From Candidatus Cybelea sp. (GTDB lineage: Bacteria > Vulcanimicrobiota > Vulcanimicrobiia > Vulcanimicrobiales > Vulcanimicrobiaceae), in contig DASXFZ010000021.1 in the NCBI GenBank assembly GCA_036489315.1, positions 1 through 64,000 of the forward strand: a stretch of 64,000 bases of DNA, in the 5' to 3' direction. The position numbers were made by a program, and so were the translations under genes. Shown piece after piece: positions 1-64,000 of the stretch. Every line of letters starts with the position of its first letter. The first letter of the stretch is position 1. The notes beneath the pieces are model-generated. The model worked only from the letters and a program-made list of their open reading frames with translations. It was not told the DNA's origin and did no database searches.

Positions 1-1200
1 CAATTCGAGCGGCACCGCCACGATGCTGCCGGTATCACTGCCGATGATCAGCGTTTTGCCGACGACGATCGGCGAGCCGACGTTGAAGGTGGTGTGCATG
101 AACTTCGAACCAACGACGCGGCCGTTTTTCGCATTCAGCGCCCAGAGATAACCGCTGAGGTCGCCGAAATAGATGACGTCGTCGACGTCGACGACCCCGC
201 CCTTGACGACGCCGTGGGTTGGGGTCTCCCAGACCAGCATCCCGCTCGACGCGTCGAGCGCGTGCATCCAGGGCGTAATCGAGCTGCCGAGATAGAGGCG
301 GTTGTTGTTGAGCAGCGGGATCGCCGCTTCGTTGCGGATCGGGAGCGAGCCGCTCTCCAGCGCGACGTCCCAGAGCCGCGCACCGGTAACGGTGTCGAGC
401 GAGTAGACTCTCTCGACGCTCAGGTTGCCGATGACGGTAAACGCGTCGGGCGAGACCGGGGCGACGTAATCGCAGAAGATGCGCTCGCCGTTGCCGACCG
501 GCGGACAGTCGCCGATCCCTGAAGCACCGCGCAGGAATTGACTGCGCCAGACGACTGAGCCGCCGTTGGCGTGCATTCGCCACGCTGCGTTCGTGCCGAC
601 GCCGGTCGTCACGAAATCGCCGCCGCCCACGGGAAGAATCGCCGACATGGAGGCCATCGAACCGATCCAGTGCGCGTAGCGCTTCTCACCGGTCGACGGA
701 TTCAGCCCGTTGATCCAGCCCGCACCGTCGTGGTTGACTAAGATCCCATCGATGATGGCGGGAGTAGGCATCGCCGATCCGGTCAGCATGGTCTGCCAGC
801 GAACGCTGCCGCCGTAGCGGTCGAAACCAATGAGCGCGCTCGGTCCTTGACCGACCATCACCGGTTCCGACGGAGAAGAGGTGCGGCTCGTCGGATCGCC
901 TTCGCCGACGATCACGAGGTCATCGTAGATCAGCGGCGCGCTCATCAGCGGATTGGGAACGTGCGCTTTCCACAAGACCTTTCCACTGTTGACGTCGAGC
1001 GCGTAGAGCGAGCCGCTGTTGTTGCCGACGTAGAGCGTGTCGTCGGCTACCGTTGGGCTCGCCGAGATCTGGCCGCCGGTTTCAACCCGCCACGACGCGT
1101 GCAGCGTTCCGGGCAGCACGGCGTTATTCTCCGGTCCCATGCGGAACTGCGTCCAGACTGCCGCCAGCGTCAGGAAGATGCGAACGGCGAGCAAGCTCAT
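1..1200 (-). CDS. PQQ-type beta-propeller protein, 3' end beyond the window
   Basis: The frame from the ATG at 1200 stays open to position 1, giving 400 codons without a stop, so the gene is cut by the left edge. It opens with a short hydrophobic stretch (LLAVRIFLTLAAVW) that may be a signal peptide. Repeated blades of the PQQ-enzyme type follow, with patterns such as LYALDVNSGKVLWKA, YSLDTVTGARLWDVAL and MHALDASSGMLVWE. I see no CxxCH haem motif in the visible part. The gene starts 19 bases after the pqqB stop, so it is the last visible member of the PQQ locus and is a plausible user of the cofactor. The blades alone do not separate a true quinoprotein dehydrogenase from a structural propeller such as BamB. 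Confidence 0.85.
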   Translation of the reverse strand, partial: MSLLAVRIFLTLAAVWTQFRMGPENNAVLPGTLHASWRVETGGQISASPTVADDTLYVGNNSGSLYALDVNSGKVLWKAHVPNPLMSAPLIYDDLVIVGEGDPTSRTSSPSEPVMVGQGPSALIGFDRYGGSVRWQTMLTGSAMPTPAIIDGILVNHDGAGWINGLNPSTGEKRYAHWIGSMASMSAILPVGGGDFVTTGVGTNAAWRMHANGGSVVWRSQFLRGASGIGDCPPVGNGERIFCDYVAPVSPDAFTVIGNLSVERVYSLDTVTGARLWDVALESGSLPIRNEAAIPLLNNNRLYLGSSITPWMHALDASSGMLVWETPTHGVVKGGVVDVDDVIYFGDLSGYLWALNAKNGRVVGSKFMHTTFNVGSPIVVGKTLIIGSDTGSIVAVPLEL

Positions 1201-1219
1201 CGAAGCCCAACTTCCGGCA

Positions 1220-2125
1220 CTAGATGCGTAATTCCATTCCGTCGTACGCGACCTCGACATTGGCATCGTGCAGGCTGCGCGCGGCGGCCGAGTCGGGATT
1301 GAGAATTGGATTAGAATTATTGACGTGAGTGACGATAACTCGCGTAGGTGTGCCGCGCAGCTGCTCGAGCGTTCCTCCGGGCACGCCGATCGCGAGGTGT
1401 CCGAGTTCGCTCGCATGCTTGGGCATGAGCCGCTGTGAGACTAGCTCGTCGTCGCTGAAGAAGGTGCCGTCCAGGAAGGCGACGCCGGCGGAAGCGATCG
1501 CCTTCGCGAGCCTCCGATCGATGCTTGCGAAGACCGGAGCAAAGAGCAGGCGCTTCGTCCCTTCTAAATCGGAAATCTCGTACGCAACGACGGCGCCGGG
1601 CAAGCTGCGGCGACCATCGTAACCCGGCGTCGTGCCGGGCACGGGGATCGCGCGAATCTCGAGCTCGTTGCCTACGAGGTCGTCCGCACCAGCAGGTGCG
1701 AACGGCTGCTCGAGCGAGACGTCGAGCCAACGGTGCGGCGGCTGCGCAAAGCGGGCAAAGGCGGACTGCTTCGTTGCGATTTCGCGCACGGCGGCGCTCG
1801 AGCGAAGGATGAAGCGGTGCTCGCCGTCCTGACGGAGCGTCGCGAGGCCTCCGATGTGATCGACATTTGCGTCGGTAAAGAGCATTCCCGCGATCGGCGT
1901 GCCGCGCGCTTGCCGCGGCTGAAGCGCTTCGAACGACTCGATCTGCGCGCCGATGTCGGGGGAGCAGTTGAGCAAGAGCCAGCGATCTCCGTCGCCGCTT
2001 ACCGCGAGCCCGGATTGCGACCGGCGTGGTCGCCGTCCGGTCCGCGCCGCGGCGCAGTTCGCGCAGGCGCAGTTCCACTGCGGGACGCCCCCGCCCGCGG
2101 CCGAGCCGAGTACCCGGACGATCAC
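1220..2125 (-). CDS. pqqB: PqqB, PQQ biosynthesis metallo-hydrolase-fold protein
   Basis: This 301-residue protein has the PqqB opening VIVRVLGSAAGGGVPQWNC followed by CANC. It also has the metallo-beta-lactamase-fold segment LFTDANVDHIGGL and a late ligand-like segment VIVTHVNNSNPIL. PqqB acts in the late hydroxylation steps of PQQ formation. The start is a GTG that overlaps the pqqE stop as GTGA. The upstream in-frame extension lies antisense-like over pqqE and is Arg-rich, so I rejected it. Length matches the family (about 300). It is the fifth pqq gene in the order A-C-D-E-B. Confidence 0.93.
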   Translation of the reverse strand: MIVRVLGSAAGGGVPQWNCACANCAAARTGRRPRRSQSGLAVSGDGDRWLLLNCSPDIGAQIESFEALQPRQARGTPIAGMLFTDANVDHIGGLATLRQDGEHRFILRSSAAVREIATKQSAFARFAQPPHRWLDVSLEQPFAPAGADDLVGNELEIRAIPVPGTTPGYDGRRSLPGAVVAYEISDLEGTKRLLFAPVFASIDRRLAKAIASAGVAFLDGTFFSDDELVSQRLMPKHASELGHLAIGVPGGTLEQLRGTPTRVIVTHVNNSNPILNPDSAAARSLHDANVEVAYDGMELRI

Positions 2126-3189
2126 GGCCGGCGAGCGGCGAAATCCGCCTTTCCCGCATGCTCGCGCGCCGACGCGATCAGTGAATGCTGCGGGCTGAGC
2201 GAGCACGCCGGGTCGGTCACGGCGGCGTCGCCCGTCAAAAGAAAGGCTTGGCAGCGGCAGCCGCCCCAGTCGATCTCCTTGCGTTCGCAGGAGCGGCAGG
2301 GCTCGGGCATCCAGCCGGTTCCGCGAAACCGTTCGAACGAATCGGAACCAGACCAGATCGCCGCGAGCCCGCGCTCGCGAACGTTTTCGAAGTGCAGGCT
2401 CGTAATCGCGGCCGCGGCCGGACACGGAAGTACGTCGCCGCTCGGTGTCACGGTCATGAACTGGCGACCCCAACCGTTCATGCACGGCTTCGGAAAATCA
2501 CCGAAGTAATCGGGAAGGACGTAGACGATCTCCATCCGCCCGCGCAAGCGTTCGCGCGCCGCCGCAACGACCTGCTCTCCGTGGCGCACCTGTTCGGGCG
2601 TCGGCAGCAACGCGAGCCGGTTGCGGAAAGCCCAGCCATAGAACTGCACGTTTGCGAGCTCGAGCCGCGCAACGCCGGCTCGCTCGGCGTAGCCGATCAC
2701 GTCTTCGATCGTGTCGTGATTCAAACGGTGCAGCACGCAGTTCAAGGTCAGCGCCACCTCTCGCCCGAGCACGCGGTCTATCGCTTCGGCTTTCCGTTCG
2801 TGGACGACAGCGCCGGCGATCCGATCGGCGAGTTCGGTTTGCGGCGCTTGGATGCTGATCTGAACGTGATCGAGCCCGCAATCCACCAGACGGTCGAGCA
2901 GCGCGTCGTCGAGGAAGGTGCCCTGCGTGATGAGGTTGCTGTAGAGCTCGTGGCTTGCGGCTCCTTCGACCAGCGCGCAGAGATCGGTTCGCAGCGTCGG
3001 CTCTCCGCCGGAAAAATGCACCTGGACGATCCCCATTGCGGCAGCGTCGCGCAGCACGCAAAGCCACTCTTGCGTGGAAAGCTCGTCGCGATGTGCGCGC
3101 AGATCGAGCGGATTGTAACAGTAAGGGCACTGCAGGTTGCAGCGGTAGGTGAGCTCGCAAAGCAGCGAGAGCGGCCTGGGACTATTCAC
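2122..3189 (-). CDS. pqqE: PqqE, radical SAM enzyme of PQQ biosynthesis
   Basis: PqqE is the radical SAM/SPASM enzyme that cross-links Glu and Tyr in the PqqA peptide. The 355-residue product carries the CxxxCxxC cluster motif (Cys17, Cys21, Cys24 in CNLQCPYC), the SAM-contact motif HFSGGEPTLR, and a Cys-rich C-terminal SPASM region (CMNGWG, PCP, CRSCERKEIDWGGCRC). The start is GTG at 3189, overlapping the end of pqqD by 8 bases. The stop overlaps the pqqB GTG by the GTGA arrangement. Length is slightly below many proteobacterial PqqE proteins (about 370-380) but all cluster cysteines are present. Confidence 0.95.
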   Translation of the reverse strand: MNSPRPLSLLCELTYRCNLQCPYCYNPLDLRAHRDELSTQEWLCVLRDAAAMGIVQVHFSGGEPTLRTDLCALVEGAASHELYSNLITQGTFLDDALLDRLVDCGLDHVQISIQAPQTELADRIAGAVVHERKAEAIDRVLGREVALTLNCVLHRLNHDTIEDVIGYAERAGVARLELANVQFYGWAFRNRLALLPTPEQVRHGEQVVAAARERLRGRMEIVYVLPDYFGDFPKPCMNGWGRQFMTVTPSGDVLPCPAAAAITSLHFENVRERGLAAIWSGSDSFERFRGTGWMPEPCRSCERKEIDWGGCRCQAFLLTGDAAVTDPACSLSPQHSLIASAREHAGKADFAARRP

Positions 3190-3448
3190 GGATGAAGCCC
3201 CGCTCGACCAGACGCCCGAAGAGATCGCCGACGTCCTCGCGCGCCAGCGCGCTGTTTACTTCGAAGCGCTCGGTGATCGCGTCGACGATTTCGCGAAACG
3301 TGCGCTGGCCGTCGACCAGCTCGATCGCCGCGGCCGCGCTCTCATTAAGCTCGAGCGCCGTCTCAGGAACGAGCAGCATCGCCGATCCGTTCGCGTCGCG
3401 CCGCAGCCGAACGCCTTTGCCGAAGCGCGGCACCGCGTCGTCCTTCAC
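3182..3448 (-). CDS. pqqD: PqqD, peptide chaperone for PqqE
   Basis: PqqD binds the PqqA precursor and presents it to PqqE. The 88-residue protein begins VKDDAVPRFGKGVRLRRD and contains the family-typical stretches MLLVPETALELNESAAAAI, LVDGQRTFREIVDAI and LFGRLVERGFI. Length fits the family (about 90). The GTG start overlaps the pqqC stop as GTGA. The longer upstream open frame is Arg-rich and lies across pqqC, so it was rejected. Tight overlaps on both sides indicate translational coupling. Confidence 0.93.
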   Translation of the reverse strand: MKDDAVPRFGKGVRLRRDANGSAMLLVPETALELNESAAAAIELVDGQRTFREIVDAITERFEVNSALAREDVGDLFGRLVERGFIRE

Positions 3449-4107
3449 GCGAAGACGCCGGAGGCGAGCGCGGTGGCGTCGAGGATGCACCAGAGCACGT
3501 CGCACTTGAAGCGCAACGCGGCAACGCACCGCTGCTCGATCTCGGGCGTGCGCGCTTCTTGCAGCACCCAGGACAACGCCAGCTCGGAGTCGCGCTTCGC
3601 CAGCGGAATCCGCCGTTCGAAATAGGCGAGGCCGGCGCGATCGATCCAGGGGTATTTCTCTAAGATGGCCGCCACGCGGCGCTGCATGACCGGCGGTCCG
3701 AAGAGCTCGGTCAGCGATGAGGCGACCGCCTCGATCCACGGGCGCGTTCGCGCGAACTCGACGTAGGCATCGACGGCAAACCGCGTGCCGGCGGCAACCT
3801 CGCGTTCGGAGCGCAGGTCGGCCTCATCGATTCCGACCGCGCGGGCGAGCTCGATCCAGGCGGCGGTTCCGCCGTCGGCTCCATCCCCGGTTCCATCGTG
3901 ATCGTACAGCCGCGAGATCCAGGCGCGCCGATGGGCCGCCGAGGGCAGATTCATAAGGACCGCGGCATCCTTCACCGGGATCTGCGTCTGATAGTAGTAG
4001 CGATTTGCAACCCAAGCACGAACCTGCGCGCGGTCGAGAATACCCGAAACGAGCCGTTGGTGAAACGGGTGCTTGTCGTGATAGTGCTCATCGCCGACGG
4101 CGTGCAG
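3445..4107 (-). CDS. pqqC: PqqC, PQQ synthase (start codon unresolved)
   Basis: PqqC catalyses the final ring closure and oxidation in PQQ synthesis. The reading frame carries the conserved N-terminal block HYHDKHPFHQRLVSG, then VRAWVANRYYYQTQIPVKD, and further on AGTRFAVDAYVEFART and CDVLWCILDA. The family-conserved sequence continues upstream of the first GTG (3975) to at least 4131 (residues AAPGLVERL), so that GTG is not the start. No ATG, GTG or TTG occurs in this frame between 3975 and the in-frame stop at 4189-4191. I placed the start at a CTG (4107) as the least bad option, giving 220 residues. The real start may be another rare codon, or a base may be wrong near the pqqA stop. Confidence 0.85.
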   Translation of the reverse strand: MHAVGDEHYHDKHPFHQRLVSGILDRAQVRAWVANRYYYQTQIPVKDAAVLMNLPSAAHRRAWISRLYDHDGTGDGADGGTAAWIELARAVGIDEADLRSEREVAAGTRFAVDAYVEFARTRPWIEAVASSLTELFGPPVMQRRVAAILEKYPWIDRAGLAYFERRIPLAKRDSELALSWVLQEARTPEIEQRCVAALRFKCDVLWCILDATALASGVFA

Positions 4108-4147
4108 CCGTTCGACGAGGCCGGGGGCGGCTACGGCAGCCGCTAGG

Positions 4148-4255
4148 TTAGAGCTTGGGCTCCCGCGCGGGAGCGCTAAGGTAGGCCGTCACCTCGGCGC
4201 CGAGCGGGTGTTCCTGAAAATCTGGGCGCTGCCAACGGGCGCGTAGTTCCTTCAT
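4148..4255 (-). CDS. pqqA: PqqA, ribosomal precursor peptide of PQQ
   Basis: This 35-residue peptide (MKELRARWQRPDFQEHPLG followed by AEVTAYLSAP) contains the PqqA core W-x2-P-x-F-x-E, then LG-x-EVTAY. Glu21 and Tyr25 sit in the E-x3-Y spacing that PqqE cross-links. The ATG at 4255 is preceded by a clear GAGGAG ribosome-binding site. The start overlaps the stop of the desaturase gene as ATGA. The tail after the Tyr (about 10 residues) is longer than in many PqqA peptides. The longer open frame upstream lies inside the desaturase gene in another frame and was rejected. Confidence 0.88.
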   Translation of the reverse strand: MKELRARWQRPDFQEHPLGAEVTAYLSAPAREPKL

Positions 4256-5145
4256 GCGGGTACTCCTCGGGATGACTTCTGCTCTAGGCGTACCGTCGTA
4301 TACGCCAGCTTCGCGCGCATGACCTCGCTCGGAATACGAACTCGATCGGCCAGGCGCAGGAGTTCCAGGGCCCGGACGTGCCACCAGGTCATATCCAGCT
4401 CAAACCAGCGCAGGCCGTGGCGCGCCGAAAACGGGAAGGCGTGATGGTTGTTGTGCCACCCCTCGCCCCACGATAAGACGGCGACCCACCAGCAGTTCGT
4501 CGAGCAATCCGTGGTCCGGTAGGTGCGATAGCCGAGCATGTGCGCGGCGCTGTTGACCAGCCACGTCGAGTGGTAGGCGATCACCAGCCGAACGAAGACG
4601 CCCCAGACGACCCAGCTCCACCCGCCGAACCAGAAAAGCAGACCGGCCAGGACCAGCTGCAGCGGATTGCCCAGCCACTGCAGTGTGCGGTAGAACGGAT
4701 CGGCGTACAGATCGGGAGCGTAGCGCGCGATCTCCTCTTCCGACGGCATCGCGACGTTCTGACGGTAGAGCCAGTCGACGTGCGCCCAGCGAAAACCTAA
4801 GTGGATGTTGTGCGGATCCTCGTCCTCATCGGCGTGCGCGTGATGCTTGCGATGGATCGCGACCCAGCGAATCGGATCGCCCTGCAGCGCCAGGGTTCCC
4901 AAGAGCGCGAAGAGATATTCGACGGGCTTGCGCAAGCGCAGACTGCGATGCGTCAGCACGCGATGATAACAGAGCGTCACTCCCAGAACTCCGGTAGCCC
5001 ACGCGAGAATCGCGCCGGCAAATATCGCGGACGGATGAAAAAACGCCGGCACGAATGCTGCCAGCGCACCAATATGAATAAGTCCCAGCGCGGCGCCGGT
5101 ACTGTACCTTGCCGTTCGATTCATCGCTGCATCCGTTCGCATCAC
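4252..5145 (-). CDS. membrane fatty-acyl desaturase (delta-9 type)
   Basis: This 297-residue integral membrane di-iron desaturase inserts a cis double bond into acyl chains. All three histidine boxes are visible: HRVLTH (61-66), HRKHH (98-102) and HNNHH (231-235). Hydrophobic segments surround the first box and the region around 165-200. The GTG at 5145 is immediately followed by ATG at 5142. A GAGGAG box at 5160-5155 fits the GTG best (9 bases). The stop TGA is shared with the pqqA ATG, so the gene heads the PQQ transcription unit. What desaturation has to do with PQQ is unknown; co-transcription is the observation. Confidence 0.93.
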   Translation of the reverse strand: MMRTDAAMNRTARYSTGAALGLIHIGALAAFVPAFFHPSAIFAGAILAWATGVLGVTLCYHRVLTHRSLRLRKPVEYLFALLGTLALQGDPIRWVAIHRKHHAHADEDEDPHNIHLGFRWAHVDWLYRQNVAMPSEEEIARYAPDLYADPFYRTLQWLGNPLQLVLAGLLFWFGGWSWVVWGVFVRLVIAYHSTWLVNSAAHMLGYRTYRTTDCSTNCWWVAVLSWGEGWHNNHHAFPFSARHGLRWFELDMTWWHVRALELLRLADRVRIPSEVMRAKLAYTTVRLEQKSSRGVPA

Positions 5146-5180
5146 GCGCGAGGGCTCCTCGCGAGGGCTTGTATTGAAAA

Positions 5181-5200
5181 GAGCCCGCCTTCGCGGGCTC
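5181..5200 (-). terminator. Rho-independent terminator of the zinc-ribbon gene
   Basis: A perfect 8-bp stem (GAGCCCGC/GCGGGCTC) with a 4-base loop is followed, on the minus strand, by TTTTC. It sits just after the stop of the gene at 5230 and before the desaturase start, so it separates the two units. Confidence 0.75.
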
Positions 5201-5229
5201 TCCCCAGAGTGTGTCGGTTCCGTTATTGA

Positions 5230-5538
5230 TTAACGGTACGACGAGCTACGGCTGGCAAAGCAGTCCCGGCAGTACACCGGTTTGTCGCCTCGCGGCTGGA
5301 ACGGTACCTCGGCCACGCCGCCGCACTGGCTGCACGTTGCCTTGAACAATTCCCGCTGGCTGCTGCGGCCGCCACCGCCGCCGTTCGAAGTGCGTCCGGC
5401 CTTGCGTGCTGCGCGGCAATCCGTGCAGCGGCTCGGCTTATTCGTAAAGCCCTTCATTGCGAAAAACTCTTGTTCTCCGGCGGTAAACGGGAACTGCTGT
5501 CCGCAGTCCACGCACGTGAGCATTTCGTCTGTATACAT
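5230..5538 (-). CDS. small double zinc-ribbon protein
   Basis: The 102-residue protein has two zinc-ribbon halves: CVDCG with a partner CTDC about 28 residues later, then CSQCGG with the partner CRDCF near the C-terminus. A Gly-rich linker separates them. Proteins of this layout are widespread and uncharacterised; zinc binding and RNA or protein contacts are plausible. The ATG at 5538 has an AGGAG box about 11 bases upstream, and a terminator follows the stop. Confidence 0.85.
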   Translation of the reverse strand: MYTDEMLTCVDCGQQFPFTAGEQEFFAMKGFTNKPSRCTDCRAARKAGRTSNGGGGGRSSQRELFKATCSQCGGVAEVPFQPRGDKPVYCRDCFASRSSSYR

Positions 5539-5759
5539 TTAGCGAGCGAATCTCCTAGTAGAGGTGAGGTTGTTCTCCGGATCCGACTCGCTTGGGCGCC
5601 TTAGGAACCTCGCGGACTTCGAAACCTGGGTAACCAGACTACTATACACCATTCGCGGGCCAGCGTCACGGCATCGGCCCTCCGGGGCCAGGAGCTTGGG
5701 CTGGGCCGTTCGAACGTACGTTCCGAAATCCGGCGCCCCGAGTTCGGCTCGGAGGTCCC
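5539..5759. other. intergenic region, no gene seen
   Basis: Divergent space between the zinc-ribbon gene and the rpsR leader. The six-frame products here are short and unconvincing. A possible plus-strand -10 box (TACTATACA, about 5640-5650) would give a long rpsR leader, but no good -35 box accompanies it. Confidence 0.4.
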
Positions 5760-5838
5760 GGTGGTGGAGCGAGGTTGTCGCCCCACCTGGCTAGGGTTTC
5801 AACGCCCCTTCCGGGGTCGAGCGAAACCGGCAACCACC
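5760..5838 (+). promoter_or_regulatory. structured rpsR leader, possible ribosomal-protein autoregulation
   Basis: The 5' region of rpsR can fold into nested stems: GGTGGT (5760-5765) with ACCACC (5833-5838), GGTTTC (5795-5800) with GAAACC (5823-5828), and an inner CCCC-TTCC-GGGG hairpin (5805-5816). The start codon is 17 bases downstream. Leaders bound by S6:S18 are known for rpsF-rpsR operons in other bacteria. Here rpsF and ssb are absent just upstream, and assignment to that RNA class is only a guess. Confidence 0.4.
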
Positions 5839-5854
5839 TAGTCGAAAGGACACA

Positions 5855-6109
5855 ATGCCACCGAAAAGGACGTCAGTCAAACGCGCCGCCAAGGACCGGC
5901 GGCCCAAGCGTAAGCCGTGCAGTTTCTGCACCGAGCGGGCCATCGCGGTAAGCTACCGCGATACCGGCCGGCTCAGAAAGTACGTCTCCGAGCGCGGGAA
6001 GATCGTACCGCGCCGGATCTCGGGCAACTGCGCCAAGCACCAGCGGATGCTGACCGTCGCCGTGAAGCGCGCCCGCCTCATCGCCTTCCTTCCCTTCGGC
6101 TCCGAGTAG
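5855..6109 (+). CDS. rpsR: 30S ribosomal protein S18
   Basis: This 84-residue basic protein matches S18 across its length, with the family stretches [33 protein letters not shown] and [20 protein letters not shown]. It binds the central domain of 16S rRNA with S6. The CSFC, C and H residues suggest a zinc-binding form. The start ATG has a GAAAGGA box. rplI follows after 4 bases. The usual upstream partners rpsF and ssb are not in this window. Confidence 0.96.
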
Positions 6110-6113
6110 CCGG

Positions 6114-6560
6114 GTGAAGCTCGTATTGTTCGCCGACGTCAAAGCGCTCGGTAAAAAGGGAGACCTCGTCGACGTCGCCGACGGCTACGCGCGCAACTTC
6201 CTGCTCCCCCGAAAGCTCGCCGGTGAGGCCGACAAAGGCGCCCTGGCGCAGCTCGACGCCCAGCAGAAGGCGCGCGAACGTAAGGCGGCTCTCGAGCTAG
6301 CGGAGGCGCAGGCGCTGGCCGTCAGGATCGAGTCGGCCAAACTCGCGGTCCGGGCAAAGGCCGGCGGCAACGGCAAGCTCTTCGGAGCGGTGACCAACGC
6401 CGACGTCGCGTCGGCGATTGCCGGCGCCCTCTCCATCGAGATCGACAAGCACAAGATCGAAATGACGAGTCAGATCAAGGCGCTCGGATCCTATCCCGTC
6501 GAGATAAAGCTGCATAAGGGCGTCGTCGCCAAGACCATGGTGGACGTCGTCGCCGCTTAG
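6114..6560 (+). CDS. rplI: 50S ribosomal protein L9
   Basis: The 148-residue protein has the L9 N-terminal domain (MKLVLFADVKALGKKGDLV, GYARNFLLPRKLA), a long connecting helix (about 45-80) and the C-terminal domain. Length is normal. The start codon is GTG at 6114, 4 bases after the rpsR stop. The gene precedes lonC, an arrangement compatible with one rpsR-rplI-lonC-dnaB transcription unit. Confidence 0.96.
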   Translation: MKLVLFADVKALGKKGDLVDVADGYARNFLLPRKLAGEADKGALAQLDAQQKARERKAALELAEAQALAVRIESAKLAVRAKAGGNGKLFGAVTNADVASAIAGALSIEIDKHKIEMTSQIKALGSYPVEIKLHKGVVAKTMVDVVAA

Positions 6561-6576
6561 CAGGCGCCCCTAGTCC

Positions 6577-8499
6577 GTGCAGCAGGTCTACACGGCCCGC
6601 TTTCGGCGGAAGTTCGGTGCGCAAGGCGAGCTCAGCCGCTACGTCGGCGCGCTCTACGACATGCTGGTCGCCGTGCTCGGCCAGGACAAACTCGTCCTGC
6701 GCGCCGGGAAGGTCAACGCGTTGAAGCTGATGCGCTCGCAGAACCTGCCCGACCGCCTCTGTGGTCTGCAGCGCCTCGTCTTCGAGGATCCGACCCTGGA
6801 GCGCGCCACGACGCGCGCACAGCAGCGCAAGGTCATCTCCGAGATCGAAGAGGCGATGGCCGACGTCATCGCCCAGCGCCACGCCGAAGATTCAATCGAG
6901 CGGCGGGTCAACGAAAAGATGGCCGAGCGCCATCAGGAGTACGTCAAGGATCTCAAGCTCGAAGCGTTGCGGGAGACCGGCGGCCCCGAGACACCGGCGT
7001 CGCAAGCTAAGCTCGAAGAGCTGCAGGCGCTCTCGGAACGCGGGCTCGCCGCCTCCGCCCTGCAGCAGCTGCGGCCGCAGGCGCTGCGCGACGTCGTCGG
7101 ACAGGACGCCGCAATCCGCGCGCTACTCGCAAAGATCAGCTCGCCCTACCCCCAGCACGCGATCCTCTACGGTCCGCCGGGCGTCGGCAAGACGACGGTC
7201 GCGCGCCTCGTGCTCGAGGTCGCGAAGCTCCGCCCGTACACTCCCTTTGCCAAGGACGCACCCTTCGTCGAAGCCAGTGGAACGACGCTGCGCTGGGATC
7301 CGCGCGAGACGATCAATCCGCTGCTCGGCAGCGTGCACGATCCGATCTATCAAGGCAGCCGGCGCGAGTTCGCCGAGGCGGGCGTTCCGGAGCCGAAGCT
7401 TGGACTCGTCACCCGCGCGCACGGCGGCGTGCTCTTCATCGATGAGATCGGCGAGATGGACCCGCAGCTGCAGATGCGCTTGCTCAAAGTGCTCGAGGAT
7501 AAGCGCGTCGTGTTCGAATCGTCGTACTACGACGAGAGCGCGCCGAACGTCCCCGAATACGTCAAGCGCCTGTTCCGAGAGGGCGCACCGGCCGATTTTA
7601 TCCTGATCGGCGCGACCACGCGCGAACCCGACGAGATCGACCCGGCAATTCGCTCGCGCTGCGCGGAGATTTACTTCTCGCCGCTGACCCAGCATCAGAT
7701 CGGCTCGATCGTTGCGGGCGCGATCCGCCGCCTGGGCGCAAAGGCGGCGCGCGGCGTCGCCCAATTGATCTCGTCGTTTACGATCGAAGGCCGCAAGGCC
7801 GTGCAGATCGTCGCCGATGCCTACGGTCAAGCGCTCTTCCGCCTTTACCCAAGCAAACAGCGCGTCGAGACGCCGAGGAACCCTTCGATAACCGAAGAGG
7901 ACGTACGCGCGGTCGCGCGCGCGAGCCGGCTCGTGCGGCAAACGCTCGTCAAAGGGCGCGCGACCCGCGAGATCGGCAAGGCCTTCGGTTTGGGCGTGCT
8001 GCACCATCTCGGAAGCATCATCGAGATCGAAGCGGTCGCCTTCGCCGCGTCGCAGCCGGGCAAAGGAACGATTCGCTTCAACGACACCGCGGGCTCGATG
8101 GCCAAAGACTCGGTCTTCAACGCAACCAGCGTCCTACGCGCGGTTACGGGTTTCGATGTTGCTGACTTCGATCTGCACATCAACGTCGTCGGCGGCGGAA
8201 ATATCGACGGCCCCTCGGCTGGGCTCGCGTTCTTTCTGGCGCTCTACTCGGCGGTGACCAAAACGCCCATTCCGCAAGACGTCGCGATGACCGGTGAGCT
8301 GACTATACAGGGCAAGATCCGCGGCGTCGGGGGAATTCCTGAAAAAATTTATGCCGCGCGACAAGCCGGCATGCGCCGCGTGCTCGTTCCTAGAGAGAAT
8401 TTGCGCGAGACAGACGCGGCACTCGGCGGCTTGGAGATCGTTCCGGCAACCAGCGTCGCGCAAGTGCTGCGCGACTTGCCCAAGAAACGCCGGCGCTGA
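6577..8499 (+). CDS. lonC: Lon-family ATP-dependent protease, LonC-like
   Basis: A 640-residue cytosolic AAA+ protease. A coiled, charged N-terminal region (1-165) precedes the ATPase domain with Walker A GPPGVGKTT (199-207) and Walker B VLFIDEIGEM. The Lon protease domain has catalytic Ser547 (in DGPSAG) and Lys590 (in PEKIYA), 43 residues apart as in Lon. The short N-terminal domain and the length of about 640 fit the LonC/spore-type Lon family better than LonA (about 800). The GTG start lies 17 bases after rplI. LonB is the alternative label. Confidence 0.88.
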   Translation: MQQVYTARFRRKFGAQGELSRYVGALYDMLVAVLGQDKLVLRAGKVNALKLMRSQNLPDRLCGLQRLVFEDPTLERATTRAQQRKVISEIEEAMADVIAQRHAEDSIERRVNEKMAERHQEYVKDLKLEALRETGGPETPASQAKLEELQALSERGLAASALQQLRPQALRDVVGQDAAIRALLAKISSPYPQHAILYGPPGVGKTTVARLVLEVAKLRPYTPFAKDAPFVEASGTTLRWDPRETINPLLGSVHDPIYQGSRREFAEAGVPEPKLGLVTRAHGGVLFIDEIGEMDPQLQMRLLKVLEDKRVVFESSYYDESAPNVPEYVKRLFREGAPADFILIGATTREPDEIDPAIRSRCAEIYFSPLTQHQIGSIVAGAIRRLGAKAARGVAQLISSFTIEGRKAVQIVADAYGQALFRLYPSKQRVETPRNPSITEEDVRAVARASRLVRQTLVKGRATREIGKAFGLGVLHHLGSIIEIEAVAFAASQPGKGTIRFNDTAGSMAKDSVFNATSVLRAVTGFDVADFDLHINVVGGGNIDGPSAGLAFFLALYSAVTKTPIPQDVAMTGELTIQGKIRGVGGIPEKIYAARQAGMRRVLVPRENLRETDAALGGLEIVPATSVAQVLRDLPKKRRR

Positions 8500-8607
8500 C
8501 TCGAGCACTGTGCCACGACGCATGGCACAGGCACGTGTAATTCTTTTCGTTATGCACAAGCGACCCACAAGGCGTTCACCGGCGCCGCGACGCACAGCGG
8601 GTCGCTC

Positions 8608-9975
8608 ATGACCGTTGCGCCGCTTCATTCGACGATCGATCGCATACCGCCGCACAATCTCGAGGCCGAGATGGCGTTGATCGGATCCGTACTCGTCGAC
8701 CGCGAGATGCTCGCCGCCGTCGGTGAGATCATCCGGCCGAACGACTTCTACGCGCACGTCCACGAAACGATCTTCATGGTGCTCGTCGAGCTCTACGAGC
8801 GAGGCGAACCCGTCGACAAAATTACCGTCGCCGAAGAGTTGAAGCGGCGCAACGTTCTCGAGCGAGTCGGCGGCGTCTCGTACATCAGCGGGCTGATGGA
8901 TACCGTGCAGACGGCTGCCTCGGCGCGCTATTACGCAACGATCGTGCGCGAGAAATCGGTGCTGCGCTCGCTGATCCACGCGGGCACCCAGATCACCGGG
9001 CTCGGCTACGAAGGCGAAGAAGACGTCGCGGGCGCGCTCGACCGTTCCGAGCAGCTCGTTTATACGATCGGCGAGCGCCGCGGCGTCACCGAATTCATGC
9101 CGGTCAGCCGCCTGATGAAGGGCGCCTTCGACCACATCGACCGGCTCTACCACATGCGCGGAGATCGGACCGGGCTCACCTCCGGTTTCCGCGATATCGA
9201 CGAGATGACGACCGGTTTCCAGCCCGGCAACTTCGTGATCGTTGCGGCCCGGCCGGGCATGGGGAAGAGCTCCTTCGCCCTCAACATGGCCGTCGCCGCC
9301 GCGCGGCAAGAAGGTGCGCCGGTCGCGTTCTTCTCACTCGAAATGTCGAACAACGAGCTGATTCAGCGCCTGATCTGTTCGGAAGCGCGCATCTCGATGA
9401 ACCATATGCGCCGCGGCAATATCAAAGACGGCCAGTGGGAGCTGATCTCAAACGCGATGGGTGCGATCAACGACCTGCCGATCTATCTCGACGATCTGGG
9501 CGCGCTCACCGTCAACGATGTGCGCAGCCGCTGCCGGCGTTTAAAGTCTACGGTCGGGCTGGGAGCCGTCTTCGTCGACTACCTGCAGCTGCTGCGGCCG
9601 GGCGTGCTTACGCGAAACGTCAATCGCAATGAGGAGCTCTCGGAGATCTGCCGCACGCTCAAGGTGACGGCCAAGGATCTCGAGGTGCCGATCATTGCGC
9701 TCGCGCAGCTCAATCGGGCAGTCGAAGCGCGCGCGGGAACGAAGCGGCCGCTGCTCTCGGATCTGCGCGATTCCGGCTCGATCGAACAGGAGGCCGACGT
9801 CGTAGCCTTCCTTTATCGCGACGGCTACTACAATCCCGAGACGGCGGAACCGGATCTGACCGAGTTCATCATCGCCAAGCATCGCAACGGCCCGACCGGC
9901 ACGGTCAACCTGCGCTTCCGTCCCGAGTTTACGCTCTTCTTGCCGTACGCCGACGAGTCGCACTACCCGAGTTAG
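8608..9975 (+). CDS. dnaB: replicative DNA helicase DnaB
   Basis: The 455-residue hexameric replication-fork helicase has an N-terminal collar (IPPHNLEAEMALIGSVL), Walker A ARPGMGKSS (214-222), the conserved FFSLEMS segment, the FVDYLQLL motif and the LSDLRDSGSIEQEADVV arginine-finger region. No intein or insertion is seen. The rpsR-rplI-(lon)-dnaB order is a common chromosomal arrangement. Confidence 0.97.
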   Translation: MTVAPLHSTIDRIPPHNLEAEMALIGSVLVDREMLAAVGEIIRPNDFYAHVHETIFMVLVELYERGEPVDKITVAEELKRRNVLERVGGVSYISGLMDTVQTAASARYYATIVREKSVLRSLIHAGTQITGLGYEGEEDVAGALDRSEQLVYTIGERRGVTEFMPVSRLMKGAFDHIDRLYHMRGDRTGLTSGFRDIDEMTTGFQPGNFVIVAARPGMGKSSFALNMAVAAARQEGAPVAFFSLEMSNNELIQRLICSEARISMNHMRRGNIKDGQWELISNAMGAINDLPIYLDDLGALTVNDVRSRCRRLKSTVGLGAVFVDYLQLLRPGVLTRNVNRNEELSEICRTLKVTAKDLEVPIIALAQLNRAVEARAGTKRPLLSDLRDSGSIEQEADVVAFLYRDGYYNPETAEPDLTEFIIAKHRNGPTGTVNLRFRPEFTLFLPYADESHYPS

Positions 9976-9979
9976 GGGG

Positions 9980-10137
9980 AAACGCGAGCGTCGCGCCGGT
10001 TACATTCCGACTCGGACACATTCGTCGGGCCACATCCGTGTGGCCCTCCTATCGTCTGCCTCGGGCCTTCCGCATCCGGCTGCGGCCCTCGGTCAGACGG
10101 TCCTCGTCAGAACGTAACCGGCCCGACGCTCGCGTTT
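9980..10137. repeat. 158-nt highly structured inverted-repeat element
   Basis: Arms 9980-10003 and 10114-10137 form a 24-bp inverted repeat with one mismatch. The 110-nt interior holds further hairpins: GGGCCACA-TCCG-TGTGGCCC; a long arm pairing GTCTG..CC..GGGCC with GGCCC..GG..CAGAC and capped by CCGCA-TCCGGC-TGCGG; GACG-GTCCT-CGTC; and CCGAC with GTCGG. It starts 4 bases after the dnaB stop. It may be a MITE-like element, a structured RNA, or an elaborate terminator/leader. No protein-coding frame is evident, and I see no target-site duplication. Confidence 0.8.
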
Positions 10138-10207
10138 AGAAGAAATAGGCTGTAGCTAAACAGACCCCGTTCTGACGGGGAGGAGCTTTGGGGGGCGGCG
10201 CCAAGTT

Positions 10208-10239
10208 GTTAACCATGGTTAGCGTTAACCATGGCTAAC
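10208..10239. promoter_or_regulatory. tandem palindromic operator at the mntR start
   Basis: Two adjacent 16-bp units, GTTAACCATGGTTAGC (10208-10223) and GTTAACCATGGCTAAC (10224-10239), are near-identical palindromes. The annotated ATG of the DtxR/MntR-type regulator lies inside the second unit. This fits an autorepression site for the regulator, which belongs to a family that binds palindromic operators. Confidence 0.7.
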
Positions 10240-10926
10240 AAGGGCAAGGTCGACCTCCTTACGGTCGGTTCCGATCGATCGCCGATGCGCGCTCGGGAAG
10301 ACTACGTCAAAGCGATCTACCAAATCGGCGGCGGCGCTCCGGTGCGCGCGGCGGCGGTCGCGCGGTATCTCGACGTCAGCCGCGTCTCGGTCAGCAAAGC
10401 GAAACGGGTCCTCGAGAGCGACGGCTTGATCGAACCTGCGCGCGCTCCCTCGGATCCGCTCGCGCTGACCCGGCGAGGCCGGGCGCTCGCAATTGCGATG
10501 GTGCGGCGCCACCGTTTGCTCGAGACGTTTTTGCATCGCTCGCTGCACGTTCCGCTCGAGCGCGTGCACGCCGAGGCGGAGCGCATCGAGCACGTGATCT
10601 CCGACGACGTCGCGCTGCGAATCGCCGACTTGCTGGGGCGCCCGGCTAGCGATCCACACGGCCACCCGATACCGTACGAAGACGCGTACGCTACGCGCGA
10701 GCCGCTGCCGACGCTGGCCGCACTTAGCGCTGGGGGCAGGGCGCGCATCGTCAGCCTCGACGACCGCGATGAAGAAGGCGTGAAGACGCTGGCCGCGGCC
10801 GGGCTTCTTCCCGGAACGGCCGTACGCGTCGTGGCCGCCGATGCGAAGCGGCTTCGTCTGCGCTGCGGAAAGCGCACGATCGCCCTGCAGCGGCGTCACG
10901 CCGAGATGGTGCGTATTGCAACGTAG
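10231..10926 (+). CDS. DtxR/MntR-family metal-dependent regulator
   Basis: The 231-residue cytosolic repressor has a DtxR winged helix (YVKAIYQIGG, AAAVARYLDVSRVSVSKAKRVLESDGLI), then the metal-binding and dimerisation helices (RHRLLETFLHRSL, ERVHAEAERIEHVISDDV). It ends in a FeoA/SH3-like domain. It is followed directly by an NRAMP transporter, so manganese or iron control of uptake is the likely job. The ATG at 10231 lies within the palindromic operator and lacks a clear ribosome-binding site. An ATG at 10285 would start just before the conserved helix and is a serious alternative. Confidence 0.88.
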   Translation: MANKGKVDLLTVGSDRSPMRAREDYVKAIYQIGGGAPVRAAAVARYLDVSRVSVSKAKRVLESDGLIEPARAPSDPLALTRRGRALAIAMVRRHRLLETFLHRSLHVPLERVHAEAERIEHVISDDVALRIADLLGRPASDPHGHPIPYEDAYATREPLPTLAALSAGGRARIVSLDDRDEEGVKTLAAAGLLPGTAVRVVAADAKRLRLRCGKRTIALQRRHAEMVRIAT

Positions 10927-10933
10927 CTTCGGC

Positions 10934-12205
10934 GTGGGTTCGGAGAGCCCGCACGTCGTTGCCGCGGCGCGAGAGGCGCTCGCCGGCGATCGGCGCGGAT
11001 TGCGCGCGCTCTTGCCGTTTGCGGGCCCGGCGTTCGTTGCATCGATCGCCTACATGGATCCGGGAAATTTTGCCACCAACATTCAGGGCGGTGCGGCGTT
11101 TGGATACCGGCTGCTCTGGGTCGTCGTGCTTGCCAATCTGATGGCGATGCTCTTTCAGGCGCTGTCCGCCAAAATGGGCATCGCGACGGGAAAGAATCTC
11201 GCCGAGCTTTCGCGCGATCACGCCCCGCAACCGATCGTTTACGCGATGTGGCTCGTCAACGAGTTCGGAGCGATGGCGACCGACCTCGCCGAGTTCTTGG
11301 GCGCCATCGTCGCGCTCTATCTGCTCTTTGGAATTCCGATGGTTGCCGGTGCGCTGGTGACCGGTGCCGTTACCTACGCGATTCTGGCGTTGCATCGCTT
11401 CGGCTTCCGGGCGATGGAGACGCTGATCGGTTCGTTCGTCGGCGTGATCGCGGTCTGCTACATCGTTGAGACGATCTTGACGAGGCCGAACTGGCACCAG
11501 GTGCTCTACCACTCGGTCGTGCCATGGATCGGCGGCCCGACGAGCGTGCTGCTCGCGGTTGGAATCGTCGGCGCGACGGTGATGCCCCACGCGATCTACC
11601 TGCACTCCGCGCTGACGCAGGGCCGCATCGTCCCGCGAACGCGCCGCGAGGCCGCGCGCATCGTGCGCTTCTCTTACGTCGACGTGATCGTCGCGCTGAC
11701 GATCGCGGGGCTCGTCAATCTATCGATGATGTACATGGCGGCGGGGGTCTTTCATGCGACGGGAAACACGGCCGTTGCCGACATCACGACGGCGTATCGA
11801 ACGCTGACGCCCTTGCTGGGGAATCTGGCGGCGGTCGTCTTTTTGATCTCGCTGATGGCGTCGGGCATCGCGAGCTCGGTCGTCGGCACGATGGCCGGGC
11901 AGGTAATTATGCAGAGCTTCGTCGGATTTACGATCCCGCTCTGGCTGCGCCGGCTGGTCACGATGGCACCGGCCGTCGCGGTCTCGGCCGCCGGCGTCAA
12001 CGTCACGCAGACGCTCGTGCTCAGTCAGGTCGTGCTAAGTTTCGTACTTCCGGTTCCGGTGATCGCGCTCGTGCTCTTGGGTTCGCGCAAGAGCGTGATG
12101 GGCGAGATGGCCAACGCACCATGGGTGACGGCGCTGGCCGCATGCGCGACGGTGGGGATCATAGCGCTCAATGCTTTTTTGATCTGGACGACGCTACATC
12201 GTTAA
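10934..12205 (+). CDS. mntH: NRAMP divalent metal transporter, MntH-like
   Basis: The proton-coupled Mn2+/Fe2+ importer has 423 residues from the GTG at 10934. It has the NRAMP metal-site motif DPGNFATNIQGG in the first helix and the MPHAIYLHSAL motif in the sixth, with about 11 hydrophobic segments. A longer frame from 10841 would overlap the regulator gene and adds a non-conserved, Cys-rich leader, so I rejected it. The gene starts 8 bases after the regulator stop and is probably co-transcribed. Its 3' end overlaps the convergent carbonic-anhydrase-like gene by 12 bases. Confidence 0.92.
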   Translation: MGSESPHVVAAAREALAGDRRGLRALLPFAGPAFVASIAYMDPGNFATNIQGGAAFGYRLLWVVVLANLMAMLFQALSAKMGIATGKNLAELSRDHAPQPIVYAMWLVNEFGAMATDLAEFLGAIVALYLLFGIPMVAGALVTGAVTYAILALHRFGFRAMETLIGSFVGVIAVCYIVETILTRPNWHQVLYHSVVPWIGGPTSVLLAVGIVGATVMPHAIYLHSALTQGRIVPRTRREAARIVRFSYVDVIVALTIAGLVNLSMMYMAAGVFHATGNTAVADITTAYRTLTPLLGNLAAVVFLISLMASGIASSVVGTMAGQVIMQSFVGFTIPLWLRRLVTMAPAVAVSAAGVNVTQTLVLSQVVLSFVLPVPVIALVLLGSRKSVMGEMANAPWVTALAACATVGIIALNAFLIWTTLHR

Positions 12206-12736
12206 ATCTTGATCCTCGGGCGTACCGAGGCTCTGCGCGAGGTACATGCGCGAGAGCTTGACGTACTCTTCGGCCGAGACCTCGATCCACGTCGCCGCCT
12301 CACCCTCGACCGCTTTCTTTACCACCGCCGGCGCGCCGGCCGCAACGACGCGCGGCGGAATCGCCGCCTTCTGGCCGACGACGCTGCCGGCGGCGATCAG
12401 CGCGCCTTCCCCGATCGTGCAGCCGTTGAGCAGCGTCGCGTTGCTGCCGATCAGCGCGTAGCGTTCGATCGTACAGTCCTCCATCACCGCGCAGTGCCCG
12501 ACGGTTACGTCGTCGCCGACGTACGTGCCGCCGCCCTCGCTAACGTGCACGACCGCGTTGTCTTGAATCGAGGTTCGCCGCCCGATCCTGATCGGTCCGT
12601 TGTCGCCGCGCAAGACGGCACCGAACCAGATGCTCGATTCGTCGCCGACCTCAACGTCGCCGATCAAGATAGCGTTGGGCGCCACGAACGCCGAGCCAGA
12701 GACTTTGGGCAGCTTGCCCCGATATTCGATCATCAT
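12194..12736 (-). CDS. gamma-carbonic-anhydrase-like hexapeptide-repeat protein
   Basis: The protein has 180 residues from the ATG at 12736 (a second ATG is at 12733). Left-handed beta-helix hexapeptide repeats run through it (NAILIGDVEVGDESSIWFGA, VLRGDNGPIRIGRRTSIQDN). The zinc ligands expected for gamma-class enzymes are His in NAVVHVS and His in VGHCAV. The third, normally in an LHGC-like motif, reads MEDC here, so one His ligand appears replaced by Glu. The family includes YrdA/CaiE-like proteins of unclear activity. It is convergent with mntH. Confidence 0.85.
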   Translation of the reverse strand: MMIEYRGKLPKVSGSAFVAPNAILIGDVEVGDESSIWFGAVLRGDNGPIRIGRRTSIQDNAVVHVSEGGGTYVGDDVTVGHCAVMEDCTIERYALIGSNATLLNGCTIGEGALIAAGSVVGQKAAIPPRVVAAGAPAVVKKAVEGEAATWIEVSAEEYVKLSRMYLAQSLGTPEDQDLTM

Positions 12737-12777
12737 GAGGCGAAGCTTCGCAGGCACGCGCGTCGAACCTCGCCGCC

Positions 12778-13029
12778 ATGCATCGTCACCGGACGCCGCT
12801 GCGCGGCGTCAAGGCCGTTCCCCACCCCAAACCCGGCGATCCGAGCTATACCGAGGTCAATTATCTCTACGCCGGCCGAACCGGGCACATCCACGAAGTC
12901 GTGGAGATCGCCGGACGCTCGTTAGCGAAGGTCGGCTTCGACGATCGCAAGATCGTCTACTATCTGCTCGACGATCTCGAGCTCGACGAGACGGCGAAGC
13001 GGGGCACCTTCCACGATACCGACCCGTAG
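12778..13029 (+). CDS. small conserved-looking hypothetical protein
   Basis: The 83-residue hydrophilic protein opens MHRHRTPLRGVKAVPHPK. Its C-terminal half is acidic (KIVYYLLDDLELDE). It has no membrane segment and no motif I recognise. It is divergent from the carbonic-anhydrase-like gene, with about 40 bases between starts, and convergent with the next gene. Codon use and GC match the neighbours, so I consider it real, but the function is unknown. Confidence 0.6.
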   Translation: MHRHRTPLRGVKAVPHPKPGDPSYTEVNYLYAGRTGHIHEVVEIAGRSLAKVGFDDRKIVYYLLDDLELDETAKRGTFHDTDP

Positions 13030-13035
13030 CGGGGC

Positions 13036-13701
13036 CTATGGCTTGACGTCGGGGTTATGCCAGGCAAAAGCCCCCAGCGGATTGGGAACGACCCACACAA
13101 TGAGATCCCAAAGACTGGGAAAGTTGAAGATCGTCACGACGTCGCTTGCATTCGCGACTTTTTTCATCGCGACGATCGTGCTGGCGCTCGGATTGTTTGC
13201 GTCGGCGCCGGGGAACGAGTTGAAGTCGCCGTCCCACGCCCACTGATCGTATTTTATCTGTCCGGTTGCCGGATCGCGCTGCACCCAGTGCACGTGGGCG
13301 TTGAACTGATACCAGCGGCCGGGGTTGATCCCCCACAAGTTCGGGCGTGACGGGCTCGTGCTCGTGAGCACGGAGTAGTCGGCGCCCATCAGCTTTCCGC
13401 TCTTGTCGTACCAGAGTTGGCTTGGATGCTCGTAGTCTTTCGACTCCCACTGCTTGTTCGCATAGCTGATTGCGCCGGTTTCATCGGGGGACGTGTAGCG
13501 TACGTAGCCCGCCTTCTCGGCGTCGGCGGCCGTCGGATAGTGCGCCATGACGTAGGCGGACATCTGGCTGACCCAGGCGCTCTCGGCGGCATCGGGTTTC
13601 CCAAAGTAGGTCGGCTGCTGGTCGGCTAGAGCCCGAATCGGGGCGGCAAGTAAAAAAAGAAGGGCGACGGCAAGCCAGCCGTGGAAAGAGCGGCGGCTGC
13701 G
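13036..13701 (-). CDS. secreted hypothetical protein, start unresolved
   Basis: A coherent protein of about 220 residues has a signal-like segment (GWLAVALLFLLAAPIRALAD) followed by a soluble domain rich in Trp and Tyr (NLWGINPGRWYQFNAHVHW, YDQWAWDGDFNSFPG). No known family is recognised. The only upstream start in frame (13800) would place the antisense of tRNA-Thr inside the protein, which is a known artefact. No ATG, GTG or TTG exists between the tRNA and the signal segment. A TTG becomes usable if the T-run at about 13651-13657 (minus-strand reading) had one more base. I give the end just short of the tRNA. Confidence 0.65.
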   Translation of the reverse strand, partial: RSRRSFHGWLAVALLFLLAAPIRALADQQPTYFGKPDAAESAWVSQMSAYVMAHYPTAADAEKAGYVRYTSPDETGAISYANKQWESKDYEHPSQLWYDKSGKLMGADYSVLTSTSPSRPNLWGINPGRWYQFNAHVHWVQRDPATGQIKYDQWAWDGDFNSFPGADANNPSASTIVAMKKVANASDVVTIFNFPSLWDLIVWVVPNPLGAFAWHNPDVKP

Positions 13702-13703
13702 GC

Positions 13704-13779
13704 GCCGACGTAGCTCAGTTGGTAGAGCAATTGTTTCGTAAACAATAGGTCGCCGGTTCGAGTCCGGCCGTCGGCTCCA
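13704..13779 (+). tRNA. tRNA-Thr (CGT), CCA encoded
   Basis: A complete cloverleaf: acceptor stem GCCGACG/CGTCGGC, D-arm GCTC..GAGC, anticodon stem ATTGT/ACAAT with loop TTCGTAA (anticodon CGT), and T-arm GCCGG-TTCGAGT-CCGGC. Discriminator T is followed by an encoded CCA at 13777-13779. Its 3' half is the integration site of the adjacent island. Confidence 0.97.
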
Positions 13780-13780
13780 G
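13730..13780 (+). repeat. attL: 51-bp core overlapping the tRNA-Thr 3' half
   Basis: This sequence begins ATTGTTTCGTAAACAATAGG and recurs at 24465-24515 with a single difference (G at 13760, A at 24495, in the T-loop). It covers the anticodon arm to the CCA end, so integration recreates an intact tRNA. The integrase stop lies 16 bases beyond. Confidence 0.93.
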
Positions 13781-13796
13781 TCTAAAAGGTCTTTAT

Positions 13797-15059
13797 TCAT
13801 AAGGCTTTTTTCTTTGTCCTCGCGCCCGTCTTAGAAGTCTTTCGGCGGGCAGTTGTCCCCCGTTTTGTCCCACGTCGATTCCGGACCATCGAGCCGATAA
13901 GGTCTGCCGCGGCGCGGCCTTCGGACGGTGCATGATGGCTGTAGACGTCGATCGTGGTCTTGCTGCTGGCGTGGCCGAGCAACGCCTGGAGCGTTTTTAA
14001 GGGCGTACCCGCTTGAGCGAGCTGTGTGGTCACCGTGTGACGCAATGAATGAAAATCCACAGGGGGCAGACCCGCTTCCTTGAGGAGCGGTCGAAGGACG
14101 CGCCTCAACAGGTTTGGGCCATCGATTGGCGTCCCGTTCTTCGACGCAAATACAAGGCCAAGATCGTTGGCACGCTGCCGCTTGAGGTGATCACGGAGCA
14201 GCTTAACCGCTTCTTTCGAAAGATCCACGCGACGACGAGACGTTGTGGTCTTGGGCTCGACCAACGCGAGCCCATTCTCGGTTCGAGCTAGGTTGTGGCG
14301 TACCAATAGGTAGCCGTCGTTCAAATGTAGATTACCGATGGTTAGCCCGAGTATTTCGCCTTCGCGCATGGCTGTAGTCGTTGCGAGGTAGACAAGCGGG
14401 AACCATTCCGAGGCTTTGGCGACGGTGAGGAGTTTGCGGAGTTCAGTGAGGTTTAGTGTCGGCTTCTCCGTCTTGGGTACGCGAGGGCCTTTCATGTCAG
14501 CAAGTGGGTTGCGTTCGAAATAACCCACCTCCACGGCGTAGCTGTAGCCTCGTCGCAGGGTAGCGAAGGCGAGCTGCTTCGATCGTGCGCCGACCTTTAG
14601 GCCGTCAAGCCATGCGGCTACGTTAGCAGGCTTTAAAGTGGCGAGGCGCGCACGGCCTATCTCCGGCACAATGTACTCCTTGACCGCTGTCTTGTACGTC
14701 GAAAGAGTATTGTACTTGAGACGTGACTTCATATCGGTGAGGAAGCGGTTCTCGAAGAAGTCCTCGATCGTGACGTTCTTTGCGTTCGCCTGTGCCGGAG
14801 CGGCGAGCAACGCTTTAACCTTGTGTCGGAGCCCGGCCGCGGTTTTGTCATAGACACTCTTGCGAACCTGTACGCCTTTCAAGTTTTCAACCCAACCGCG
14901 CCACCTCTGATACGTGTTGCCCTTGCGCGTTACCGTGTCGTAGGTGCCACTGCCTGGAACCCTGCCGTACTTGTCCTCGACGCTTACCGTGGGATTCCAC
15001 GCAGGGCCTGCGACGGAAACTGACGTGCCGATCTTGCGCTTCCTCGGTCGTGATCGCAT
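13797..15059 (-). CDS. int: tyrosine-recombinase integrase of the island
   Basis: The site-specific integrase has 420 residues from the ATG at 15059 (an earlier TTG at 15149 is possible). It has an Arm/SAM-like N-terminal core-binding region (TIEDFFENRF, YNTLSTYKTAVKEYI) and a catalytic domain with Arg in TAMREGEIL, the HSLRHT box, the LGHASSKTT box and the nucleophile Tyr in IDVYSHH. All catalytic residues are visible, so it is probably active. The C-terminus is very basic. Position next to attL and the tRNA fits integration into tRNA-Thr. Confidence 0.95.
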   Translation of the reverse strand: MRSRPRKRKIGTSVSVAGPAWNPTVSVEDKYGRVPGSGTYDTVTRKGNTYQRWRGWVENLKGVQVRKSVYDKTAAGLRHKVKALLAAPAQANAKNVTIEDFFENRFLTDMKSRLKYNTLSTYKTAVKEYIVPEIGRARLATLKPANVAAWLDGLKVGARSKQLAFATLRRGYSYAVEVGYFERNPLADMKGPRVPKTEKPTLNLTELRKLLTVAKASEWFPLVYLATTTAMREGEILGLTIGNLHLNDGYLLVRHNLARTENGLALVEPKTTTSRRRVDLSKEAVKLLRDHLKRQRANDLGLVFASKNGTPIDGPNLLRRVLRPLLKEAGLPPVDFHSLRHTVTTQLAQAGTPLKTLQALLGHASSKTTIDVYSHHAPSEGRAAADLIGSMVRNRRGTKRGTTARRKTSKTGARTKKKAL

Positions 15060-15600
15060 TTGAGCCGTCCGCTTCGTCGACGAGAGTCGATCGCCTTCGT
15101 CGTCGCTCGTAAGAGCGAGCGCACTTGCGGCTTTCACTCCGCATAGCACAAATGGAGAGTCAGGTACTTTGCACTTGAGCGCGGATACTTCAAAAACGGA
15201 CCGATGAAGAGCGGTGCTGAATAACGAGTTTTTTCGGTGGAGTCTAGGTTAGACGAAGGTCGCGTTCGACGTGCCGATATGCCACGTGTACACTGGGCCA
15301 GACACAAAGCAAGGGCGTTGGTTACGGGCGCGTTCCCGAATCCGAAGTCACTCTCACCAGAGAGGATGCGCGGGTCGATTTTCGACGCTAGGTTGGGCGA
15401 GGACTCGCGAGGAGTGGCACGGTGTGGCTCGCGTCGTCCTAAGATTGTAGTGCCACGCCCAGGTTCAAATCGAGACAAAGTCGCGCGCTTGGAGGCCCTG
15501 ATGCAGCGATGTGATTGAGAACGCGCGCGCGAGGGGCCGTACATCACCCGGAATGCAACCGTCCCAAGATCCTTCGGCGCCTAAGCTACGGTGATTCTTC
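15060..15600. other. intergenic region of the island, no convincing gene
   Basis: This is the upstream region of the integrase, about 540 bases to the iteron-like array. A 93-codon frame (15237-15518, plus) and others occur but show no signal, motif or good ribosome-binding site. Integrase promoter and possible attP arm-type sites are expected here. Confidence 0.4.
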
Positions 15601-15603
15601 GGT

Positions 15604-15696
15604 TCAAGAGGGGTCTTCAGATCGAGAGGGGTCCGCCTGTATTTCGAGAGGGTCAAGAGCCCTTTTGAGGGGGTCGAAGGGTAATCGAGAGGGGTG
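15604..15696 (+). repeat. five-copy iteron-like array (TCGAGAGGGGTC)
   Basis: Copies start at 15604 (TCAAGAGGGGTC), 15622 (TCGAGAGGGGTC), 15644 (TCGAGAGGGTC), about 15666 (TGAGGGGGTC) and 15685 (TCGAGAGGGGTG). Spacing is 18-22 bases, close to two DNA turns, so the copies face one side of the helix. The array lies between the integrase and the nuclease-like gene. Such arrays serve as binding sites for replication initiators, excisionases or repressors. The spacers are too short for a CRISPR. Confidence 0.75.
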
Positions 15697-15712
15697 TGAG
15701 CCAGGACCCCCC

Positions 15713-16726
15713 TCATTCGAGATTCAGCGGCGCGCCCAAGTTGAGACTCAACGGGTCAATGTTCGCGGCGTTAAGAGCGGCTTGCAGACCCCAGTACACG
15801 GTGGCTCTAGCGTTCCCGCGGACCCCTTCGTCGGCCAGGCGGTCAAGAAACGGTTCAACGATCGGTAGCGCGAGGTCCATACGCCTCCTAGCCGATTCCA
15901 CGTTACTCGCGAGCTTCGAGACGCGCTGGCAGAATCGCGGTCCGGGATCAGTCGTGAAGCGCAGGTCGAAGTAATCAAGCCCGTCGGCGTCGCGGGCACT
16001 GGCGAGAATGTCTTCGAGATCTGGGGGTGCAAACTGCGTCCGCATCTCGACGCCGAGGCCGCCGACACGCTTAAACACGTAATCGAACGTGTGCTTGGAG
16101 ATGCGCCGCGCGAAGAAAAGCGGCACAGTGTCCATGGCGTAGGCGTTGCGTATGTGTTTCCAGAGTTCTTGCGTATCATGATAAATCCACCGTCGCCAGT
16201 TCTTTATCTCGACAAGGATGCCGGCTTGATTCACAGGCAGTCGGGGATCGTAGATCAGCCCGTCGGACGCGCCCACTATACGCTGGTCTTTAACGTCCCC
16301 CCAGGCATGCCCAATAATAAAGCGATTGGAACGCTCAACGGCGGTTCGCACGGCCGTCTCTCCGGCTCGCCCGATCGTATCTTCTGTACCGGCCGCGCGG
16401 CGCGCGTGCTGATCATAGAGCGTTTGCAGCGAGATTCGACGTTCGAGAGCCGTCGCGATGTCCGCGTCGGACAGACTAGCGAGAGTAAAAAGGTTACACG
16501 GACAGTGGTAGGGTTCAGGGAAATCCGGGCCTGCTACGACGCGGATGTCGCCGAAGCGAAAGAGCTCCTTAATGGCAGCGGTCACGATGTGTGGGGCACA
16601 CGCTTCCTGCATCCAATGCGGCCCGTGTTCCGCCAGTTTAATCTCAAGCGTACGCCCAGAAGCCACGAGCAGGCGTTCCCGCAGTATCTTTTTGATGCGA
16701 TTCCTAGCCAGGCGGTGCCCCGCCAA
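15713..16726 (-). CDS. PD-(D/E)XK nuclease-like protein
   Basis: The 337-residue island protein has an N-terminal part (1-110) without a recognised domain. A restriction-endonuclease-like core follows: Glu123 in GRAGETAVRTAV, Asp155 in ASDGLIYDP and the E-x-K of ILVEIKNWRRW (Glu173, Lys175). This spacing fits the PD-(D/E)XK fold, so DNA or RNA cleavage is likely. The start is a TTG at 16726; an in-frame stop lies about 30 bases upstream. It could be a defence nuclease, a Holliday-junction-type enzyme or a restriction subunit; no methyltransferase is nearby. Confidence 0.7.
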   Translation of the reverse strand: MAGHRLARNRIKKILRERLLVASGRTLEIKLAEHGPHWMQEACAPHIVTAAIKELFRFGDIRVVAGPDFPEPYHCPCNLFTLASLSDADIATALERRISLQTLYDQHARRAAGTEDTIGRAGETAVRTAVERSNRFIIGHAWGDVKDQRIVGASDGLIYDPRLPVNQAGILVEIKNWRRWIYHDTQELWKHIRNAYAMDTVPLFFARRISKHTFDYVFKRVGGLGVEMRTQFAPPDLEDILASARDADGLDYFDLRFTTDPGPRFCQRVSKLASNVESARRRMDLALPIVEPFLDRLADEGVRGNARATVYWGLQAALNAANIDPLSLNLGAPLNLE

Positions 16727-17401
16727 GCGGGGTCTGATGTTCGGCCCCGGTCGTCAGGCATGCAGCCACGACGTCCTGGTCCGCGTCCAAAGAAGTGGGT
16801 GCCTCTCACTGGTCATACAGCCTGGCCCAATGTCCGTGTACGGGTATATAAGAGTAACCATGAGGCCCGGCAGAGACCACCGCTGCAGCATGGAGCTGGC
16901 AAGCAAGCCTGCAGTGCCAGCCAAAGCGAACACACGTTCGCCATGGTTCGGGACACTTAGGCAAGGAAGGGCTATGTCGCTTTTAGAGGCGACCAAACAT
17001 TCGGCCAAACGGCTCAGTTCTCGGGATCGCTCTCATCAGCCTCGGCTCGCTTGTTGGCACGGTGCTCCTTTGAAATCAAACCCCGGCCTGCTGGGGCCGC
17101 CCCGTTGCGCGGCTCTTGTGAGGTGCATTCCAGAGAGCGATGCGCGGACGTGGTAGCTCGCGCTGGCGGCCGATCTATTCGTGATTTGGCTGCAACCTAT
17201 CCCCCGTTGTGGTTGCCTTCGGCGCCTCGCTCGCGGCTGATTGCAGGCCGTTCGAAGCCTGGCGCGATCGGCAAATGCAAGCCCGCGACTTCTGGAGTCG
17301 CTGGCGCTAGGAAACCGAATGGCAAAGGTCTGCAATCAGCTCGAAAACGGTGGAGCCTGTAATCCTGTAGTCGCTCTGCGATCGTTGGAGTGTGGCAGGC
17401 G
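16727..17401. other. 675-bp island region without a convincing gene
   Basis: Long six-frame products here lack motifs and overlap each other. A hairpin (GCTGGCA 16895-16901 with TGCCAGC 16915-16921) is present. A 13-bp repeat CTGTAATCCTGTA at 17357-17369 recurs at 17750-17762 on the far side of the next gene. Confidence 0.45.
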
Positions 17402-17665
17402 CTAGGGTCTGCGCCGCTCCTTGGCCACGCGATCCAGGGCGCCCCTGCGACTGCGTACGACCCGGTCGAGCACGGCGCGGTCTACACCGTCGCGTTTAGC
17501 GGTCAGGAACAGAGCTTCCACCAGCGCCGCTTCCGCTAGGCCCGTGTACCCATCCCGCCGCAAAGCGGTACGCAGGTCCTCGATCGCATACTTCGCGGCC
17601 TCGGTTATCTCATAGCTGGTTTTGATGAATCCTGGCGTTACAGAGCGACGAGGTTTGGCTGGCAT
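17402..17665 (-). CDS. small helical protein, possible ribbon-helix-helix regulator
   Basis: The 87-residue basic protein begins MPAKPRRSVTPGFIKTSYEI and is mostly helical and charged after residue 18 (ITEAAKYAIEDLRTALRRDG, LAEAALVEALFLTAKRDGVD). A short strand-like stretch followed by two helices would suit a ribbon-helix-helix DNA-binding protein, but this is inferred from the pattern. A 13-bp repeat lies on each side of the gene, the right-hand copy between its start and the divergent recombinase. Confidence 0.6.
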   Translation of the reverse strand: MPAKPRRSVTPGFIKTSYEITEAAKYAIEDLRTALRRDGYTGLAEAALVEALFLTAKRDGVDRAVLDRVVRSRRGALDRVAKERRRP

Positions 17666-17815
17666 ACTGCGTCCCTAAGCCGCGCGGAGCGAGTAAACCT
17701 TCTCCGCGTCCAGCAGTCACGAGCTTCTATTTCTGTTTTCGGGTGTACACTGTAATCCTGTAATAGTGCTTTTGCAGGGCTTGAACGAACGTCCTAGCAG
17801 TGCTAAGATAGTTGA

Positions 17816-18517
17816 ATGGGACGCAAAATGACGAAGCCAAGTAACCGCACGACGACGAAGGTCGTGTCTTATGTTCGAGTTAGCACACAACGCCAAGGCG
17901 CCAGCGGTCTTGGGCTTGAGGCACAACAGGCAGCGATCGCACTGTTCTGCTCGTCCAACGGCTACGATTTACTACAGGAGTTCCGTGAGGTCGAGTCCGG
18001 GCGCAATAACGAACGCCCTATACTGCGGAAGGCGATCGCGCGCACGAAGGCTGCTCGCGCGCTGTTGGTCATAGCAAAGCTCGATCGACTCGCCAGGTCG
18101 GTGTCGTTCATTTCAAGGCTTATGGAGCAAGTGGACTTTCGGGCTTGCGACTACCCGGACAAGGATCCGTTTATGCTCCACATCCGCGCAGCTGTCGCTG
18201 AGGAGGAAGCTCGCAAGATATCGCAGCGCACCTGTGACGCTCTGGCGGCTGCTAAGGCTCGTGGGACGCTTCTCGGCGCTGCTAACCCGGCTTGCCGCAA
18301 GCTCACGGCTCAGGCGGCTCGCAAGGGCTCGGAGCGCACAGCTACGATCGCGCGCGAAGAGAACGCAGAGGCTACAGTGATCGCCGTCGAGCTTCGTGCA
18401 GGTGGGTTGTCCCTACCGGCGATAGCTGCGGAACTAGACTCTCGCGGCGTCCTCACGCGCACCGGCAAAACTTGGAACCCGACGGGAGTGCTAAGACTCT
18501 TACAGCGCGCGGCCTGA
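17816..18517 (+). CDS. serine recombinase (resolvase/invertase family)
   Basis: The 233-residue recombinase has the catalytic serine motif YVRVSTQRQ (Ser23), then LGLEAQQAAI, VESGRNNERPIL and the LVIAKLDRLARS block. The C-terminus has a short recombinase helix-turn-helix (LPAIAAELDSRGVLTRTGKTW). It is a small resolvase/invertase type, not a large integrase. The island therefore has two site-specific recombinase families. A second ATG at 17828 is an alternative start. It may resolve multimers or invert a segment; I found no obvious invertible repeat next to it. Confidence 0.9.
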   Translation: MGRKMTKPSNRTTTKVVSYVRVSTQRQGASGLGLEAQQAAIALFCSSNGYDLLQEFREVESGRNNERPILRKAIARTKAARALLVIAKLDRLARSVSFISRLMEQVDFRACDYPDKDPFMLHIRAAVAEEEARKISQRTCDALAAAKARGTLLGAANPACRKLTAQAARKGSERTATIAREENAEATVIAVELRAGGLSLPAIAAELDSRGVLTRTGKTWNPTGVLRLLQRAA

Positions 18518-19187
18518 GCACACCGTTTCGATCGAACGCCTTCCGTCAAGCACATGCCCTGGCAGTATGCGGGGCCGTTCTCTCTTTGTGCTTAGGTTGT
18601 CAGGATATGGACCAGCAAGGATATCAATCCTGCGGCAATGACGAGCACAAGATAGCCGACGATCTGAGTACGCACCCGCAGCGATTCGGACCGCGCATCC
18701 TCAGTTGAAGCTAGACCTATCATCATAAATCTTGCAGCCCTGAACCTCAGCGCGAACTGCAGGTACGAGCGAGTAAAGAGCGCCATCCAAAGCCTGCCGT
18801 GGCCGCCGTAGCAGCGGCATAGACTGCAAAAGCCGCGTTCATGACTGAGGGCCCTCCTTCCGGGCGGTTTTGGTTACAACCCCGGATCGCTGAGGGCCTA
18901 TCCTAGGTCTGTAATCCACTCAGCTACCGGGCAAAACTCCGGTCCCGGCCTCTTCGTGTGTCTTGGGCCGCGGGCTCATCCCGACCGATTCTAATCGCCG
19001 TTCCTGCGCGATTGGCGGGGACTGAGCGAGGGTTCTGAATCGGGGGGAGATTCAAAATGGAAATGGCTGTGCCCAGTGGGGGTCCACATCGTCCTGCAAA
19101 GCCGTTCCGGATCAAGCACAAAGCCGGTAGACAAAGTTCTCCATTCATCCGGGAGGGGGTCTCAATGATAGGGAGGGGGGCCGAGAC
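18518..19187. other. 670-bp island region with one possible tiny gene and hairpins
   Basis: Apart from the 64-codon membrane-protein frame at 18592-18786, nothing convincing is coded here. A strong hairpin about 18859-18894 (TCCGGG-C-GGTT with AACC-CCGGA) could terminate transcription. GGTCTC...GAGACC near 19157-19187 may be the terminator of the next minus-strand gene. Confidence 0.4.
18592..18786 (-). CDS. possible small single-pass membrane protein
   Basis: The 64-residue frame opens MALFTRSYLQFALRFRAARF and ends with one strong membrane segment (QIVGYLVLVIAAGLISLLVH). A charged middle (SLRVRT) suggests a cytosolic N-terminus. It has no family match that I recognise; a holin-like or toxin-like role is conceivable but unsupported. 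Confidence 0.4.
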   Translation of the reverse strand: MALFTRSYLQFALRFRAARFMMIGLASTEDARSESLRVRTQIVGYLVLVIAAGLISLLVHILTT

Positions 19188-19835
19188 CTAGGCGGTATCG
19201 GGGCGTCTGCCCGCCTCCCATGCGTTTGACAGCATCTCATCCAACGAGCATTCAACTAGTTGAACTAAGCCCTCGAAGGTTCTGCCGCTTATCTTTGCGA
19301 TGACCGGCCATGCCCAGTTACTCGCATATACCGCTACGGTGTCTCGCGTAGGCAGTTCCCTTCCTAAAAGTGTCGCGATCGTCGTAGCGGCTGCGACGGC
19401 CTGATCTGCGTTTGTGAGTTGCGACGGCGGTACACGCCAATCTAGGTAATGCCGCACGTTGTTTGCAGTGTGGCGAAATATCGTTCCGAGATCTATCCCG
19501 TTCACACCCGCAGTAACCGGCGCACGTTGGGGAATCCGCCGGTAAAACGTACGCAACTCCTTGAACATTAAGTCAAAGAAAATGACGACTGCCGTCGCAA
19601 ATGCGTCACGCGCTCCCCGCGCTCTACCGTCCTGATCGAAGAAGTCCGAGAGCGCCTGAACCTCTTCGTCGGTAAGCCGGTCAAGTCTGACGGGCGGAAA
19701 TAGGGGCTGCGCCTCGTTTGCGTCCCTGGCACGGTCGAAAAGTAGCCGGAGCGTTTCCTGCTGCGCGTAAAGCTGCTCGCGTGCTCGCCTTTGCACGACT
19801 TCGAAAAGCTGAGCCTCGTACTCTTCGGTCCCCAC
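19188..19835 (-). CDS. hypothetical island protein
   Basis: The 215-residue soluble, mainly helical protein (MGTEEYEAQLFEVVQRRARE at the start) has no signal peptide and no motif I recognise. It lies last in a minus-strand run: glycosyltransferase, frameshifted gene, this gene, with the same orientation and short gaps. That suggests one transcription unit, perhaps late or structural genes of the element. Confidence 0.65.
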   Translation of the reverse strand: MGTEEYEAQLFEVVQRRAREQLYAQQETLRLLFDRARDANEAQPLFPPVRLDRLTDEEVQALSDFFDQDGRARGARDAFATAVVIFFDLMFKELRTFYRRIPQRAPVTAGVNGIDLGTIFRHTANNVRHYLDWRVPPSQLTNADQAVAAATTIATLLGRELPTRDTVAVYASNWAWPVIAKISGRTFEGLVQLVECSLDEMLSNAWEAGRRPDTA

Positions 19836-19870
19836 TTAAAGCGTAAACCTAGGGGGAGCAGCGAGGAACA

Positions 19871-20555
19871 CTATAACGGCACCAGGGGCCTTGCTTTGAC
19901 ACCCATCGCGTTCGCGAAATGGAGAACTGCACTGTTTAACGTGGGAGCCAAGTCCATCTGCATGTCGAGAGCCTCCTGTTTCTCCACTTCTCCAAACCCG
20001 GCGAGTCTGGCAAGCGTAGCGACGGTCGGACGCAGGAAAGCCAGATGCTCCACCGTCCAACGCTCCTCTTCCGACATACGATCGAGGTCTAGCGGATTCA
20101 GCGAGGTTATTTTCCTATCAGCATCGCGAAAGAAATCTAGACCCGCTCTGCTAAAGCCAAGCCGTTGGGGGAAAAGTTCGTCGTAGAATGTGAAGACGAC
20201 GTAGTTGGTCTCTGGTTTACTTCATTGGCAAGCCGGTAGCAGAATAAAACTAGCCACGCAATGAAGTCCGCCAGAGCCTTGAGAGCGTCTTGAGGGAAGG
20301 CTCGAACTTGCTCCGCGCGCTCCTGGCTTAGTTTCCCAAGCCAAATATGAAAAACGACCGCCGGCGAATCGACTAGCGCCGCACAGAAACTTGTCCTCGT
20401 CGCGTTCCATTCCAGGCCCCGTAGAAATGCTCGTTTCGACTTCGCTTTAAGTAACTCGTCGGGGCCGTGTAACGCTTGCAACACAATCGGGTCGAAATTC
20501 TGGCGCACAAAAGAGGGGTTCGGTGCCCGCCCCCCGGTTCCATCGCGGCATTCAC
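19871..20555 (-). pseudogene. hypothetical island gene broken by apparent homopolymer frameshifts
   Basis: Three consecutive frames join into one plausible protein of about 228 residues. It would begin with a GTG overlapping the glycosyltransferase stop as GTGA (MNAAMEPGG), continue with NPSFVRQNFDPIVLQALHG and AFPQDALKALADFIAWLVLF, and end with NYVVFTFYDELFPQRLGF and a MSEEERWTVEHLAFLRP tail. The frame changes fall at a C6 run (20530-20535) and a TTT run (20216-20218); one extra base in each restores the frame. It may be a decayed gene or sequencing error. Function is unknown. Confidence 0.6.
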
Positions 20556-21370
20556 GCCTGCATCAGCGCAGCGTGCTCCTCGCCGTAGGTGCGGTGGTCA
20601 TAGGGCGTTTGCTTGTAGCCTTTGGCATAGATAGGCGCTTCGGCGCGGTTGGCGATCTGGGCCGGCGAGTTGACGAAGTACACTTTGCCGGTGGTAACGT
20701 CCACATGGCCGATGAGGAGCGAGCATTCAGTGACGATCGTTCCGCCCGCTTCACGGAGGCGCACACAGAAGCTAATGTCCTCTGACGCGAGCGTGTTAGG
20801 GTCTGCGACCTTGTCGCCCGCGAGCGTCTCTCGGAAGGCTGTGCGGCGCTTAAACGGCTCGTCGCCCATGAGATTTAGAAAGTCGCGGCGGACTAGAAAC
20901 CAATGTGCGCCCGTGAATCGTAGTTTGGTGAGTTCTCCTGGCGCGTACTTGAGCGGGAAGTAGTAACCATAAAGCTTTCCTCCTGCGCCGTCGGTCTTGG
21001 TCTCCATGGTCACGGCTACGGCGTCGGAGTAAGGCTCGCGCTTCGAGTAAACTCCGGCGACCATTGTGACCCACTCGTTCTCTTCGAGAGCCTTGACGGC
21101 ACGATCGACTCTACCGACAGGCCACCATGCGTCATCGTCTACCCAGAGGACGTACTGAGGGTCGAAGTCGAGTGCGGTTGCGTCTAGTTCGCGCGCTTCT
21201 CTGGCGAGTTGGTTGCGGGCTCCTACGACGGGCTCGCCCACAACGGTTAGCAGGCGGTGCGGGTACCCGTCGAGGTGCTCTCGGGTACAGGATTCAGTTT
21301 CGATCGAAATGGCGCCGCGTGTTGGCATGCAGATAATAAGGCCGAGCGGTTTAGGGTCGGTGGGCATCAT
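20552..21370 (-). CDS. glycosyltransferase-like protein (GT-A fold)
   Basis: The 272-residue protein has a GT-A pattern: a beta-strand start (LGLIICMPTRGAIS), an arginine-containing helix (VGARNQLAREA), a metal-binding DxD-like site in VLWVDDDAWWP, and an acceptor-side motif ASEDISFCVRLREAGG followed by IGHVD. An AAGGAG box precedes the ATG. Similar proteins occur in phage genomes, where they modify phage or host glycans. Substrate cannot be told. Confidence 0.8.
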   Translation of the reverse strand: MMPTDPKPLGLIICMPTRGAISIETESCTREHLDGYPHRLLTVVGEPVVGARNQLAREARELDATALDFDPQYVLWVDDDAWWPVGRVDRAVKALEENEWVTMVAGVYSKREPYSDAVAVTMETKTDGAGGKLYGYYFPLKYAPGELTKLRFTGAHWFLVRRDFLNLMGDEPFKRRTAFRETLAGDKVADPNTLASEDISFCVRLREAGGTIVTECSLLIGHVDVTTGKVYFVNSPAQIANRAEAPIYAKGYKQTPYDHRTYGEEHAALMQA

Positions 21371-21482
21371 GGGGTCTCCTTGCGGTGATAGGCTGGCGTT
21401 AAGGCCCTCCGGGACTTGCGAGTGTAGCTTTGGGTGCTACACTTGCCCGGCGGACCGTCCGTGGTTCTAGAAAGTTGGTAAA

Positions 21483-21954
21483 ATGTCGAACACACAATCG
21501 GTGAGGACGAACAAATAGAAGGCGCCGATTCGGTTCTTAAGCGTTGGTGGCGCCGCTTCCAGCGAGGTCTCTCGTTTCCGCCTGGTGCGTTCAAAGACGA
21601 GCAGTTTGAGGACCTTGTCGCAACGCTTGTTACAGGCGCCACAGTCGAGGGAATGCTTTGGCTCGGCATTCAGTTTTGCGGATACTTTGTTGAAGAAGGC
21701 AGCAAGAAAACTATAACGCGCTTGGCAAACTGATTCAAGAGGGTGTGCAGCGTACACTTATTTCGACTGATTTAGGGACCTTGCTCCGAGCATTTGCCGA
21801 TATACGCAATGACTTCGCGCACGATATAGACTATCGACTGAGTGAGGGCGATATCGACGCCCTTGCTTCGTTGCTGCCTGAGACCGCTAAGGCAACTATC
21901 GCGGCGACTTTAGAAAAGGAAGTCGAACCTTCGCACGGATTTGTTATGAGCTGA
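21483..21954 (+). pseudogene. RNDFAH-motif protein (MltR-like), apparently frameshifted
   Basis: A protein of about 157 residues becomes continuous from the ATG at 21483 if one A is added at 21513-21515 (AAA) and one at 21707-21710 (AAAA). It would read MSNTQSVRTNKIEGADSVLK, then FKDEQFEDLVATLVTGA, NYNALGKLIQEGVQRTL, LRAFADIRNDFAHDIDY. The IRNDFAH core resembles the MltR/DUF4145-type signature. As given, only 69 codons from GTG 21745 are open. It is either a decayed gene or a sequence error. Confidence 0.55.
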
Positions 21955-22084
21955 GTGTTGTTTTTATGCTGAACCCCGCACATTTCCTAGGTAAACTGAG
22001 TTATCTGAACGAGCGGAGTCGTAGGTTAGCCGCTCGAACTCTCAAGCAGAAACCGAGCGACACGAGACTTATGGAAGGTTATAG

Positions 22085-23020
22085 ATGAACGGACGACGCT
22101 GGCGTCATGCTACCTACGCCGCTTTTACTGCTATGCTCCTCACAGGCTGCGGCTCTTTGGCGCCGAGTGCGAATAGCACGGCTCCTCAGCGAGCGCAAGT
22201 GGACGCTCGCACTGGCTCGTGGATGTTGTTGGACGCAAAGAAAGACGCGCTGCTCTATATCTCCACGGCCGGTGGCTACGTGTACGTCTATAGCTACCCG
22301 GCGAATACGTTGGTGGGGCAACTTAGCGGCTTCATCAGTCCAGAGGGGCTGTGTTCCGACAAAGCGGGGCATATCTTTGTCACCGATAGCTACCTCCAGG
22401 AGGTTTCTGAGTTCGCGCACGGTGACACACAACCGATTGCGATGTTTACGCAATCGAGCCAAGATTGGCACCCGATTAGCTGCTCGGTAGACCCTGGAAC
22501 TAAGAACCTCGCCGTTCAGCCGGACGGTACTCACAGTCTCTATATTTTTAAGCATGAGGGCTCCGGAGCTACTATTTACAACAATCCGTACGGCTACGGC
22601 TATTTGGGCGGGACGTACGATGGAAGTGGAAACTTCTTCATGCGTGGCACTCCTAATCACATCGCAGAACTTCCGAAGGGCACGTCTACATTCACGAACA
22701 TCAAACTTTCGCGCCATATCGACCCTACTGAGGGCTTCGCCTGGGACGGCAAATATCTGTCCATAACGAACGGCAACACTTCTGCTATTATCGACTACCG
22801 TATCCACGTTCATCGAACCGTCGGGACCGTTGTAAGCGCCTCCAGTCTAAAGGGTGCAGAACTCGTTCGGCAGTTCACGATATACAAGAGCCGCTTCATT
22901 GGTCCGGACCAGTTCGCTTCGCAAGTCACCTTTTGGAAGTATCCTCGCTTTGGCAATGCTATCGGAGCAATCACAGGACTCACGGAACCTATAGGCTCGG
23001 CTCTCAGCGTTGGCCGCTGA
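22085..23020 (+). CDS. island lipoprotein with beta-propeller repeats
   Basis: The 311-residue protein has a lipoprotein signal (HATYAAFTAMLLTGCGS, Cys at about 22). NHL/SMP-30-like propeller blades follow (YVYVYSYPANTLVGQLSGF, PEGLCSDKAGHIFVTDS, SVDPGTKNLAVQ). It is clearly related to the host lipoprotein at 59785-60750, sharing GSWM, VYVYSY, LVG.L.GF and GLCSDK.GH. It is probably displayed at the cell surface or in the periplasm. Function is unknown; as island cargo it may modify the host envelope. Confidence 0.85.
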   Translation: MNGRRWRHATYAAFTAMLLTGCGSLAPSANSTAPQRAQVDARTGSWMLLDAKKDALLYISTAGGYVYVYSYPANTLVGQLSGFISPEGLCSDKAGHIFVTDSYLQEVSEFAHGDTQPIAMFTQSSQDWHPISCSVDPGTKNLAVQPDGTHSLYIFKHEGSGATIYNNPYGYGYLGGTYDGSGNFFMRGTPNHIAELPKGTSTFTNIKLSRHIDPTEGFAWDGKYLSITNGNTSAIIDYRIHVHRTVGTVVSASSLKGAELVRQFTIYKSRFIGPDQFASQVTFWKYPRFGNAIGAITGLTEPIGSALSVGR

Positions 23021-23067
23021 GACAAACTCTTTATAGGGATGTTTTACTAAGCTGAAAGGCGAAACGT

Positions 23068-23664
23068 ATGTATTACGACTCTCTCCCCGTATTCAACGTT
23101 ATGGACCACGGCGCAGTCGGGGACGGCGCTACGGATGATACCGCTGCGATACAAAACACCATAGCGATGATTCCTGGCCCGGTCGGCTTAAAGCAGGGCG
23201 GCGGCATCGTCTTCTTTCCTGAAGGCACGTATCTTATTTCGGCGCCTCTGCGGCTACTCCAGGCATATACCGCAATCACAGGACACAGCAAAGGCGCCAG
23301 CGTTATTAGACTCGACCAGCAACATTGGAGCGGAGCGCTCTCGCCGGTTGACACTTCGAAATCTTACATGCTTGACAAGAATCACAGCTCCGTTACTGAC
23401 TGTACGATTAGCGATTTGACGTTCGATGGTCAGGCGCAAAATGCCCCAGCGGACGGTACATCCAAAACACAGAGCGGCATTCTTGTATTATCAAGAGACA
23501 TTATATCTAGAGTCAACTTGTACGACATTTGGGGATACGGCCTCTTTATTTTTGGAGATTCGGGCGAATATGCCATGAGACTTGTTTACGATCGAATCGG
23601 CGCCCTGACTTTTGAAGCGGTAGACGCCGCGTACGAGGGTAGGCATGGTATGATGCGCGAATGA
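23068..23664 (+). CDS. pectate-lyase-3-like beta-helix protein, short
   Basis: The 198-residue protein opens with the head typical of right-handed beta-helix enzymes and phage tailspikes (FNVMDHGAVGDGATDDTAAI, then GGGIVFFPEGTYLIS). The later part shows beta-helix character (SSVTDCTISDLTFDGQ, SGILVLSRDIISRVNLYDIW) but stops early compared with the usual 400 or more residues. It has no signal peptide. It could be a truncated spike or a compact polysaccharide-binding protein. Its stop overlaps the next start as ATGA. Confidence 0.75.
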   Translation: MYYDSLPVFNVMDHGAVGDGATDDTAAIQNTIAMIPGPVGLKQGGGIVFFPEGTYLISAPLRLLQAYTAITGHSKGASVIRLDQQHWSGALSPVDTSKSYMLDKNHSSVTDCTISDLTFDGQAQNAPADGTSKTQSGILVLSRDIISRVNLYDIWGYGLFIFGDSGEYAMRLVYDRIGALTFEAVDAAYEGRHGMMRE

Positions 23665-24365
23665 AACGACTGTTTGGCGCAGCCTTCGGCTCCGGGAGAA
23701 AAGCGCATACGCCTGAACAGATCATGCAAAGGCTCTCAGCAATCGCAGTGAACCCTGCTTCGCACCCGTCTTTTACGCAGCGTAATGCGTTCGTGCGAGC
23801 TTACACGGTTGCGCTCGGTATCACGGTACCCGAGCACGTGGCGAGAGCGGCCTTCCCGGGCGATGCATACCCGCCTTGGAGAGGCTCCGTATGTCGCAAG
23901 GACTTCGCGATCTTCCTCGATCTAGCGGCTGTCCTCGCGTGGCGGCAGTGTCTTGGGGCTTTTAACGATCTCGGCGGCATTTTCGATGACGAGCATATCG
24001 AAGCAGGACGTGAGAGCCTTATGGCGATCGCTGGTGAAGTATTCCCGGTCTCCGATCGAGCAGCTATACTCATGAGGCGTTACGACAGGTATGAGAGTGA
24101 CGATAACGCGACGCGCGAGTTCTTCGCAGGCACGCCTCTTGCAGACGTTGGGACTGCGGAGCGTCCAGCACATCTTACGCATTTGGAAATACACGCATGG
24201 ATGGTCAACGAAACCTTGGGCGAGCCCGCGCTCTATCTTAGCCCTCCATTCGACACCTTCAAGCTCACTGACTATCTCGCTAACCTGGAGACTGCTGCGA
24301 CCCTTTACTTCAAAGAGAGGGCTCTCGATCTGCTTGGAAAGCACCTGGATGCGGGACTCCCGTAG
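23661..24365 (+). CDS. hypothetical island protein
   Basis: The 234-residue soluble protein (MKRLFGAAFGSGRKAHTPEQ) shows no motif I recognise. It is coupled by ATGA to the beta-helix protein gene, so the two products probably work together. It is the last gene before attR. Confidence 0.65.
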   Translation: MKRLFGAAFGSGRKAHTPEQIMQRLSAIAVNPASHPSFTQRNAFVRAYTVALGITVPEHVARAAFPGDAYPPWRGSVCRKDFAIFLDLAAVLAWRQCLGAFNDLGGIFDDEHIEAGRESLMAIAGEVFPVSDRAAILMRRYDRYESDDNATREFFAGTPLADVGTAERPAHLTHLEIHAWMVNETLGEPALYLSPPFDTFKLTDYLANLETAATLYFKERALDLLGKHLDAGLP

Positions 24366-24464
24366 AGGCCGAAAGTTGTCCCCCGGGTCCAGGGACAACC
24401 CTTTCGTTGTCCCCGAGAAAATCTGCGAAAAAACCTTATAAAATAAGTCCTGAGCAGGGCTTAT

Positions 24465-24515
24465 ATTGTTTCGTAAACAATAGGTCGCCGGTTCAAGTCC
24501 GGCCGTCGGCTCCAG
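24465..24515 (+). repeat. attR: tRNA-Thr 3'-half duplicate
   Basis: 51 bases match 13730-13780 with one mismatch (A for G at 24495, in the T-loop). The acceptor 5' half and D-arm are missing, so it is not a functional tRNA. It marks the right end of the island. Confidence 0.93.
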
Positions 24516-24522
24516 ACCGAAG

Positions 24523-24539
24523 CCCTTACGGCGTAAGGG
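24523..24539 (+). terminator. hairpin, probable original tRNA-Thr terminator
   Basis: Stem CCCTTAC/GTAAGGG with GGC loop, followed by TGTTTGCTTT. It lies 7 bases after attR, where the tRNA 3' end was before integration. The island insertion would have moved it 10.7 kb from the tRNA. Confidence 0.55.
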
Positions 24540-24711
24540 TGTTTGCTTTGGGGCTGTAACACGCGCGCTTCCTTCCTCGGGTGCATGGCGATCGCCGCCG
24601 CCGGCCCTCCGGGACGCAGCAGCGGCTATATAGACTATATATCTGTAACGTCGTTCGGGACGTACTGTGACCCAAACCAAGCTGCGGCGCCCCGAGGCTG
24701 ACCGGCGCCTG

Positions 24712-26091
24712 CTACTCCGTATCGGGCGGGCGCGGATCGAGCGGTTGCCGCAGAAAGTCTCCGACTCCGTGCGGCGACGGTATCGTCGTAAAGCTTCGCG
24801 GCGGCCGCGCGAAATCGAAGCAGCCTGCCGCAATGGGATTGGCGCGCGTGTCGCTTGCCGAGAGTCGCGGCAGGCTCCATTGATCCTCGATGAATTTGAG
24901 AATGCTGCCGTGTTCGTAACGCACATGCGAGACGCAACCCGCTTTGGCGTACGCCGAAACGATCAGCAGCGGAACTCGAATGCCCAGCCCATCGTAGTCA
25001 ACCATGCCGGGCGCAACGTGATCGTACCAACCGCCGTAGTCGTCCCAGAAAATGAAGACAACGGTCGAATCCCAATACTTCGACTCGCCGATCGCATTGA
25101 CTAGCGATGCCACCCAAGCGGGGCCGGTATTTGAATGACACCCGGCGTGATCGGAGTTCCGGCAGGTTGGAGTTACCCAGCTTACGGCCGGCAAAACACC
25201 GTTTGCGACGTCCCTGAAAAACCGCGTCTGCGGCCTGATAACGTCCTTGCTCCAGTCGGGGCCCTTATAGATATGCTCGATGGCTTGATAGGCGCTCCAC
25301 GTACCGCCCCCGCCGGTTACCGTGGAGGTGTAGTAACGCCATGTAACTCCCGCCTTGTCGAGCTCGTCGCCGAGGGTCCGGTTATTGAAGCATGGGGCGA
25401 CGCTCTTCCCGATCGTCCTTTGCTGAGTCACCGTCGGAATCGTAGATGGCCCTTCGCAGCCCCACGGACCGATGGGAAAGTTGACGGTCGAACTGGCTTG
25501 AGCCGCGATGATGTATTGGTGAGAGACGAAGCTGCTCGAATCGAAGTTCGAGGGAAACATCTCATCTGCAAAGACGTAGTGTTCGCCAATGAAGAAATAT
25601 GGTTTGGTCTCGGAGCGCGGCACGTAGCTGTACGGAGGGTTTGCGTTGGGGCACTTCGGATAGCCCGGCTTCCCACATTCCCAGGATTCTCTGTCGAAAC
25701 CGTCCATCTTGCAGTCCGTCCCGGGGTATACGCCCTGGCCGTCGCACGACGCTAGGAAACTCGTGGAATCGTGCTGGAAATCCCACGCTGCCTCGAGCGG
25801 AACGGGCTTCAGCGTGATTTTTTCCCCGAGCCGGTTGAAACCGTACGGCCGCGTGCGCGCACCTGGGAACCCCGCAAATAGATTGTCGACCGAGCGGTTC
25901 TCCTGGATCACGACGACGACGTGGTGGATCTGACGATAGTGCGTCGCCGGCAGCTCTGCTAGCCCACCGACGGGCACCGGCTGCGCGTTACTTCCAGCTC
26001 CACCGCAGGCAGACAGCACGAGCCCCAAAGCCGCGATCGTCACGCTGGTTGGCGGGCGAAACCGTGCGCGAGAGCGGCGATTATGACCCAT
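24712..26091 (-). CDS. secreted phosphoesterase (phospholipase C / acid phosphatase family)
   Basis: The 459-residue lipoprotein-type exported protein has a signal ending in LGLVLSACGG. The phosphoesterase-family metal site is in HHVVVVIQENRSVDNLF (usual form QENRSFD). Further conserved stretches are FIFWDDYGGWYDHV and GIRVPLLIVSAYAK, then YEHGSILKFIE. Members hydrolyse phospholipids or phosphomonoesters outside the cytoplasm, so phosphate scavenging is plausible. Substrate is not assigned. Confidence 0.88.
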   Translation of the reverse strand: MGHNRRSRARFRPPTSVTIAALGLVLSACGGAGSNAQPVPVGGLAELPATHYRQIHHVVVVIQENRSVDNLFAGFPGARTRPYGFNRLGEKITLKPVPLEAAWDFQHDSTSFLASCDGQGVYPGTDCKMDGFDRESWECGKPGYPKCPNANPPYSYVPRSETKPYFFIGEHYVFADEMFPSNFDSSSFVSHQYIIAAQASSTVNFPIGPWGCEGPSTIPTVTQQRTIGKSVAPCFNNRTLGDELDKAGVTWRYYTSTVTGGGGTWSAYQAIEHIYKGPDWSKDVIRPQTRFFRDVANGVLPAVSWVTPTCRNSDHAGCHSNTGPAWVASLVNAIGESKYWDSTVVFIFWDDYGGWYDHVAPGMVDYDGLGIRVPLLIVSAYAKAGCVSHVRYEHGSILKFIEDQWSLPRLSASDTRANPIAAGCFDFARPPRSFTTIPSPHGVGDFLRQPLDPRPPDTE

Positions 26092-26239
26092 AGCTGCGGC
26101 GATAGTTCGGGGCAGCGCTTAGCGCCGCCTCGGCAGGTGCGAGCGCCGGCGGACGAACGCGCTTACGTCATCGAAAAGCGAGAACTACGAGCCAGTAGCC
26201 GACAAAACAGAGCGCTGTACTCAACATCGTTTCGAATGC

Positions 26240-27616
26240 CTAGAGGACCAGACCGGTTTTCATGAGGAGCGTGCGGTAGCGCTGCGTTGCGGCGACGGCC
26301 GCAAACCACGGGAGGCTCTTTAAGAAGGGCAGCGTCGATTCGTGCTGCTCGTAGGCGGCTTCGAGGTAGGCCATTGCCTCTTCCACGCGGCCGAGCCCCG
26401 CAGCGACGATCGCAAGATTCCAACTGACGACGTAATCGGTACGCGCCATCATCAGCAGCGTTTCGAAGACCTGTTCCGACCGCTGGGTTTCACCCATGTC
26501 GGCATGGGCCCGAGCAAGCATCGGCAGGCGGAAGCTGAGATCCTCCGAGCGTTCCTGCGGAAGCAGCAGCAAATCGGCCATGGCCTTCTCCGGGTCGCCG
26601 GCAAGCAGGTGCGCCTGCGCGCGGTACCGTCGCGCGATGTAAAAGGTGTCATCGGTCTCGAGCAGGCTCGTCATGATCGCGATGGCGTTGGAATAATCGC
26701 GGGAGTGCAGCATCACGCGGGCGAGCAGCAGCTGCAGCGGAAGCGACGACGGTTCCATCATGAGCGCACATTCTGCTTGCGCGAGCGCGTCGTGGTATCG
26801 ACCGGTGCAGACGTAGAGCCAGGCAGCGTTGTTGCGAACGAACGTCGATCCGGGATTTAAGCGAATCGCCAGGTCGATCTCCTCTTGGGCGCCCTTCCAA
26901 TCCCAGTCGCAGAAGCAGAGGAGGCCGGAGCGTACGGCGTGCGCGACGGCCGAGGTCGGGTCGATGGCGAGTGCGCGCGCGATCGCCTTCTTCGCAAGCG
27001 GAAACGAGAGACCCGGCGGTGCGTGCCAGTACTCGGCGAGCAGGGCGCGCGAACGCGCGAGCCCGATCAGCGCGGGGACGTAGTTCGGATTCGAGCGCAA
27101 CGCGGCGTCGAAGAACTCGATCGCGCGTTTGATCGCCGGCGCCGTCCGCTGCTCGATGAAGAAGCTGCCCTGACAGTAGTTCCGAAACGGATCGACGCCG
27201 CTGCGCAGCAGCGCGTCGCCGATCGTCGCCGCGTCGGGAATCGGCTCCTCGCGAGCGATCGGCATCTCGACGACCTGCAGCGCGAAACGATATCCGCCGG
27301 AGACCGAGAGAATATAGGAATGATCGCGCGCCCGTTCGCCGAGCAGACGGCGCAGCATGTAGACGTGCTGCGCGAGGTTGCCGTCGGTGACGGCATCTTG
27401 CTGCCATATCCTCTCCGCCAGCCGCTCCTTGGTGACGAGGCCGCCGTTGGCCGCGACGAGTTCGCTCAGCAGAACCGCCAGACGCTCGGGGATCGGTGTG
27501 ACCTCCTCCCCGCGAAAGAGCAGGCGCCGTGCCGGGTCGAACCGGCAGTCGCCAAAACCGTACGCGTAAGATCCGGCCCGCGGCCGAGGCTCCTCGATCA
27601 ACCCAACGACGCTCAC
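26240..27616 (-). CDS. winged-helix transcriptional regulator with TPR-like domain
   Basis: The 458-residue protein has an OmpR/PhoB-type winged helix at the N-terminus (RFDPARRLLFRGEEVTPIPE, LVTKERLAERIWQQ, AQHVYMLRRLLGE, YRFALQV) and a long helical TPR-like region (about 130-458). There is no receiver domain or membrane segment. I chose the GTG at 27616 over the ATG at 27667, because a consensus promoter (TTGACA-17-TATCAT) overlaps the longer frame and an AGGAG box sits 11 bases before the GTG. It is a paralogue of the gene at 29711. Confidence 0.87.
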   Translation of the reverse strand: MSVVGLIEEPRPRAGSYAYGFGDCRFDPARRLLFRGEEVTPIPERLAVLLSELVAANGGLVTKERLAERIWQQDAVTDGNLAQHVYMLRRLLGERARDHSYILSVSGGYRFALQVVEMPIAREEPIPDAATIGDALLRSGVDPFRNYCQGSFFIEQRTAPAIKRAIEFFDAALRSNPNYVPALIGLARSRALLAEYWHAPPGLSFPLAKKAIARALAIDPTSAVAHAVRSGLLCFCDWDWKGAQEEIDLAIRLNPGSTFVRNNAAWLYVCTGRYHDALAQAECALMMEPSSLPLQLLLARVMLHSRDYSNAIAIMTSLLETDDTFYIARRYRAQAHLLAGDPEKAMADLLLLPQERSEDLSFRLPMLARAHADMGETQRSEQVFETLLMMARTDYVVSWNLAIVAAGLGRVEEAMAYLEAAYEQHESTLPFLKSLPWFAAVAATQRYRTLLMKTGLVL

Positions 27617-27638
27617 TGCCCTCACATCTCCTAAATCT

Positions 27639-27679
27639 TTAGTTGAATGATAAACGGTGTTGCGCATGGTGTCAACTAA
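27639..27679 (-). promoter_or_regulatory. sigma-70-like promoter framed by an inverted repeat
   Basis: On the minus strand, TTGACA (27675-27670) and TATCAT (27652-27647) are 17 bases apart. The whole promoter is framed by TTAGTTGA and TCAACTAA, an exact 8-bp inverted repeat (27639-27646 and 27672-27679). It drives the regulator at 26240 and the repeat may be its operator. Confidence 0.7.
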
Positions 27680-27690
27680 TTATTTAAGGG

Positions 27691-28023
27691 CTAGCCTAAA
27701 GCACAGGGTGACTTCGATTTGCTCACCCGGAGTGTGGGGGGAAGGCAGGTCGCCAGGAGGCCGACTGCGGGCTTGGCCATCGTGATCGCGGTCTGAATCT
27801 CGTATCTGGGTTGCCCCCAGAGCATAGCCGCGAAAATGGCCAGAACTCCCAGGCTTATCAGGACCGGGCGCCGGCGTGAGGTCACGATGCTGCCGGCGAC
27901 GTCGGCGATCACCGACGGCGAGGCGGGCAGATCGACGAGCAACGCTTCGAACTCTTCGGCGTAGCGTGATTTCCATTCGGCGGAGTGCATCTGCGCGAGC
28001 ACCCGGGCAACGCGTGCCTCCAT
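27691..28023 (-). CDS. small membrane protein linked to PadR
   Basis: The 110-residue protein has an N-terminal helical part (MEARVARVLAQMHSAEWKSR) and one clear membrane segment (PVLISLGVLAIFAAMLWG), with a second weaker one (AVGLLATCLPPTL). It starts one base after the PadR stop, so the two are co-translated. PadR-linked membrane proteins often are targets or sensors of the regulator. Specific function is unknown. Confidence 0.7.
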   Translation of the reverse strand: MEARVARVLAQMHSAEWKSRYAEEFEALLVDLPASPSVIADVAGSIVTSRRRPVLISLGVLAIFAAMLWGQPRYEIQTAITMAKPAVGLLATCLPPTLRVSKSKSPCALG

Positions 28024-28024
28024 C

Positions 28025-28354
28025 CTACGTCGCGAGTCCTTGGAGCATCATCTGATACTCCCGCAGTTCGCTCATCTGCTCGGCGAAGGCGCGGCGGCCG
28101 GCGGCGGTAATGCGGTACGGACGCCGGCCGCGCTCTTCGAGGGCTCTCCCCTCAATGAATCCCAGTCCTTCCAACCGGGAAATCGCACCGTAGAGCGTGC
28201 CCGGACCGAGCCTCTTTCCGGTATGCGCTTCGACGTCGGCGATGATCGCGTACCCGTGCTTGGTACCCGCGGAGAGCGATGCCAAGATCAAAAGCGCGGG
28301 CTCGGTGAAACGACTAGCGCTCGCTTGTGCGGACGTTCTCTCATTACGTGCCAC
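28025..28354 (-). CDS. PadR-family transcriptional regulator
   Basis: The protein has 109 residues from a GTG at 28354. The PadR winged helix is clear: LLILASLSAGTKHGYAIIAD, GPGTLYGAISRLEGLGFIEG, RRPYRITAAGRRAF. The start codon lies inside a palindromic operator, which suggests autorepression. The longer frame from 28459 lacks conservation. The next gene encodes a small membrane protein. Confidence 0.9.
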   Translation of the reverse strand: MARNERTSAQASASRFTEPALLILASLSAGTKHGYAIIADVEAHTGKRLGPGTLYGAISRLEGLGFIEGRALEERGRRPYRITAAGRRAFAEQMSELREYQMMLQGLAT

Positions 28355-28376
28355 GTAATATATCGTACCACGTAAT
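28343..28376. promoter_or_regulatory. palindromic operator of PadR
   Basis: ATTACGTGCCACGTAAT (28343-28359) is a palindrome of two 8-base arms around one base. A further half-site CCACGTAAT at 28368-28376 lies exactly 17 bases from the same unit at 28351. It covers the PadR start and probably its promoter. Confidence 0.75.
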
Positions 28377-28489
28377 ATTGGAGTGGGCAATACCAGGTCT
28401 TTAGCGGCGGAGCAAGCGGCAAGAGCAATCCTCGCGAGCGGCTTTGTTGAGGGTACCACCGGCTGCTTGCGATTGTTTCGCGCGGCGGC

Positions 28490-28910
28490 TTACCGGCGTC
28501 CAACCATGCTGGTCGATTGTGCGCCGGCGTATAACGTGCCGGCCGCGTCGACGAGCCGCGCCTCGCCGACCACGATCGTCTGCCCCGCGTGGATCACCTC
28601 GGCCTTCACCTGCATCGTGCCGGTCCTCGCAAGGATCGGGCGAAAGAAACCGCACGTCGAGATCGAGCGTCATCACGCCCGTCGCGTCGCCTTCGAGAAC
28701 CGATATCGATACGAGCCCTAACGCAATATCCAAGACGGTGCTCGCAAATCCACCCTGGGCGACGCCGAACGGATTCTCATGGCGCGTCTTGGGCGTCGCC
28801 CGGCCGCGGACGCTGCCGGCGGCAACCTCATCGAGCACGAAGTCGACGTGTTCGGCCATCGGCATCGCAGCGGCGCCGAGCAGCGAACGGACGAAGGCAA
28901 GACCATCCAC
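28490..28910 (-). pseudogene. PaaI-type hotdog thioesterase with a one-base frameshift
   Basis: The first 90 residues match a PaaI/YdiI-like acyl-CoA thioesterase (HENPFGVAQGGFASTVLDIA, MTLDLDVRFL). After that the open frame turns Arg-rich. If one base is removed from the AAA at 28643-28645, the frame continues as RPILARTGTMQVKAEVIHAG and ends in STSMVGRR with a TAA at 28490-28492, giving a normal length of about 139. The first ATG (28910) is 6 bases after the HD-protein gene. Either a real mutation or a sequencing error. Confidence 0.75.
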
Positions 28911-28916
28911 CGCGGG

Positions 28917-29621
28917 TCACGCATACCCGGCGAACGGATCGGTCTTGACCTCGTCGCAAAAGTTCTCGAGATGGAAGCCGGGCACCATACGGTAGCCGAC
29001 GTCGACGACAAAACAGTTTCCGGTCGCCTGCGGCTTACGTTGGGCGACCGCCGCAACCGCCTGCAGAAAGGCGGGGACGAAGTTGGTACGAGGGGCCGCC
29101 TTCAATACGGCGACGACATCGTCGCGCGCCAGCGCACCGAGCGACGCGCCGAAGTCCGCCGAAACGCCCGCGTTGACGAGCACGACTTCGTTCGATTTCC
29201 AGCGTGCGAGGCTCCCTTGATCGTGCAAGGCGATCGCATCCCAAATCGTTTCCGCGCGTGTCGTGGGGAGCCCGTGCCGTTTCGCGAGGTCGCGCGCGAG
29301 GTTCGCGCCGTCGACCTCGAAGCGGCGGCTCGGGCTCATGTAGGTTGCGCTGAGCCCCGCGTCGTGCAGGATCGAGGCCACGTACACGCTTTCGGCGTCG
29401 TGTTCGATTTTGTCCGCGCGCGCGATGAGCTCCGCGAACAGAAATGTACGCAACGAGTGATTGAAGATTTCGGCCGGCTCGGCGGCGAGCGCGGTCGAGG
29501 TAGCCTCTAGTGCAAGCGGCGTATCCACGATGGCGACGCCGGCAACGCTTTTCGGCAGGCCCTGCGCAGGGGTGATCGCCGCAACCGCGCAGCAGGCATT
29601 GAGAAACTCGGATCTATTCAC
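28917..29621 (-). CDS. HD-domain hydrolase (cyanamide-hydratase-like)
   Basis: The 234-residue protein has an HD metal-hydrolase core: His in FNHSLRTFLFAELIA, the HD pair in VYVASILHDAGLS, and downstream GANLARDLAKRHGLP and IWDAIALHDQG. The overall pattern resembles the cyanamide hydratase/HD family. The N-terminus (MNRSEFLNACCAVAAITPAQ) may be a weak export signal. It is the first gene of a pair with the thioesterase. Substrate is unknown. Confidence 0.82.
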   Translation of the reverse strand: MNRSEFLNACCAVAAITPAQGLPKSVAGVAIVDTPLALEATSTALAAEPAEIFNHSLRTFLFAELIARADKIEHDAESVYVASILHDAGLSATYMSPSRRFEVDGANLARDLAKRHGLPTTRAETIWDAIALHDQGSLARWKSNEVVLVNAGVSADFGASLGALARDDVVAVLKAAPRTNFVPAFLQAVAAVAQRKPQATGNCFVVDVGYRMVPGFHLENFCDEVKTDPFAGYA

Positions 29622-29710
29622 GGCTACGATTGTAGCATTTCGCCGAAATCAAATCTTATCAAAGTTTGCAGATGAAACTCCGGCAGTCGTTCGGGCGTCA
29701 ATCGTAATAG

Positions 29711-31092
29711 ATGCTCCCGCAGGCTCGGCTCTTTCGGTTCGGTGAGTTTTGCTTTGACCCCATGCGCCGCGTACTCTTGCGCGGTTCGAGTGTTACCCCC
29801 GTCGCGGAACGCTTGGCGCTCATCCTCACGCAGCTGCTTGCAGCCGGCGGGCGCGTCGTGAGCAAAGAGACGCTGGCGGTTACGGTCTGGCCGAACGATG
29901 CGGTGAGCGATGGAAATCTCGTTCAGCACATCTATCTGCTGCGGCGCCTCTTCGGCGAAAAGACTAAGGACCGCTCGCACATTCTCTGCGTTCCGCGCAC
30001 CGGCTATCGCTTCGCCGTCCCGGTCGAAGTGATGGAGCCGTCGCTGAACGAGACGTTTACGACCGACGCCGCGAGCCTTGGTGCGATCGTCTCCGGAGAA
30101 CAATTCGAACCGTTCCGCGCCTACTGCCAAGGAAGCTATTTCCTGGAGCAGCGAACGGCGCCCGCGATTCGCCGGGCGGCGGAGTTTTTCGAAAGCTCCT
30201 TACAATCGAATCGAGATTATGTGCCCTCGCTGATCGGCCTCGCGCGCGCGCGTCAGTTCCTGGGCACCTATTGGCACGTGCCGCCCAATCTCACGTGCCG
30301 CCCAATCTCACGTTTCCGGCGGCGCTCGAGGCCGTCGAAAAGGCGCTGGCGATCGATCCGGCGAGCGCCGTCGCGCACGCCGTGCGCTCCGGGCTGCTTT
30401 GCTTCTGGAAGTGGGATTGGGAGAGCGCTTGTCGCGAGTCGGAGCTCGCAATACGGCTCAATCCGGGCTCGACCTTCGTTCGCACCAACGCGGCCTGGGT
30501 GCACGTCTGCACCGGGCGCTTCGAGCGGGCGCTGCTCGAAGCGCAGCTCGCCCTTACGCTCGAGCCGTCGTCGCTCTCCCTGCAGCTGCTCGTTGCGCGG
30601 GTGCTCCTTCATTCGGGAAGGTATGCCGAAGCGATCGCATTGATGTCGAACATTCTGGAGACGAGCCCGGCGTTCTATATCGCGCGCCGGTATCGCGCGC
30701 AAGCCTACCTGCTCGACGCGCAGCCCGAAAAGGCGATCGGGGATTTGGAGCTTCTGCCCCAAGAGCAAAGCGAAGATCCGAGTTTTCGTCTGCCGATGCT
30801 CGGCCGCGCCTACGCCGATGCGGGAGAGAGCCGGCGAGCCGCAGAGGTTTTCGGCGTGCTGGAGAGCCTCGCCCAGACGGGATACGTCGTCTGCTGGAAT
30901 CTCGCCATCGTGGCCTGCGGCTTGCGGCGCTACGCCGACGCCCTCTCGTATCTCGAAACGGCCTGCGAGCGGCACGAGTCGACGCTGGCGTTCTTGAAGA
31001 GCCTGCCGTGGTTTGTCGCGATTGCGGGAGACGCGCGCTTCAAGCGCATCGTGGAACGCGTCGAGGCCGGCTCACCCGACCAAGAATCGTAA
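29711..31092 (+). pseudogene. winged-helix/TPR regulator interrupted by a 17-bp tandem duplication
   Basis: This is a paralogue of the regulator at 26240, with the same PhoB-type winged helix (RFGEFCFDPMRRVLLRG, VSKETLAVTVWPNDA, HIYLLRRLFGE) and TPR-like region. CACGTGCCGCCCAATCT occurs twice in tandem at 30275-30291 and 30292-30308. The extra 17 bases shift the frame: the upstream frame runs to 30643 in nonsense, while the proper frame continues from 30309 to 31092. Without one copy the gene encodes 454 residues. The duplication could be a reversible switch, a fixed null allele or an assembly artefact. Confidence 0.85.
30275..30308 (+). repeat. 17-bp perfect tandem duplication inside a regulator gene
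   Basis: Two exact copies of CACGTGCCGCCCAATCT, followed by CACGT, the start of a third. 17 is not a multiple of three, so copy number decides whether the regulator is full-length. Confidence 0.9.
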
Positions 31093-32814
31093 CGGGTTGG
31101 CGCGTACCGTCGCGTGCCGTTCGACCTCATGCAAGGCCTCGTCGAGGCGGTATTGCACCTTCGAACGTTCGCCGAAACCCACGACGGCCTGCATGACGGT
31201 GGCAATCAGCTCCGAAGCGCTCGCGGCAAAGTAGCCGAGGGCGTGGGCAAACGCCGGAGCTTCGTCGATGAGGGCGGCCGCGGCTTCGGCCGCTCCGCGC
31301 GGCCGAGCGGGCGCGTCAAGCAGCCTCACGACCAGGTTTCGCAGAAAAGCGTTCGCAGCCGGCGCCTCACTGCGGCCGCCGTCGCGCAACGGCGGTATGG
31401 CGGCGATCAGGCCGTCGTACAGCATGTCGACGAAATCGGCGGGGGCCGTTGCGAGTCTCAGCGTCGCGGCCAGCGGCGTCGCCTCCAGCGCAAAGAGATC
31501 GAGTACTGCGGAACGGTCGCGGGTCGGGAGCGCGAGAGCGAGCGCGCGCAGATACCACATTCGGCGCTCTTTGCCGCCAAGCAGCGCACCGATGGTCGCG
31601 GCCGCTCGCGCCGCGAGCGTTTGGTAGCCGCGGACGCTTGCGACTCGGAACGAATCCCGCGCGAAACTCTTCGCGCGCGCCGCGTCGCCGGCCATCGCGA
31701 GATGGCGCGCGAGCTCGACGTCGAGCGCAATGCGATCCCAGGCGGGCGCGGCGAGCAATCCGGCATCGTTCGGAGCCGCCCACGGTATGCCCAGGCGCAG
31801 GCGCGCGCGCGCGACGAGCGTTTGGCACTTGTACGCATTGAAGTGGCGCCCGCGCAAAACCAAATATGCGGCCGACGCAAAACGCTCCGCCAGCGCGTCG
31901 TCGCCCTGCGCGAACGCGAGCTCGCCGCGCAGCATGCTCGCGCAGACCGGCTCGAACGCCGCGAAGCTCGCAACGCCTTTTCGATCGATCGCGTCGAGCT
32001 GGGCGCCGGCTTCTTGTAGACACCCTCGGCGAAGCGACGACTCCGCTTGCGCGAGCAGCGCCCGCAAAAGCCACGACGGACGTTCGCCCGCTAGACGCTT
32101 CAGATTGCGCGAGACGGCCTCGAGCGTGCGGGCGTTGCCGCCGTGACGCGCTCGCAGCAGGGCAAGCGTCTCCAACTCGAAGCGAGTCTCCGCGCTGCCC
32201 GTGGCGGCGAAGGCGAGCTGCGACTGCGCGCCCGGACCGGCGTCGAGTCCGGCGATCTGCCGCGCCTGCGCGGCGAAGACGGCGTAGAGCGCCGGATCGA
32301 CGTAATGCTCGAGATCGGTAAGCCGCTCGTCAAAGGCGCCCATCTCGACACGCTCGCGAATCGCGAGCGAAAGCAGTTCGCCGATTGCGTCGAGCGGCTG
32401 CAGGACCGAGCCCGCCTCTTCGGGAGGCGCCGTAGGCGCCGACCATCGGACGATTCGCCGGATGTGCGCGGCCAAAATCGTGACCGCCTTCGCGCGCCGC
32501 CGCAGCAGATGGCGTCGCGAAACGCGCAGTGCGTCGGGCAGGTCGGTTTCGGGTGTTCCCTCCACTGGGGCGTGCAGCAGCGCGCGCAATCGCGACTCTC
32601 CCGAGCGTTGCGCAAACGCGCCGTCGATCGCGCGGATCAGCGCGTGCTTTGCGTTCGGGATGCCGGTTGCGTGGCAGAGCGCTTGCGCCAGCGGGCTCGT
32701 CGCCAAAAAGAACGGGTCGCCGGAGCGGCGCAACAATCGCCGGACCTCGGCTTCGAAGCGCGGCTGAGGCGCCGCGTACGATCCATACATCGACAGCAGC
32801 GGCAACGTCGCCAT
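31072..32814 (-). CDS. large helical-repeat hypothetical protein
   Basis: The 580-residue cytosolic protein is almost entirely helical and Ala/Arg/Leu-rich, with TPR-like hairpins (SWLLRALLAQAESSLRRGCL, AWDRIALDVELARHLAMAGD). No enzyme motif is seen. An early basic stretch (VSRRHLLRRRAKAVTILAAH) might bind DNA, but I would not call it. It is convergent with the interrupted regulator, overlapping it by 21 bases. Its architecture recalls the helical part of the LuxR-type regulator at 55574. Confidence 0.7.
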   Translation of the reverse strand: MATLPLLSMYGSYAAPQPRFEAEVRRLLRRSGDPFFLATSPLAQALCHATGIPNAKHALIRAIDGAFAQRSGESRLRALLHAPVEGTPETDLPDALRVSRRHLLRRRAKAVTILAAHIRRIVRWSAPTAPPEEAGSVLQPLDAIGELLSLAIRERVEMGAFDERLTDLEHYVDPALYAVFAAQARQIAGLDAGPGAQSQLAFAATGSAETRFELETLALLRARHGGNARTLEAVSRNLKRLAGERPSWLLRALLAQAESSLRRGCLQEAGAQLDAIDRKGVASFAAFEPVCASMLRGELAFAQGDDALAERFASAAYLVLRGRHFNAYKCQTLVARARLRLGIPWAAPNDAGLLAAPAWDRIALDVELARHLAMAGDAARAKSFARDSFRVASVRGYQTLAARAAATIGALLGGKERRMWYLRALALALPTRDRSAVLDLFALEATPLAATLRLATAPADFVDMLYDGLIAAIPPLRDGGRSEAPAANAFLRNLVVRLLDAPARPRGAAEAAAALIDEAPAFAHALGYFAASASELIATVMQAVVGFGERSKVQYRLDEALHEVERHATVRANPLRFLVG

Positions 32815-33073
32815 GCATGCGAGTATAAACCCAGGCAGGCACCCGCGTCATCAACGATTCATCAACGCTAGCCGGCCGGCATGGCGTAATTCGTTTCATT
32901 GTTTTTGATGGCGTTTGATAATTCGCTGCGCGCGTCATCGTTTAAGAGTGACTGCGGTGCTGACACTTTACTCAGCTTTATAGGAAGCAGGTTTGGAAGG
33001 CTGAAGGCGCGTGCGTGTGCGGCTAATGTTCCGCATTAACACACGTAACGTTGCACTGGAGGAAACCACACGC

Positions 33074-36000
33074 ATGAAACGATTTTCGTTGCCGCGTACG
33101 CTGGTTGCCGCGCTGACGTTGCTCGGGTTCTTCGCCTGCCAGGAAACATGGGCACTGGCCGGCGTGACGGGCAATATCGCGGGGACGATCAAGGATACGA
33201 ACGGCACACCGATCGCCGGAGCACAAGTGCAGGCCGTTTCGCCTTCGCAGAGCAAAAGCGCCACGACCGACGCAGCCGGGCACTTCGTCATTCTCTCGCT
33301 CGCGCCGGACACCTATACGCTCAATCTCACCAAAGCCGGCTATCAAGCGGCGTCCTTTCCCGGCGTCGTGGTCTTCGCGGATCAGAGCCAGCAGGTCGCG
33401 TACACGCTAAGCAAAGCGCTCGTGACCATCGGCCGCGTAACCGCGCAGTCCGGCTCCTCGCTGGTGAAGTCGGGCGTTGGAAGCGATCTCTATAGCGTCA
33501 ACGCGGCGCAAGCCGCGGCAGCGGCCTCGCTCGGCGGCGGCGGCAATCTCAACAACGCCTATTCGGCGCTGGCGTCGGTTCCCGGCGTGCAGACGTCGCA
33601 AGGCGGCATCGGCTGGAATTTCAACGCGACCTACGTTCGCGGTCAGAACTCCTACTACACGGGATACGAATACGACGGCATCCCGGTTAATCGTGCCTTC
33701 GATAACTACAACTCGTCGACGGAGTCGAGCCTCGGGCTTTCCGAGCTGCAAGTCTACACCGGCGGCGGCCCGGCGTCGGTCGCTTCGGCCGGAACTTCCG
33801 GGTTTATCAACCAAGTGATCAAGACGGGCGCGTACCCGGGATTTGCCACCGCGAATCTCGGTATCGGCTCGCCGGTGTTCTACCATCAAGCGTCCGTAGA
33901 AATTGGAGGCTCGACGCCGGATCGCACCTTCAGCTACTACGTTGGCCTCTTAGGCTACAATCAGGACTACCGTCTCTTCGACAACTCCAACGGCGCCGGC
34001 TACATGACGCCCGGCGGAATATTCTCAGGCAACACGCTGGGCGCAGGCATCGGTTACGGTTTCGGGAGCGATCAGCTCCTAAGCGTCGGCGCTCAGTGCC
34101 TTTCGAGCACCTGCCAGGGAGTCAAACCGGTTTGTCCGCTCGTAGGAGCGAAGTTCGATATCCCGCAGCAGGGTTGCTGGCAGTTCTATAGCGGCACCAC
34201 CGGGAGCCCTTCTCAGATCAGCGATCGTGAGGACGTGATCAACCTGCACATGGGAATCCCGAAGGCCAATGGACTGCGCGATGACGTGCAGTTTCTCTGG
34301 AGCGCATCGGCACTCAACAACTATTTCTACCAGAGCCAAAACGACATCGGCCCGGGTAACAGTCAGTTCATTCAATCGTACTTCGGAACGACGGCGCGAG
34401 GCCCGGCAAGATGCGGCCCGCTCCAAGTCGGCCCAGGCCTTACCGTCAACGGGTGCTCGAGCATGACCAACTTTAACGGTATAAGCCCATGCTATCCGAA
34501 CTGCGGACAGATCGGGTCGCTCTTGCCCTTATTCGGTTCGCAAGCCGTGTGCAATCCGCGTAGCCCGGCAGCGCAGCTCGGCTGCGCATTTACCTATCTT
34601 CCTTATGCGGACAACGTCGCCTATAACGTGCCGTTCGGTACGCCGATTGCGACGAGCGCCACGAACGTAAAGGCTCCGGGCGTCTACACGGCACCGAACA
34701 CTCCGGCGCATCCGTTTGGCGGCCCGATTCCGGCCAACGACGAGAATCTCAACACCATTCTCAACGATACGGGCATCACGAAGCTGCAATACACCTATGC
34801 CCTAAGCCAATCCGCGTATCTCCGCGCGTACGGATATACGTTCTACTCCGACTGGCTGCAAGACGACCCGACCTACGGATCGAGCGACGCATGGCTGCCT
34901 TCCCCCGTGGCGGCGCAATACACCCTCATCACTCACACCTCGGGAGGCGCGCTGGATTTTCAGGATCAGATCAACGACCAGAACCTTATCAGCATCGGCG
35001 GCAACTACACGACTGCAAGCGTCAACCGCTTTAGCAACAATTCGGCCTACGCCGGTTGCACGATACAGGGCTTTAACTATTCCAATTCCTGTTCGCCCAT
35101 CGGGTATATGGCTAAGAGCGGCGCCGGTTATCGCTGCTTCGATCCGACGAGCGGCAAGCCGGTACCCTGTTTGGCATTACCCGCCGGTGCTACCTACTGT
35201 GTAGTTACCGGCAGCCAGTGCGCGACTCAAGCTCCAACCTGGACGAGCCTTGCGGCATCGGGCCCAGCGGGATTCGCTCCCAAGGGAAGCGCCGCAGTCA
35301 AGGCCGGCGCGACGTGGGACAGCCTCTGGCAAGGCAACGCGACCGGCTCGCTCAATACCGTCAAGCCGGAATTCACGAACGCATCGATATCCGATCAGTT
35401 CAGGCCGAGCGACCGATTTTTGTTCAACGCATCAATTCGTTACGACAATTTCACCTATCAACTCCCCGACTCGGCGGGACCGGCCGATGCCTTCTACGCG
35501 AACATGACGGCGAACTATACGTGCGTCCTCGCAGCGAACAATGAGGTTCTGGTTCAACCGCTGCCTCCGGGCGCGGTGCCGCCTGCCGCGGCGCAGTACG
35601 TGGAAGGGGACTGCAATAAAGCGGCAGCGCTGCATCCGAACGGCCCGCATACCGGCTGGGTCCATCCCAACGGAACGACCCAGGACGGCGTCGCGGCGCC
35701 GAATTTCACCGCTTCATCGCCCAGCTCGTACAGCCTCAACTACTGGCAGCCGCGTTTCTCGATGACCTACACGCAGTCGCCCGACGTCGTGTGGCGTCTA
35801 TCGGCCGGCCGCTTCACCCAGCCGCCGATCTCGGCGTCGGTCCAGTACCTCAGCTCGTCGGGCGACGACCGGTCGGTCTGGAACAACACGATGAATCTCG
35901 GCTTCTATTCACCATTTCACCCGATTCCCGGAATCTCGTCAGGGCAGTACGATCTCTCTTACGAGCAGCATTTCCGCGGAACCGACATGAGCTTTAAGCT

Positions 36001-37135
36001 TACGCCATTTTACACTTGGGTTTCGGGATGGCAGCAGCAGACGTTCATCGGCTCCGGCTTCGTGACGCAAGTCCCCGTCGGCGTCAATCGTAATGAGGGC
36101 TTCGAGTTCCAGTTCAACAAAGGCGATTTCAGTCGTAACGGCCTCTCCGGCCAGTTCGCCTTCACCTACACTGACTCGAAGGTGCTGTTCCAGAACGTCG
36201 GGCTCAGTACGGGTGGAACGATCCCCAGCACGCTCACCGTGCTCAATCAGGTGATTGCGAACTACAATTCGTTGACCAAGATGGGTGGCGGCAGCCCCTG
36301 TTACCGCGCCGGCGACCGGGTGAAGTGTTCCGCGAAGCCGGTCACGATCGATGGGACGACCTACGATGCGATCCTCAATCCCTACTATAATCAGTCGCCG
36401 CAGGGACTTCTCAACACGGGCGCTTGGTACAATCCCTACAGCACGGCCATCGCGCCGAGCCTCAACGGGCTGCTGGGCAGCTACATCGCCCCCTTTGTCT
36501 CGTCGCTCATCCTCAACTGGCGGCACGACAAGCTCGCAATTACACCGAGCTTCACGTTCCAAAACGGCGGCTTCTACGGGACCCCGCTGGACGAGACCGG
36601 CATGGATCCCCGCGCCTGTACGCTAAACTCGCGCGCGACCGGTATCACGAAGGTGTCACCGCACACCAATCCGCTGCAGTGCAACTATCTCACGATGAGC
36701 GGCCTCGGCACGGGCCAGTTCGCGTATCTCTACATCCCCGATCCGCAGACCGGCTCGTTCTACTACGACAATCTGCATCAGCCGGGTCAAATCGTCGGCA
36801 ACCTGCAGGTCTCCTACGATGTTAGTCCGCGGATCAAGCTGACGATCCTTGGCGCTTCGCTCTTCCATGCGTGCTTCGGCGGATCGGCCGAACCGTGGAC
36901 GGCGGCAAATCCGCCCAGCAACGTGATTTGCGGATATACCGCTGCAGGCGGTTCGCTCAACAGCACGCTGTATCCGGCGAACTTCTATAACGGCACCGGC
37001 ATCAACGACTTTGCCGCCAACAAAGCGCGAACGCCGTTTACCCAGAGCTACTTGCCGAGCAACCTCACCTCGGGTGCAATCGGCGGCGGCGTTCCGCCGA
37101 TCAATGTCTACTTCAACGCGCAGGTCAAAATCTAA
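33074..37135 (+). CDS. very large TonB-dependent receptor with carboxypeptidase-regulatory domain
   Basis: The 1353-residue outer-membrane transporter starts at the ATG at 33074, after a GGAGG box. It has a signal peptide (LVAALTLLGFFACQETWALA), a carboxypeptidase-regulatory Ig-like domain (about 30-115), a plug-like region (ALASVPGVQTSQGG, ATYVRGQNSYYTGYEYDG) and a long beta-barrel with many aromatic strands. Length is well above typical receptors (700-1000) because of extended loops rich in Cys, Gly and Pro (about 370-500 and 680-790). The barrel ends with VYFNAQVKI. An arylsulfatase follows, which suggests sulfated ligands. Confidence 0.9.
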   Translation: MKRFSLPRTLVAALTLLGFFACQETWALAGVTGNIAGTIKDTNGTPIAGAQVQAVSPSQSKSATTDAAGHFVILSLAPDTYTLNLTKAGYQAASFPGVVVFADQSQQVAYTLSKALVTIGRVTAQSGSSLVKSGVGSDLYSVNAAQAAAAASLGGGGNLNNAYSALASVPGVQTSQGGIGWNFNATYVRGQNSYYTGYEYDGIPVNRAFDNYNSSTESSLGLSELQVYTGGGPASVASAGTSGFINQVIKTGAYPGFATANLGIGSPVFYHQASVEIGGSTPDRTFSYYVGLLGYNQDYRLFDNSNGAGYMTPGGIFSGNTLGAGIGYGFGSDQLLSVGAQCLSSTCQGVKPVCPLVGAKFDIPQQGCWQFYSGTTGSPSQISDREDVINLHMGIPKANGLRDDVQFLWSASALNNYFYQSQNDIGPGNSQFIQSYFGTTARGPARCGPLQVGPGLTVNGCSSMTNFNGISPCYPNCGQIGSLLPLFGSQAVCNPRSPAAQLGCAFTYLPYADNVAYNVPFGTPIATSATNVKAPGVYTAPNTPAHPFGGPIPANDENLNTILNDTGITKLQYTYALSQSAYLRAYGYTFYSDWLQDDPTYGSSDAWLPSPVAAQYTLITHTSGGALDFQDQINDQNLISIGGNYTTASVNRFSNNSAYAGCTIQGFNYSNSCSPIGYMAKSGAGYRCFDPTSGKPVPCLALPAGATYCVVTGSQCATQAPTWTSLAASGPAGFAPKGSAAVKAGATWDSLWQGNATGSLNTVKPEFTNASISDQFRPSDRFLFNASIRYDNFTYQLPDSAGPADAFYANMTANYTCVLAANNEVLVQPLPPGAVPPAAAQYVEGDCNKAAALHPNGPHTGWVHPNGTTQDGVAAPNFTASSPSSYSLNYWQPRFSMTYTQSPDVVWRLSAGRFTQPPISASVQYLSSSGDDRSVWNNTMNLGFYSPFHPIPGISSGQYDLSYEQHFRGTDMSFKLTPFYTWVSGWQQQTFIGSGFVTQVPVGVNRNEGFEFQFNKGDFSRNGLSGQFAFTYTDSKVLFQNVGLSTGGTIPSTLTVLNQVIANYNSLTKMGGGSPCYRAGDRVKCSAKPVTIDGTTYDAILNPYYNQSPQGLLNTGAWYNPYSTAIAPSLNGLLGSYIAPFVSSLILNWRHDKLAITPSFTFQNGGFYGTPLDETGMDPRACTLNSRATGITKVSPHTNPLQCNYLTMSGLGTGQFAYLYIPDPQTGSFYYDNLHQPGQIVGNLQVSYDVSPRIKLTILGASLFHACFGGSAEPWTAANPPSNVICGYTAAGGSLNSTLYPANFYNGTGINDFAANKARTPFTQSYLPSNLTSGAIGGGVPPINVYFNAQVKI

Positions 37136-37166
37136 CACCGAACAGACGTATGGGGTAGCAGGAAAG

Positions 37167-37196
37167 CGAGGAGGGGCCGAACACGGCCCCTCCTCG
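37167..37196 (+). terminator. strong hairpin after the TonB receptor gene
   Basis: A perfect 13-bp stem (CGAGGAGGGGCCG / CGGCCCCTCCTCG) with an AACA loop lies 31 bases after the stop. No T-run follows, so it may stabilise the 3' end or attenuate rather than fully terminate. Confidence 0.6.
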
Positions 37197-37357
37197 TACT
37201 GTCAATAAGTCTTCGCCTTCCTTAAGCAGGCAGGCGGGAGCGGGCCGAATTTTCCGGGTTTGCGCTTTTCGGATTGCTCACGATTTGGGCTCTTGTTACG
37301 CTTGAGGCCGGTCTAATTTCACAACCACAGCGTTTGATAATTTCAGGAGGCTGTTTT

Positions 37358-38881
37358 ATGCCCGGTCAGTCACAGCCGAACATCGTCGCCATCATGGCCG
37401 ACGACATTGGCTGGTTTAACGTTGGGGCCTACCATCAGGGAATCATGGCGAGCCGGACTCCGAACCTCGACCGTCTCGCGTCCGAAGGAATGCGCTTTAC
37501 CGACTACTATGCGGAAGCGAGCTGTACCGCGGGCCGCGCAAACTTCATCACCGGCGAACTGCCGATTCGAACCGGGCTTACGACCGTGGGTCAGGCCGGC
37601 GCGCAGATCGGCATGCCCGACGAGGCGCCGACGATTGCCACGGCGCTCAAGTCGATGGGTTACGCCACCGGCCAGTTCGGCAAGAACCACCTCGGCGATC
37701 TCAATCGCTTCTTGCCGACGGTACACGGGTTCGACGAATTTTTCGGCTACCTCTATCACCTTGACGCGATGGAGGACCCGGCCCATCCAAACTATCCTCA
37801 AGAACTTAAAGACAAGATCGGCCCGCGCAACCTGCTCCACAGCTGGGCGACCGACACCGACGACGCGACCGTAGAGCCGCGCTGGGGTAAAGTCGGCAAG
37901 CAGAAGATCGAAGACTGCGGCCCGCTCTATCCCCAACGGATGGAGACGGTCGACGACGAGATCCTCGACTGCACGCTCAAGTTCATCGACAAGGCCAAGA
38001 CGGAGAACAAGCCGTTCTTCGTTTGGCTCAATCCGACGCGTATGCACGTGGTGACCCATCTCTCCGAAAAATACCAGAAGATGCGCACGCCGGAGAACGG
38101 CTGGTCAGAATCCGAAGCCGGCATGGCGCAGCTCGACGACATCGTCGGCGGCGTTCTCCAGAAGCTCAAGGATGAAGGGCTCGAAGGCGACACGATCGTC
38201 ATGTTCACCACCGACAACGGTGCGGAGAACTTCACCTGGCCCGACGGTGGGCAAACGCCGTTTGCCGGCGGTAAGGGCACCGTTCTCGAAGGCGGCTTCC
38301 GAGCACCGTGTATCGTACGCTGGCCCGGCAAAGTCCCGGCCGGGAAGGTCGTTAACGACATCTTCTCCGGACTCGATTGGTTCCCAACGCTCTGCGCGGC
38401 CGCGGGGGATCCGAACATCGTCGAGGAGCTCAAGGCCGGTAAACAGCTCGGCGAGCGAACCTATAAGGTCCACCTCGACGGCTACAATCAGATGGATCTG
38501 ATCACCGGCTCAGGGCCGTCGAAGCGTCGCGAGATCTTCTATTTCGCGGAAGGAACGCTGGGAGCAGTACGTGTCGGCGACTATAAGTACCGCTTCATCG
38601 ACCAGCCCGGCGGCTGGCTCGGCGGAACGGTGAAGGTCGACTGGCCGATGCTTACCAATCTCCGGCTCGATCCGTTCGAGCGAACCGGAATCGCCGGATC
38701 GCTGAACTACTACCATTTCTTCGTCTACCAGTTCTGGCGCTTCGTACTCGTGCAAGAGGTGGTGGCGAAGGCGGCGCAATCCGCGGTCGAGTTCCCGCCG
38801 ATGCAGCCGGGTGCATCGTTCAACCTCGAAGCGGTGAAGGAGCAGATCGCCAAAGCGATAGCCGCGCACTCAGGCTCGTAG
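37358..38881 (+). CDS. arylsulfatase (type I, CxAxR)
   Basis: The 507-residue formylglycine sulfatase hydrolyses sulfate esters. Metal-binding Asp residues lie in IMADDIGWFNVG. The activation motif is CTAGR with Cys56, in place of the commoner CxPxR. Later motifs are GKNHLGDL, TTDNGAENFTW and GGKGTVLEGGFRAPCIVRWP. An AGGAGG box precedes the ATG at 37358; the upstream frame from 37274 is not conserved. No signal peptide is seen, so the enzyme may be cytosolic or exported by another route. No maturation enzyme is in the window. Confidence 0.92.
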   Translation: MPGQSQPNIVAIMADDIGWFNVGAYHQGIMASRTPNLDRLASEGMRFTDYYAEASCTAGRANFITGELPIRTGLTTVGQAGAQIGMPDEAPTIATALKSMGYATGQFGKNHLGDLNRFLPTVHGFDEFFGYLYHLDAMEDPAHPNYPQELKDKIGPRNLLHSWATDTDDATVEPRWGKVGKQKIEDCGPLYPQRMETVDDEILDCTLKFIDKAKTENKPFFVWLNPTRMHVVTHLSEKYQKMRTPENGWSESEAGMAQLDDIVGGVLQKLKDEGLEGDTIVMFTTDNGAENFTWPDGGQTPFAGGKGTVLEGGFRAPCIVRWPGKVPAGKVVNDIFSGLDWFPTLCAAAGDPNIVEELKAGKQLGERTYKVHLDGYNQMDLITGSGPSKRREIFYFAEGTLGAVRVGDYKYRFIDQPGGWLGGTVKVDWPMLTNLRLDPFERTGIAGSLNYYHFFVYQFWRFVLVQEVVAKAAQSAVEFPPMQPGASFNLEAVKEQIAKAIAAHSGS

Positions 38882-38946
38882 AAAACCGAAAGCGCGTGCC
38901 CTGGGCTCGTCCGCGCGACCGGCTCAGGGACCGCGCCGGCGCGGCA

Positions 38947-41094
38947 TCACGGCAGCAGCGTCTCATGGTTGACGGCGGTGCGCGCGACCGCCGCGTCGCT
39001 GAACGGCAGCGGCCATAGGCGCCCGGAGATATATGCCTGCGCCTGGTCGGTGTAGTGTCCCGAGCCCGGTTCGCCCGACTCGCCCTGCGGGATCGTGATG
39101 CCGCCCGCATCCCAGTTACCGATGTCCCACACGGCGCGGAAACTCTGCGAGTACCCCGGCGACTGCATGTGCAGCGTGAACGCGTCGCCGTTGCCGGGCA
39201 GCGTTACCCCGTCGAGAAAAGAGACTCCCAGAGCCGAGAGCGCGTGCGGTACGGGATCGGCGCCAGCCACCTGCCAAGGCGACGGCGACGGCAAAGCGAT
39301 GCCGCGCACCGCCTTGCGCGTCTGCGCGACGTCGGCGAGTACGGTCGGCATTCGCCCGGTGTGGTGGTGCGTGAGTGCGACGCGCAACGCTTCGGCGACC
39401 GTGGCCGTCGACGACGAGCCGGTCATCTCGCCGTCCCACCCAGCCAGAGCCGCACCCAGCTGCGCGTCTCGCGCACGCACGGCTGCGGCCACCTCGTGCG
39501 CCATCGCGCGCTCCGGGAGCGAGAGCACGTCGAGCTGCATTCGCGTGAAGTAGCCGACGTCGTACGTGCGGCGTTCGCGCAGCAGCTGCGCGATGCGGTA
39601 GGCGCGATAGGGCGGAGCGAACTGCGGGCTGAGCTGCAGCGGGTAGGACGGACCGTACATCTGGTTATTGGCGGTCCAGACGATGGCGTTGCGCGAGGGG
39701 GCGACGCTCGGCAGGCGCTTGAAGGGCACGATCGGATAGCGTTGCGCGAGATCGGCCGCCGGATGAAACCAGCGCCCGCGCGCGGGATCGTTGGGAATGT
39801 GACCGGCGAGATAGTACGCCGCGCGGCCGCTGGTATCGGCCAGCACGAAGTTTTGCGTCGGCCCCGGATAGCGCTTCAGAGCGGCGGCGGCCGCGTCGAT
39901 CGTCGCGGCCTGATCGAGCTCGAGGAACGCCGATGCCGGAGAATCGGGATGAGTATAGGCGTCCCAGCGGACCATAACGACTCCGTCGCGCTTCGTTTTT
40001 GCGCCGAAGAGGTCGCGAGTCCGATAATACTTCGCCTCGACGCTGCGCCCGAAGCGCACCTCAAAACGTTCGCTCTGCCAGCCGCCCGGGTCGAGATGCG
40101 ACGGTGGCAAATACGCTGAGAGCGAGGTCACGGTGCCGTTCGTCGCTCCCCACGCTACGTGCTCGTTATGCCCGAGAACGATGCCGGGGCAGCCCGGAAG
40201 CGTTGCGCCCGCGGCGTGGAACCCGGGCGCACGCAGGTCGAGCAGATACCACACTCCCGGCATTTCCAGCGAGAGATGCGGATCGTTGGCGAGCAAAGCG
40301 CGGCCGGTGCCGGTGTGCGCTGCGCCGGCCGCCCATTCGTTGCTGCCGACCGGCGCGCGCGGATCGGCGAGTTCGCGCGCGAGCGCGACGTTGCGCCGGC
40401 AGGCGGGCCCGGGTGCCATGGCGGCAAGCCCCAGCAGCACCGGCGCGTTGTAACACGGGTCGGTCAGCGGAAAGAACGCGTTCAGGCGCGCGAGACCGCC
40501 GCTGCGGTAGGCCGCGTTGCGCGGGGCGATGTCGTTCCACGTATCGGTGAGGTCCAGCACCGTTGCCATCGCGACCGCGAGCGAATCCTGCGGTGTCCAG
40601 GGACGCGGCCGATAGGCGAGGATACGGAACTCGACGGGCAGCGATTCGCGCGACATCGCCGCGTTGACGCCGTCGCTGAAGGCATTTAGCAGATCGCGCT
40701 CTGCCGCTGGGAGCCGTTGGTACTGACGTTGCACGATCTCGCGCACCGGGACGTTGCGTTGGCTCTCGTCCTGCGCGAGCGCCGATCTGCCGAAGACTTC
40801 GGCGAGCCGGCCGAGCATGAAACGGCGCAGCAGGTCCATTTGAAAGAGCCGGTCTGCGCCTTCGACGTAGCCCTGGCTGAAGAAGAGGTCGTGCCGGCTC
40901 GCGGCAACCACGTGCGGTACGCCGCGATCGTCACGCAAAATCGTCACCGGCGCGTGAATCGGAAGGCCAGAGATTGAGCCGTTCTCCCGCGGATGGGCGT
41001 GCATGCCGATCGTGACGTTGAGCGCATAGCTCGCAACGACCAGCAACAGAATAACCAGCACCGAGAGCAGCGTCCGCAAAAGAAGGCGCGCCAT
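38947..41094 (-). CDS. penicillin-acylase-family N-terminal nucleophile amidase
   Basis: The 715-residue periplasmic amidase precursor has an N-terminal membrane/signal segment (LLLRTLLSVLVILLLVVASY) and an alpha domain (DDRGVPHVVAASRHDLFFSQ). The autoprocessing and catalytic Ser251 is in PVGSNEWAAGA. The beta chain carries LLANDPHLSLEMPGVWYLL and GHNEHVAWGATNG, and ends in GESGEPGSGHYTDQ. Members hydrolyse amides such as penicillins, acyl-homoserine lactones or peptides; substrate cannot be told. Confidence 0.92.
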   Translation of the reverse strand: MARLLLRTLLSVLVILLLVVASYALNVTIGMHAHPRENGSISGLPIHAPVTILRDDRGVPHVVAASRHDLFFSQGYVEGADRLFQMDLLRRFMLGRLAEVFGRSALAQDESQRNVPVREIVQRQYQRLPAAERDLLNAFSDGVNAAMSRESLPVEFRILAYRPRPWTPQDSLAVAMATVLDLTDTWNDIAPRNAAYRSGGLARLNAFFPLTDPCYNAPVLLGLAAMAPGPACRRNVALARELADPRAPVGSNEWAAGAAHTGTGRALLANDPHLSLEMPGVWYLLDLRAPGFHAAGATLPGCPGIVLGHNEHVAWGATNGTVTSLSAYLPPSHLDPGGWQSERFEVRFGRSVEAKYYRTRDLFGAKTKRDGVVMVRWDAYTHPDSPASAFLELDQAATIDAAAAALKRYPGPTQNFVLADTSGRAAYYLAGHIPNDPARGRWFHPAADLAQRYPIVPFKRLPSVAPSRNAIVWTANNQMYGPSYPLQLSPQFAPPYRAYRIAQLLRERRTYDVGYFTRMQLDVLSLPERAMAHEVAAAVRARDAQLGAALAGWDGEMTGSSSTATVAEALRVALTHHHTGRMPTVLADVAQTRKAVRGIALPSPSPWQVAGADPVPHALSALGVSFLDGVTLPGNGDAFTLHMQSPGYSQSFRAVWDIGNWDAGGITIPQGESGEPGSGHYTDQAQAYISGRLWPLPFSDAAVARTAVNHETLLP

Positions 41095-41150
41095 TGCGGA
41101 GGGCCTTCTACGGAAGTATAGGCCGTCCCGTCGAAACGCGGCCTTTCGAC

Positions 41151-43229
41151 TTACGTAAGAAGTTTGTCCGGTGTGATCGGCAGCTCCCGCACGCGCACGC
41201 CGGTCGCGTGATAGACGGCGTTGGCGATCGCGGCAGCCGCTCCGGTGATCGAGACTTCGCCGATGCCTTTGACGTGCGCCGGATTGATGTGCGGATCGTC
41301 CTCTTCGATCATGATGATCTCGGGATTGGGGATATCGGCGTTGGTCGGCACCAGATACTCGGCGAGATCGGCGTTCATGACCCGCCCGGTGCGCCGGTCG
41401 TAGCGCGTCTTTTCGAAGAGCGCCATACTGATGCCCCAGACGACGCCGCCGACGAACTGGCTCTGCGCCGTCTTTGCGTTGAGGATACGGCCGCTGTCGA
41501 AGGCCCCGACGTAGCGCACGACTCGCGCCTCGCCGAGATCGGGATCGACCTCGACCTCAACGAATCCCGCGCCGAAACTCTGGGTCGCGTACGGCTCTTC
41601 CTCCTCGGGTTTCTCCTCAATTTCAAAACTGATGCCGCCGGGCGGCACGCGCCCGCGGTTGCCCGCGAGACGCTCGCGCAGTTGAGTGGCCGCGACGACG
41701 ATTGCCGAGCCGACGCTGCCGGATGTCTGCGAGCCGGCCGCGAGGGGCGCGGGCGGCAGGCGGGTATCGCCGAACTCGAACTGCACGCGTTCGTAAGGGA
41801 TCTCGAGAATCTCAGCCGCCAGCTGCGCGTAGACCGTTGGCGAGCCGCAGCCTTGTTCGATCGTCCCGCAGCCGATAACGACGCGGCCGTCTTCGTGCTG
41901 CTGCACGCGTACGCTGGCCGCCGAACGAAACGTCGAGCGCGAAGAGGTCGCCATGCCGAGCCCGACCAGCATTCCATCGCGCCGCGTCGCGCGAACCTGC
42001 GGCTTGCGGCGGCTCCACTCGAAGCGCTGCGCGGCCGCAACGTAACACTGCCGCAAATGCTTACTGGAATAGGGCTTGCCCGAATTCGGATCGTGCTGCG
42101 CGTAGTTTCGCAGACGAAGCTCCAGCGGGTCGATGCCGAGCTCGTAGGACAGCTCGTCGAGCGCCGACTCGAGCGCGAACGAGCCCGTCGATTCGCCGGG
42201 GCTGCGCTGATACGTCGGCTTGCTGATGTTCAAGCGCGGCAGCGCGTGGGACATCGCGTAGTTCGGCACGGCGTAAAGGTCGCGACTGAAGACGCCGCAG
42301 GCTTCTACGAACTCGTCGTGGAGGCTCGTCTCCGAGAGCACGTCGTGCGTTACTGCGACGAGACGCCCATCGCGATCGCTGCCCAGCGAGACCCGCTGCT
42401 CGGTCTGCGGCCGATGCCCGATCCAGCCGAACATTTGCGCGCGCGTGACGACGAGCTTCACCGGCCGATCGACGAGTTTGGCCGCCATTGCGGCCAGGGC
42501 TACGTGCGACCACATCGTGCCCTTGCTGCCGAAGGCGCCCCCGACATAGGGAACGATGACGCGAACGCGCTCCGCGTCGATTCCGAAGACCGCCGCGATC
42601 CGGCGGCGCACGCCGAAGGCCCACTGGCTCGAATCGTGCAGTGTCAGGTCGCCGTTTTGCCACTGGGCGACCGTGTTGTGCGTCTCGATGGGATTGTGAT
42701 GTTCGGTCGGCGTGCGGTAAGTTTGATGCACTGCGACCGCCGCGTTCGCGAGCGCCCGAGCCGGATCGCCGCGCTGATGCTTTGCTGGCTCGCCGAAGAT
42801 GTCTTCGGGAACGTAGCGCGGAGCTGAATCGAACTGCATCTCGAGTGGCTTGGATTCATAGCGCACCCGTACGAGTGAGGCGCCGTAGGTTGCGGCTTCG
42901 AAGCTCGTTGCGATCACCAGCGCGACTGGTTGACGATCGAACTCTATGATATCGCCCTGCAAAAGAAAGAGGTTCGTGTCATGGGGCGCCGTCCGCGACT
43001 GGTTGACGCGCGGCGCGTTGCGGTGCGTCATCACCGCGACGATTCCGGAGGCGCTGCGCGCTGCCGCATCGTCAACCTCCACGACTCGTCCGCTGGCGAT
43101 CGTGCTGGGCACCACGACCACGTGCAGCATATCTTCGACAGCGATATCGATGGTATACTTGGCCTCGCCGCGAACCTTCAGCGGCCCCTCGACCCGATCG
43201 AGCGGTGCGCCGATGAGTGGTTGGCTCAC
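41151..43229 (-). CDS. molybdopterin subunit of a PaoABC-like aldehyde oxidoreductase
   Basis: The 692-residue xanthine-oxidase-family large subunit holds the Mo cofactor (GAPLDRVEGPLKVRGEAKYT, GGAFGSKGTMW, GCGTIEQGCGSPTVYAQLA). The catalytic Glu lies in GIGEVSITGAAAAIAN near the C-terminus. The GTG start overlaps the stop of the FAD gene as GTGA. In E. coli the matching PaoC works in the periplasm with PaoA and PaoB to oxidise aldehydes. The true substrate of this set is unknown. Confidence 0.92.
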   Translation of the reverse strand: MSQPLIGAPLDRVEGPLKVRGEAKYTIDIAVEDMLHVVVVPSTIASGRVVEVDDAAARSASGIVAVMTHRNAPRVNQSRTAPHDTNLFLLQGDIIEFDRQPVALVIATSFEAATYGASLVRVRYESKPLEMQFDSAPRYVPEDIFGEPAKHQRGDPARALANAAVAVHQTYRTPTEHHNPIETHNTVAQWQNGDLTLHDSSQWAFGVRRRIAAVFGIDAERVRVIVPYVGGAFGSKGTMWSHVALAAMAAKLVDRPVKLVVTRAQMFGWIGHRPQTEQRVSLGSDRDGRLVAVTHDVLSETSLHDEFVEACGVFSRDLYAVPNYAMSHALPRLNISKPTYQRSPGESTGSFALESALDELSYELGIDPLELRLRNYAQHDPNSGKPYSSKHLRQCYVAAAQRFEWSRRKPQVRATRRDGMLVGLGMATSSRSTFRSAASVRVQQHEDGRVVIGCGTIEQGCGSPTVYAQLAAEILEIPYERVQFEFGDTRLPPAPLAAGSQTSGSVGSAIVVAATQLRERLAGNRGRVPPGGISFEIEEKPEEEEPYATQSFGAGFVEVEVDPDLGEARVVRYVGAFDSGRILNAKTAQSQFVGGVVWGISMALFEKTRYDRRTGRVMNADLAEYLVPTNADIPNPEIIMIEEDDPHINPAHVKGIGEVSITGAAAAIANAVYHATGVRVRELPITPDKLLT

Positions 43230-44206
43230 AGTGCCACCGCACTCTCGAGCGCGCGGATGAGCGTGCGCCGGCCGAGCGGAATTTTATAGTCGTTCGCGCC
43301 TCGTCCGCCCGCACCCGACATCGCGGCCTGCGCTGCGCGCTCGAAACTCTCGCGGTCCGCCGGCGCGCCGGCCAGAAGCCGCTCGGCCTGCGCGCAGCGC
43401 CACGGGATTGTGCCCACTCCCCCGAGCGCAATTCGAGCCTCGCGGATCGTCGTTCCGCGCAGGTCGACCGCGACCGCCGCCGAGGCCAAGGCGAAGTCGT
43501 ATTGTGCGCGGTCGCGAACCTTCACGTAGGTCGACCGCGAAGCGAACGGAAGGAGCGGGAGCGAGACGCCGGCGATCAGCTCGTGCGGTTCGAGCGCGGT
43601 CTCGATCTGCGGCGTGTCGCCCGGAAGGCGGTAGAAATCGGCCAGCTCGATCTCGCGATCTCCGTTCGAGCCGCTGAGGTGGACCGTCGCGTCCAGCGCC
43701 GCGAGCGCGACCGCAAGGTCCGAAGGTGAAACGGCGATGCAGTGCGGGCTCGTGCCGAGCACCGCTTGGCGGCGGTTCTCGCCGTCGAGCGCCCCGCACC
43801 CGCTTCCCGGGCGCCGCTTGTTGCACGGCGTCGCGACATCACGAAAGTAGGCGCAGCGCGTGCGCTGCATCAAGTTTCCGCCGATCGTCGCCATGTTGCG
43901 CAGCTGCGGGGACGCGCTCTCCTCCAAGGCAATGGCGACCAGTGGAAAGTTCCGGCGAACCTGTGCGTTCCCGGCAACGTCGGTTAGGCGAGCCAGCGCG
44001 CCGATATACAGCGCGCCCGCGCGCGCTTCGATCCCGCGCAGCGCAAGCGGATTGATGTCCACGAGAAGGGGCGGAGACTCGACCTCGAGCTTCATCAAAT
44101 CGAGCAGGTTGGTTCCACCCGCGATGTAGCGCGCGCCGGACTCGCGCCCGGCCGCGCTCAGCGCGGTCGGCGGACTCTGCGCGCGGACGTACGTGAAGGG
44201 CTTCAC
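43226..44206 (-). CDS. FAD/4Fe-4S subunit of the aldehyde oxidoreductase
   Basis: The 326-residue subunit has FAD-binding motifs (YIAGGTNLLDLMKLEVE and NMATIGGNLMQRTRC). A cysteine cluster (RCAYFRDVATPCNKRRPG, then GCGALDG) matches the extra [4Fe-4S] site of PaoB/YagS-type subunits. It passes electrons between the 2Fe-2S and Mo subunits. GTG start at 44206 overlaps the preceding stop as GTGA. The long Arg-rich frame upstream is rejected. Confidence 0.92.
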   Translation of the reverse strand: MKPFTYVRAQSPPTALSAAGRESGARYIAGGTNLLDLMKLEVESPPLLVDINPLALRGIEARAGALYIGALARLTDVAGNAQVRRNFPLVAIALEESASPQLRNMATIGGNLMQRTRCAYFRDVATPCNKRRPGSGCGALDGENRRQAVLGTSPHCIAVSPSDLAVALAALDATVHLSGSNGDREIELADFYRLPGDTPQIETALEPHELIAGVSLPLLPFASRSTYVKVRDRAQYDFALASAAVAVDLRGTTIREARIALGGVGTIPWRCAQAERLLAGAPADRESFERAAQAAMSGAGGRGANDYKIPLGRRTLIRALESAVAL

Positions 44207-44847
44207 CGCTGAGCTTGCACCTCGAGGACCGCGTCGACGATGTGGGGATAGCAGCCGCAGCGACAGAGATTTCCGCTCATCGCCTTTTGGATGGCGCCGC
44301 GTTCGGCCGCCACTCCCTCGGCGAGCAGCGCGACCGCCGAGACGATCTGTCCCGGCGTGCAGTATCCGCATTGAAAACCGTCGTGTTTGATGAAGGCGGT
44401 CTGCACTGGATGAAGCTCGCCCTCTGGCGCGATCCCCTCGATCGTAACGATCCGATCGCCTTCGTGCATCACCGCGAGCGTCAGGCACGAGTCGATCCGG
44501 CGTCCGTTGACCATCACCGTGCAGGCGCCGCACTGCCCGTGATCGCAGCCTTTCTTCGTGCCGGTTAGCCCGAGACGATCGCGTAACGCATCGAGCAGCG
44601 TGACGCGCGGCTCGACGGCGACCTGGTGCTCCGCCCCGTTGACGTTCAAGACGATCGTGGTTTCGGTAGTATTGGGCGCCGTGAGCATCTCGTTTGTGCC
44701 TTCCTCGCTTGCAGCGGCCTCGCGCGGCCGCAGAATCAACGGCAGCGCGACGCTTGTGCTTACGGCTCGGGCGACGAACCCTCGCCGGGTGCAGGGCGCC
44801 TTCGTGCCGTCTCGTGTGGGTTCGCCCATCGATCCGTATGTTCCCAA
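44203..44847 (-). CDS. Tat-exported 2Fe-2S subunit of the aldehyde oxidoreductase
   Basis: The 214-residue subunit has a twin-arginine signal (TRRGFVARAVSTSVALPLIL, Arg21-Arg22). The first [2Fe-2S] site uses Cys101, 106, 109 and 121 (GCDHGQCGACT). The second uses Cys160, 163, 195 and 197 (QCGYC, CRCGC). The Tat signal on this subunit, with none on the others, implies folded export of the whole complex as in PaoABC. It heads the three-gene unit. Confidence 0.93.
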   Translation of the reverse strand: MGTYGSMGEPTRDGTKAPCTRRGFVARAVSTSVALPLILRPREAAASEEGTNEMLTAPNTTETTIVLNVNGAEHQVAVEPRVTLLDALRDRLGLTGTKKGCDHGQCGACTVMVNGRRIDSCLTLAVMHEGDRIVTIEGIAPEGELHPVQTAFIKHDGFQCGYCTPGQIVSAVALLAEGVAAERGAIQKAMSGNLCRCGCYPHIVDAVLEVQAQR

Positions 44848-44918
44848 AATGACCGTGCCGTCGCCATCGGCGCCCGCTCGCTTCGGCCCGAGGAGTAGCG
44901 GCTTCTTGCGGCGATTCG

Positions 44919-45584
44919 CTAAAGGCTCAGTGAGGTGACCGGATTCGTGTCGGCCACGGTCGCTTTGGTGATGTCCGACGTAACAAGCTTGGCGGCGCCC
45001 TGCGGCGATCTCTCGATGTGCGTCGGGATGACCGGACCTTCGCTTTTCGTAAAGACCCCGCTGATCTCGACGGTCAGCAAATCGTAACGCCCGCGCGGAA
45101 CGTAGAGCGTGTAGTCGTTCTCGAGCGTGTCGCCCGGATCGAGCTTCGTGATCTGGGTGCTTTGCGGATCGCCCAGCTTCGTAACGTAGGCCAAGCTGTA
45201 GACCGGATCTTCGCGGGTCGTTTGGAAGAACGCTTTGTATGTGTAGGTCGTGCTCGGGGCGGGCGGGACTCGCCGGGCGCTCGCGTAGCTGACGCGCTCC
45301 CCGTAGACGTTGATCGCGACACCCAGAAAGTGGGCCGGAACCGTACCGAAGTTGTGCAGCCGCTGATGCAGCCGCAGCGCGATCAATCCGTTGCGCTCAC
45401 CGAGGCGCTGCAGCGATGCAGAGAAGTTGACCTGCGGGTTCGCCCACGACGGCTTGATTCGGTTCTCGTAGGCAAAGACGTAGAAGGCCCAGGCGCCCGC
45501 GGCGAGGATCGCGACGATCTCTACGACGTCGCGTCCCGTGGCGATCGCGCCTTCTCGCCCCTCGCGCTTGGAGCCGAATAGCAT
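44919..45584 (-). CDS. membrane-anchored hypothetical protein
   Basis: The 221-residue protein has one N-terminal membrane anchor (VVEIVAILAAGAWAFYVFAY) followed by an extracytoplasmic domain of beta type (GLIALRLHQRLHNFGTVPAH, TLENDYTLYVPRGRYDLLTV). No family is recognised. Its ATG overlaps the stop of the Rieske gene (TAATG), so the two are translationally coupled and may act together. Confidence 0.75.
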   Translation of the reverse strand: MLFGSKREGREGAIATGRDVVEIVAILAAGAWAFYVFAYENRIKPSWANPQVNFSASLQRLGERNGLIALRLHQRLHNFGTVPAHFLGVAINVYGERVSYASARRVPPAPSTTYTYKAFFQTTREDPVYSLAYVTKLGDPQSTQITKLDPGDTLENDYTLYVPRGRYDLLTVEISGVFTKSEGPVIPTHIERSPQGAAKLVTSDITKATVADTNPVTSLSL

Positions 45585-45892
45585 TAGTCCACAGTGACGA
45601 AGATGTCGTCGCCCACGACTTCAACCGGATAGGTCATGACCGGCACGACGGCCGGCAGCGTGAGCGCGTCGCCGGTTTTTACGTCGAACGTCGCGCCGTG
45701 CCGGGGGCAGACGACGCACTCGCCTTCGAGCGTTCCCTGATCGAGCGGGCCGCCGTCGTGCGTGCAGACGTCCTCGATCGCGTAGATCGAGCCGGCGACG
45801 TTACAAAGCAGAATACCGCAGGAGTCGACCTCGACACGCTTGGTAGTGCCTGGGGCGATCTCCGAGAGCTTCGCAATGATTTGCTTCGTCAT
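45584..45892 (-). CDS. Rieske [2Fe-2S] ferredoxin-like protein
   Basis: The 102-residue soluble protein has the Rieske cluster motif in two parts: CTHDGGPLDQG (C-x-H) and CPRHGATFDVKTG (C-x2-H). No signal peptide is present. It resembles the ferredoxin component of ring-hydroxylating dioxygenases (biphenyl/nitrite-reductase small-subunit type). No oxygenase is nearby, so its electron acceptor is unknown. Confidence 0.92.
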   Translation of the reverse strand: MTKQIIAKLSEIAPGTTKRVEVDSCGILLCNVAGSIYAIEDVCTHDGGPLDQGTLEGECVVCPRHGATFDVKTGDALTLPAVVPVMTYPVEVVGDDIFVTVD

Positions 45893-45951
45893 CGCGCGTG
45901 AGTTCTGTTAGAAGTCGCCCTTTACCCACGAGGCGGCGCGAGCGGCAACGC

Positions 45952-46416
45952 CTACTCCGCCGGAGGGACGCGCACCGTCAAGGGGGTTTCGCGGAACGTA
46001 AACGCACACGATTGACTCACGCTCGCATCGACGATCGTGCAGCGCCATTCGTAACGTCCGGGGCCGAGCGGAAGCGGCCCGATATTGATCGCCAGCGGGG
46101 AATCGAGCGGTGCGCCCGGCGTCAGACCCGGGGGACGCCCGACTTCGAGATCCGCCGCAATCAGCATCGGCTGCGGGCCTTGCGGCCCGGCGACGAGAAC
46201 TTGGTTGCCGTCCGAGTCGAGCAGCTCAATTCGTACCTGATGCTTGCGATTGGCGACTTCCCACGGCACCTCGAATTTGATCGCGATTGCCGACGGGGTC
46301 GGCGCGGGCCCCGTCATCGACCAGCCGCCGCCGAGAATATAGAGCTTACCGTTTACTGCCTGCGCGCTGTCGGCGAGCAGCATCACAATTTTCCACGAGC
46401 TCGGCGGGCCTTCCAT
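45952..46416 (-). CDS. DUF6941-like protein
   Basis: The protein has 154 residues from an internal ATG at 46416. It has the characteristic opening VMLLADSAQAVNGKLYILGG followed by GWS, then a beta-sandwich-like domain (RIELLDSDGNQVLV, PLPLGPGRYEWRCTIVD). No signal peptide. The longer frame from 46587 overlaps the divergent phosphatase gene and is not conserved. I recall the family name DUF6941 for this opening; function is unknown. Confidence 0.7.
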   Translation of the reverse strand: MEGPPSSWKIVMLLADSAQAVNGKLYILGGGWSMTGPAPTPSAIAIKFEVPWEVANRKHQVRIELLDSDGNQVLVAGPQGPQPMLIAADLEVGRPPGLTPGAPLDSPLAINIGPLPLGPGRYEWRCTIVDASVSQSCAFTFRETPLTVRVPPAE

Positions 46417-46504
46417 GACCAACGTGCCATTGTCGGCCCTACCCGGCAGAGCCTTCCAAAGAATGAAAGTCGCTCCCGTAACGAAAAAGGGTCGATAGCT
46501 GCTT

Positions 46505-48520
46505 ATGCCCCTCCCAAATCCTGCTATTGACGACATTCCGCAGATCGCATGGACCGCAACACCGGCCGGCCGTATCGCGTGGTTCAATCGCGAGTGGTAT
46601 CAGTACACCGGGCAGCCCAACTCAGCCGGCGCCGAAGCAAAGAGCTCTGAGGAACAGTGGGCGGCGGCCGTCTATCGCGAGGATTTTCGGCGAACGCGCC
46701 AGGCCGTGCGGGAAGGGGTCAAGAGCCTCGCGCACTTTGAGCTCGAACTCCGGCTGCGCCGCGCCGACGGCGAGAACCGCTGGTTTTCCCTGCAAGTTTC
46801 GCCGCTGCTAGCGGCGCCGAAAGCGAAGGGCTGGCTCGGAATCTGCACCGATATCGACGACTACAAGCGACAGGGTCAGCGCTTTGCGTTCCTCGCGAAG
46901 GCGGGCGAGGTGCTGGCCGAATCGCTCGATCTGCAGACGACGCTCAACCGGCTCCTCGCGATCATCGTCCCGGAGTTCGGCGATTGGGCCGCGATCGATC
47001 TCGTCGACGAAACCGGCCGCCTCAAGACCTTCGCGGTCATTCATTCCGATTCGAAGAAGATGCGCCTCGTAAAGCGTCTTCTCGGCCGTTACAACCACAA
47101 TCCCAACGTCGAGCCCGATATCGTCGCCGTCCTGCAAACGACGCGAGCGAATATCGTGCGCGAAGTCCGCGAGGAGCTCGTCGAACGATCTGCAGCCCCT
47201 AACCTCCTGCCCGTCATTCGTGAGCTGGCGCCGCGATCGGCGATGACGGTCCCGCTGCGCACCCACGGCCGTACGATCGGTTCGCTCGTCGCGTTTTGGG
47301 CCGAGACGCCGCGCCGCTACGGTGACGAAGACCTTCCGCTCTTCGAGGAGCTGACGAAACGCGCGGCGGTGGCCATCGAGAACGCACGGCTCTACGAGCG
47401 CGAACGCGAGATTGCCGCGGAGTTTCAGCGGGCCGCGCTGCCGATCTCGCTGCCCCAAGTTCCGGGCGTCGCGTTCGACGGCATCTACGTTCCCGCCAGC
47501 GATCGCGAGCAGCTCGGCGGCGATTGGTACGATGCGTTGCGGCTTGCCGACGGACGCATCGTCCTCTCGATCGGTGACGTCGCGGGAAGCGGTCTCTCCG
47601 CGGCGGTGATCATGGCGTCTATGCGGCAGGTCATCCGCGGCGTGGCGCAGGTCTATGCCGATCCGATCGCGATGCTCGATGCGGCGGATCGCACGCTCAA
47701 AACAGAGTATCCCAATACGTTCGTCACCGCTTTTGTGGGGGTCTTCGACCCGGTTACGCGCGCGCTGGCCCATGCGTCCGCCGGCCATCCGCCGCCGCTG
47801 CTGCGCGACGAGAAAGGGATGGTCTCGGAGCTCGGCACGAGCGGACTTCCGCTCGGGCTGCGCGTGCGCGGCGAAACCGCCGGCGTTGCGGAACTTCCCC
47901 AGCGCTGCCTGGTTGTATTCTATAGCGACGGGCTCATCGAAGCGGACCGCGACATCATTCGCGGGCACGATCGGCTCGTCGCTGCGCTCGAACGGGCGGA
48001 CGTCGTCAAGGAGTCGAATCCGGCCAACGCCCTCTACCGCGCGGTGCTCAAGGGCGAGAGCAGCGACGACGTCGTCGTGCTCACGATGCAGCTTGGAGGC
48101 TCCGTAGAGGAGGCCGTCGCCGACGACGGCAGGCTGCACACGCTCAAGTGGGCATTCGATGCCCACGACGTCTCGATCGCGCATCGTGCGCGCTACTCGT
48201 TCGTCGACGCGCTGCGAAACAACGGGGTGCGGGGCGACAGCCTCAATGCGGCCGAACTGGTCTTCGGCGAGCTGCTGGGCAACGTCGTGCGCTACGCACC
48301 CGGTCCGATCGAGATCATCTTCGACTGGAATGAAGGGCCGCCGGTCTTGCACGTGCTCGACCGCGGGCCGGGCTTTACCTTTGCCCCGAAGCTGCCCTCT
48401 GATCTTCTGAGCGAGCGCGGTCGCGGACTCTACATCGTCTGGGCGCTCAGCGAAGACTTCAACGTGACCGAACGCTTCGACGGCGGGTCGCACGCGCGCG
48501 CGGTGCTCGGCATCGCTTAG
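46505..48520 (+). CDS. PAS-GAF-SpoIIE phosphatase with anti-sigma-type kinase domain
   Basis: The 671-residue cytosolic signalling protein has a PAS domain (1-115, with AWFNREWYQYTG and ICTDIDDYKRQ), a GAF domain (about 135-300) and a SpoIIE/PP2C phosphatase domain (about 315-520: GGDWYDALRLADGRIVLSIG, GHPPPLLRD, FYSDGLIEA). A C-terminal HATPase of the RsbW type follows (about 545-671: NAAELVFGELLGNVVRYAPG, DRGPGF). It probably controls partner-switching regulation of a sigma factor or biofilm output in response to a small ligand. Confidence 0.93.
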   Translation: MPLPNPAIDDIPQIAWTATPAGRIAWFNREWYQYTGQPNSAGAEAKSSEEQWAAAVYREDFRRTRQAVREGVKSLAHFELELRLRRADGENRWFSLQVSPLLAAPKAKGWLGICTDIDDYKRQGQRFAFLAKAGEVLAESLDLQTTLNRLLAIIVPEFGDWAAIDLVDETGRLKTFAVIHSDSKKMRLVKRLLGRYNHNPNVEPDIVAVLQTTRANIVREVREELVERSAAPNLLPVIRELAPRSAMTVPLRTHGRTIGSLVAFWAETPRRYGDEDLPLFEELTKRAAVAIENARLYEREREIAAEFQRAALPISLPQVPGVAFDGIYVPASDREQLGGDWYDALRLADGRIVLSIGDVAGSGLSAAVIMASMRQVIRGVAQVYADPIAMLDAADRTLKTEYPNTFVTAFVGVFDPVTRALAHASAGHPPPLLRDEKGMVSELGTSGLPLGLRVRGETAGVAELPQRCLVVFYSDGLIEADRDIIRGHDRLVAALERADVVKESNPANALYRAVLKGESSDDVVVLTMQLGGSVEEAVADDGRLHTLKWAFDAHDVSIAHRARYSFVDALRNNGVRGDSLNAAELVFGELLGNVVRYAPGPIEIIFDWNEGPPVLHVLDRGPGFTFAPKLPSDLLSERGRGLYIVWALSEDFNVTERFDGGSHARAVLGIA

Positions 48521-49092
48521 CGGCCGTCTTTGCGATCTTCCGCGAGCTTAAGCTCCATGAATGTCGGGCAGCGATAGTTCACCGTCGTGTATGGTGCCGA
48601 CTCGCGGAAACCCAAAGAAAGATAGAGCCGGTACGCAACCGGCAGGTGCTCTTTGGCCGTATCGAGGACGACGCGCTCGCACCCCGCATCTCTAGCAAAC
48701 TCGATGGCGGAAGTGACGAGCGCCCGCGCCGCACCTGCGCCGCGCGCCTGCGGATCGACGAACAGGTGGCGGATGACGGCCGTCCGCCGATCGAAGCGCA
48801 TCACGGCAATACAGCCCGCCGCACGTTGCTCGCCGTTGGCCAGAAACGCCGCGTCCTCGCCGCCGAACATCCGCTGCAGCTCGTCGATGGGCGGCACGTC
48901 GCCGTGGCGCAGCTCCGGGATAAGATCGTCCTCATAGGCCACGAAAAGCTCATGCAGCCGCGCGTAGTCGCGTTCGCTGACAACTCGTTGAATCTCGATC
49001 GCCAAAGAGTCCCTCCCGAAGGCTTGGAGTTCGTCGCTTGTAGAAGTGAACCTTACTCGCGGAGGTGAAGAACGCACGGGTTCCGGCGTCAC
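48517..49092 (-). CDS. GNAT N-acetyltransferase
   Basis: The 191-residue protein has the GNAT core: IRHLFVDPQARGAGAARALV (acetyl-CoA pyrophosphate-binding R/Q-x2-G-x-G/A) and AYRLYLSLGFRES. The true start may be downstream of 49092, since the first about 30 residues are not typical. It is convergent with the phosphatase gene, overlapping its stop by 4 bases. Substrate is unknown. Confidence 0.88.
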   Translation of the reverse strand: MTPEPVRSSPPRVRFTSTSDELQAFGRDSLAIEIQRVVSERDYARLHELFVAYEDDLIPELRHGDVPPIDELQRMFGGEDAAFLANGEQRAAGCIAVMRFDRRTAVIRHLFVDPQARGAGAARALVTSAIEFARDAGCERVVLDTAKEHLPVAYRLYLSLGFRESAPYTTVNYRCPTFMELKLAEDRKDGR

Positions 49093-49129
49093 CAGCGGCG
49101 TCGCAGGCGCGTTTCGTTAAGAGGATCTC

Positions 49130-49954
49130 ATGGATAAAGCTCTTTTGCGGTTCATTTTTCTGACCGCATGGCTCGCAGCGGCGGCGGGAGCCGCCGGCGC
49201 ACAACAGTCGCCGGCAACGCCCGATCAGCTGGCGGCGATCACGCAACGCGGCCGCAACCTCTATGCCTACGATCAGGCCGCCTGGCACGGCACCGATGCG
49301 GCGCACGCGCTGCTGGGAAGCGACAGTGCCGGTCTGCAGAATTACGTCGCGCGCAAGACGCCTTCGGGTTGGGAGGTCGATTTTGGCGCGCTCGATTCCG
49401 TCGGTACGTCCTTTCTGATCCGGGCGCAGGCGCAAATCACCGACGGGCGGCACTTCACGGCCAAAATCTTTGCGCCGCCGCGCAGCGAGACGGGCTTCCT
49501 CGTTGCTGCGGCGCATGCCATCGCTACGGCGAAAGGAGCCTTCGTTCCGGTGGAGGGGTACGCGTACAACGTCGCGGTCCTCCCCAACGATGACGGGACG
49601 CTCTACGTCTATCTCTATCCCGCACAGGCGAAACTCAACGTCTACCCTGTCGGCGGCGACACTCGTTACGCGATCTCCGCGGACGGCACGCAGATCCTCG
49701 AAACGCATCGTATGCACAAAGGCGTTATTTTCGCCAGGACTGCCTCACCGGTCGGCCCGAACGGCGGCCGGCTCGTCGCGAATGTCTTCAAGGAGGTTCT
49801 CGCCGACGTTCCGCAAGACACCGATGTCTTTCACGTCCTCGCGCGCGAGCCGCATCTGCCCAGCATCGTCATTGCGCGAGGGCAACGGTACCTCATCGAC
49901 GTCGACGGTGCGATTACGTATAAGGGTCCGGCTGAGCCGAACGCTTCGCCTTAA
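49130..49954 (+). CDS. secreted hypothetical protein
   Basis: The 274-residue protein has a clear signal peptide (FIFLTAWLAAAAGAAGAQQS), then a mixed alpha/beta domain (NLYAYDQAAWHGTDAAHALL, GTLYVYLYPAQAKLNVYPVG). An AGAGGA-like box lies before the ATG. No family is recognised. It is divergent from GNAT. Confidence 0.7.
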   Translation: MDKALLRFIFLTAWLAAAAGAAGAQQSPATPDQLAAITQRGRNLYAYDQAAWHGTDAAHALLGSDSAGLQNYVARKTPSGWEVDFGALDSVGTSFLIRAQAQITDGRHFTAKIFAPPRSETGFLVAAAHAIATAKGAFVPVEGYAYNVAVLPNDDGTLYVYLYPAQAKLNVYPVGGDTRYAISADGTQILETHRMHKGVIFARTASPVGPNGGRLVANVFKEVLADVPQDTDVFHVLAREPHLPSIVIARGQRYLIDVDGAITYKGPAEPNASP

Positions 49955-49969
49955 AGCGGCCGAGAGCGC

Positions 49970-52369
49970 CTAGTGCTCGTAGATCGCTCCGCCGCCAAAC
50001 GATTGGCGAAGCATGAAGCGAAAGGTTCGCGGCTGCAGTGCGTTGGCGTTCGTCAAGCCGGCGCCGCCGGCGGCAAGCGGAACGCCGATGCCCTGGAAGG
50101 CAAACGGCAAGCGGTTATCGAGCTCGTTGGTCAGGTTCTCGACCGAGATTTGAAACTTCGCTTTGGGACCTAATGAGAGCTCGAGATTGGAGTTGAACGT
50201 GACGAAGGCGGGCGCGGCGTACGGATTATTCGCTCCTTCATACAACGCGCCGAGCGACAAACGCGAACCGCGCGGCCACTTATAGCTGATCTCGCCGTAG
50301 CCGACGGCGTACGGTACGCGGATGGGAGCGACATCGTTCTCACCGGCGGTGAAGAACGCGCCGCCCGATACGTTCTGCCCTGGAATCACGGCGAGGTTGC
50401 CGTTTGCGTAGAAGCCCGGCGGCAACGGGCCGGAAACGTACGTTCGCGGAAACGCCATCTGCGCGATGAATCCCATGCCGACCGGCTTGAACTGGACGAG
50501 AGAAAACTGTACGCCTTCGTCGACCATCGGCGGTCCGTTGAACCAGCGTTCGAGCATCGCCCCCTGGCTCTGCGGCTCGCTTTCGAGAACGTAGGCGTTG
50601 TAGGTGTTGCTCCGATACCAGTCGGCGGAAAAGGTCGTCGTCTCGCCGTGCAGCCGCCACTCAGCGCCGACGTCTTCGCCGTTTGCGCGTTCCATGCGGT
50701 CGACGGCGGAGGTGAATCCCACGACCCGCATTGGGAATCCGACGTATTGCTGCAGCACCGCCGGTCCGCCGGAGAGCGCCATCACCGGCGGCGTTACCCC
50801 GCTCGCTCCGACGGCCGCGCGCAGCGAAAGTTCGCGGCCCAGCGAATGCGAGTAGCCGGCGCGCACCGCAGTCGGCGCCCACGTGTAGGAGTTGAACGTG
50901 GTTCCGTTCGGAGCGGCGTGCTGCGCGAGGCTGCCGCCTTCAGCCGAGAGGTCGAGTTGATCGGCATCGGTCGGATGGAGCGTTGCGGTTCCGCGCAGCG
51001 TCAAGAGGTTGAGATCGGATCCCGAGGCGATTGGAATCGCGTAGACGTCGTTGCTCGCGGCGGTTCCACGGCTATCCGACAACGAGAGCGAGAAGAGGCT
51101 GCGCGTGGCCTGGTGCCGCCAAACGAACGCGGCGCCTCGTTCCTTTTCTTGCGTCGCCGACGTGATGCCCCCAGCGCCCGATTGCGCGCTGTTCGCAAGA
51201 TCGAGACCGTAGAGTTTTGCATCGAAGCCGTCGGTGCCGTGATCGAGCCGCGCTTGGATCTGCCCGAAGCGAAGAGTTTCGAACTGCGTCGAATCGAGCG
51301 ACGGCAGCAGTCCACCGACGCTGCCGTTGGGGAAGAGAACGGCATCGACGCCGCCGAGCGCGCGCTGCAGGTTGACGCCCAGAAAGTTCGCGGTGACGGT
51401 GAGGAAGGGATCGGGCGTCATTCGCAGCTTCAGCAAGAGCGCTTTACGCAGCGCGTCGCTGGGCACTCCGTAACTCGTGCCGCTCAGCGAGCCGGGAGAG
51501 CCGTCGATCGACGCCATCGTCGCGAACGCGAACTTGCCGCCGGGAAGCGTTCCGTCGTACGCAAGGTCCGAAAACTGTCCGCCGCGCGAATCGCCTTCGA
51601 CTTCCAGCATCGCGCGAACCGGCAGCGTCGGCTCGGCGGTGCGCAAGTTCAATGCTCCGCCGACGCCGCCGCCCGCGCCGGCGGGATCGCCCGGACCCTG
51701 CAGTACCTCGACCTCCTGCAAAACGTACGTGGGAATGAGCGCGAGATCGAAGCTGCCGCTCGAGGGAAGTGAAACGAGCGATCCGTCCAGCGAGACCGGC
51801 GTTTCGAATGGTAGACCTCCACGAACGAGCGGAGCTGCCGGTGCGATTGGCGCCGCATCGTTTGCCGCCGTCGAGCGTGCGACTATAGCTCCCGGCGTTT
51901 GATCGAGAACGCTCGTAACCGAGGGCTGCCCTTGATCGCGATAGGCCTCGCGCGGAAAGACGCGCTGCGCGAGCGGCGTCGAGTTGAACGGCGTGCGTGC
52001 CACGCCCATCACCGAGCCTATGACCGGGAGCGTGCTGGGCTCGAGCGTCACCGCAACGTCGAGTGAACCCGCTATATTTATCAAGCGCTTATAGCGGAGA
52101 AAGCCGCTCGCGGCAACGCCCAGCGTATATGTTCCTGGAGCAGAGATCGTAAAATGGAATCTTCCGCGCGCGTCGCTTCGAGCAACCAGGCGCTTTGTGC
52201 TATCGGACAAGGTGACCACGGCCGATGCGACGGGCCGCCCCGCATTGTTGCGTAGGCTGCCGCTCAATACGAGGCTCTGCGCACGCGCGAAAATGGGGGA
52301 GAAGAGAGAGAAAATCACGACGAGCGCCGCCAGGAATTTTGCAACCCGGCGCGCAGAACGTCTGGGCAT
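49970..52369 (-). CDS. TonB-dependent receptor with carboxypeptidase-regulatory domain
   Basis: The protein has 799 residues from the ATG at 52369, or 810 from a GTG at 52402. It has a signal peptide (VAKFLAALVVIFSLFSPIFA), an Ig-like regulatory domain (SGSLRNNAGRPVASAVVTLS), a plug (TSVLDQTPGAIVARS, GPGDPAGAGGGVGGALNLRT) and a beta-barrel ending in FRFMLRQSFGGGAIYEH. It is divergent from the receptor at 52368 with overlapping 5' ends. Ligand is unknown. Confidence 0.9.
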   Translation of the reverse strand: MPRRSARRVAKFLAALVVIFSLFSPIFARAQSLVLSGSLRNNAGRPVASAVVTLSDSTKRLVARSDARGRFHFTISAPGTYTLGVAASGFLRYKRLINIAGSLDVAVTLEPSTLPVIGSVMGVARTPFNSTPLAQRVFPREAYRDQGQPSVTSVLDQTPGAIVARSTAANDAAPIAPAAPLVRGGLPFETPVSLDGSLVSLPSSGSFDLALIPTYVLQEVEVLQGPGDPAGAGGGVGGALNLRTAEPTLPVRAMLEVEGDSRGGQFSDLAYDGTLPGGKFAFATMASIDGSPGSLSGTSYGVPSDALRKALLLKLRMTPDPFLTVTANFLGVNLQRALGGVDAVLFPNGSVGGLLPSLDSTQFETLRFGQIQARLDHGTDGFDAKLYGLDLANSAQSGAGGITSATQEKERGAAFVWRHQATRSLFSLSLSDSRGTAASNDVYAIPIASGSDLNLLTLRGTATLHPTDADQLDLSAEGGSLAQHAAPNGTTFNSYTWAPTAVRAGYSHSLGRELSLRAAVGASGVTPPVMALSGGPAVLQQYVGFPMRVVGFTSAVDRMERANGEDVGAEWRLHGETTTFSADWYRSNTYNAYVLESEPQSQGAMLERWFNGPPMVDEGVQFSLVQFKPVGMGFIAQMAFPRTYVSGPLPPGFYANGNLAVIPGQNVSGGAFFTAGENDVAPIRVPYAVGYGEISYKWPRGSRLSLGALYEGANNPYAAPAFVTFNSNLELSLGPKAKFQISVENLTNELDNRLPFAFQGIGVPLAAGGAGLTNANALQPRTFRFMLRQSFGGGAIYEH

Positions 52370-55175
52370 GCTGCGTACACTCCGGCTTTTGATCGGCTTC
52401 ACCCTTTTCTATACGTTGACGCATGCCGTCGGCGATGCGCAGACCGCCGGCACGCTGAGCGGTCGCGTGACCGGCGTGAGCGGCGCGCCGCTTGTGGGTG
52501 CAAACGTCACCGTGACGCCTTCTGCCAAGCTTCGCACGAAAACCGACTCGAGCGGCAATTTCCAGATTGCGGGGCTCTCGACGGGCATCTATTCGGTCAC
52601 GGTCGAGAAAGCCGGATACGTTCCGCGTACGATCACCGACATTGCGGTCGGCGCGAGCGGCGCTCAGGTCGACGTCTCGATGGAGACCGCATCGCTTTCG
52701 ACGCTGCAGCAGATCGCGTCGGTCTCAGCCGCGCAACGGGGTGCTTTGAATACGAGCTCGTCGTCGGTGACCTATCTCTCCAACACGATATTCGGCGAGC
52801 AGGGCCAGCTGCAGATCGGTCACGTGCTCGATCAAGTGCCGGGAATCATTTCGGCTCGGCCTGCGAGCGCCAACCCCGCCGCTCCCGGATCGATTACCTC
52901 GCCGAATCTTCGCGGTGCGCTCGACTACGAGAAGGCCACCCTCATCGACGGCCATCCGCTGATCAACGGATCGCACGGCGATTATCCGACGATGCTCGTG
53001 AACTCGATGCTCTTTGACGACATCGAAGTCGTCAAAGGTCCGACGGCCTACGCACCTGAGATCGATTACGGCATCGGCGGAACGCTCAACTTTCGAACCG
53101 GACAGCCGACGCCGAATCTCACCGAGAGCTCGATGTTCGGCGTCGACACCACCTCGGGGCAGTATGCGAGCTTCCGCATCTCCGACACCGTCGCCAACGG
53201 ACACCTCGGCTATCTCTTCGGGTACGTAAGCTATGGTACGGAGGGCCCGCTGCAGAGCTATCCGAGCACGATCTTTCTACCCGTCGGAACGAACATCGGC
53301 GGCTACGGCGTCATCGAAAAGACGGCGCCGACGACCAGCGGCACCCCGATCAACGGCTATCACGGCGTCTATCCCATCAAGTTCGCGATCGGCAATCCGG
53401 CCAACGCCTACACGTCGCTGGTGGCCTGCTGTCAAAACGTAACTTCGAACTACCTCGTCCACGGCGAGCTGGCGAAACTGCAATATAATTTTTCGAGCGC
53501 GACCTCGTTTTCGGCGGGGTTTATCGGAATCCAGGGCAGCTACGACGGAGCTGCTTCGGCGTTCACGCAGCTCGACTCGACGTTTGCGCCGGCCGCCGGC
53601 TACAATGGACGAAATCTGCCGTTTGCCGCGGGCCAGAGCCTACTGCTGAATAACACGACGACGCTGCCCGACACGCAGCTGCTCGACAACGAACCGATGT
53701 TCGAGGCCGATCTCCGCACGACGCTCGGCAACGACACGCTCCTCGCGCGCTACTATAGCGCGATCCTCGGCAGGATCACGGCCTCCAGTCTGACGAGTCC
53801 CTCCTCGAACTACAGCACGCCGCTGACGCTCTACGGCACGGCGCTGTTGGGTACGAGCGCTGCGCCGATGGTCTTCAACGGCACAACGGCTAACGTCACG
53901 ATCCCGACCCCTTACACGAACTCCGTCGAGCACGACGACCTGCACGGCACCTCGTTCGAGTGGGACCATCCGCTGGGCACCGACCAGTTGTCGTTCTCAG
54001 TCGACTCGAATACGGCGCTCACCAATGTCTACCGCGTCACCGGCAGCTCCACGAACGCCGACGGTAACCTCTCGATCTCGGTCCCCGGCGGCACGCGCCA
54101 AGTTTTTACCACCTACCTGCTGCGCGGCATCCTCAACTTCGGCGCCAAGACCCAGCTGACGCTGGCGAACTACTACAGCACTTTCGACAGCAACTACGCG
54201 GTGGGTACGACTCCGACCAACGACGCAATTTTTCAGAGCAGCTTCACGACGCACGACGATCCGCGGATCGGCCTCTCGTACCGCGCCTCGCGCGATGTGA
54301 ACCTGCGCCTCTCGACCGGCTCGGCGATCGCGCCGCCCTATCCCGCGCTGATCAGCGTCTATAACCAGACTCCGGCACAGGTCTACACGCCCGGGGCGAG
54401 TTCGGTGACGATTACGAGGAACGCGGGCGGCCTCTTGCCCGAAACCTCGTTCGGCTACGACGTCGGCGGCGACGCCCGCCTCGCGCCCTACGGCATTCTC
54501 TCGACCGACCTGTACCTGACGAACATCCGCAATCAGTTCGTGGGCGTCGTCTACCCGAGCGGTGAAAGCTATCAGGGCGTCCCGGTTTTCATCAATACGA
54601 ACGAGAACCTCGCGCAGAGCCGTTACACCGGCCTTGAAGCGACCTACAACGACGATCCGCCGCGCGGCTACGGCTTTACGCTCGCGGGCGCGCTGCAGCG
54701 CGCCTACGCGTACAACGTACCGCCGGGCTTCTACTATGGGCCCGCTGGTCCGTACACGCAGAACCTCGGTGTCGTCTCGGGGATCAACTACTTCGGGACC
54801 TCGACCGGGTTCAACGGCATCTCGAACAAGAGCGAGGCGTACTCACAAATGTATGCCGCGGTCCATCGGCGCGGGCAGTACGGCCAGTATCTCGAGCTCG
54901 GCCTGACGTACTATGGCTCGAATAATACGTACGACGTTCCGGCCTTCATCACCGGTACGGCGACATACCGGCAGCCGCTCGGAGCCAGCGGAACGGCGAT
55001 CCAGATCTCGGCCGACAATCTCTTCGATGCCAACTCGCGCCCGTATCTGCTCTACGGGGCCGGCATCGCCGCGCCGCTGGCGAACAGCGACATCGGCCTG
55101 CGTCCGATCATACCGTACGGGCCGACCACGCTGCGCTTCATGCTGATGCAAGGCTTTCAGAGCAAAGCGTTCTAG
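52368..55175 (+). CDS. TonB-dependent receptor with carboxypeptidase-regulatory domain
   Basis: The 935-residue protein has a signal peptide (LLIGFTLFYTLTHAVGDAQ), an Ig-like regulatory domain (LSGRVTGVSGAPLVGANVTV), a plug (GHVLDQVPGIISARPAS, TLIDGHPLINGSHGDYP, GPTAYAPEIDYGIGGTLNFR) and a barrel ending in LRFMLMQGFQSKAF. The ATG at 52368 shares GCATGC with the divergent gene's ATG. The in-frame sequence upstream to 52197 lies inside the other gene and lacks a signal, so it was rejected. Confidence 0.9.
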   Translation: MLRTLRLLIGFTLFYTLTHAVGDAQTAGTLSGRVTGVSGAPLVGANVTVTPSAKLRTKTDSSGNFQIAGLSTGIYSVTVEKAGYVPRTITDIAVGASGAQVDVSMETASLSTLQQIASVSAAQRGALNTSSSSVTYLSNTIFGEQGQLQIGHVLDQVPGIISARPASANPAAPGSITSPNLRGALDYEKATLIDGHPLINGSHGDYPTMLVNSMLFDDIEVVKGPTAYAPEIDYGIGGTLNFRTGQPTPNLTESSMFGVDTTSGQYASFRISDTVANGHLGYLFGYVSYGTEGPLQSYPSTIFLPVGTNIGGYGVIEKTAPTTSGTPINGYHGVYPIKFAIGNPANAYTSLVACCQNVTSNYLVHGELAKLQYNFSSATSFSAGFIGIQGSYDGAASAFTQLDSTFAPAAGYNGRNLPFAAGQSLLLNNTTTLPDTQLLDNEPMFEADLRTTLGNDTLLARYYSAILGRITASSLTSPSSNYSTPLTLYGTALLGTSAAPMVFNGTTANVTIPTPYTNSVEHDDLHGTSFEWDHPLGTDQLSFSVDSNTALTNVYRVTGSSTNADGNLSISVPGGTRQVFTTYLLRGILNFGAKTQLTLANYYSTFDSNYAVGTTPTNDAIFQSSFTTHDDPRIGLSYRASRDVNLRLSTGSAIAPPYPALISVYNQTPAQVYTPGASSVTITRNAGGLLPETSFGYDVGGDARLAPYGILSTDLYLTNIRNQFVGVVYPSGESYQGVPVFINTNENLAQSRYTGLEATYNDDPPRGYGFTLAGALQRAYAYNVPPGFYYGPAGPYTQNLGVVSGINYFGTSTGFNGISNKSEAYSQMYAAVHRRGQYGQYLELGLTYYGSNNTYDVPAFITGTATYRQPLGASGTAIQISADNLFDANSRPYLLYGAGIAAPLANSDIGLRPIIPYGPTTLRFMLMQGFQSKAF

Positions 55176-55193
55176 CCATACCGAAGACAGCAC

Positions 55194-55209
55194 TAGGGCT
55201 TAAGCCCTA
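55194..55209 (+). terminator. palindrome after the TonB receptor gene
   Basis: TAGGGCTTAAGCCCTA is a perfect 16-bp palindrome followed by ATTGTTT, 18 bases after the stop. A plausible weak intrinsic terminator. Confidence 0.55.
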
Positions 55210-55285
55210 ATTGTTTCGTCGACCCTGTGCCGAACCCACCTAGCGTCCGATAATTTCAATTAGCTAGCTAAGTAGGCTAGCTGCT

Positions 55286-55507
55286 ATGCCGTATTCGCCG
55301 GCACGCGGCGGAAAGGATATTTTTGCGGTGGTTGTGTTCTTCCACGCCCTGACATTCGCACTCATGGGCCTTTTCGGCGGCTACGACGGCGGCAGCGGCT
55401 ATCTCCAATCAGCCGGATACGTTCAGACATCGAGCCCCGATGACGGAGGCGGGTCGATGCCGACCGATGGCGGAGGCTCGATGCCCGGCCAAGGCGGAGG
55501 CGGCTAA
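55286..55507 (+). CDS. small Gly-rich membrane protein
   Basis: The 73-residue protein has one membrane helix (IFAVVVFFHALTFALMGLFG). The tail contains a duplicated unit GGGSMPTDGG / GGGSMPGQGG and ends in Gly. No family is recognised. It starts just after AT-rich, repeat-like sequence (AGCTAGCT / GGCTAGCT near 55262-55283) and precedes the LuxR-type regulator by 66 bases. Confidence 0.55.
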   Translation: MPYSPARGGKDIFAVVVFFHALTFALMGLFGGYDGGSGYLQSAGYVQTSSPDDGGGSMPTDGGGSMPGQGGGG

Positions 55508-55573
55508 AAGCCGGCAGCGATAGATTCGTCCGGTGGCGGGGCCGGGGCGGTCGTCGGACTAATCTATTTGGCC

Positions 55574-57109
55574 ATGGCCAGAAAGCAGCTAGCCTCGGAG
55601 CGCTGGTTTGCGGAGATGCGCGCCCTCTTCAATCGGGCTCAGTTCCTTGCCGCGGGCGACGTGTACGACGCGGCGATCGACGCCGGCGCGACCCCTCCCT
55701 ACGATGCGCAGCTTCTCGCCGCGCGAGTCCTGCTCAAGCGCGACGAGAACCGCGCGGTCGCATTTCTCATCCGCCGGCCGCCGCGCGCAAACGCGCGGCG
55801 CGAGCGCGCGGAGTGGGCGCTGCAGCTGGCGACCGGATACGCTCGAATGCGCGACTTCGAACGCGCCGATCATCACTTCGACATGGCCAAGCGCCTCGTC
55901 AGCGCGCCGGCAGATCGAGCGGCCCTCGCCTATCAGCTCGCGCGCCGCTACATGCTCGAAAAGCGGCTCGACGAAGCACGCCGCTGGGCCGCGGAGATGG
56001 CGGTCGACAAAGGGCTTGCCGCGCGGATCCGCCACGAGCTGCTTGAATCGTTTATCTGCAGCCACGAAGAACGCTACCGCGAAGAGATCGAGAGCTTGAT
56101 GCGCGCGATCAAGCTCATCGGCAAGCATCGCGAAGAACACCTCGAAGAGTGGTTTCACGCCGTTCAGAATCTCGCGCTGCTGGGTCGCGAGCTTGTATTT
56201 CCCGAGGCCGTCGACTTGGCGCGAGCCGAAGTCGATCAGAATATTGAGTGGCCTCCGGATTTCGCCGACCAGCACTTCCACGCACTCAAAGCGGTCGGCT
56301 GGTCCTGCGCTCTGCGCGGCGATCTGCTTGGGTGTTTCCGTTATCTCCGCGCCGCCGAGCGCACCGAAGCGAGCCTGGCCTTCGAGGCAATGGTCCTGGT
56401 GGATCGCTCGTACTTCGCACGGATCGTCGGCGAACACAACTGGGCGGCCAACGAAGTCGCTAAGGCCGAGGCAATCGCCGATCGCATCGATTGGAACGAG
56501 ATGGCCGGCGACGAGCGCGTCGGCCTGCTCCTGCTCGCCGAAGCCATGGCCGAGTACAACACGGAGAAGGCGCACTTCTACTTGGCGCGCTACAAGAGCC
56601 TCGACCGTATTCGCTCGGCCGTGCACCTCTTCGCGTTTGATCAACGCTGCGAGGCCTTTGCCAACAACTGTGAAGGTGTGGTCAGGCTGAAGAGCGGGGA
56701 ACCGGGGGCTGAAGAGGCACTGCGCAAAGCGTGGGTCGTCTTCGATCGCATCGGCTACGACTGGCGCGCCGGCCGAACGGCGCTGCGCCTGCTGGAAGCG
56801 ACCAAGAAAGAACGCTGGGGACACCTCGCCGAGGATAAGCTCGAGCCATACCCCCGCTCGTGGCTTGCACGCAGCATTGCCGAGCAGCGAAAGCCTGAGG
56901 TGCCGGTCGTGAAGCTGCCGCCGATGCAGCGTAAAGTCCTCGACTTGCTCTGCCGTAAGATGTCGACCGAAGAGATCGCGCAGTTCCTCGGCTTGAGTCC
57001 GCATACGATCCGCAACCATCTCAAGGCCGTGTTTCGTGCATACCAAGTCAACAACCGCGCGGCGCTGATCGCCGAGATCGCTTTGCGGGGCGAGCTGACC
57101 TCTTCGTAA
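55574..57109 (+). CDS. LuxR-type regulator with a large TPR-like domain
   Basis: The protein has 511 residues from the ATG at 55574 (a TTG at 55568 is possible). A helical TPR-like region (1-430; MRDFERADHHFDMAKRLVSA, LDEARRWAAEMAVDK) precedes a C-terminal LuxR helix-turn-helix (VLDLLCRKMSTEEIAQFLGL, SPHTIRNHLKAVFRAYQVNN). No ATPase or receiver domain is seen, so signals are probably sensed through the helical repeats. Confidence 0.87.
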   Translation: MARKQLASERWFAEMRALFNRAQFLAAGDVYDAAIDAGATPPYDAQLLAARVLLKRDENRAVAFLIRRPPRANARRERAEWALQLATGYARMRDFERADHHFDMAKRLVSAPADRAALAYQLARRYMLEKRLDEARRWAAEMAVDKGLAARIRHELLESFICSHEERYREEIESLMRAIKLIGKHREEHLEEWFHAVQNLALLGRELVFPEAVDLARAEVDQNIEWPPDFADQHFHALKAVGWSCALRGDLLGCFRYLRAAERTEASLAFEAMVLVDRSYFARIVGEHNWAANEVAKAEAIADRIDWNEMAGDERVGLLLLAEAMAEYNTEKAHFYLARYKSLDRIRSAVHLFAFDQRCEAFANNCEGVVRLKSGEPGAEEALRKAWVVFDRIGYDWRAGRTALRLLEATKKERWGHLAEDKLEPYPRSWLARSIAEQRKPEVPVVKLPPMQRKVLDLLCRKMSTEEIAQFLGLSPHTIRNHLKAVFRAYQVNNRAALIAEIALRGELTSS

Positions 57110-57255
57110 CGACGCGCCAGCGCGGTCTCTGCACGGTTGCTCCGTACTCAGAACGATCGAGCCGCGTTCTCTGCGCGTTCGCAACCCGGCGCAGTCGCGG
57201 CGTGTAATGCCCAATGTGACTTGCTAATCGCTTTGCGGAACAGGATTGAGATATT

Positions 57256-57624
57256 TTGATACGGACAGTTTTTCTTAGGGTTTCCTTTGCTGCAGCGGCT
57301 TTGCTCGTTGCGTTCGCGAGCCAGTCTACGTGGGCCCTCGCCGGAACGAGCGGCGGCATTGCGGGAATCGTTACCGACTCGCAGACCGGCGCGCCGATTT
57401 CGGACGTTAAGGTGAAGATCACTTCGCCGTCGGATGCGGTCACCGTCACGACCGACGCGCACGGCCATTACATCGCCTTTTCGCTCCAGCCCGACGACTA
57501 CACGTTCACGCTGGAAAAGACGGGGTACGTCACCAAGACGCTCGCCGGTTACTCGGTCTACGCCGACCAAACCCAACGATACGACCTTACCCTCACGGCG
57601 GGGCCGCCCGCGGCGCAGCAGTAA
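57256..57624 (+). CDS. orphan secreted carboxypeptidase-regulatory domain protein
   Basis: The 122-residue protein starts at a TTG at 57256, with AGGA 12 bases upstream. It has a signal peptide (AAALLVAFASQSTWALA), then one Ig-like carboxypeptidase-regulatory domain (GIAGIVTDSQTGAPISDVKV, HYIAFSLQPDDYTFTLEKTG). It closely resembles the N-terminal 115 residues of the giant TonB receptor at 33074 (WALAG, GNIAGTI, YTFTL/YTLNL, ADQTQ/ADQSQ), but ends with TAA before any plug or barrel. It may be a stand-alone accessory or a receptor remnant. Confidence 0.75.
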   Translation: MIRTVFLRVSFAAAALLVAFASQSTWALAGTSGGIAGIVTDSQTGAPISDVKVKITSPSDAVTVTTDAHGHYIAFSLQPDDYTFTLEKTGYVTKTLAGYSVYADQTQRYDLTLTAGPPAAQQ

Positions 57625-57642
57625 GCACGGCTCGTCCTTAAC

Positions 57643-59229
57643 TCACTCGTCGATTTCGGAGTGCCCGGTCGAGCCGAGCATCTCGACTTCGAGGGTCTCT
57701 AAATCGAGCAGGCGCTGCACTTGCCGCAGCACGGTATTGTCGATCTTTCCAAGGCGGCGCAGCTCGATCAATCTGGTTCGTTCGGCTTCAATAATCAAGT
57801 TGTAGGACTGGCGAAACAGCGCGGTGTTTTTCGAGGCTTCTTTGCCGGCCATGGGCGAGGTAAACTCCCCCAAACGCGCCTCCAGCCGAAACCGATGAAT
57901 CCCGAGGATGTCGGGTGGATAGGTCCCCTCTTGGGCGAGCCGGTCGATGCAGTGCAGGCCCGCGCGCGCCGTGACGACGATTGCTAGACGTTCCTCGCGC
58001 AGCGCTGCGCCGTCGTCTTTGATCTTCAACCAGCGTATGATCCACGGCAGCGTGCCGCCCTGCCCGATCAGCGTCGCCAGCAAAACGACGAACGTGATGA
58101 AGATCAGCAGATCGCGAAACGGAAATGGACCGGCCGCCGTCTCGAGCGGAATGGCCAACGCTGCGGCGAGCGAGACGCCGCCGCGCATGCCCGTCCATGC
58201 AAGCAAACTGACGTGCGACCAGTCGGCTTTGCCTTCGACGTGTTCGGGCTCGTTGGTTGCCGGCAGGAGCCCTTGCGCGAACGTCCACGCGAGCCGAACC
58301 ACGATGCAGACGAGCGCGACGGCGGTGCCCCAAAAGATCAGTTGAACGGGCGAGTAGTGACCGAGTCCGGCGATGATCGAACGGAACTGAATGCCGACCT
58401 CGGTGAAGATGAAGGCGTTGAGCAGAAAGACGACCGTTACCCAGAAGCCGGTAAGCATCTCGCGCGCCCGGGGCTGCAGCACGGTCGGCGAGAAGCGGCT
58501 GACCGCCAGACCCGTGGTGACGGTCGCGAGCACGCCCGACTCGCCGAGATAATACGCGGGCAAGTACGAGATGAACGGCACGACGATGGAGATCGTCGCC
58601 TGCAGCGTCTCGTCTTTGAGTGCGCGCCAGGCAAAGTACGCGAGCCCTGCCGCCGCCAGACCGATCAGCACCGACAAGACGATCTCTTCTGCAAGCGCGC
58701 CGGCGGCGTGCCAAAACGAGAACGACGCGCCGACGACGGCGGCAATGCCGACTCCGTAAAGGATGAGTGAGGTCGCGTCGTTGACGAGGCTTTCGCCTTC
58801 GATCGTTCCGATGATATGCCGTGGGACGTTGAGTTGGTCGGCGATCGCCGCGAAGGCGACCTCGTCGGTCGAAGCGACGATCGCGCCCAGGACGAATGCC
58901 ACTCCCCACGGCATTCCGGGGACGATCGAATGGGCGACGACGGCGACGACGATGGTCGTGAGGATGACCAGGCCGAAGGCCATCTGGAAGATCCACAGCG
59001 CCCCAGCGCGGAACTCGCTGGTCGGGGCCGTCACACTCTCCCAGTAGAGAAGCGGCGGTAGGAAAACGACGAGCACGAGGTCCGGCGGCAGCGGAAGGAT
59101 CGGTACGCCGGGGATAAAGCCGATCGCCATTCCGCCCAGCACCAGCACGATCGGATAGGCGACGTTGATGCGGTTTGCGATCGTGACCAGCACGATGATC
59201 GCGAGGAAGACGACGATGATTGCGGTCAC
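57643..59229 (-). CDS. CPA1-family Na+/H+ antiporter
   Basis: The 528-residue membrane antiporter has 12 or so hydrophobic segments. The transport-site helices are FVLGAIVASTDEVAFAAIAD (where most CPA1 members have TDPVA) and TIEGESLVNDATSLILYG (usual form ESLLNDGTA). A helix with the conserved WTGMRGGVSLAAALAIP follows. The C-terminal 120 residues are cytosolic and helical. Role: pH and sodium homeostasis. Confidence 0.92.
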   Translation of the reverse strand: MTAIIVVFLAIIVLVTIANRINVAYPIVLVLGGMAIGFIPGVPILPLPPDLVLVVFLPPLLYWESVTAPTSEFRAGALWIFQMAFGLVILTTIVVAVVAHSIVPGMPWGVAFVLGAIVASTDEVAFAAIADQLNVPRHIIGTIEGESLVNDATSLILYGVGIAAVVGASFSFWHAAGALAEEIVLSVLIGLAAAGLAYFAWRALKDETLQATISIVVPFISYLPAYYLGESGVLATVTTGLAVSRFSPTVLQPRAREMLTGFWVTVVFLLNAFIFTEVGIQFRSIIAGLGHYSPVQLIFWGTAVALVCIVVRLAWTFAQGLLPATNEPEHVEGKADWSHVSLLAWTGMRGGVSLAAALAIPLETAAGPFPFRDLLIFITFVVLLATLIGQGGTLPWIIRWLKIKDDGAALREERLAIVVTARAGLHCIDRLAQEGTYPPDILGIHRFRLEARLGEFTSPMAGKEASKNTALFRQSYNLIIEAERTRLIELRRLGKIDNTVLRQVQRLLDLETLEVEMLGSTGHSEIDE

Positions 59230-59324
59230 GTCAAGCCGTTCGCCCCATAAGAGAGGCTTCTACCTTGGCCTTCGCAGCAACTACCGGGGAAGGGTTAGGG
59301 CTGTTCCGCCGAAGTCGCAACCTT

Positions 59325-59765
59325 GTGAAGGCGCCGGCAGCGGTTCTCTTGCTGGTCGTTGCGGCCTGCGCGCCGCACGTCGCCTATCAGTTGTCGGAGG
59401 GGGACCAAGCCCGGTTTGGCAGCCGCGTCCTGCGTGTCGCCCAGACGAATCGCGATCCGATGATCTTCGGATTGAACGACTGCATCCTTTACAAGGCGCA
59501 AACGGCGCATGCCGGCATCGTCGGGTGGGACGTCGTATTGGCCTCGGATTGGGGGATGTCGAGCTACCCGAAATGGGCGACGGGCTGCACCTCGCAGCAA
59601 ATGAAGTACGACGGCAAGTATATCCTCGTGAGCTTCTGTGCCCAGGCAATCGGGGCCGGGGGCGGCTGCGCCGGCGGCGACGGGACCTATCGCAGCCGCA
59701 CCGGTAACGCGCAAGGCTGGCAGATACGCGCGAACAACGGATGGATCGCGCTGCCGAAGCCTTAG
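59325..59765 (+). CDS. small lipoprotein, function unknown
   Basis: The protein has 146 residues from a GTG at 59325. The lipoprotein signal is APAAVLLLVVAACAPH with Cys at 15. The mature part has several Cys (GLNDCILYK, ATGCTSQQM, SFCAQAIG, GGGCAGG), suggesting disulfide bonds in the periplasm or on the outer surface. The longer frame from 59220 overlaps the divergent antiporter gene and was rejected. Confidence 0.72.
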   Translation: MKAPAAVLLLVVAACAPHVAYQLSEGDQARFGSRVLRVAQTNRDPMIFGLNDCILYKAQTAHAGIVGWDVVLASDWGMSSYPKWATGCTSQQMKYDGKYILVSFCAQAIGAGGGCAGGDGTYRSRTGNAQGWQIRANNGWIALPKP

Positions 59766-59784
59766 CCGCCGTCCACGAGCGCGA

Positions 59785-60750
59785 TCACTTGCTGACTGTT
59801 ACGCCGAACGGCTCGCTTACGTCGATCGTGAGCGTTGCTCCGCCGCCCGCCGGGTAGTTGTAGTAGCCGAGCACGCCGGCGTCTTGGCTTGCAGCGAGCA
59901 CCGTGTCCTTGTGATGCTTCTTGCGAGCCGGTCCGGTGATCCAGAACTGGTTGACGTAGTTGGAGCCGCCCAGATCGGTGGTCGCCTTCACCTTGCCGCT
60001 CGGCTGGGCACGATAGATTACGCCCGCATCGGTATCTCCCACCGCGACGTACTTGCCGTCCCACTGAACGCCGCCCGGCCACTCCACGCTCCGATTAAGC
60101 GTGATGTCGGTGAAGGTGCCGCTTCCCTTGGGCAGTTCGGCGAACGCGAACGCCGAGCTCCCCGTGGCGCCGTCGACAAAGAGGTTGCCTTTGTCGTCGT
60201 ACCCGCAGAAACGATACTGCGCGATCGACGGATCCGTGTAGAGCGTCGCCGTGCCTTTGGCGCCGGCGTAGATCGCGACGCTGCCGCCGCCGCTCTGGCT
60301 ATAGAAGTTCGTCACCGCGAGGTTGCCGGTCTTCGGGTCGACGGCGCACCCTTCCGGATACTCTGCGCTGTCGTTCAGCGTTGCGAGCGGGGTCGTGCCG
60401 CCGTGTGCGTACTCGACGATCTGAGAAGCGCCGTCGTTGACGACCCAGACGTGGCCTTTCTTATCGGAACAGAGGCCGTAGGGGGTCGAGAATCCGGTCA
60501 GCGTGCCGACCAGCTGCTGCGTGGAATAGGAATAGACGTAGACGTCGTTAGTCAGTACCGAGGAGACGTACACGAGCGGCTGGCCTTTGGCGGACGGCTT
60601 CATCCACGATCCGAGCGCGCTGCGCGCCGTCGCTGCATTCGCTGAGCCGACGCTTGGTGTACCGCCGGACTGCTGGTTCGCGCAGCCGGCGGCGAGCGCC
60701 GCGGCTGCGCACGCGGGTAGGGCGAAACGATAAAATTGAGGACGCATCAT
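59785..60750 (-). CDS. propeller-type lipoprotein, paralogue of the island lipoprotein
   Basis: The 321-residue lipoprotein starts at paired ATGs (60750/60747), with signal ALPACAAAALAAGCANQ. NHL/SMP-30-like blades follow (DVYVYSYSTQQLVGTLTGF, YGLCSDKKGHVWVVNDG, EGCAVDPKTGNLAVTNF, PGGVQWDGKYVAVGDTD). It shares most of these motifs with the island protein at 22085. The longer frame to 61128 lies across the phosphatase gene and was rejected. Confidence 0.87.
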   Translation of the reverse strand: MMRPQFYRFALPACAAAALAAGCANQQSGGTPSVGSANAATARSALGSWMKPSAKGQPLVYVSSVLTNDVYVYSYSTQQLVGTLTGFSTPYGLCSDKKGHVWVVNDGASQIVEYAHGGTTPLATLNDSAEYPEGCAVDPKTGNLAVTNFYSQSGGGSVAIYAGAKGTATLYTDPSIAQYRFCGYDDKGNLFVDGATGSSAFAFAELPKGSGTFTDITLNRSVEWPGGVQWDGKYVAVGDTDAGVIYRAQPSGKVKATTDLGGSNYVNQFWITGPARKKHHKDTVLAASQDAGVLGYYNYPAGGGATLTIDVSEPFGVTVSK

Positions 60751-60877
60751 CCGGGATGCTTTGCGCAGCGGCCGCAAATGCCTAGCAGGCGTCCGACGTC
60801 TCGGGCGGTTTGCTTGGGACCTCGCCAGGCACCGCCACGTAAGACTCCGCGTTTGGTTCCTCGAACTGGCGCGGCGT

Positions 60878-61621
60878 ATGAAACGTCTTATCGTCTTCGA
60901 TTTGGATGGTACCCTCGCGCTGAGCAAGGCGGCCCTGGACGACGAAATGGCCTCGCTGCTCGAACGTCTGCTCGCCGTGATTAAGGTTGCGATTATCTCC
61001 GGCGGCGACTTTCCGCAGTTCCAAAAACAGGTCATTGACCGTATCCCGGCCGGCAGCGATTTCGCGAACCTGTCGCTCCAGCCGACCTCGGGAACGAAGT
61101 TCTTTCGGTATGACGGGCAGTGGACCAAGCTCTACTCCGACGACCTCACGGACGAACAAAAGAAAAAGATCGACAATGCCCTCGAGAGCGCCGTCGCCCA
61201 GACCGGCTTTCAGCCGCAGCAGACCTGGGGCGAACGCATCGAGGATCGCGGAACTCAGATAACCTACTCGGCGCTCGGGCAGCAAGCGCCGCTCGATGCG
61301 AAGGAAAAATGGGATCCGGATTTCGCCAAGCGCAAAGCGATCAAGGCGATTCTCGATACGACGATCCCCGAGTTCTCGGTTCGGCTCGGCGGCACGACCT
61401 CGATCGACGTGACGCGGCCGGGCATCGACAAAGCCTACGGAATTCGCAAGCTGCGCCACGTGCTGGAAATCCCGATCTCCGAGATGCTCTTTATCGGCGA
61501 CGCCGTCTTCCCCGGCGGAAACGACTACCCGGCCGTGGAGGCCGGCGCCGACACGATCGAAGTGCGCGACCCCAACGAAACCAAAGCCGTAATTCAGGCA
61601 ATAATTGCCTGCGTCAGCTAG
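60878..61621 (+). CDS. HAD-superfamily phosphatase (phosphomannomutase/IIB-like)
   Basis: The 247-residue cytosolic hydrolase has HAD motif I VFDLDGTLA (nucleophile Asp at about 8), motif II VAIISGGDF, the motif III Lys (about GIDKAYGIRKL) and motif IV MLFIGDAVFPGGNDYP. The cap and layout fit the HAD-IIB group, which includes phosphomannomutase and sugar phosphatases. The ATG at 60878 was chosen over 60761, whose extension is antisense-like. Confidence 0.85.
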   Translation: MKRLIVFDLDGTLALSKAALDDEMASLLERLLAVIKVAIISGGDFPQFQKQVIDRIPAGSDFANLSLQPTSGTKFFRYDGQWTKLYSDDLTDEQKKKIDNALESAVAQTGFQPQQTWGERIEDRGTQITYSALGQQAPLDAKEKWDPDFAKRKAIKAILDTTIPEFSVRLGGTTSIDVTRPGIDKAYGIRKLRHVLEIPISEMLFIGDAVFPGGNDYPAVEAGADTIEVRDPNETKAVIQAIIACVS

Positions 61622-61648
61622 TGCGCTAGCGACTCGGAGGGCTGGATA

Positions 61649-62650
61649 ATGAAAGCGGTCCAAGTTTCTCGGCCCGGCGGCGATTTCGAAATCGTCGAAC
61701 GGGAGATACCGCAGCCCGCTTGCGGACAGGTGAGAATCCGCGTGCTCGCGTGCGGTATCTGCCATAGCGACGCGGTCGTCAAAGAAGGCATCTTGCCGCT
61801 TGCGTATCCCCGCGTTCCCGGTCACGAGATTGCGGGCACGATCGACGAGCTGGGTGCCGGCGTAACTTCTTGGAAGAAAGGCGAGCGCGTCGGCGTCGGC
61901 TGGCACGGCGGCCACGACGGGACCTGCCCGCCCTGCCGGCGCGGCGACTTCATGAACTGCGAAAACATGCAGATCTGCGGCGTCAGCTACGACGGCGGTT
62001 ATCAGGAGTATATGGTCGCGCCGGTCGAGGCCCTCGCGCACATGCCCGAATCGCTCGATCCGGCGCAGGCGGCGCCGCTGATGTGCGCCGGCATTACGAC
62101 CTTCAACGCGCTGCGCCGCAGCGGAGCGCTGCCGCCTAGTCTCGTGGCGATACAAGGAATCGGCGGACTCGGGCACCTCGGTATTCAGTTCGCGCAAAAG
62201 CTTGGTTACAAAGTTGCGGCCATCGGACGCGGCTCCGAGAACTCGACGCTTGCGACGAAGCTCGGCGCTTCGATATATATCGATAGCGTCGCGAGCAACG
62301 CTGTCGAGGAGCTGCAAAAGCTCGGCGGCGCCCAAGTAATTCTCACGACCGCGCCGAGCGGCAAGGCGATGGCCGGGCTCGTCGACGGGCTGGGTCCCAA
62401 TGGCGTGCTGCTGATCGTCGGTGCGTCGCCCGATTCGATCGACGTTTCGCCCAACCAGCTGATCTCCGGACGAAAGCGCGTCGCCGGGTGGGCCTCCGGC
62501 ACTCCGGCGGACTCGGAGGACACGCTGGAGTTCTCCCAGATGACCGGCATTCGGCCGACGATCGAAACCTATCCGCTGGCGCGGGCTGCCGAGGCGTACG
62601 CGCGCACGATGAGCGGAAAGGCCAGGTTCCGCGTCGTTCTGACGACGTGA
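61649..62650 (+). CDS. zinc-dependent alcohol dehydrogenase
   Basis: The 333-residue medium-chain dehydrogenase has catalytic zinc ligands (Cys and His in CGICHSD, His-Glu in VPGHEIAG) and structural-zinc cysteines in DGTCPPCRRGDFMNC, where the first of the usual four is Asp. The NAD(P) Rossmann motif is GIGGLGHLG. The AdhP/formaldehyde-type group is likely; substrate unknown. Its stop overlaps the next start as GTGA. Confidence 0.92.
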   Translation: MKAVQVSRPGGDFEIVEREIPQPACGQVRIRVLACGICHSDAVVKEGILPLAYPRVPGHEIAGTIDELGAGVTSWKKGERVGVGWHGGHDGTCPPCRRGDFMNCENMQICGVSYDGGYQEYMVAPVEALAHMPESLDPAQAAPLMCAGITTFNALRRSGALPPSLVAIQGIGGLGHLGIQFAQKLGYKVAAIGRGSENSTLATKLGASIYIDSVASNAVEELQKLGGAQVILTTAPSGKAMAGLVDGLGPNGVLLIVGASPDSIDVSPNQLISGRKRVAGWASGTPADSEDTLEFSQMTGIRPTIETYPLARAAEAYARTMSGKARFRVVLTT

Positions 62651-63252
62651 AGCGCTTTTACACCGAAAGCGATCGCCTCGAAGCTTTCAGCGACGGCGTC
62701 ATCGCCGTCATCATCACGATCATGGTGCTCGAGCTTCGGCCGCCGAGCTCGACCAGTCTCTCGGCGGTGCTCGACGACTGGCCGACGTTTGCCGCGTATG
62801 CGCTGAGCTTTACGTTCGTGGGAATCTACTGGAACAATCACCACCACATGCTGCGCGCGACCCGTGGTATCGATGGACGGGCAATGTGGACGAACCTGTA
62901 TCTCCTGTTCTGGCTCTCGCTCGTACCGTTCACTACGGCCTGGATGGGGCGCAATCCGACCGCGAAGGGGCCAACCGCCGTCTACGCGGTCGTCTTGTTG
63001 ATGTGCGCCATCGCCTATAGCCTGCTTCAGCAGGCGCTGCTGACCGTCAACGGCCGTGACGGACCATTCGCCCAAGCCGTCAAGACGGACGTCAAGGGCT
63101 ATGGCTCGATCGTGCTCTACGTACTCGCGCTGACGCTCGCGTTTTTCGCGCCGCTGGCCTCCGATATCATCTTCGTCGTCGTCGCGATCATCTGGTTCGT
63201 TCCCGACCGCCGCTTCGAGCCGCTGATCCGCGTCAAGGACGAGCCGGAGTAA
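62647..63252 (+). CDS. TMEM175-family potassium channel (DUF1211)
   Basis: The 201-residue membrane protein has the TMEM175/DUF1211 signature in LEAFSDGVIAVIITIMVLEL and about six membrane segments (WPTFAAYALSFTFVGIYW, YLLFWLSLVPFTTAW). The GTG start overlaps the alcohol dehydrogenase stop as GTGA, so the two are translationally coupled. The long extension in frame (from 62488) lies in the dehydrogenase gene and was rejected. Confidence 0.88.
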   Translation: MKRFYTESDRLEAFSDGVIAVIITIMVLELRPPSSTSLSAVLDDWPTFAAYALSFTFVGIYWNNHHHMLRATRGIDGRAMWTNLYLLFWLSLVPFTTAWMGRNPTAKGPTAVYAVVLLMCAIAYSLLQQALLTVNGRDGPFAQAVKTDVKGYGSIVLYVLALTLAFFAPLASDIIFVVVAIIWFVPDRRFEPLIRVKDEPE

Positions 63253-64000
63253 GCCGCGCGTAGCGCTCTCTCACGCGTTCGGCCTCGACGTGGTCGTACG
63301 CACGGGCGGCTTCGCGTGCGAGCTCTTCGAGCAGCACGACTTCATCGGGGTCGAGCTGCGCTCCGTTCGCATGCGCGCCGTACAGCGTAAAACTGACAAG
63401 TTCGTGGCGCACCGTAACGGGCACGGCCAGCGTGTAGATGCCCGCGTTCTGTGGATCGAGGTGCGTCCGCAGCTCGTCAAGCCAGACGATGCTCTCGTCG
63501 GCGAGCAGCATGCGTACGAGCAGGTCGTTGGCGTCGAAACCGGGCGGCGCGATCGTCGTCTGCGCCGATGTGGCCACGCCTTCGAAACGCGCGCCGTTGG
63601 CCGAACGCCGGTAGAGCGCCGCGGCGGCCAGCTCGAGCGCGTCGACCGGAACCTGCACGAGCCCGTCGATGATCGCGCTCTCTTCGGTCGCGTACGGCAA
63701 CGCCAAGGCGGCGCGGCGCAGAATCCTCTCGGCGACCCGACGGTGACGAAAGAAGACCGACTCGACGAAGCCTTCGACCGCGTGGTTGATCCGATCGAGC
63801 AAGAAGCCGATCGCGATCGTCACCAGCAGCTCGGCGCCGATGGCCAGCCGGCCGATCGCGATGACGCGCGAGAAGAACCAGTCCAAGATTGAAACGAACG
63901 CAATGACGGCCAGCGACAGCAGACCGTAGACGAGGGCGCGGTTGAGGACGAAGTTGACGTCGAGCACCCGCAACCGAAAGACTGCATACGCGATGCAGAT
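63233..64000 (-). CDS. membrane sensor protein, 5' end beyond the window
   Basis: The frame stays open to position 64000, so the N-terminus is missing. Visible parts are a segment ICIAYAVFR and RVLDVNFVLNRALVYG, two membrane helices (LLSLAVIAFVSILDWFFSR, IGAELLVTIAIGFLLD), a linker helix (VEGFVESVFFRHRRVAERIL) and a GAF-like C-terminal domain (about 100-240). No kinase or output domain follows the stop. It is convergent with the TMEM175 gene, overlapping it by 20 bases. Confidence 0.72.
   Translation of the reverse strand: MCIAYAVFRLRVLDVNFVLNRALVYGLLSLAVIAFVSILDWFFSRVIAIGRLAIGAELLVTIAIGFLLDRINHAVEGFVESVFFRHRRVAERILRRAALALPYATEESAIIDGLVQVPVDALELAAAALYRRSANGARFEGVATSAQTTIAPPGFDANDLLVRMLLADESIVWLDELRTHLDPQNAGIYTLAVPVTVRHELVSFTLYGAHANGAQLDPDEVVLLEELAREAARAYDHVEAERVRERYARLTPARP

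Follow-up and report, generated by a model that had tools for sequence, protein, structure and literature searches.

A dispersed palindromic element of Eremiobacterota with a covarying core of GGA-loop hairpins and site-specific outer stems

ERIC and other large palindromic repeats are imperfect palindromes of more than 100 nt that lie between genes in many copies, and the arms of ERIC are conserved family sequence. Stem-loop families have been surveyed (PMC2267715), and REPINs and REP elements, mobilised by RAYT transposases (PMC3116915), are short, intergenic, hairpin-forming, dispersed and non-coding. The decoy RNAs CsrB/CsrC and RsmX/Y/Z carry several hairpins with ANGGA or CAGGA loops in each RNA (PMC7366521). 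Template switching during replication has been reported to generate RNA hairpins, with new well-paired stems, by inverse copying of adjacent DNA (PMC8794818). The dispersed palindrome and the CsrA decoy RNA are both familiar; a mobile core of GGA hairpins closed by a site-specific stem is not described in the literature that we searched, and our searches found no description of the repeats reported here.

The window (the whole stretch of 64,000 nt that was analysed) contains a nested-hairpin element between dnaB and an mntR-like gene. Its parts and neighbours are as follows.

9980–10137, minus strand: whole element, read as RNA on the GGA strand (fold z-score and covariance-model match)
9989–10128, minus strand: covariance-model match (E = 4e-36; the window copy belongs to the model's training set)
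9980–10010, minus strand: 3′ outer arm, adjoining the dnaB stop codon; its outer part is unique to the window locus
10107–10137, minus strand: 5′ outer arm, pairing with 9980–10010 (arm alignment, inverted-repeat search)
10011–10106, minus strand: conserved 96-nt core, common to all copies
10063–10088, minus strand: inner hairpin 1, apical loop with GGAU (fold; pairs kept with compensatory change across genera)
10046–10053, minus strand: conserved linker GAUAGGAG with a third exposed GGA, near-invariant in the alignment of close copies
10027–10046, minus strand: inner hairpin 2, loop region ACACGGAUGU at 10032–10041
8608–9975, plus strand: neighbouring dnaB (Pfam DnaB_C, 7e-98), stop codon 4 nt from the element's outer end
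10231–10926, plus strand: neighbouring mntR-like metalloregulator, outside the element (Pfam Fe_dep_repr_C, FeoA)

An earlier note on this DNA had reported a 24-bp inverted repeat with one mismatch enclosing several hairpins, and our analysis bears this out: 9980–10003 and 10114–10137 form that repeat. At 87% pairing the arms can be lengthened to 38 nt, leaving an 82-nt spacer, and no other inverted repeat confined to 300 nt in the 64-kb window is as long. In the arm alignment, 28 of 31 positions of 9980–10010 agree with the opposite arm read in reverse complement. The RNA fold of the minus strand has −115.5 kcal/mol (z = −11.0; none of 200 shuffles was as good), compared with −96.8 kcal/mol (z = −7.0) for the plus strand, and the window element is far beyond chance. 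The two TCCG-loop hairpins noted earlier are present on the plus strand, but the better RNA strand is the minus strand, where these loops read CGGA and GGAU and which is antisense to both dnaB and mntR. A promoter search on both strands at the window element found none, and Rfam gave it no match at gathering score; weak scores for MIR1858 and Plant_SRP were rejected as chance matches.

Both searches that the note had suggested, for dispersed copies and for covarying homologues in relatives, were productive. Sequence searches of the assembly gave about 12 copies in this genome, with 11 strong matches besides the window copy (86–94% identical over the matched part). The covariance search found members in 35 of the bacterial family's 99 genomes and in 14 of its 38 genera, at 1–17 copies per genome; four weak matches of the model fell outside the bacterial family. 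Queried against 60 relatives, the core matched eight, namely seven congeners and, weakly, one further genome in the class. Core identity was 88–100% in most copies of this genome and its congeners. Three cores of this genome (C12 and the ends of contigs C13 and C50) were 100% identical to the query over 96 nt, and the two contig ends are probably one locus at which the assembly broke at the repeat. Full cores detected by a 19-base pattern over GTDB genomes were confined to Candidatus Eremiobacterota assemblies, and outside the phylum the pattern gave chance matches only across about 85,000 genomes plus viral contigs. The dispersed copies are intergenic and lie beside unrelated genes. We consider it very probable that Eremiobacterota carry a mobile structured RNA element in multiple copies and that the window holds one of them.

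A remnant of the element was seen between rpsD and rpoA in genome G002 (L282); the deletion fits slippage between two direct GGCGAGGAC repeats in the copy of genome G011 (L026), and the remnant shows how copies may be lost. Six loci (L226, L241, L243, L255, L262 and L267) hold two copies each, in divergent orientation and about 38–90 nt apart, with no convergent pair; the spacers might hold bidirectional promoters.

Compared with REPs, which have conserved stems, the element is larger, bears two GGA hairpins and has a site-unique outer stem. Short conserved palindromes between genes are the REPIN trait; our element is dispersed and intergenic, and its outer arms are unconserved in sequence. 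A search for a transposase partner, which covered the Y1_Tnp/RAYT type (PF01797), found none in the 18 genus genomes, with control genomes positive, and on this ground a REP/RAYT identity was rejected. ERIC shares the imperfect, multi-copy intergenic palindrome of more than 100 nt, whereas in our element only the core is conserved and the outer arms vary by site. The suggestion of a new MITE family holds in part: the copies are dispersed and non-coding with inverted-repeat ends, as in MITEs, but these ends differ between copies instead of sharing a terminal sequence, and at L031 and L023 the flank is duplicated in inverse orientation rather than as a direct target-site duplication.

A second dispersed palindromic family (L188–L217; for example, G000:C29:16116–16181) has a core GTTGTCGCCGCGGGCCTCGATTACCATAGTAAACGTCGGCCCGCGGCTCC and semi-conserved, covarying arms near GGAAGCCCTGATTTAGCCCAGCTC; it occurs in 13 of the 18 congeners, frequently at the 3′ ends of genes, and has no GGA loops. 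Unrelated repeats of the GTGTCATCCTGAGCG...GAAGGACGA type were seen at L281, where they are arrayed, L290 and L101, one of them within the hairpin region of an element copy (L101/L045).

Among 20 close copies, 25 of 47 pairs showed change on both sides, and 90.2% of cells were paired, compared with 75.6% in shuffles and 26–42% in slid controls. Compensatory change of this kind reached 45 of 47 pairs among 34 matched sequences, mostly from other genera, in an alignment that was fitted to the covariance model and therefore leans towards it. In 71 of 72 copies the GGA strand (minus in the window) folded more stably than its complement. Mismatches in the arms within copies were of G·U type 122 times and of A·C type 36 times (P = 4e-12; 47 to 7 when counted by copies); because the outer arms are site-specific, the G·U-biased changes came after insertion. 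The simplest reading of this bias is selection on the folded GGA strand, and strand-biased mutation as its source would also need the GGA strand to be special. The mismatch test fits RNA and single-stranded DNA alike, and single-stranded DNA folding likewise favours the minus strand.

The loops of the fold stay while their closing stems vary between copies. Apical loops contained GGA in 114 of 145 cases; the share was 23% in dinucleotide-shuffled sequences, and on the complementary strand not one of 174 loops had it. About one loop in six has GA without GGA, one G having been lost. The usual form is C-A-N-GGA-N-G or C-A-GGA-N-G, and at least one CA(N)GGANG motif occurs in 65 of 72 copies (two or more in 32 of 72), at 1.36 per element versus 0.054 per 140 nt of background, although the copies are homologous and the motif counts are thus not independent events. 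CsrA favours hairpins with GGA in the apical loop (PMC7366521), and the consensus of RsmE is (A/U)CANGGANG(U/A) (PMC6849547); the loop of window hairpin 2, ACACGGAUGU, fits this RsmE/CsrA consensus exactly. The genome itself encodes a CsrA with L4, R6 and the equivalent of R44, residues needed for RNA binding (the conserved arginine is taken from PMC7366521). Like CsrB and RsmZ, the element has several hairpins with GGA apical loops, and csrA is present in the genome of the window; it differs in its many dispersed copies, its long outer stem and the lack of a known GacA-type control, and its binding by CsrA is a prediction.

It also differs from these decoys in occurring in two genomes without detectable csrA: in genus g10 (G026 and G077, 97% and 90% complete), elements with GGA loops are present and csrA was not detected. 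Across the bacterial family, csrA occurs in 29 of 35 genomes with the element and 52 of 64 without it, which is no difference. Given these counts, the g10 genomes, the loops lacking a G, the antisense orientation of the GGA strand to both neighbours in the window and the negative promoter search, we regard CsrA as a possible reader of the loops, somewhat short of an even bet, and a selfish element as the main rival. Of the structured regulatory RNA proposed at first sight, the covarying structure stands, while a regulatory role through CsrA stays a prediction with evidence against it.

On that rival account, a selfish MITE-like element would need one strand to fold, whether as RNA or as single-stranded DNA, only for its own copying, with a mobilising enzyme recognising the GGA loops and no gain to the host. 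Its dispersed, polymorphic distribution at variable copy number, its occurrence in g10 and the preference of single-stranded DNA folding for the minus strand all fit. The G·U-over-A·C bias in site-unique arms arose after insertion, however, which suggests selection acting on resident copies; pairing persists in diverged copies from other genera; and none of the 18 genus genomes has a Y1/RAYT enzyme. We judge a purely selfish element unlikely, though it is the best placed of the alternatives. The note took many dispersed copies to favour a MITE over a riboregulator; in this family dispersal goes together with strong RNA-level constraint.

Complete copies in this genome and close congeners have the core closed by an inverted repeat of about 23–43 bp. 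The outer part of the arms is unrelated between copies in most cases, and the innermost 6–7 bp are semi-conserved (YTTCSRA). At C12 and C13/C50, cores that are 100% identical carry unrelated arms, which point mutation of a common arm cannot explain. Ready-made palindromes were also considered. In 463 kb of this genome, five inverted repeats scored at least 17 with arms within about 220 nt; three are element copies and, of the two others, one (L119) is a diverged family member. Such palindromes are too rare to be the general source of arms, and pre-existing 30-bp palindromes as a general target were rejected, long short-loop hairpins being absent from the 463 kb.

The origin of the arms could be followed at four sites comparable with congeners. 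At tkt in G009, the element separates GCAAGAAGTAGCCG from CTAAGG, and its outer right arm is an inverse copy of the left flank, GCAAGAAGTAGCCG; the same site is empty and without a hairpin in G003 and G014. At the L023 site, G014 (flanks 93–95% identical to G009) is empty and without an inverse copy, and its sequence GACCAGTCTCG corresponds in position and spacing to the outer right arm of G009; the right arm in G009 matches this ancestral GACCAGTCTCG, whose inverse copy forms the left arm. In these two clean cases an outer arm thus derives from ancestral flanking DNA by inverted copying. At the S41-protease site, the outer stem of the filled G014 site is homologous to a plain terminator hairpin in G003, and at the TTFNF site many congeners have a stem formed by a conserved coding end and its inverse copy, with differing nested elements in the loop. 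Shorter terminator stems are thus real landing sites at these two loci, and since the hairpins already exist in relatives, inverse copying is not the sole origin of arms. Taken together, the four sites indicate that the element lands in terminator loops or in sites that turn into palindromes when it lands. The arms are probably in part inverse copies of flanking DNA, which replication template switching may have produced; unlike in the hairpins of PMC8794818, such inverse copies are seen here at several sites, each time beside a mobile core that the sites share.

These landing sites also bear on a second rival, in which the element is a bidirectional transcription terminator or 3′-end stabiliser and the nested core is passive padding in a terminator loop. 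The terminator hairpins conserved in relatives at the S41 and TTFNF sites are in its favour. So is stop-codon placement: at least 27 of 72 copies have a convergent stop codon some 30 nt or less from the right end, and about 11 have one as close to the left end, a polarity count of lower quality because automatic ORF calling is noisy in GC-rich DNA. Yet the GGA strand has no T-tract after the stem and that of the other strand is weak; conserved core loops alongside variable stems are left unexplained; and in three congeners GGA-type elements lie inside an operon, between rpsD and rpoA, with the GGA strand sense. We consider this account improbable, more so than a selfish element.

A long mntR/mntH leader, acting as a metal-responsive riboswitch, was another early suggestion, prompted by the location upstream of mntR; a Nramp/mntH gene comes next after the mntR-like gene. 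Of the congeners, at least nine retain dnaB and mntR in this order, separated by a short gap that lacks such an element, and G007 alone has a different, related element in the gap (L177, recognised by the covariance model). A conserved mntR leader is ruled out by these element-free gaps, in which mntR and its palindromic operator persist; with family copies beside unrelated genes and no Rfam match, we give a riboswitch very little credence. A chance or dead element, for which the truncated copies (L012/L018, L039) could speak, is ruled out for practical purposes by the fold z of −11, the covariation and homologues in 14 genera.

Three further observations lie outside the element. At 10208–10238, a near-palindromic repeat TTAACCATGGTTAGCGTTAACCATGGCTAAC overlaps the mntR start codon and is strongly conserved in congeners; it is probably the autoregulatory operator of the metal repressor. 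In G005 (C131:78807–79762), the dnaB match is split into two segments by some 560 additional bases, possibly an intein. At 13704–15149 of the window, a tRNA gene adjoins a phage-type integrase gene on the opposite strand, which suggests an integrated element at the tRNA.

The reading that we favour is a mobile structured RNA. Its conserved core folds into two GGA-loop hairpins closed by the long outer stem and has spread to many intergenic sites, often directly after a stop codon; the outer stem keeps its pairing although its DNA differs from site to site, and the fold is far better preserved on one strand than on the other. New copies would come to lie in, or make, a terminator-like palindrome, and in some cases 11–16 nt of flanking DNA would be copied inverted on the other side, most simply by template switching during replication. 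Transcripts of the GGA strand would come from adjacent genes or from a start of its own, and the loops may bind CsrA, so that dispersed copies would jointly serve as decoys for CsrA or provide it with sites on 3′ ends. Taken as a whole and with CsrA, or an equivalent protein that binds GGA, as reader, this chain is tentative, a little under evens; the fuller version, in which the element spreads CsrA-binding modules to gene ends across the family and builds its stem by inverted flank copying, is speculative and, as a whole, doubtful. To our knowledge, no Csr decoy RNA has been described for the phylum Eremiobacterota. The family joins strong RNA-level covariation, CsrA-type loops and mobility; dispersed repeats and decoy RNAs are normally separate subjects. 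Its arms suggest that a long, well-paired stem can form from local sequence in one step, a point of relevance to the long-standing question of the origin of long RNA stems. If CsrA reads the loops, the copy number of a repeat could itself tune a global regulator in an uncultured phylum.
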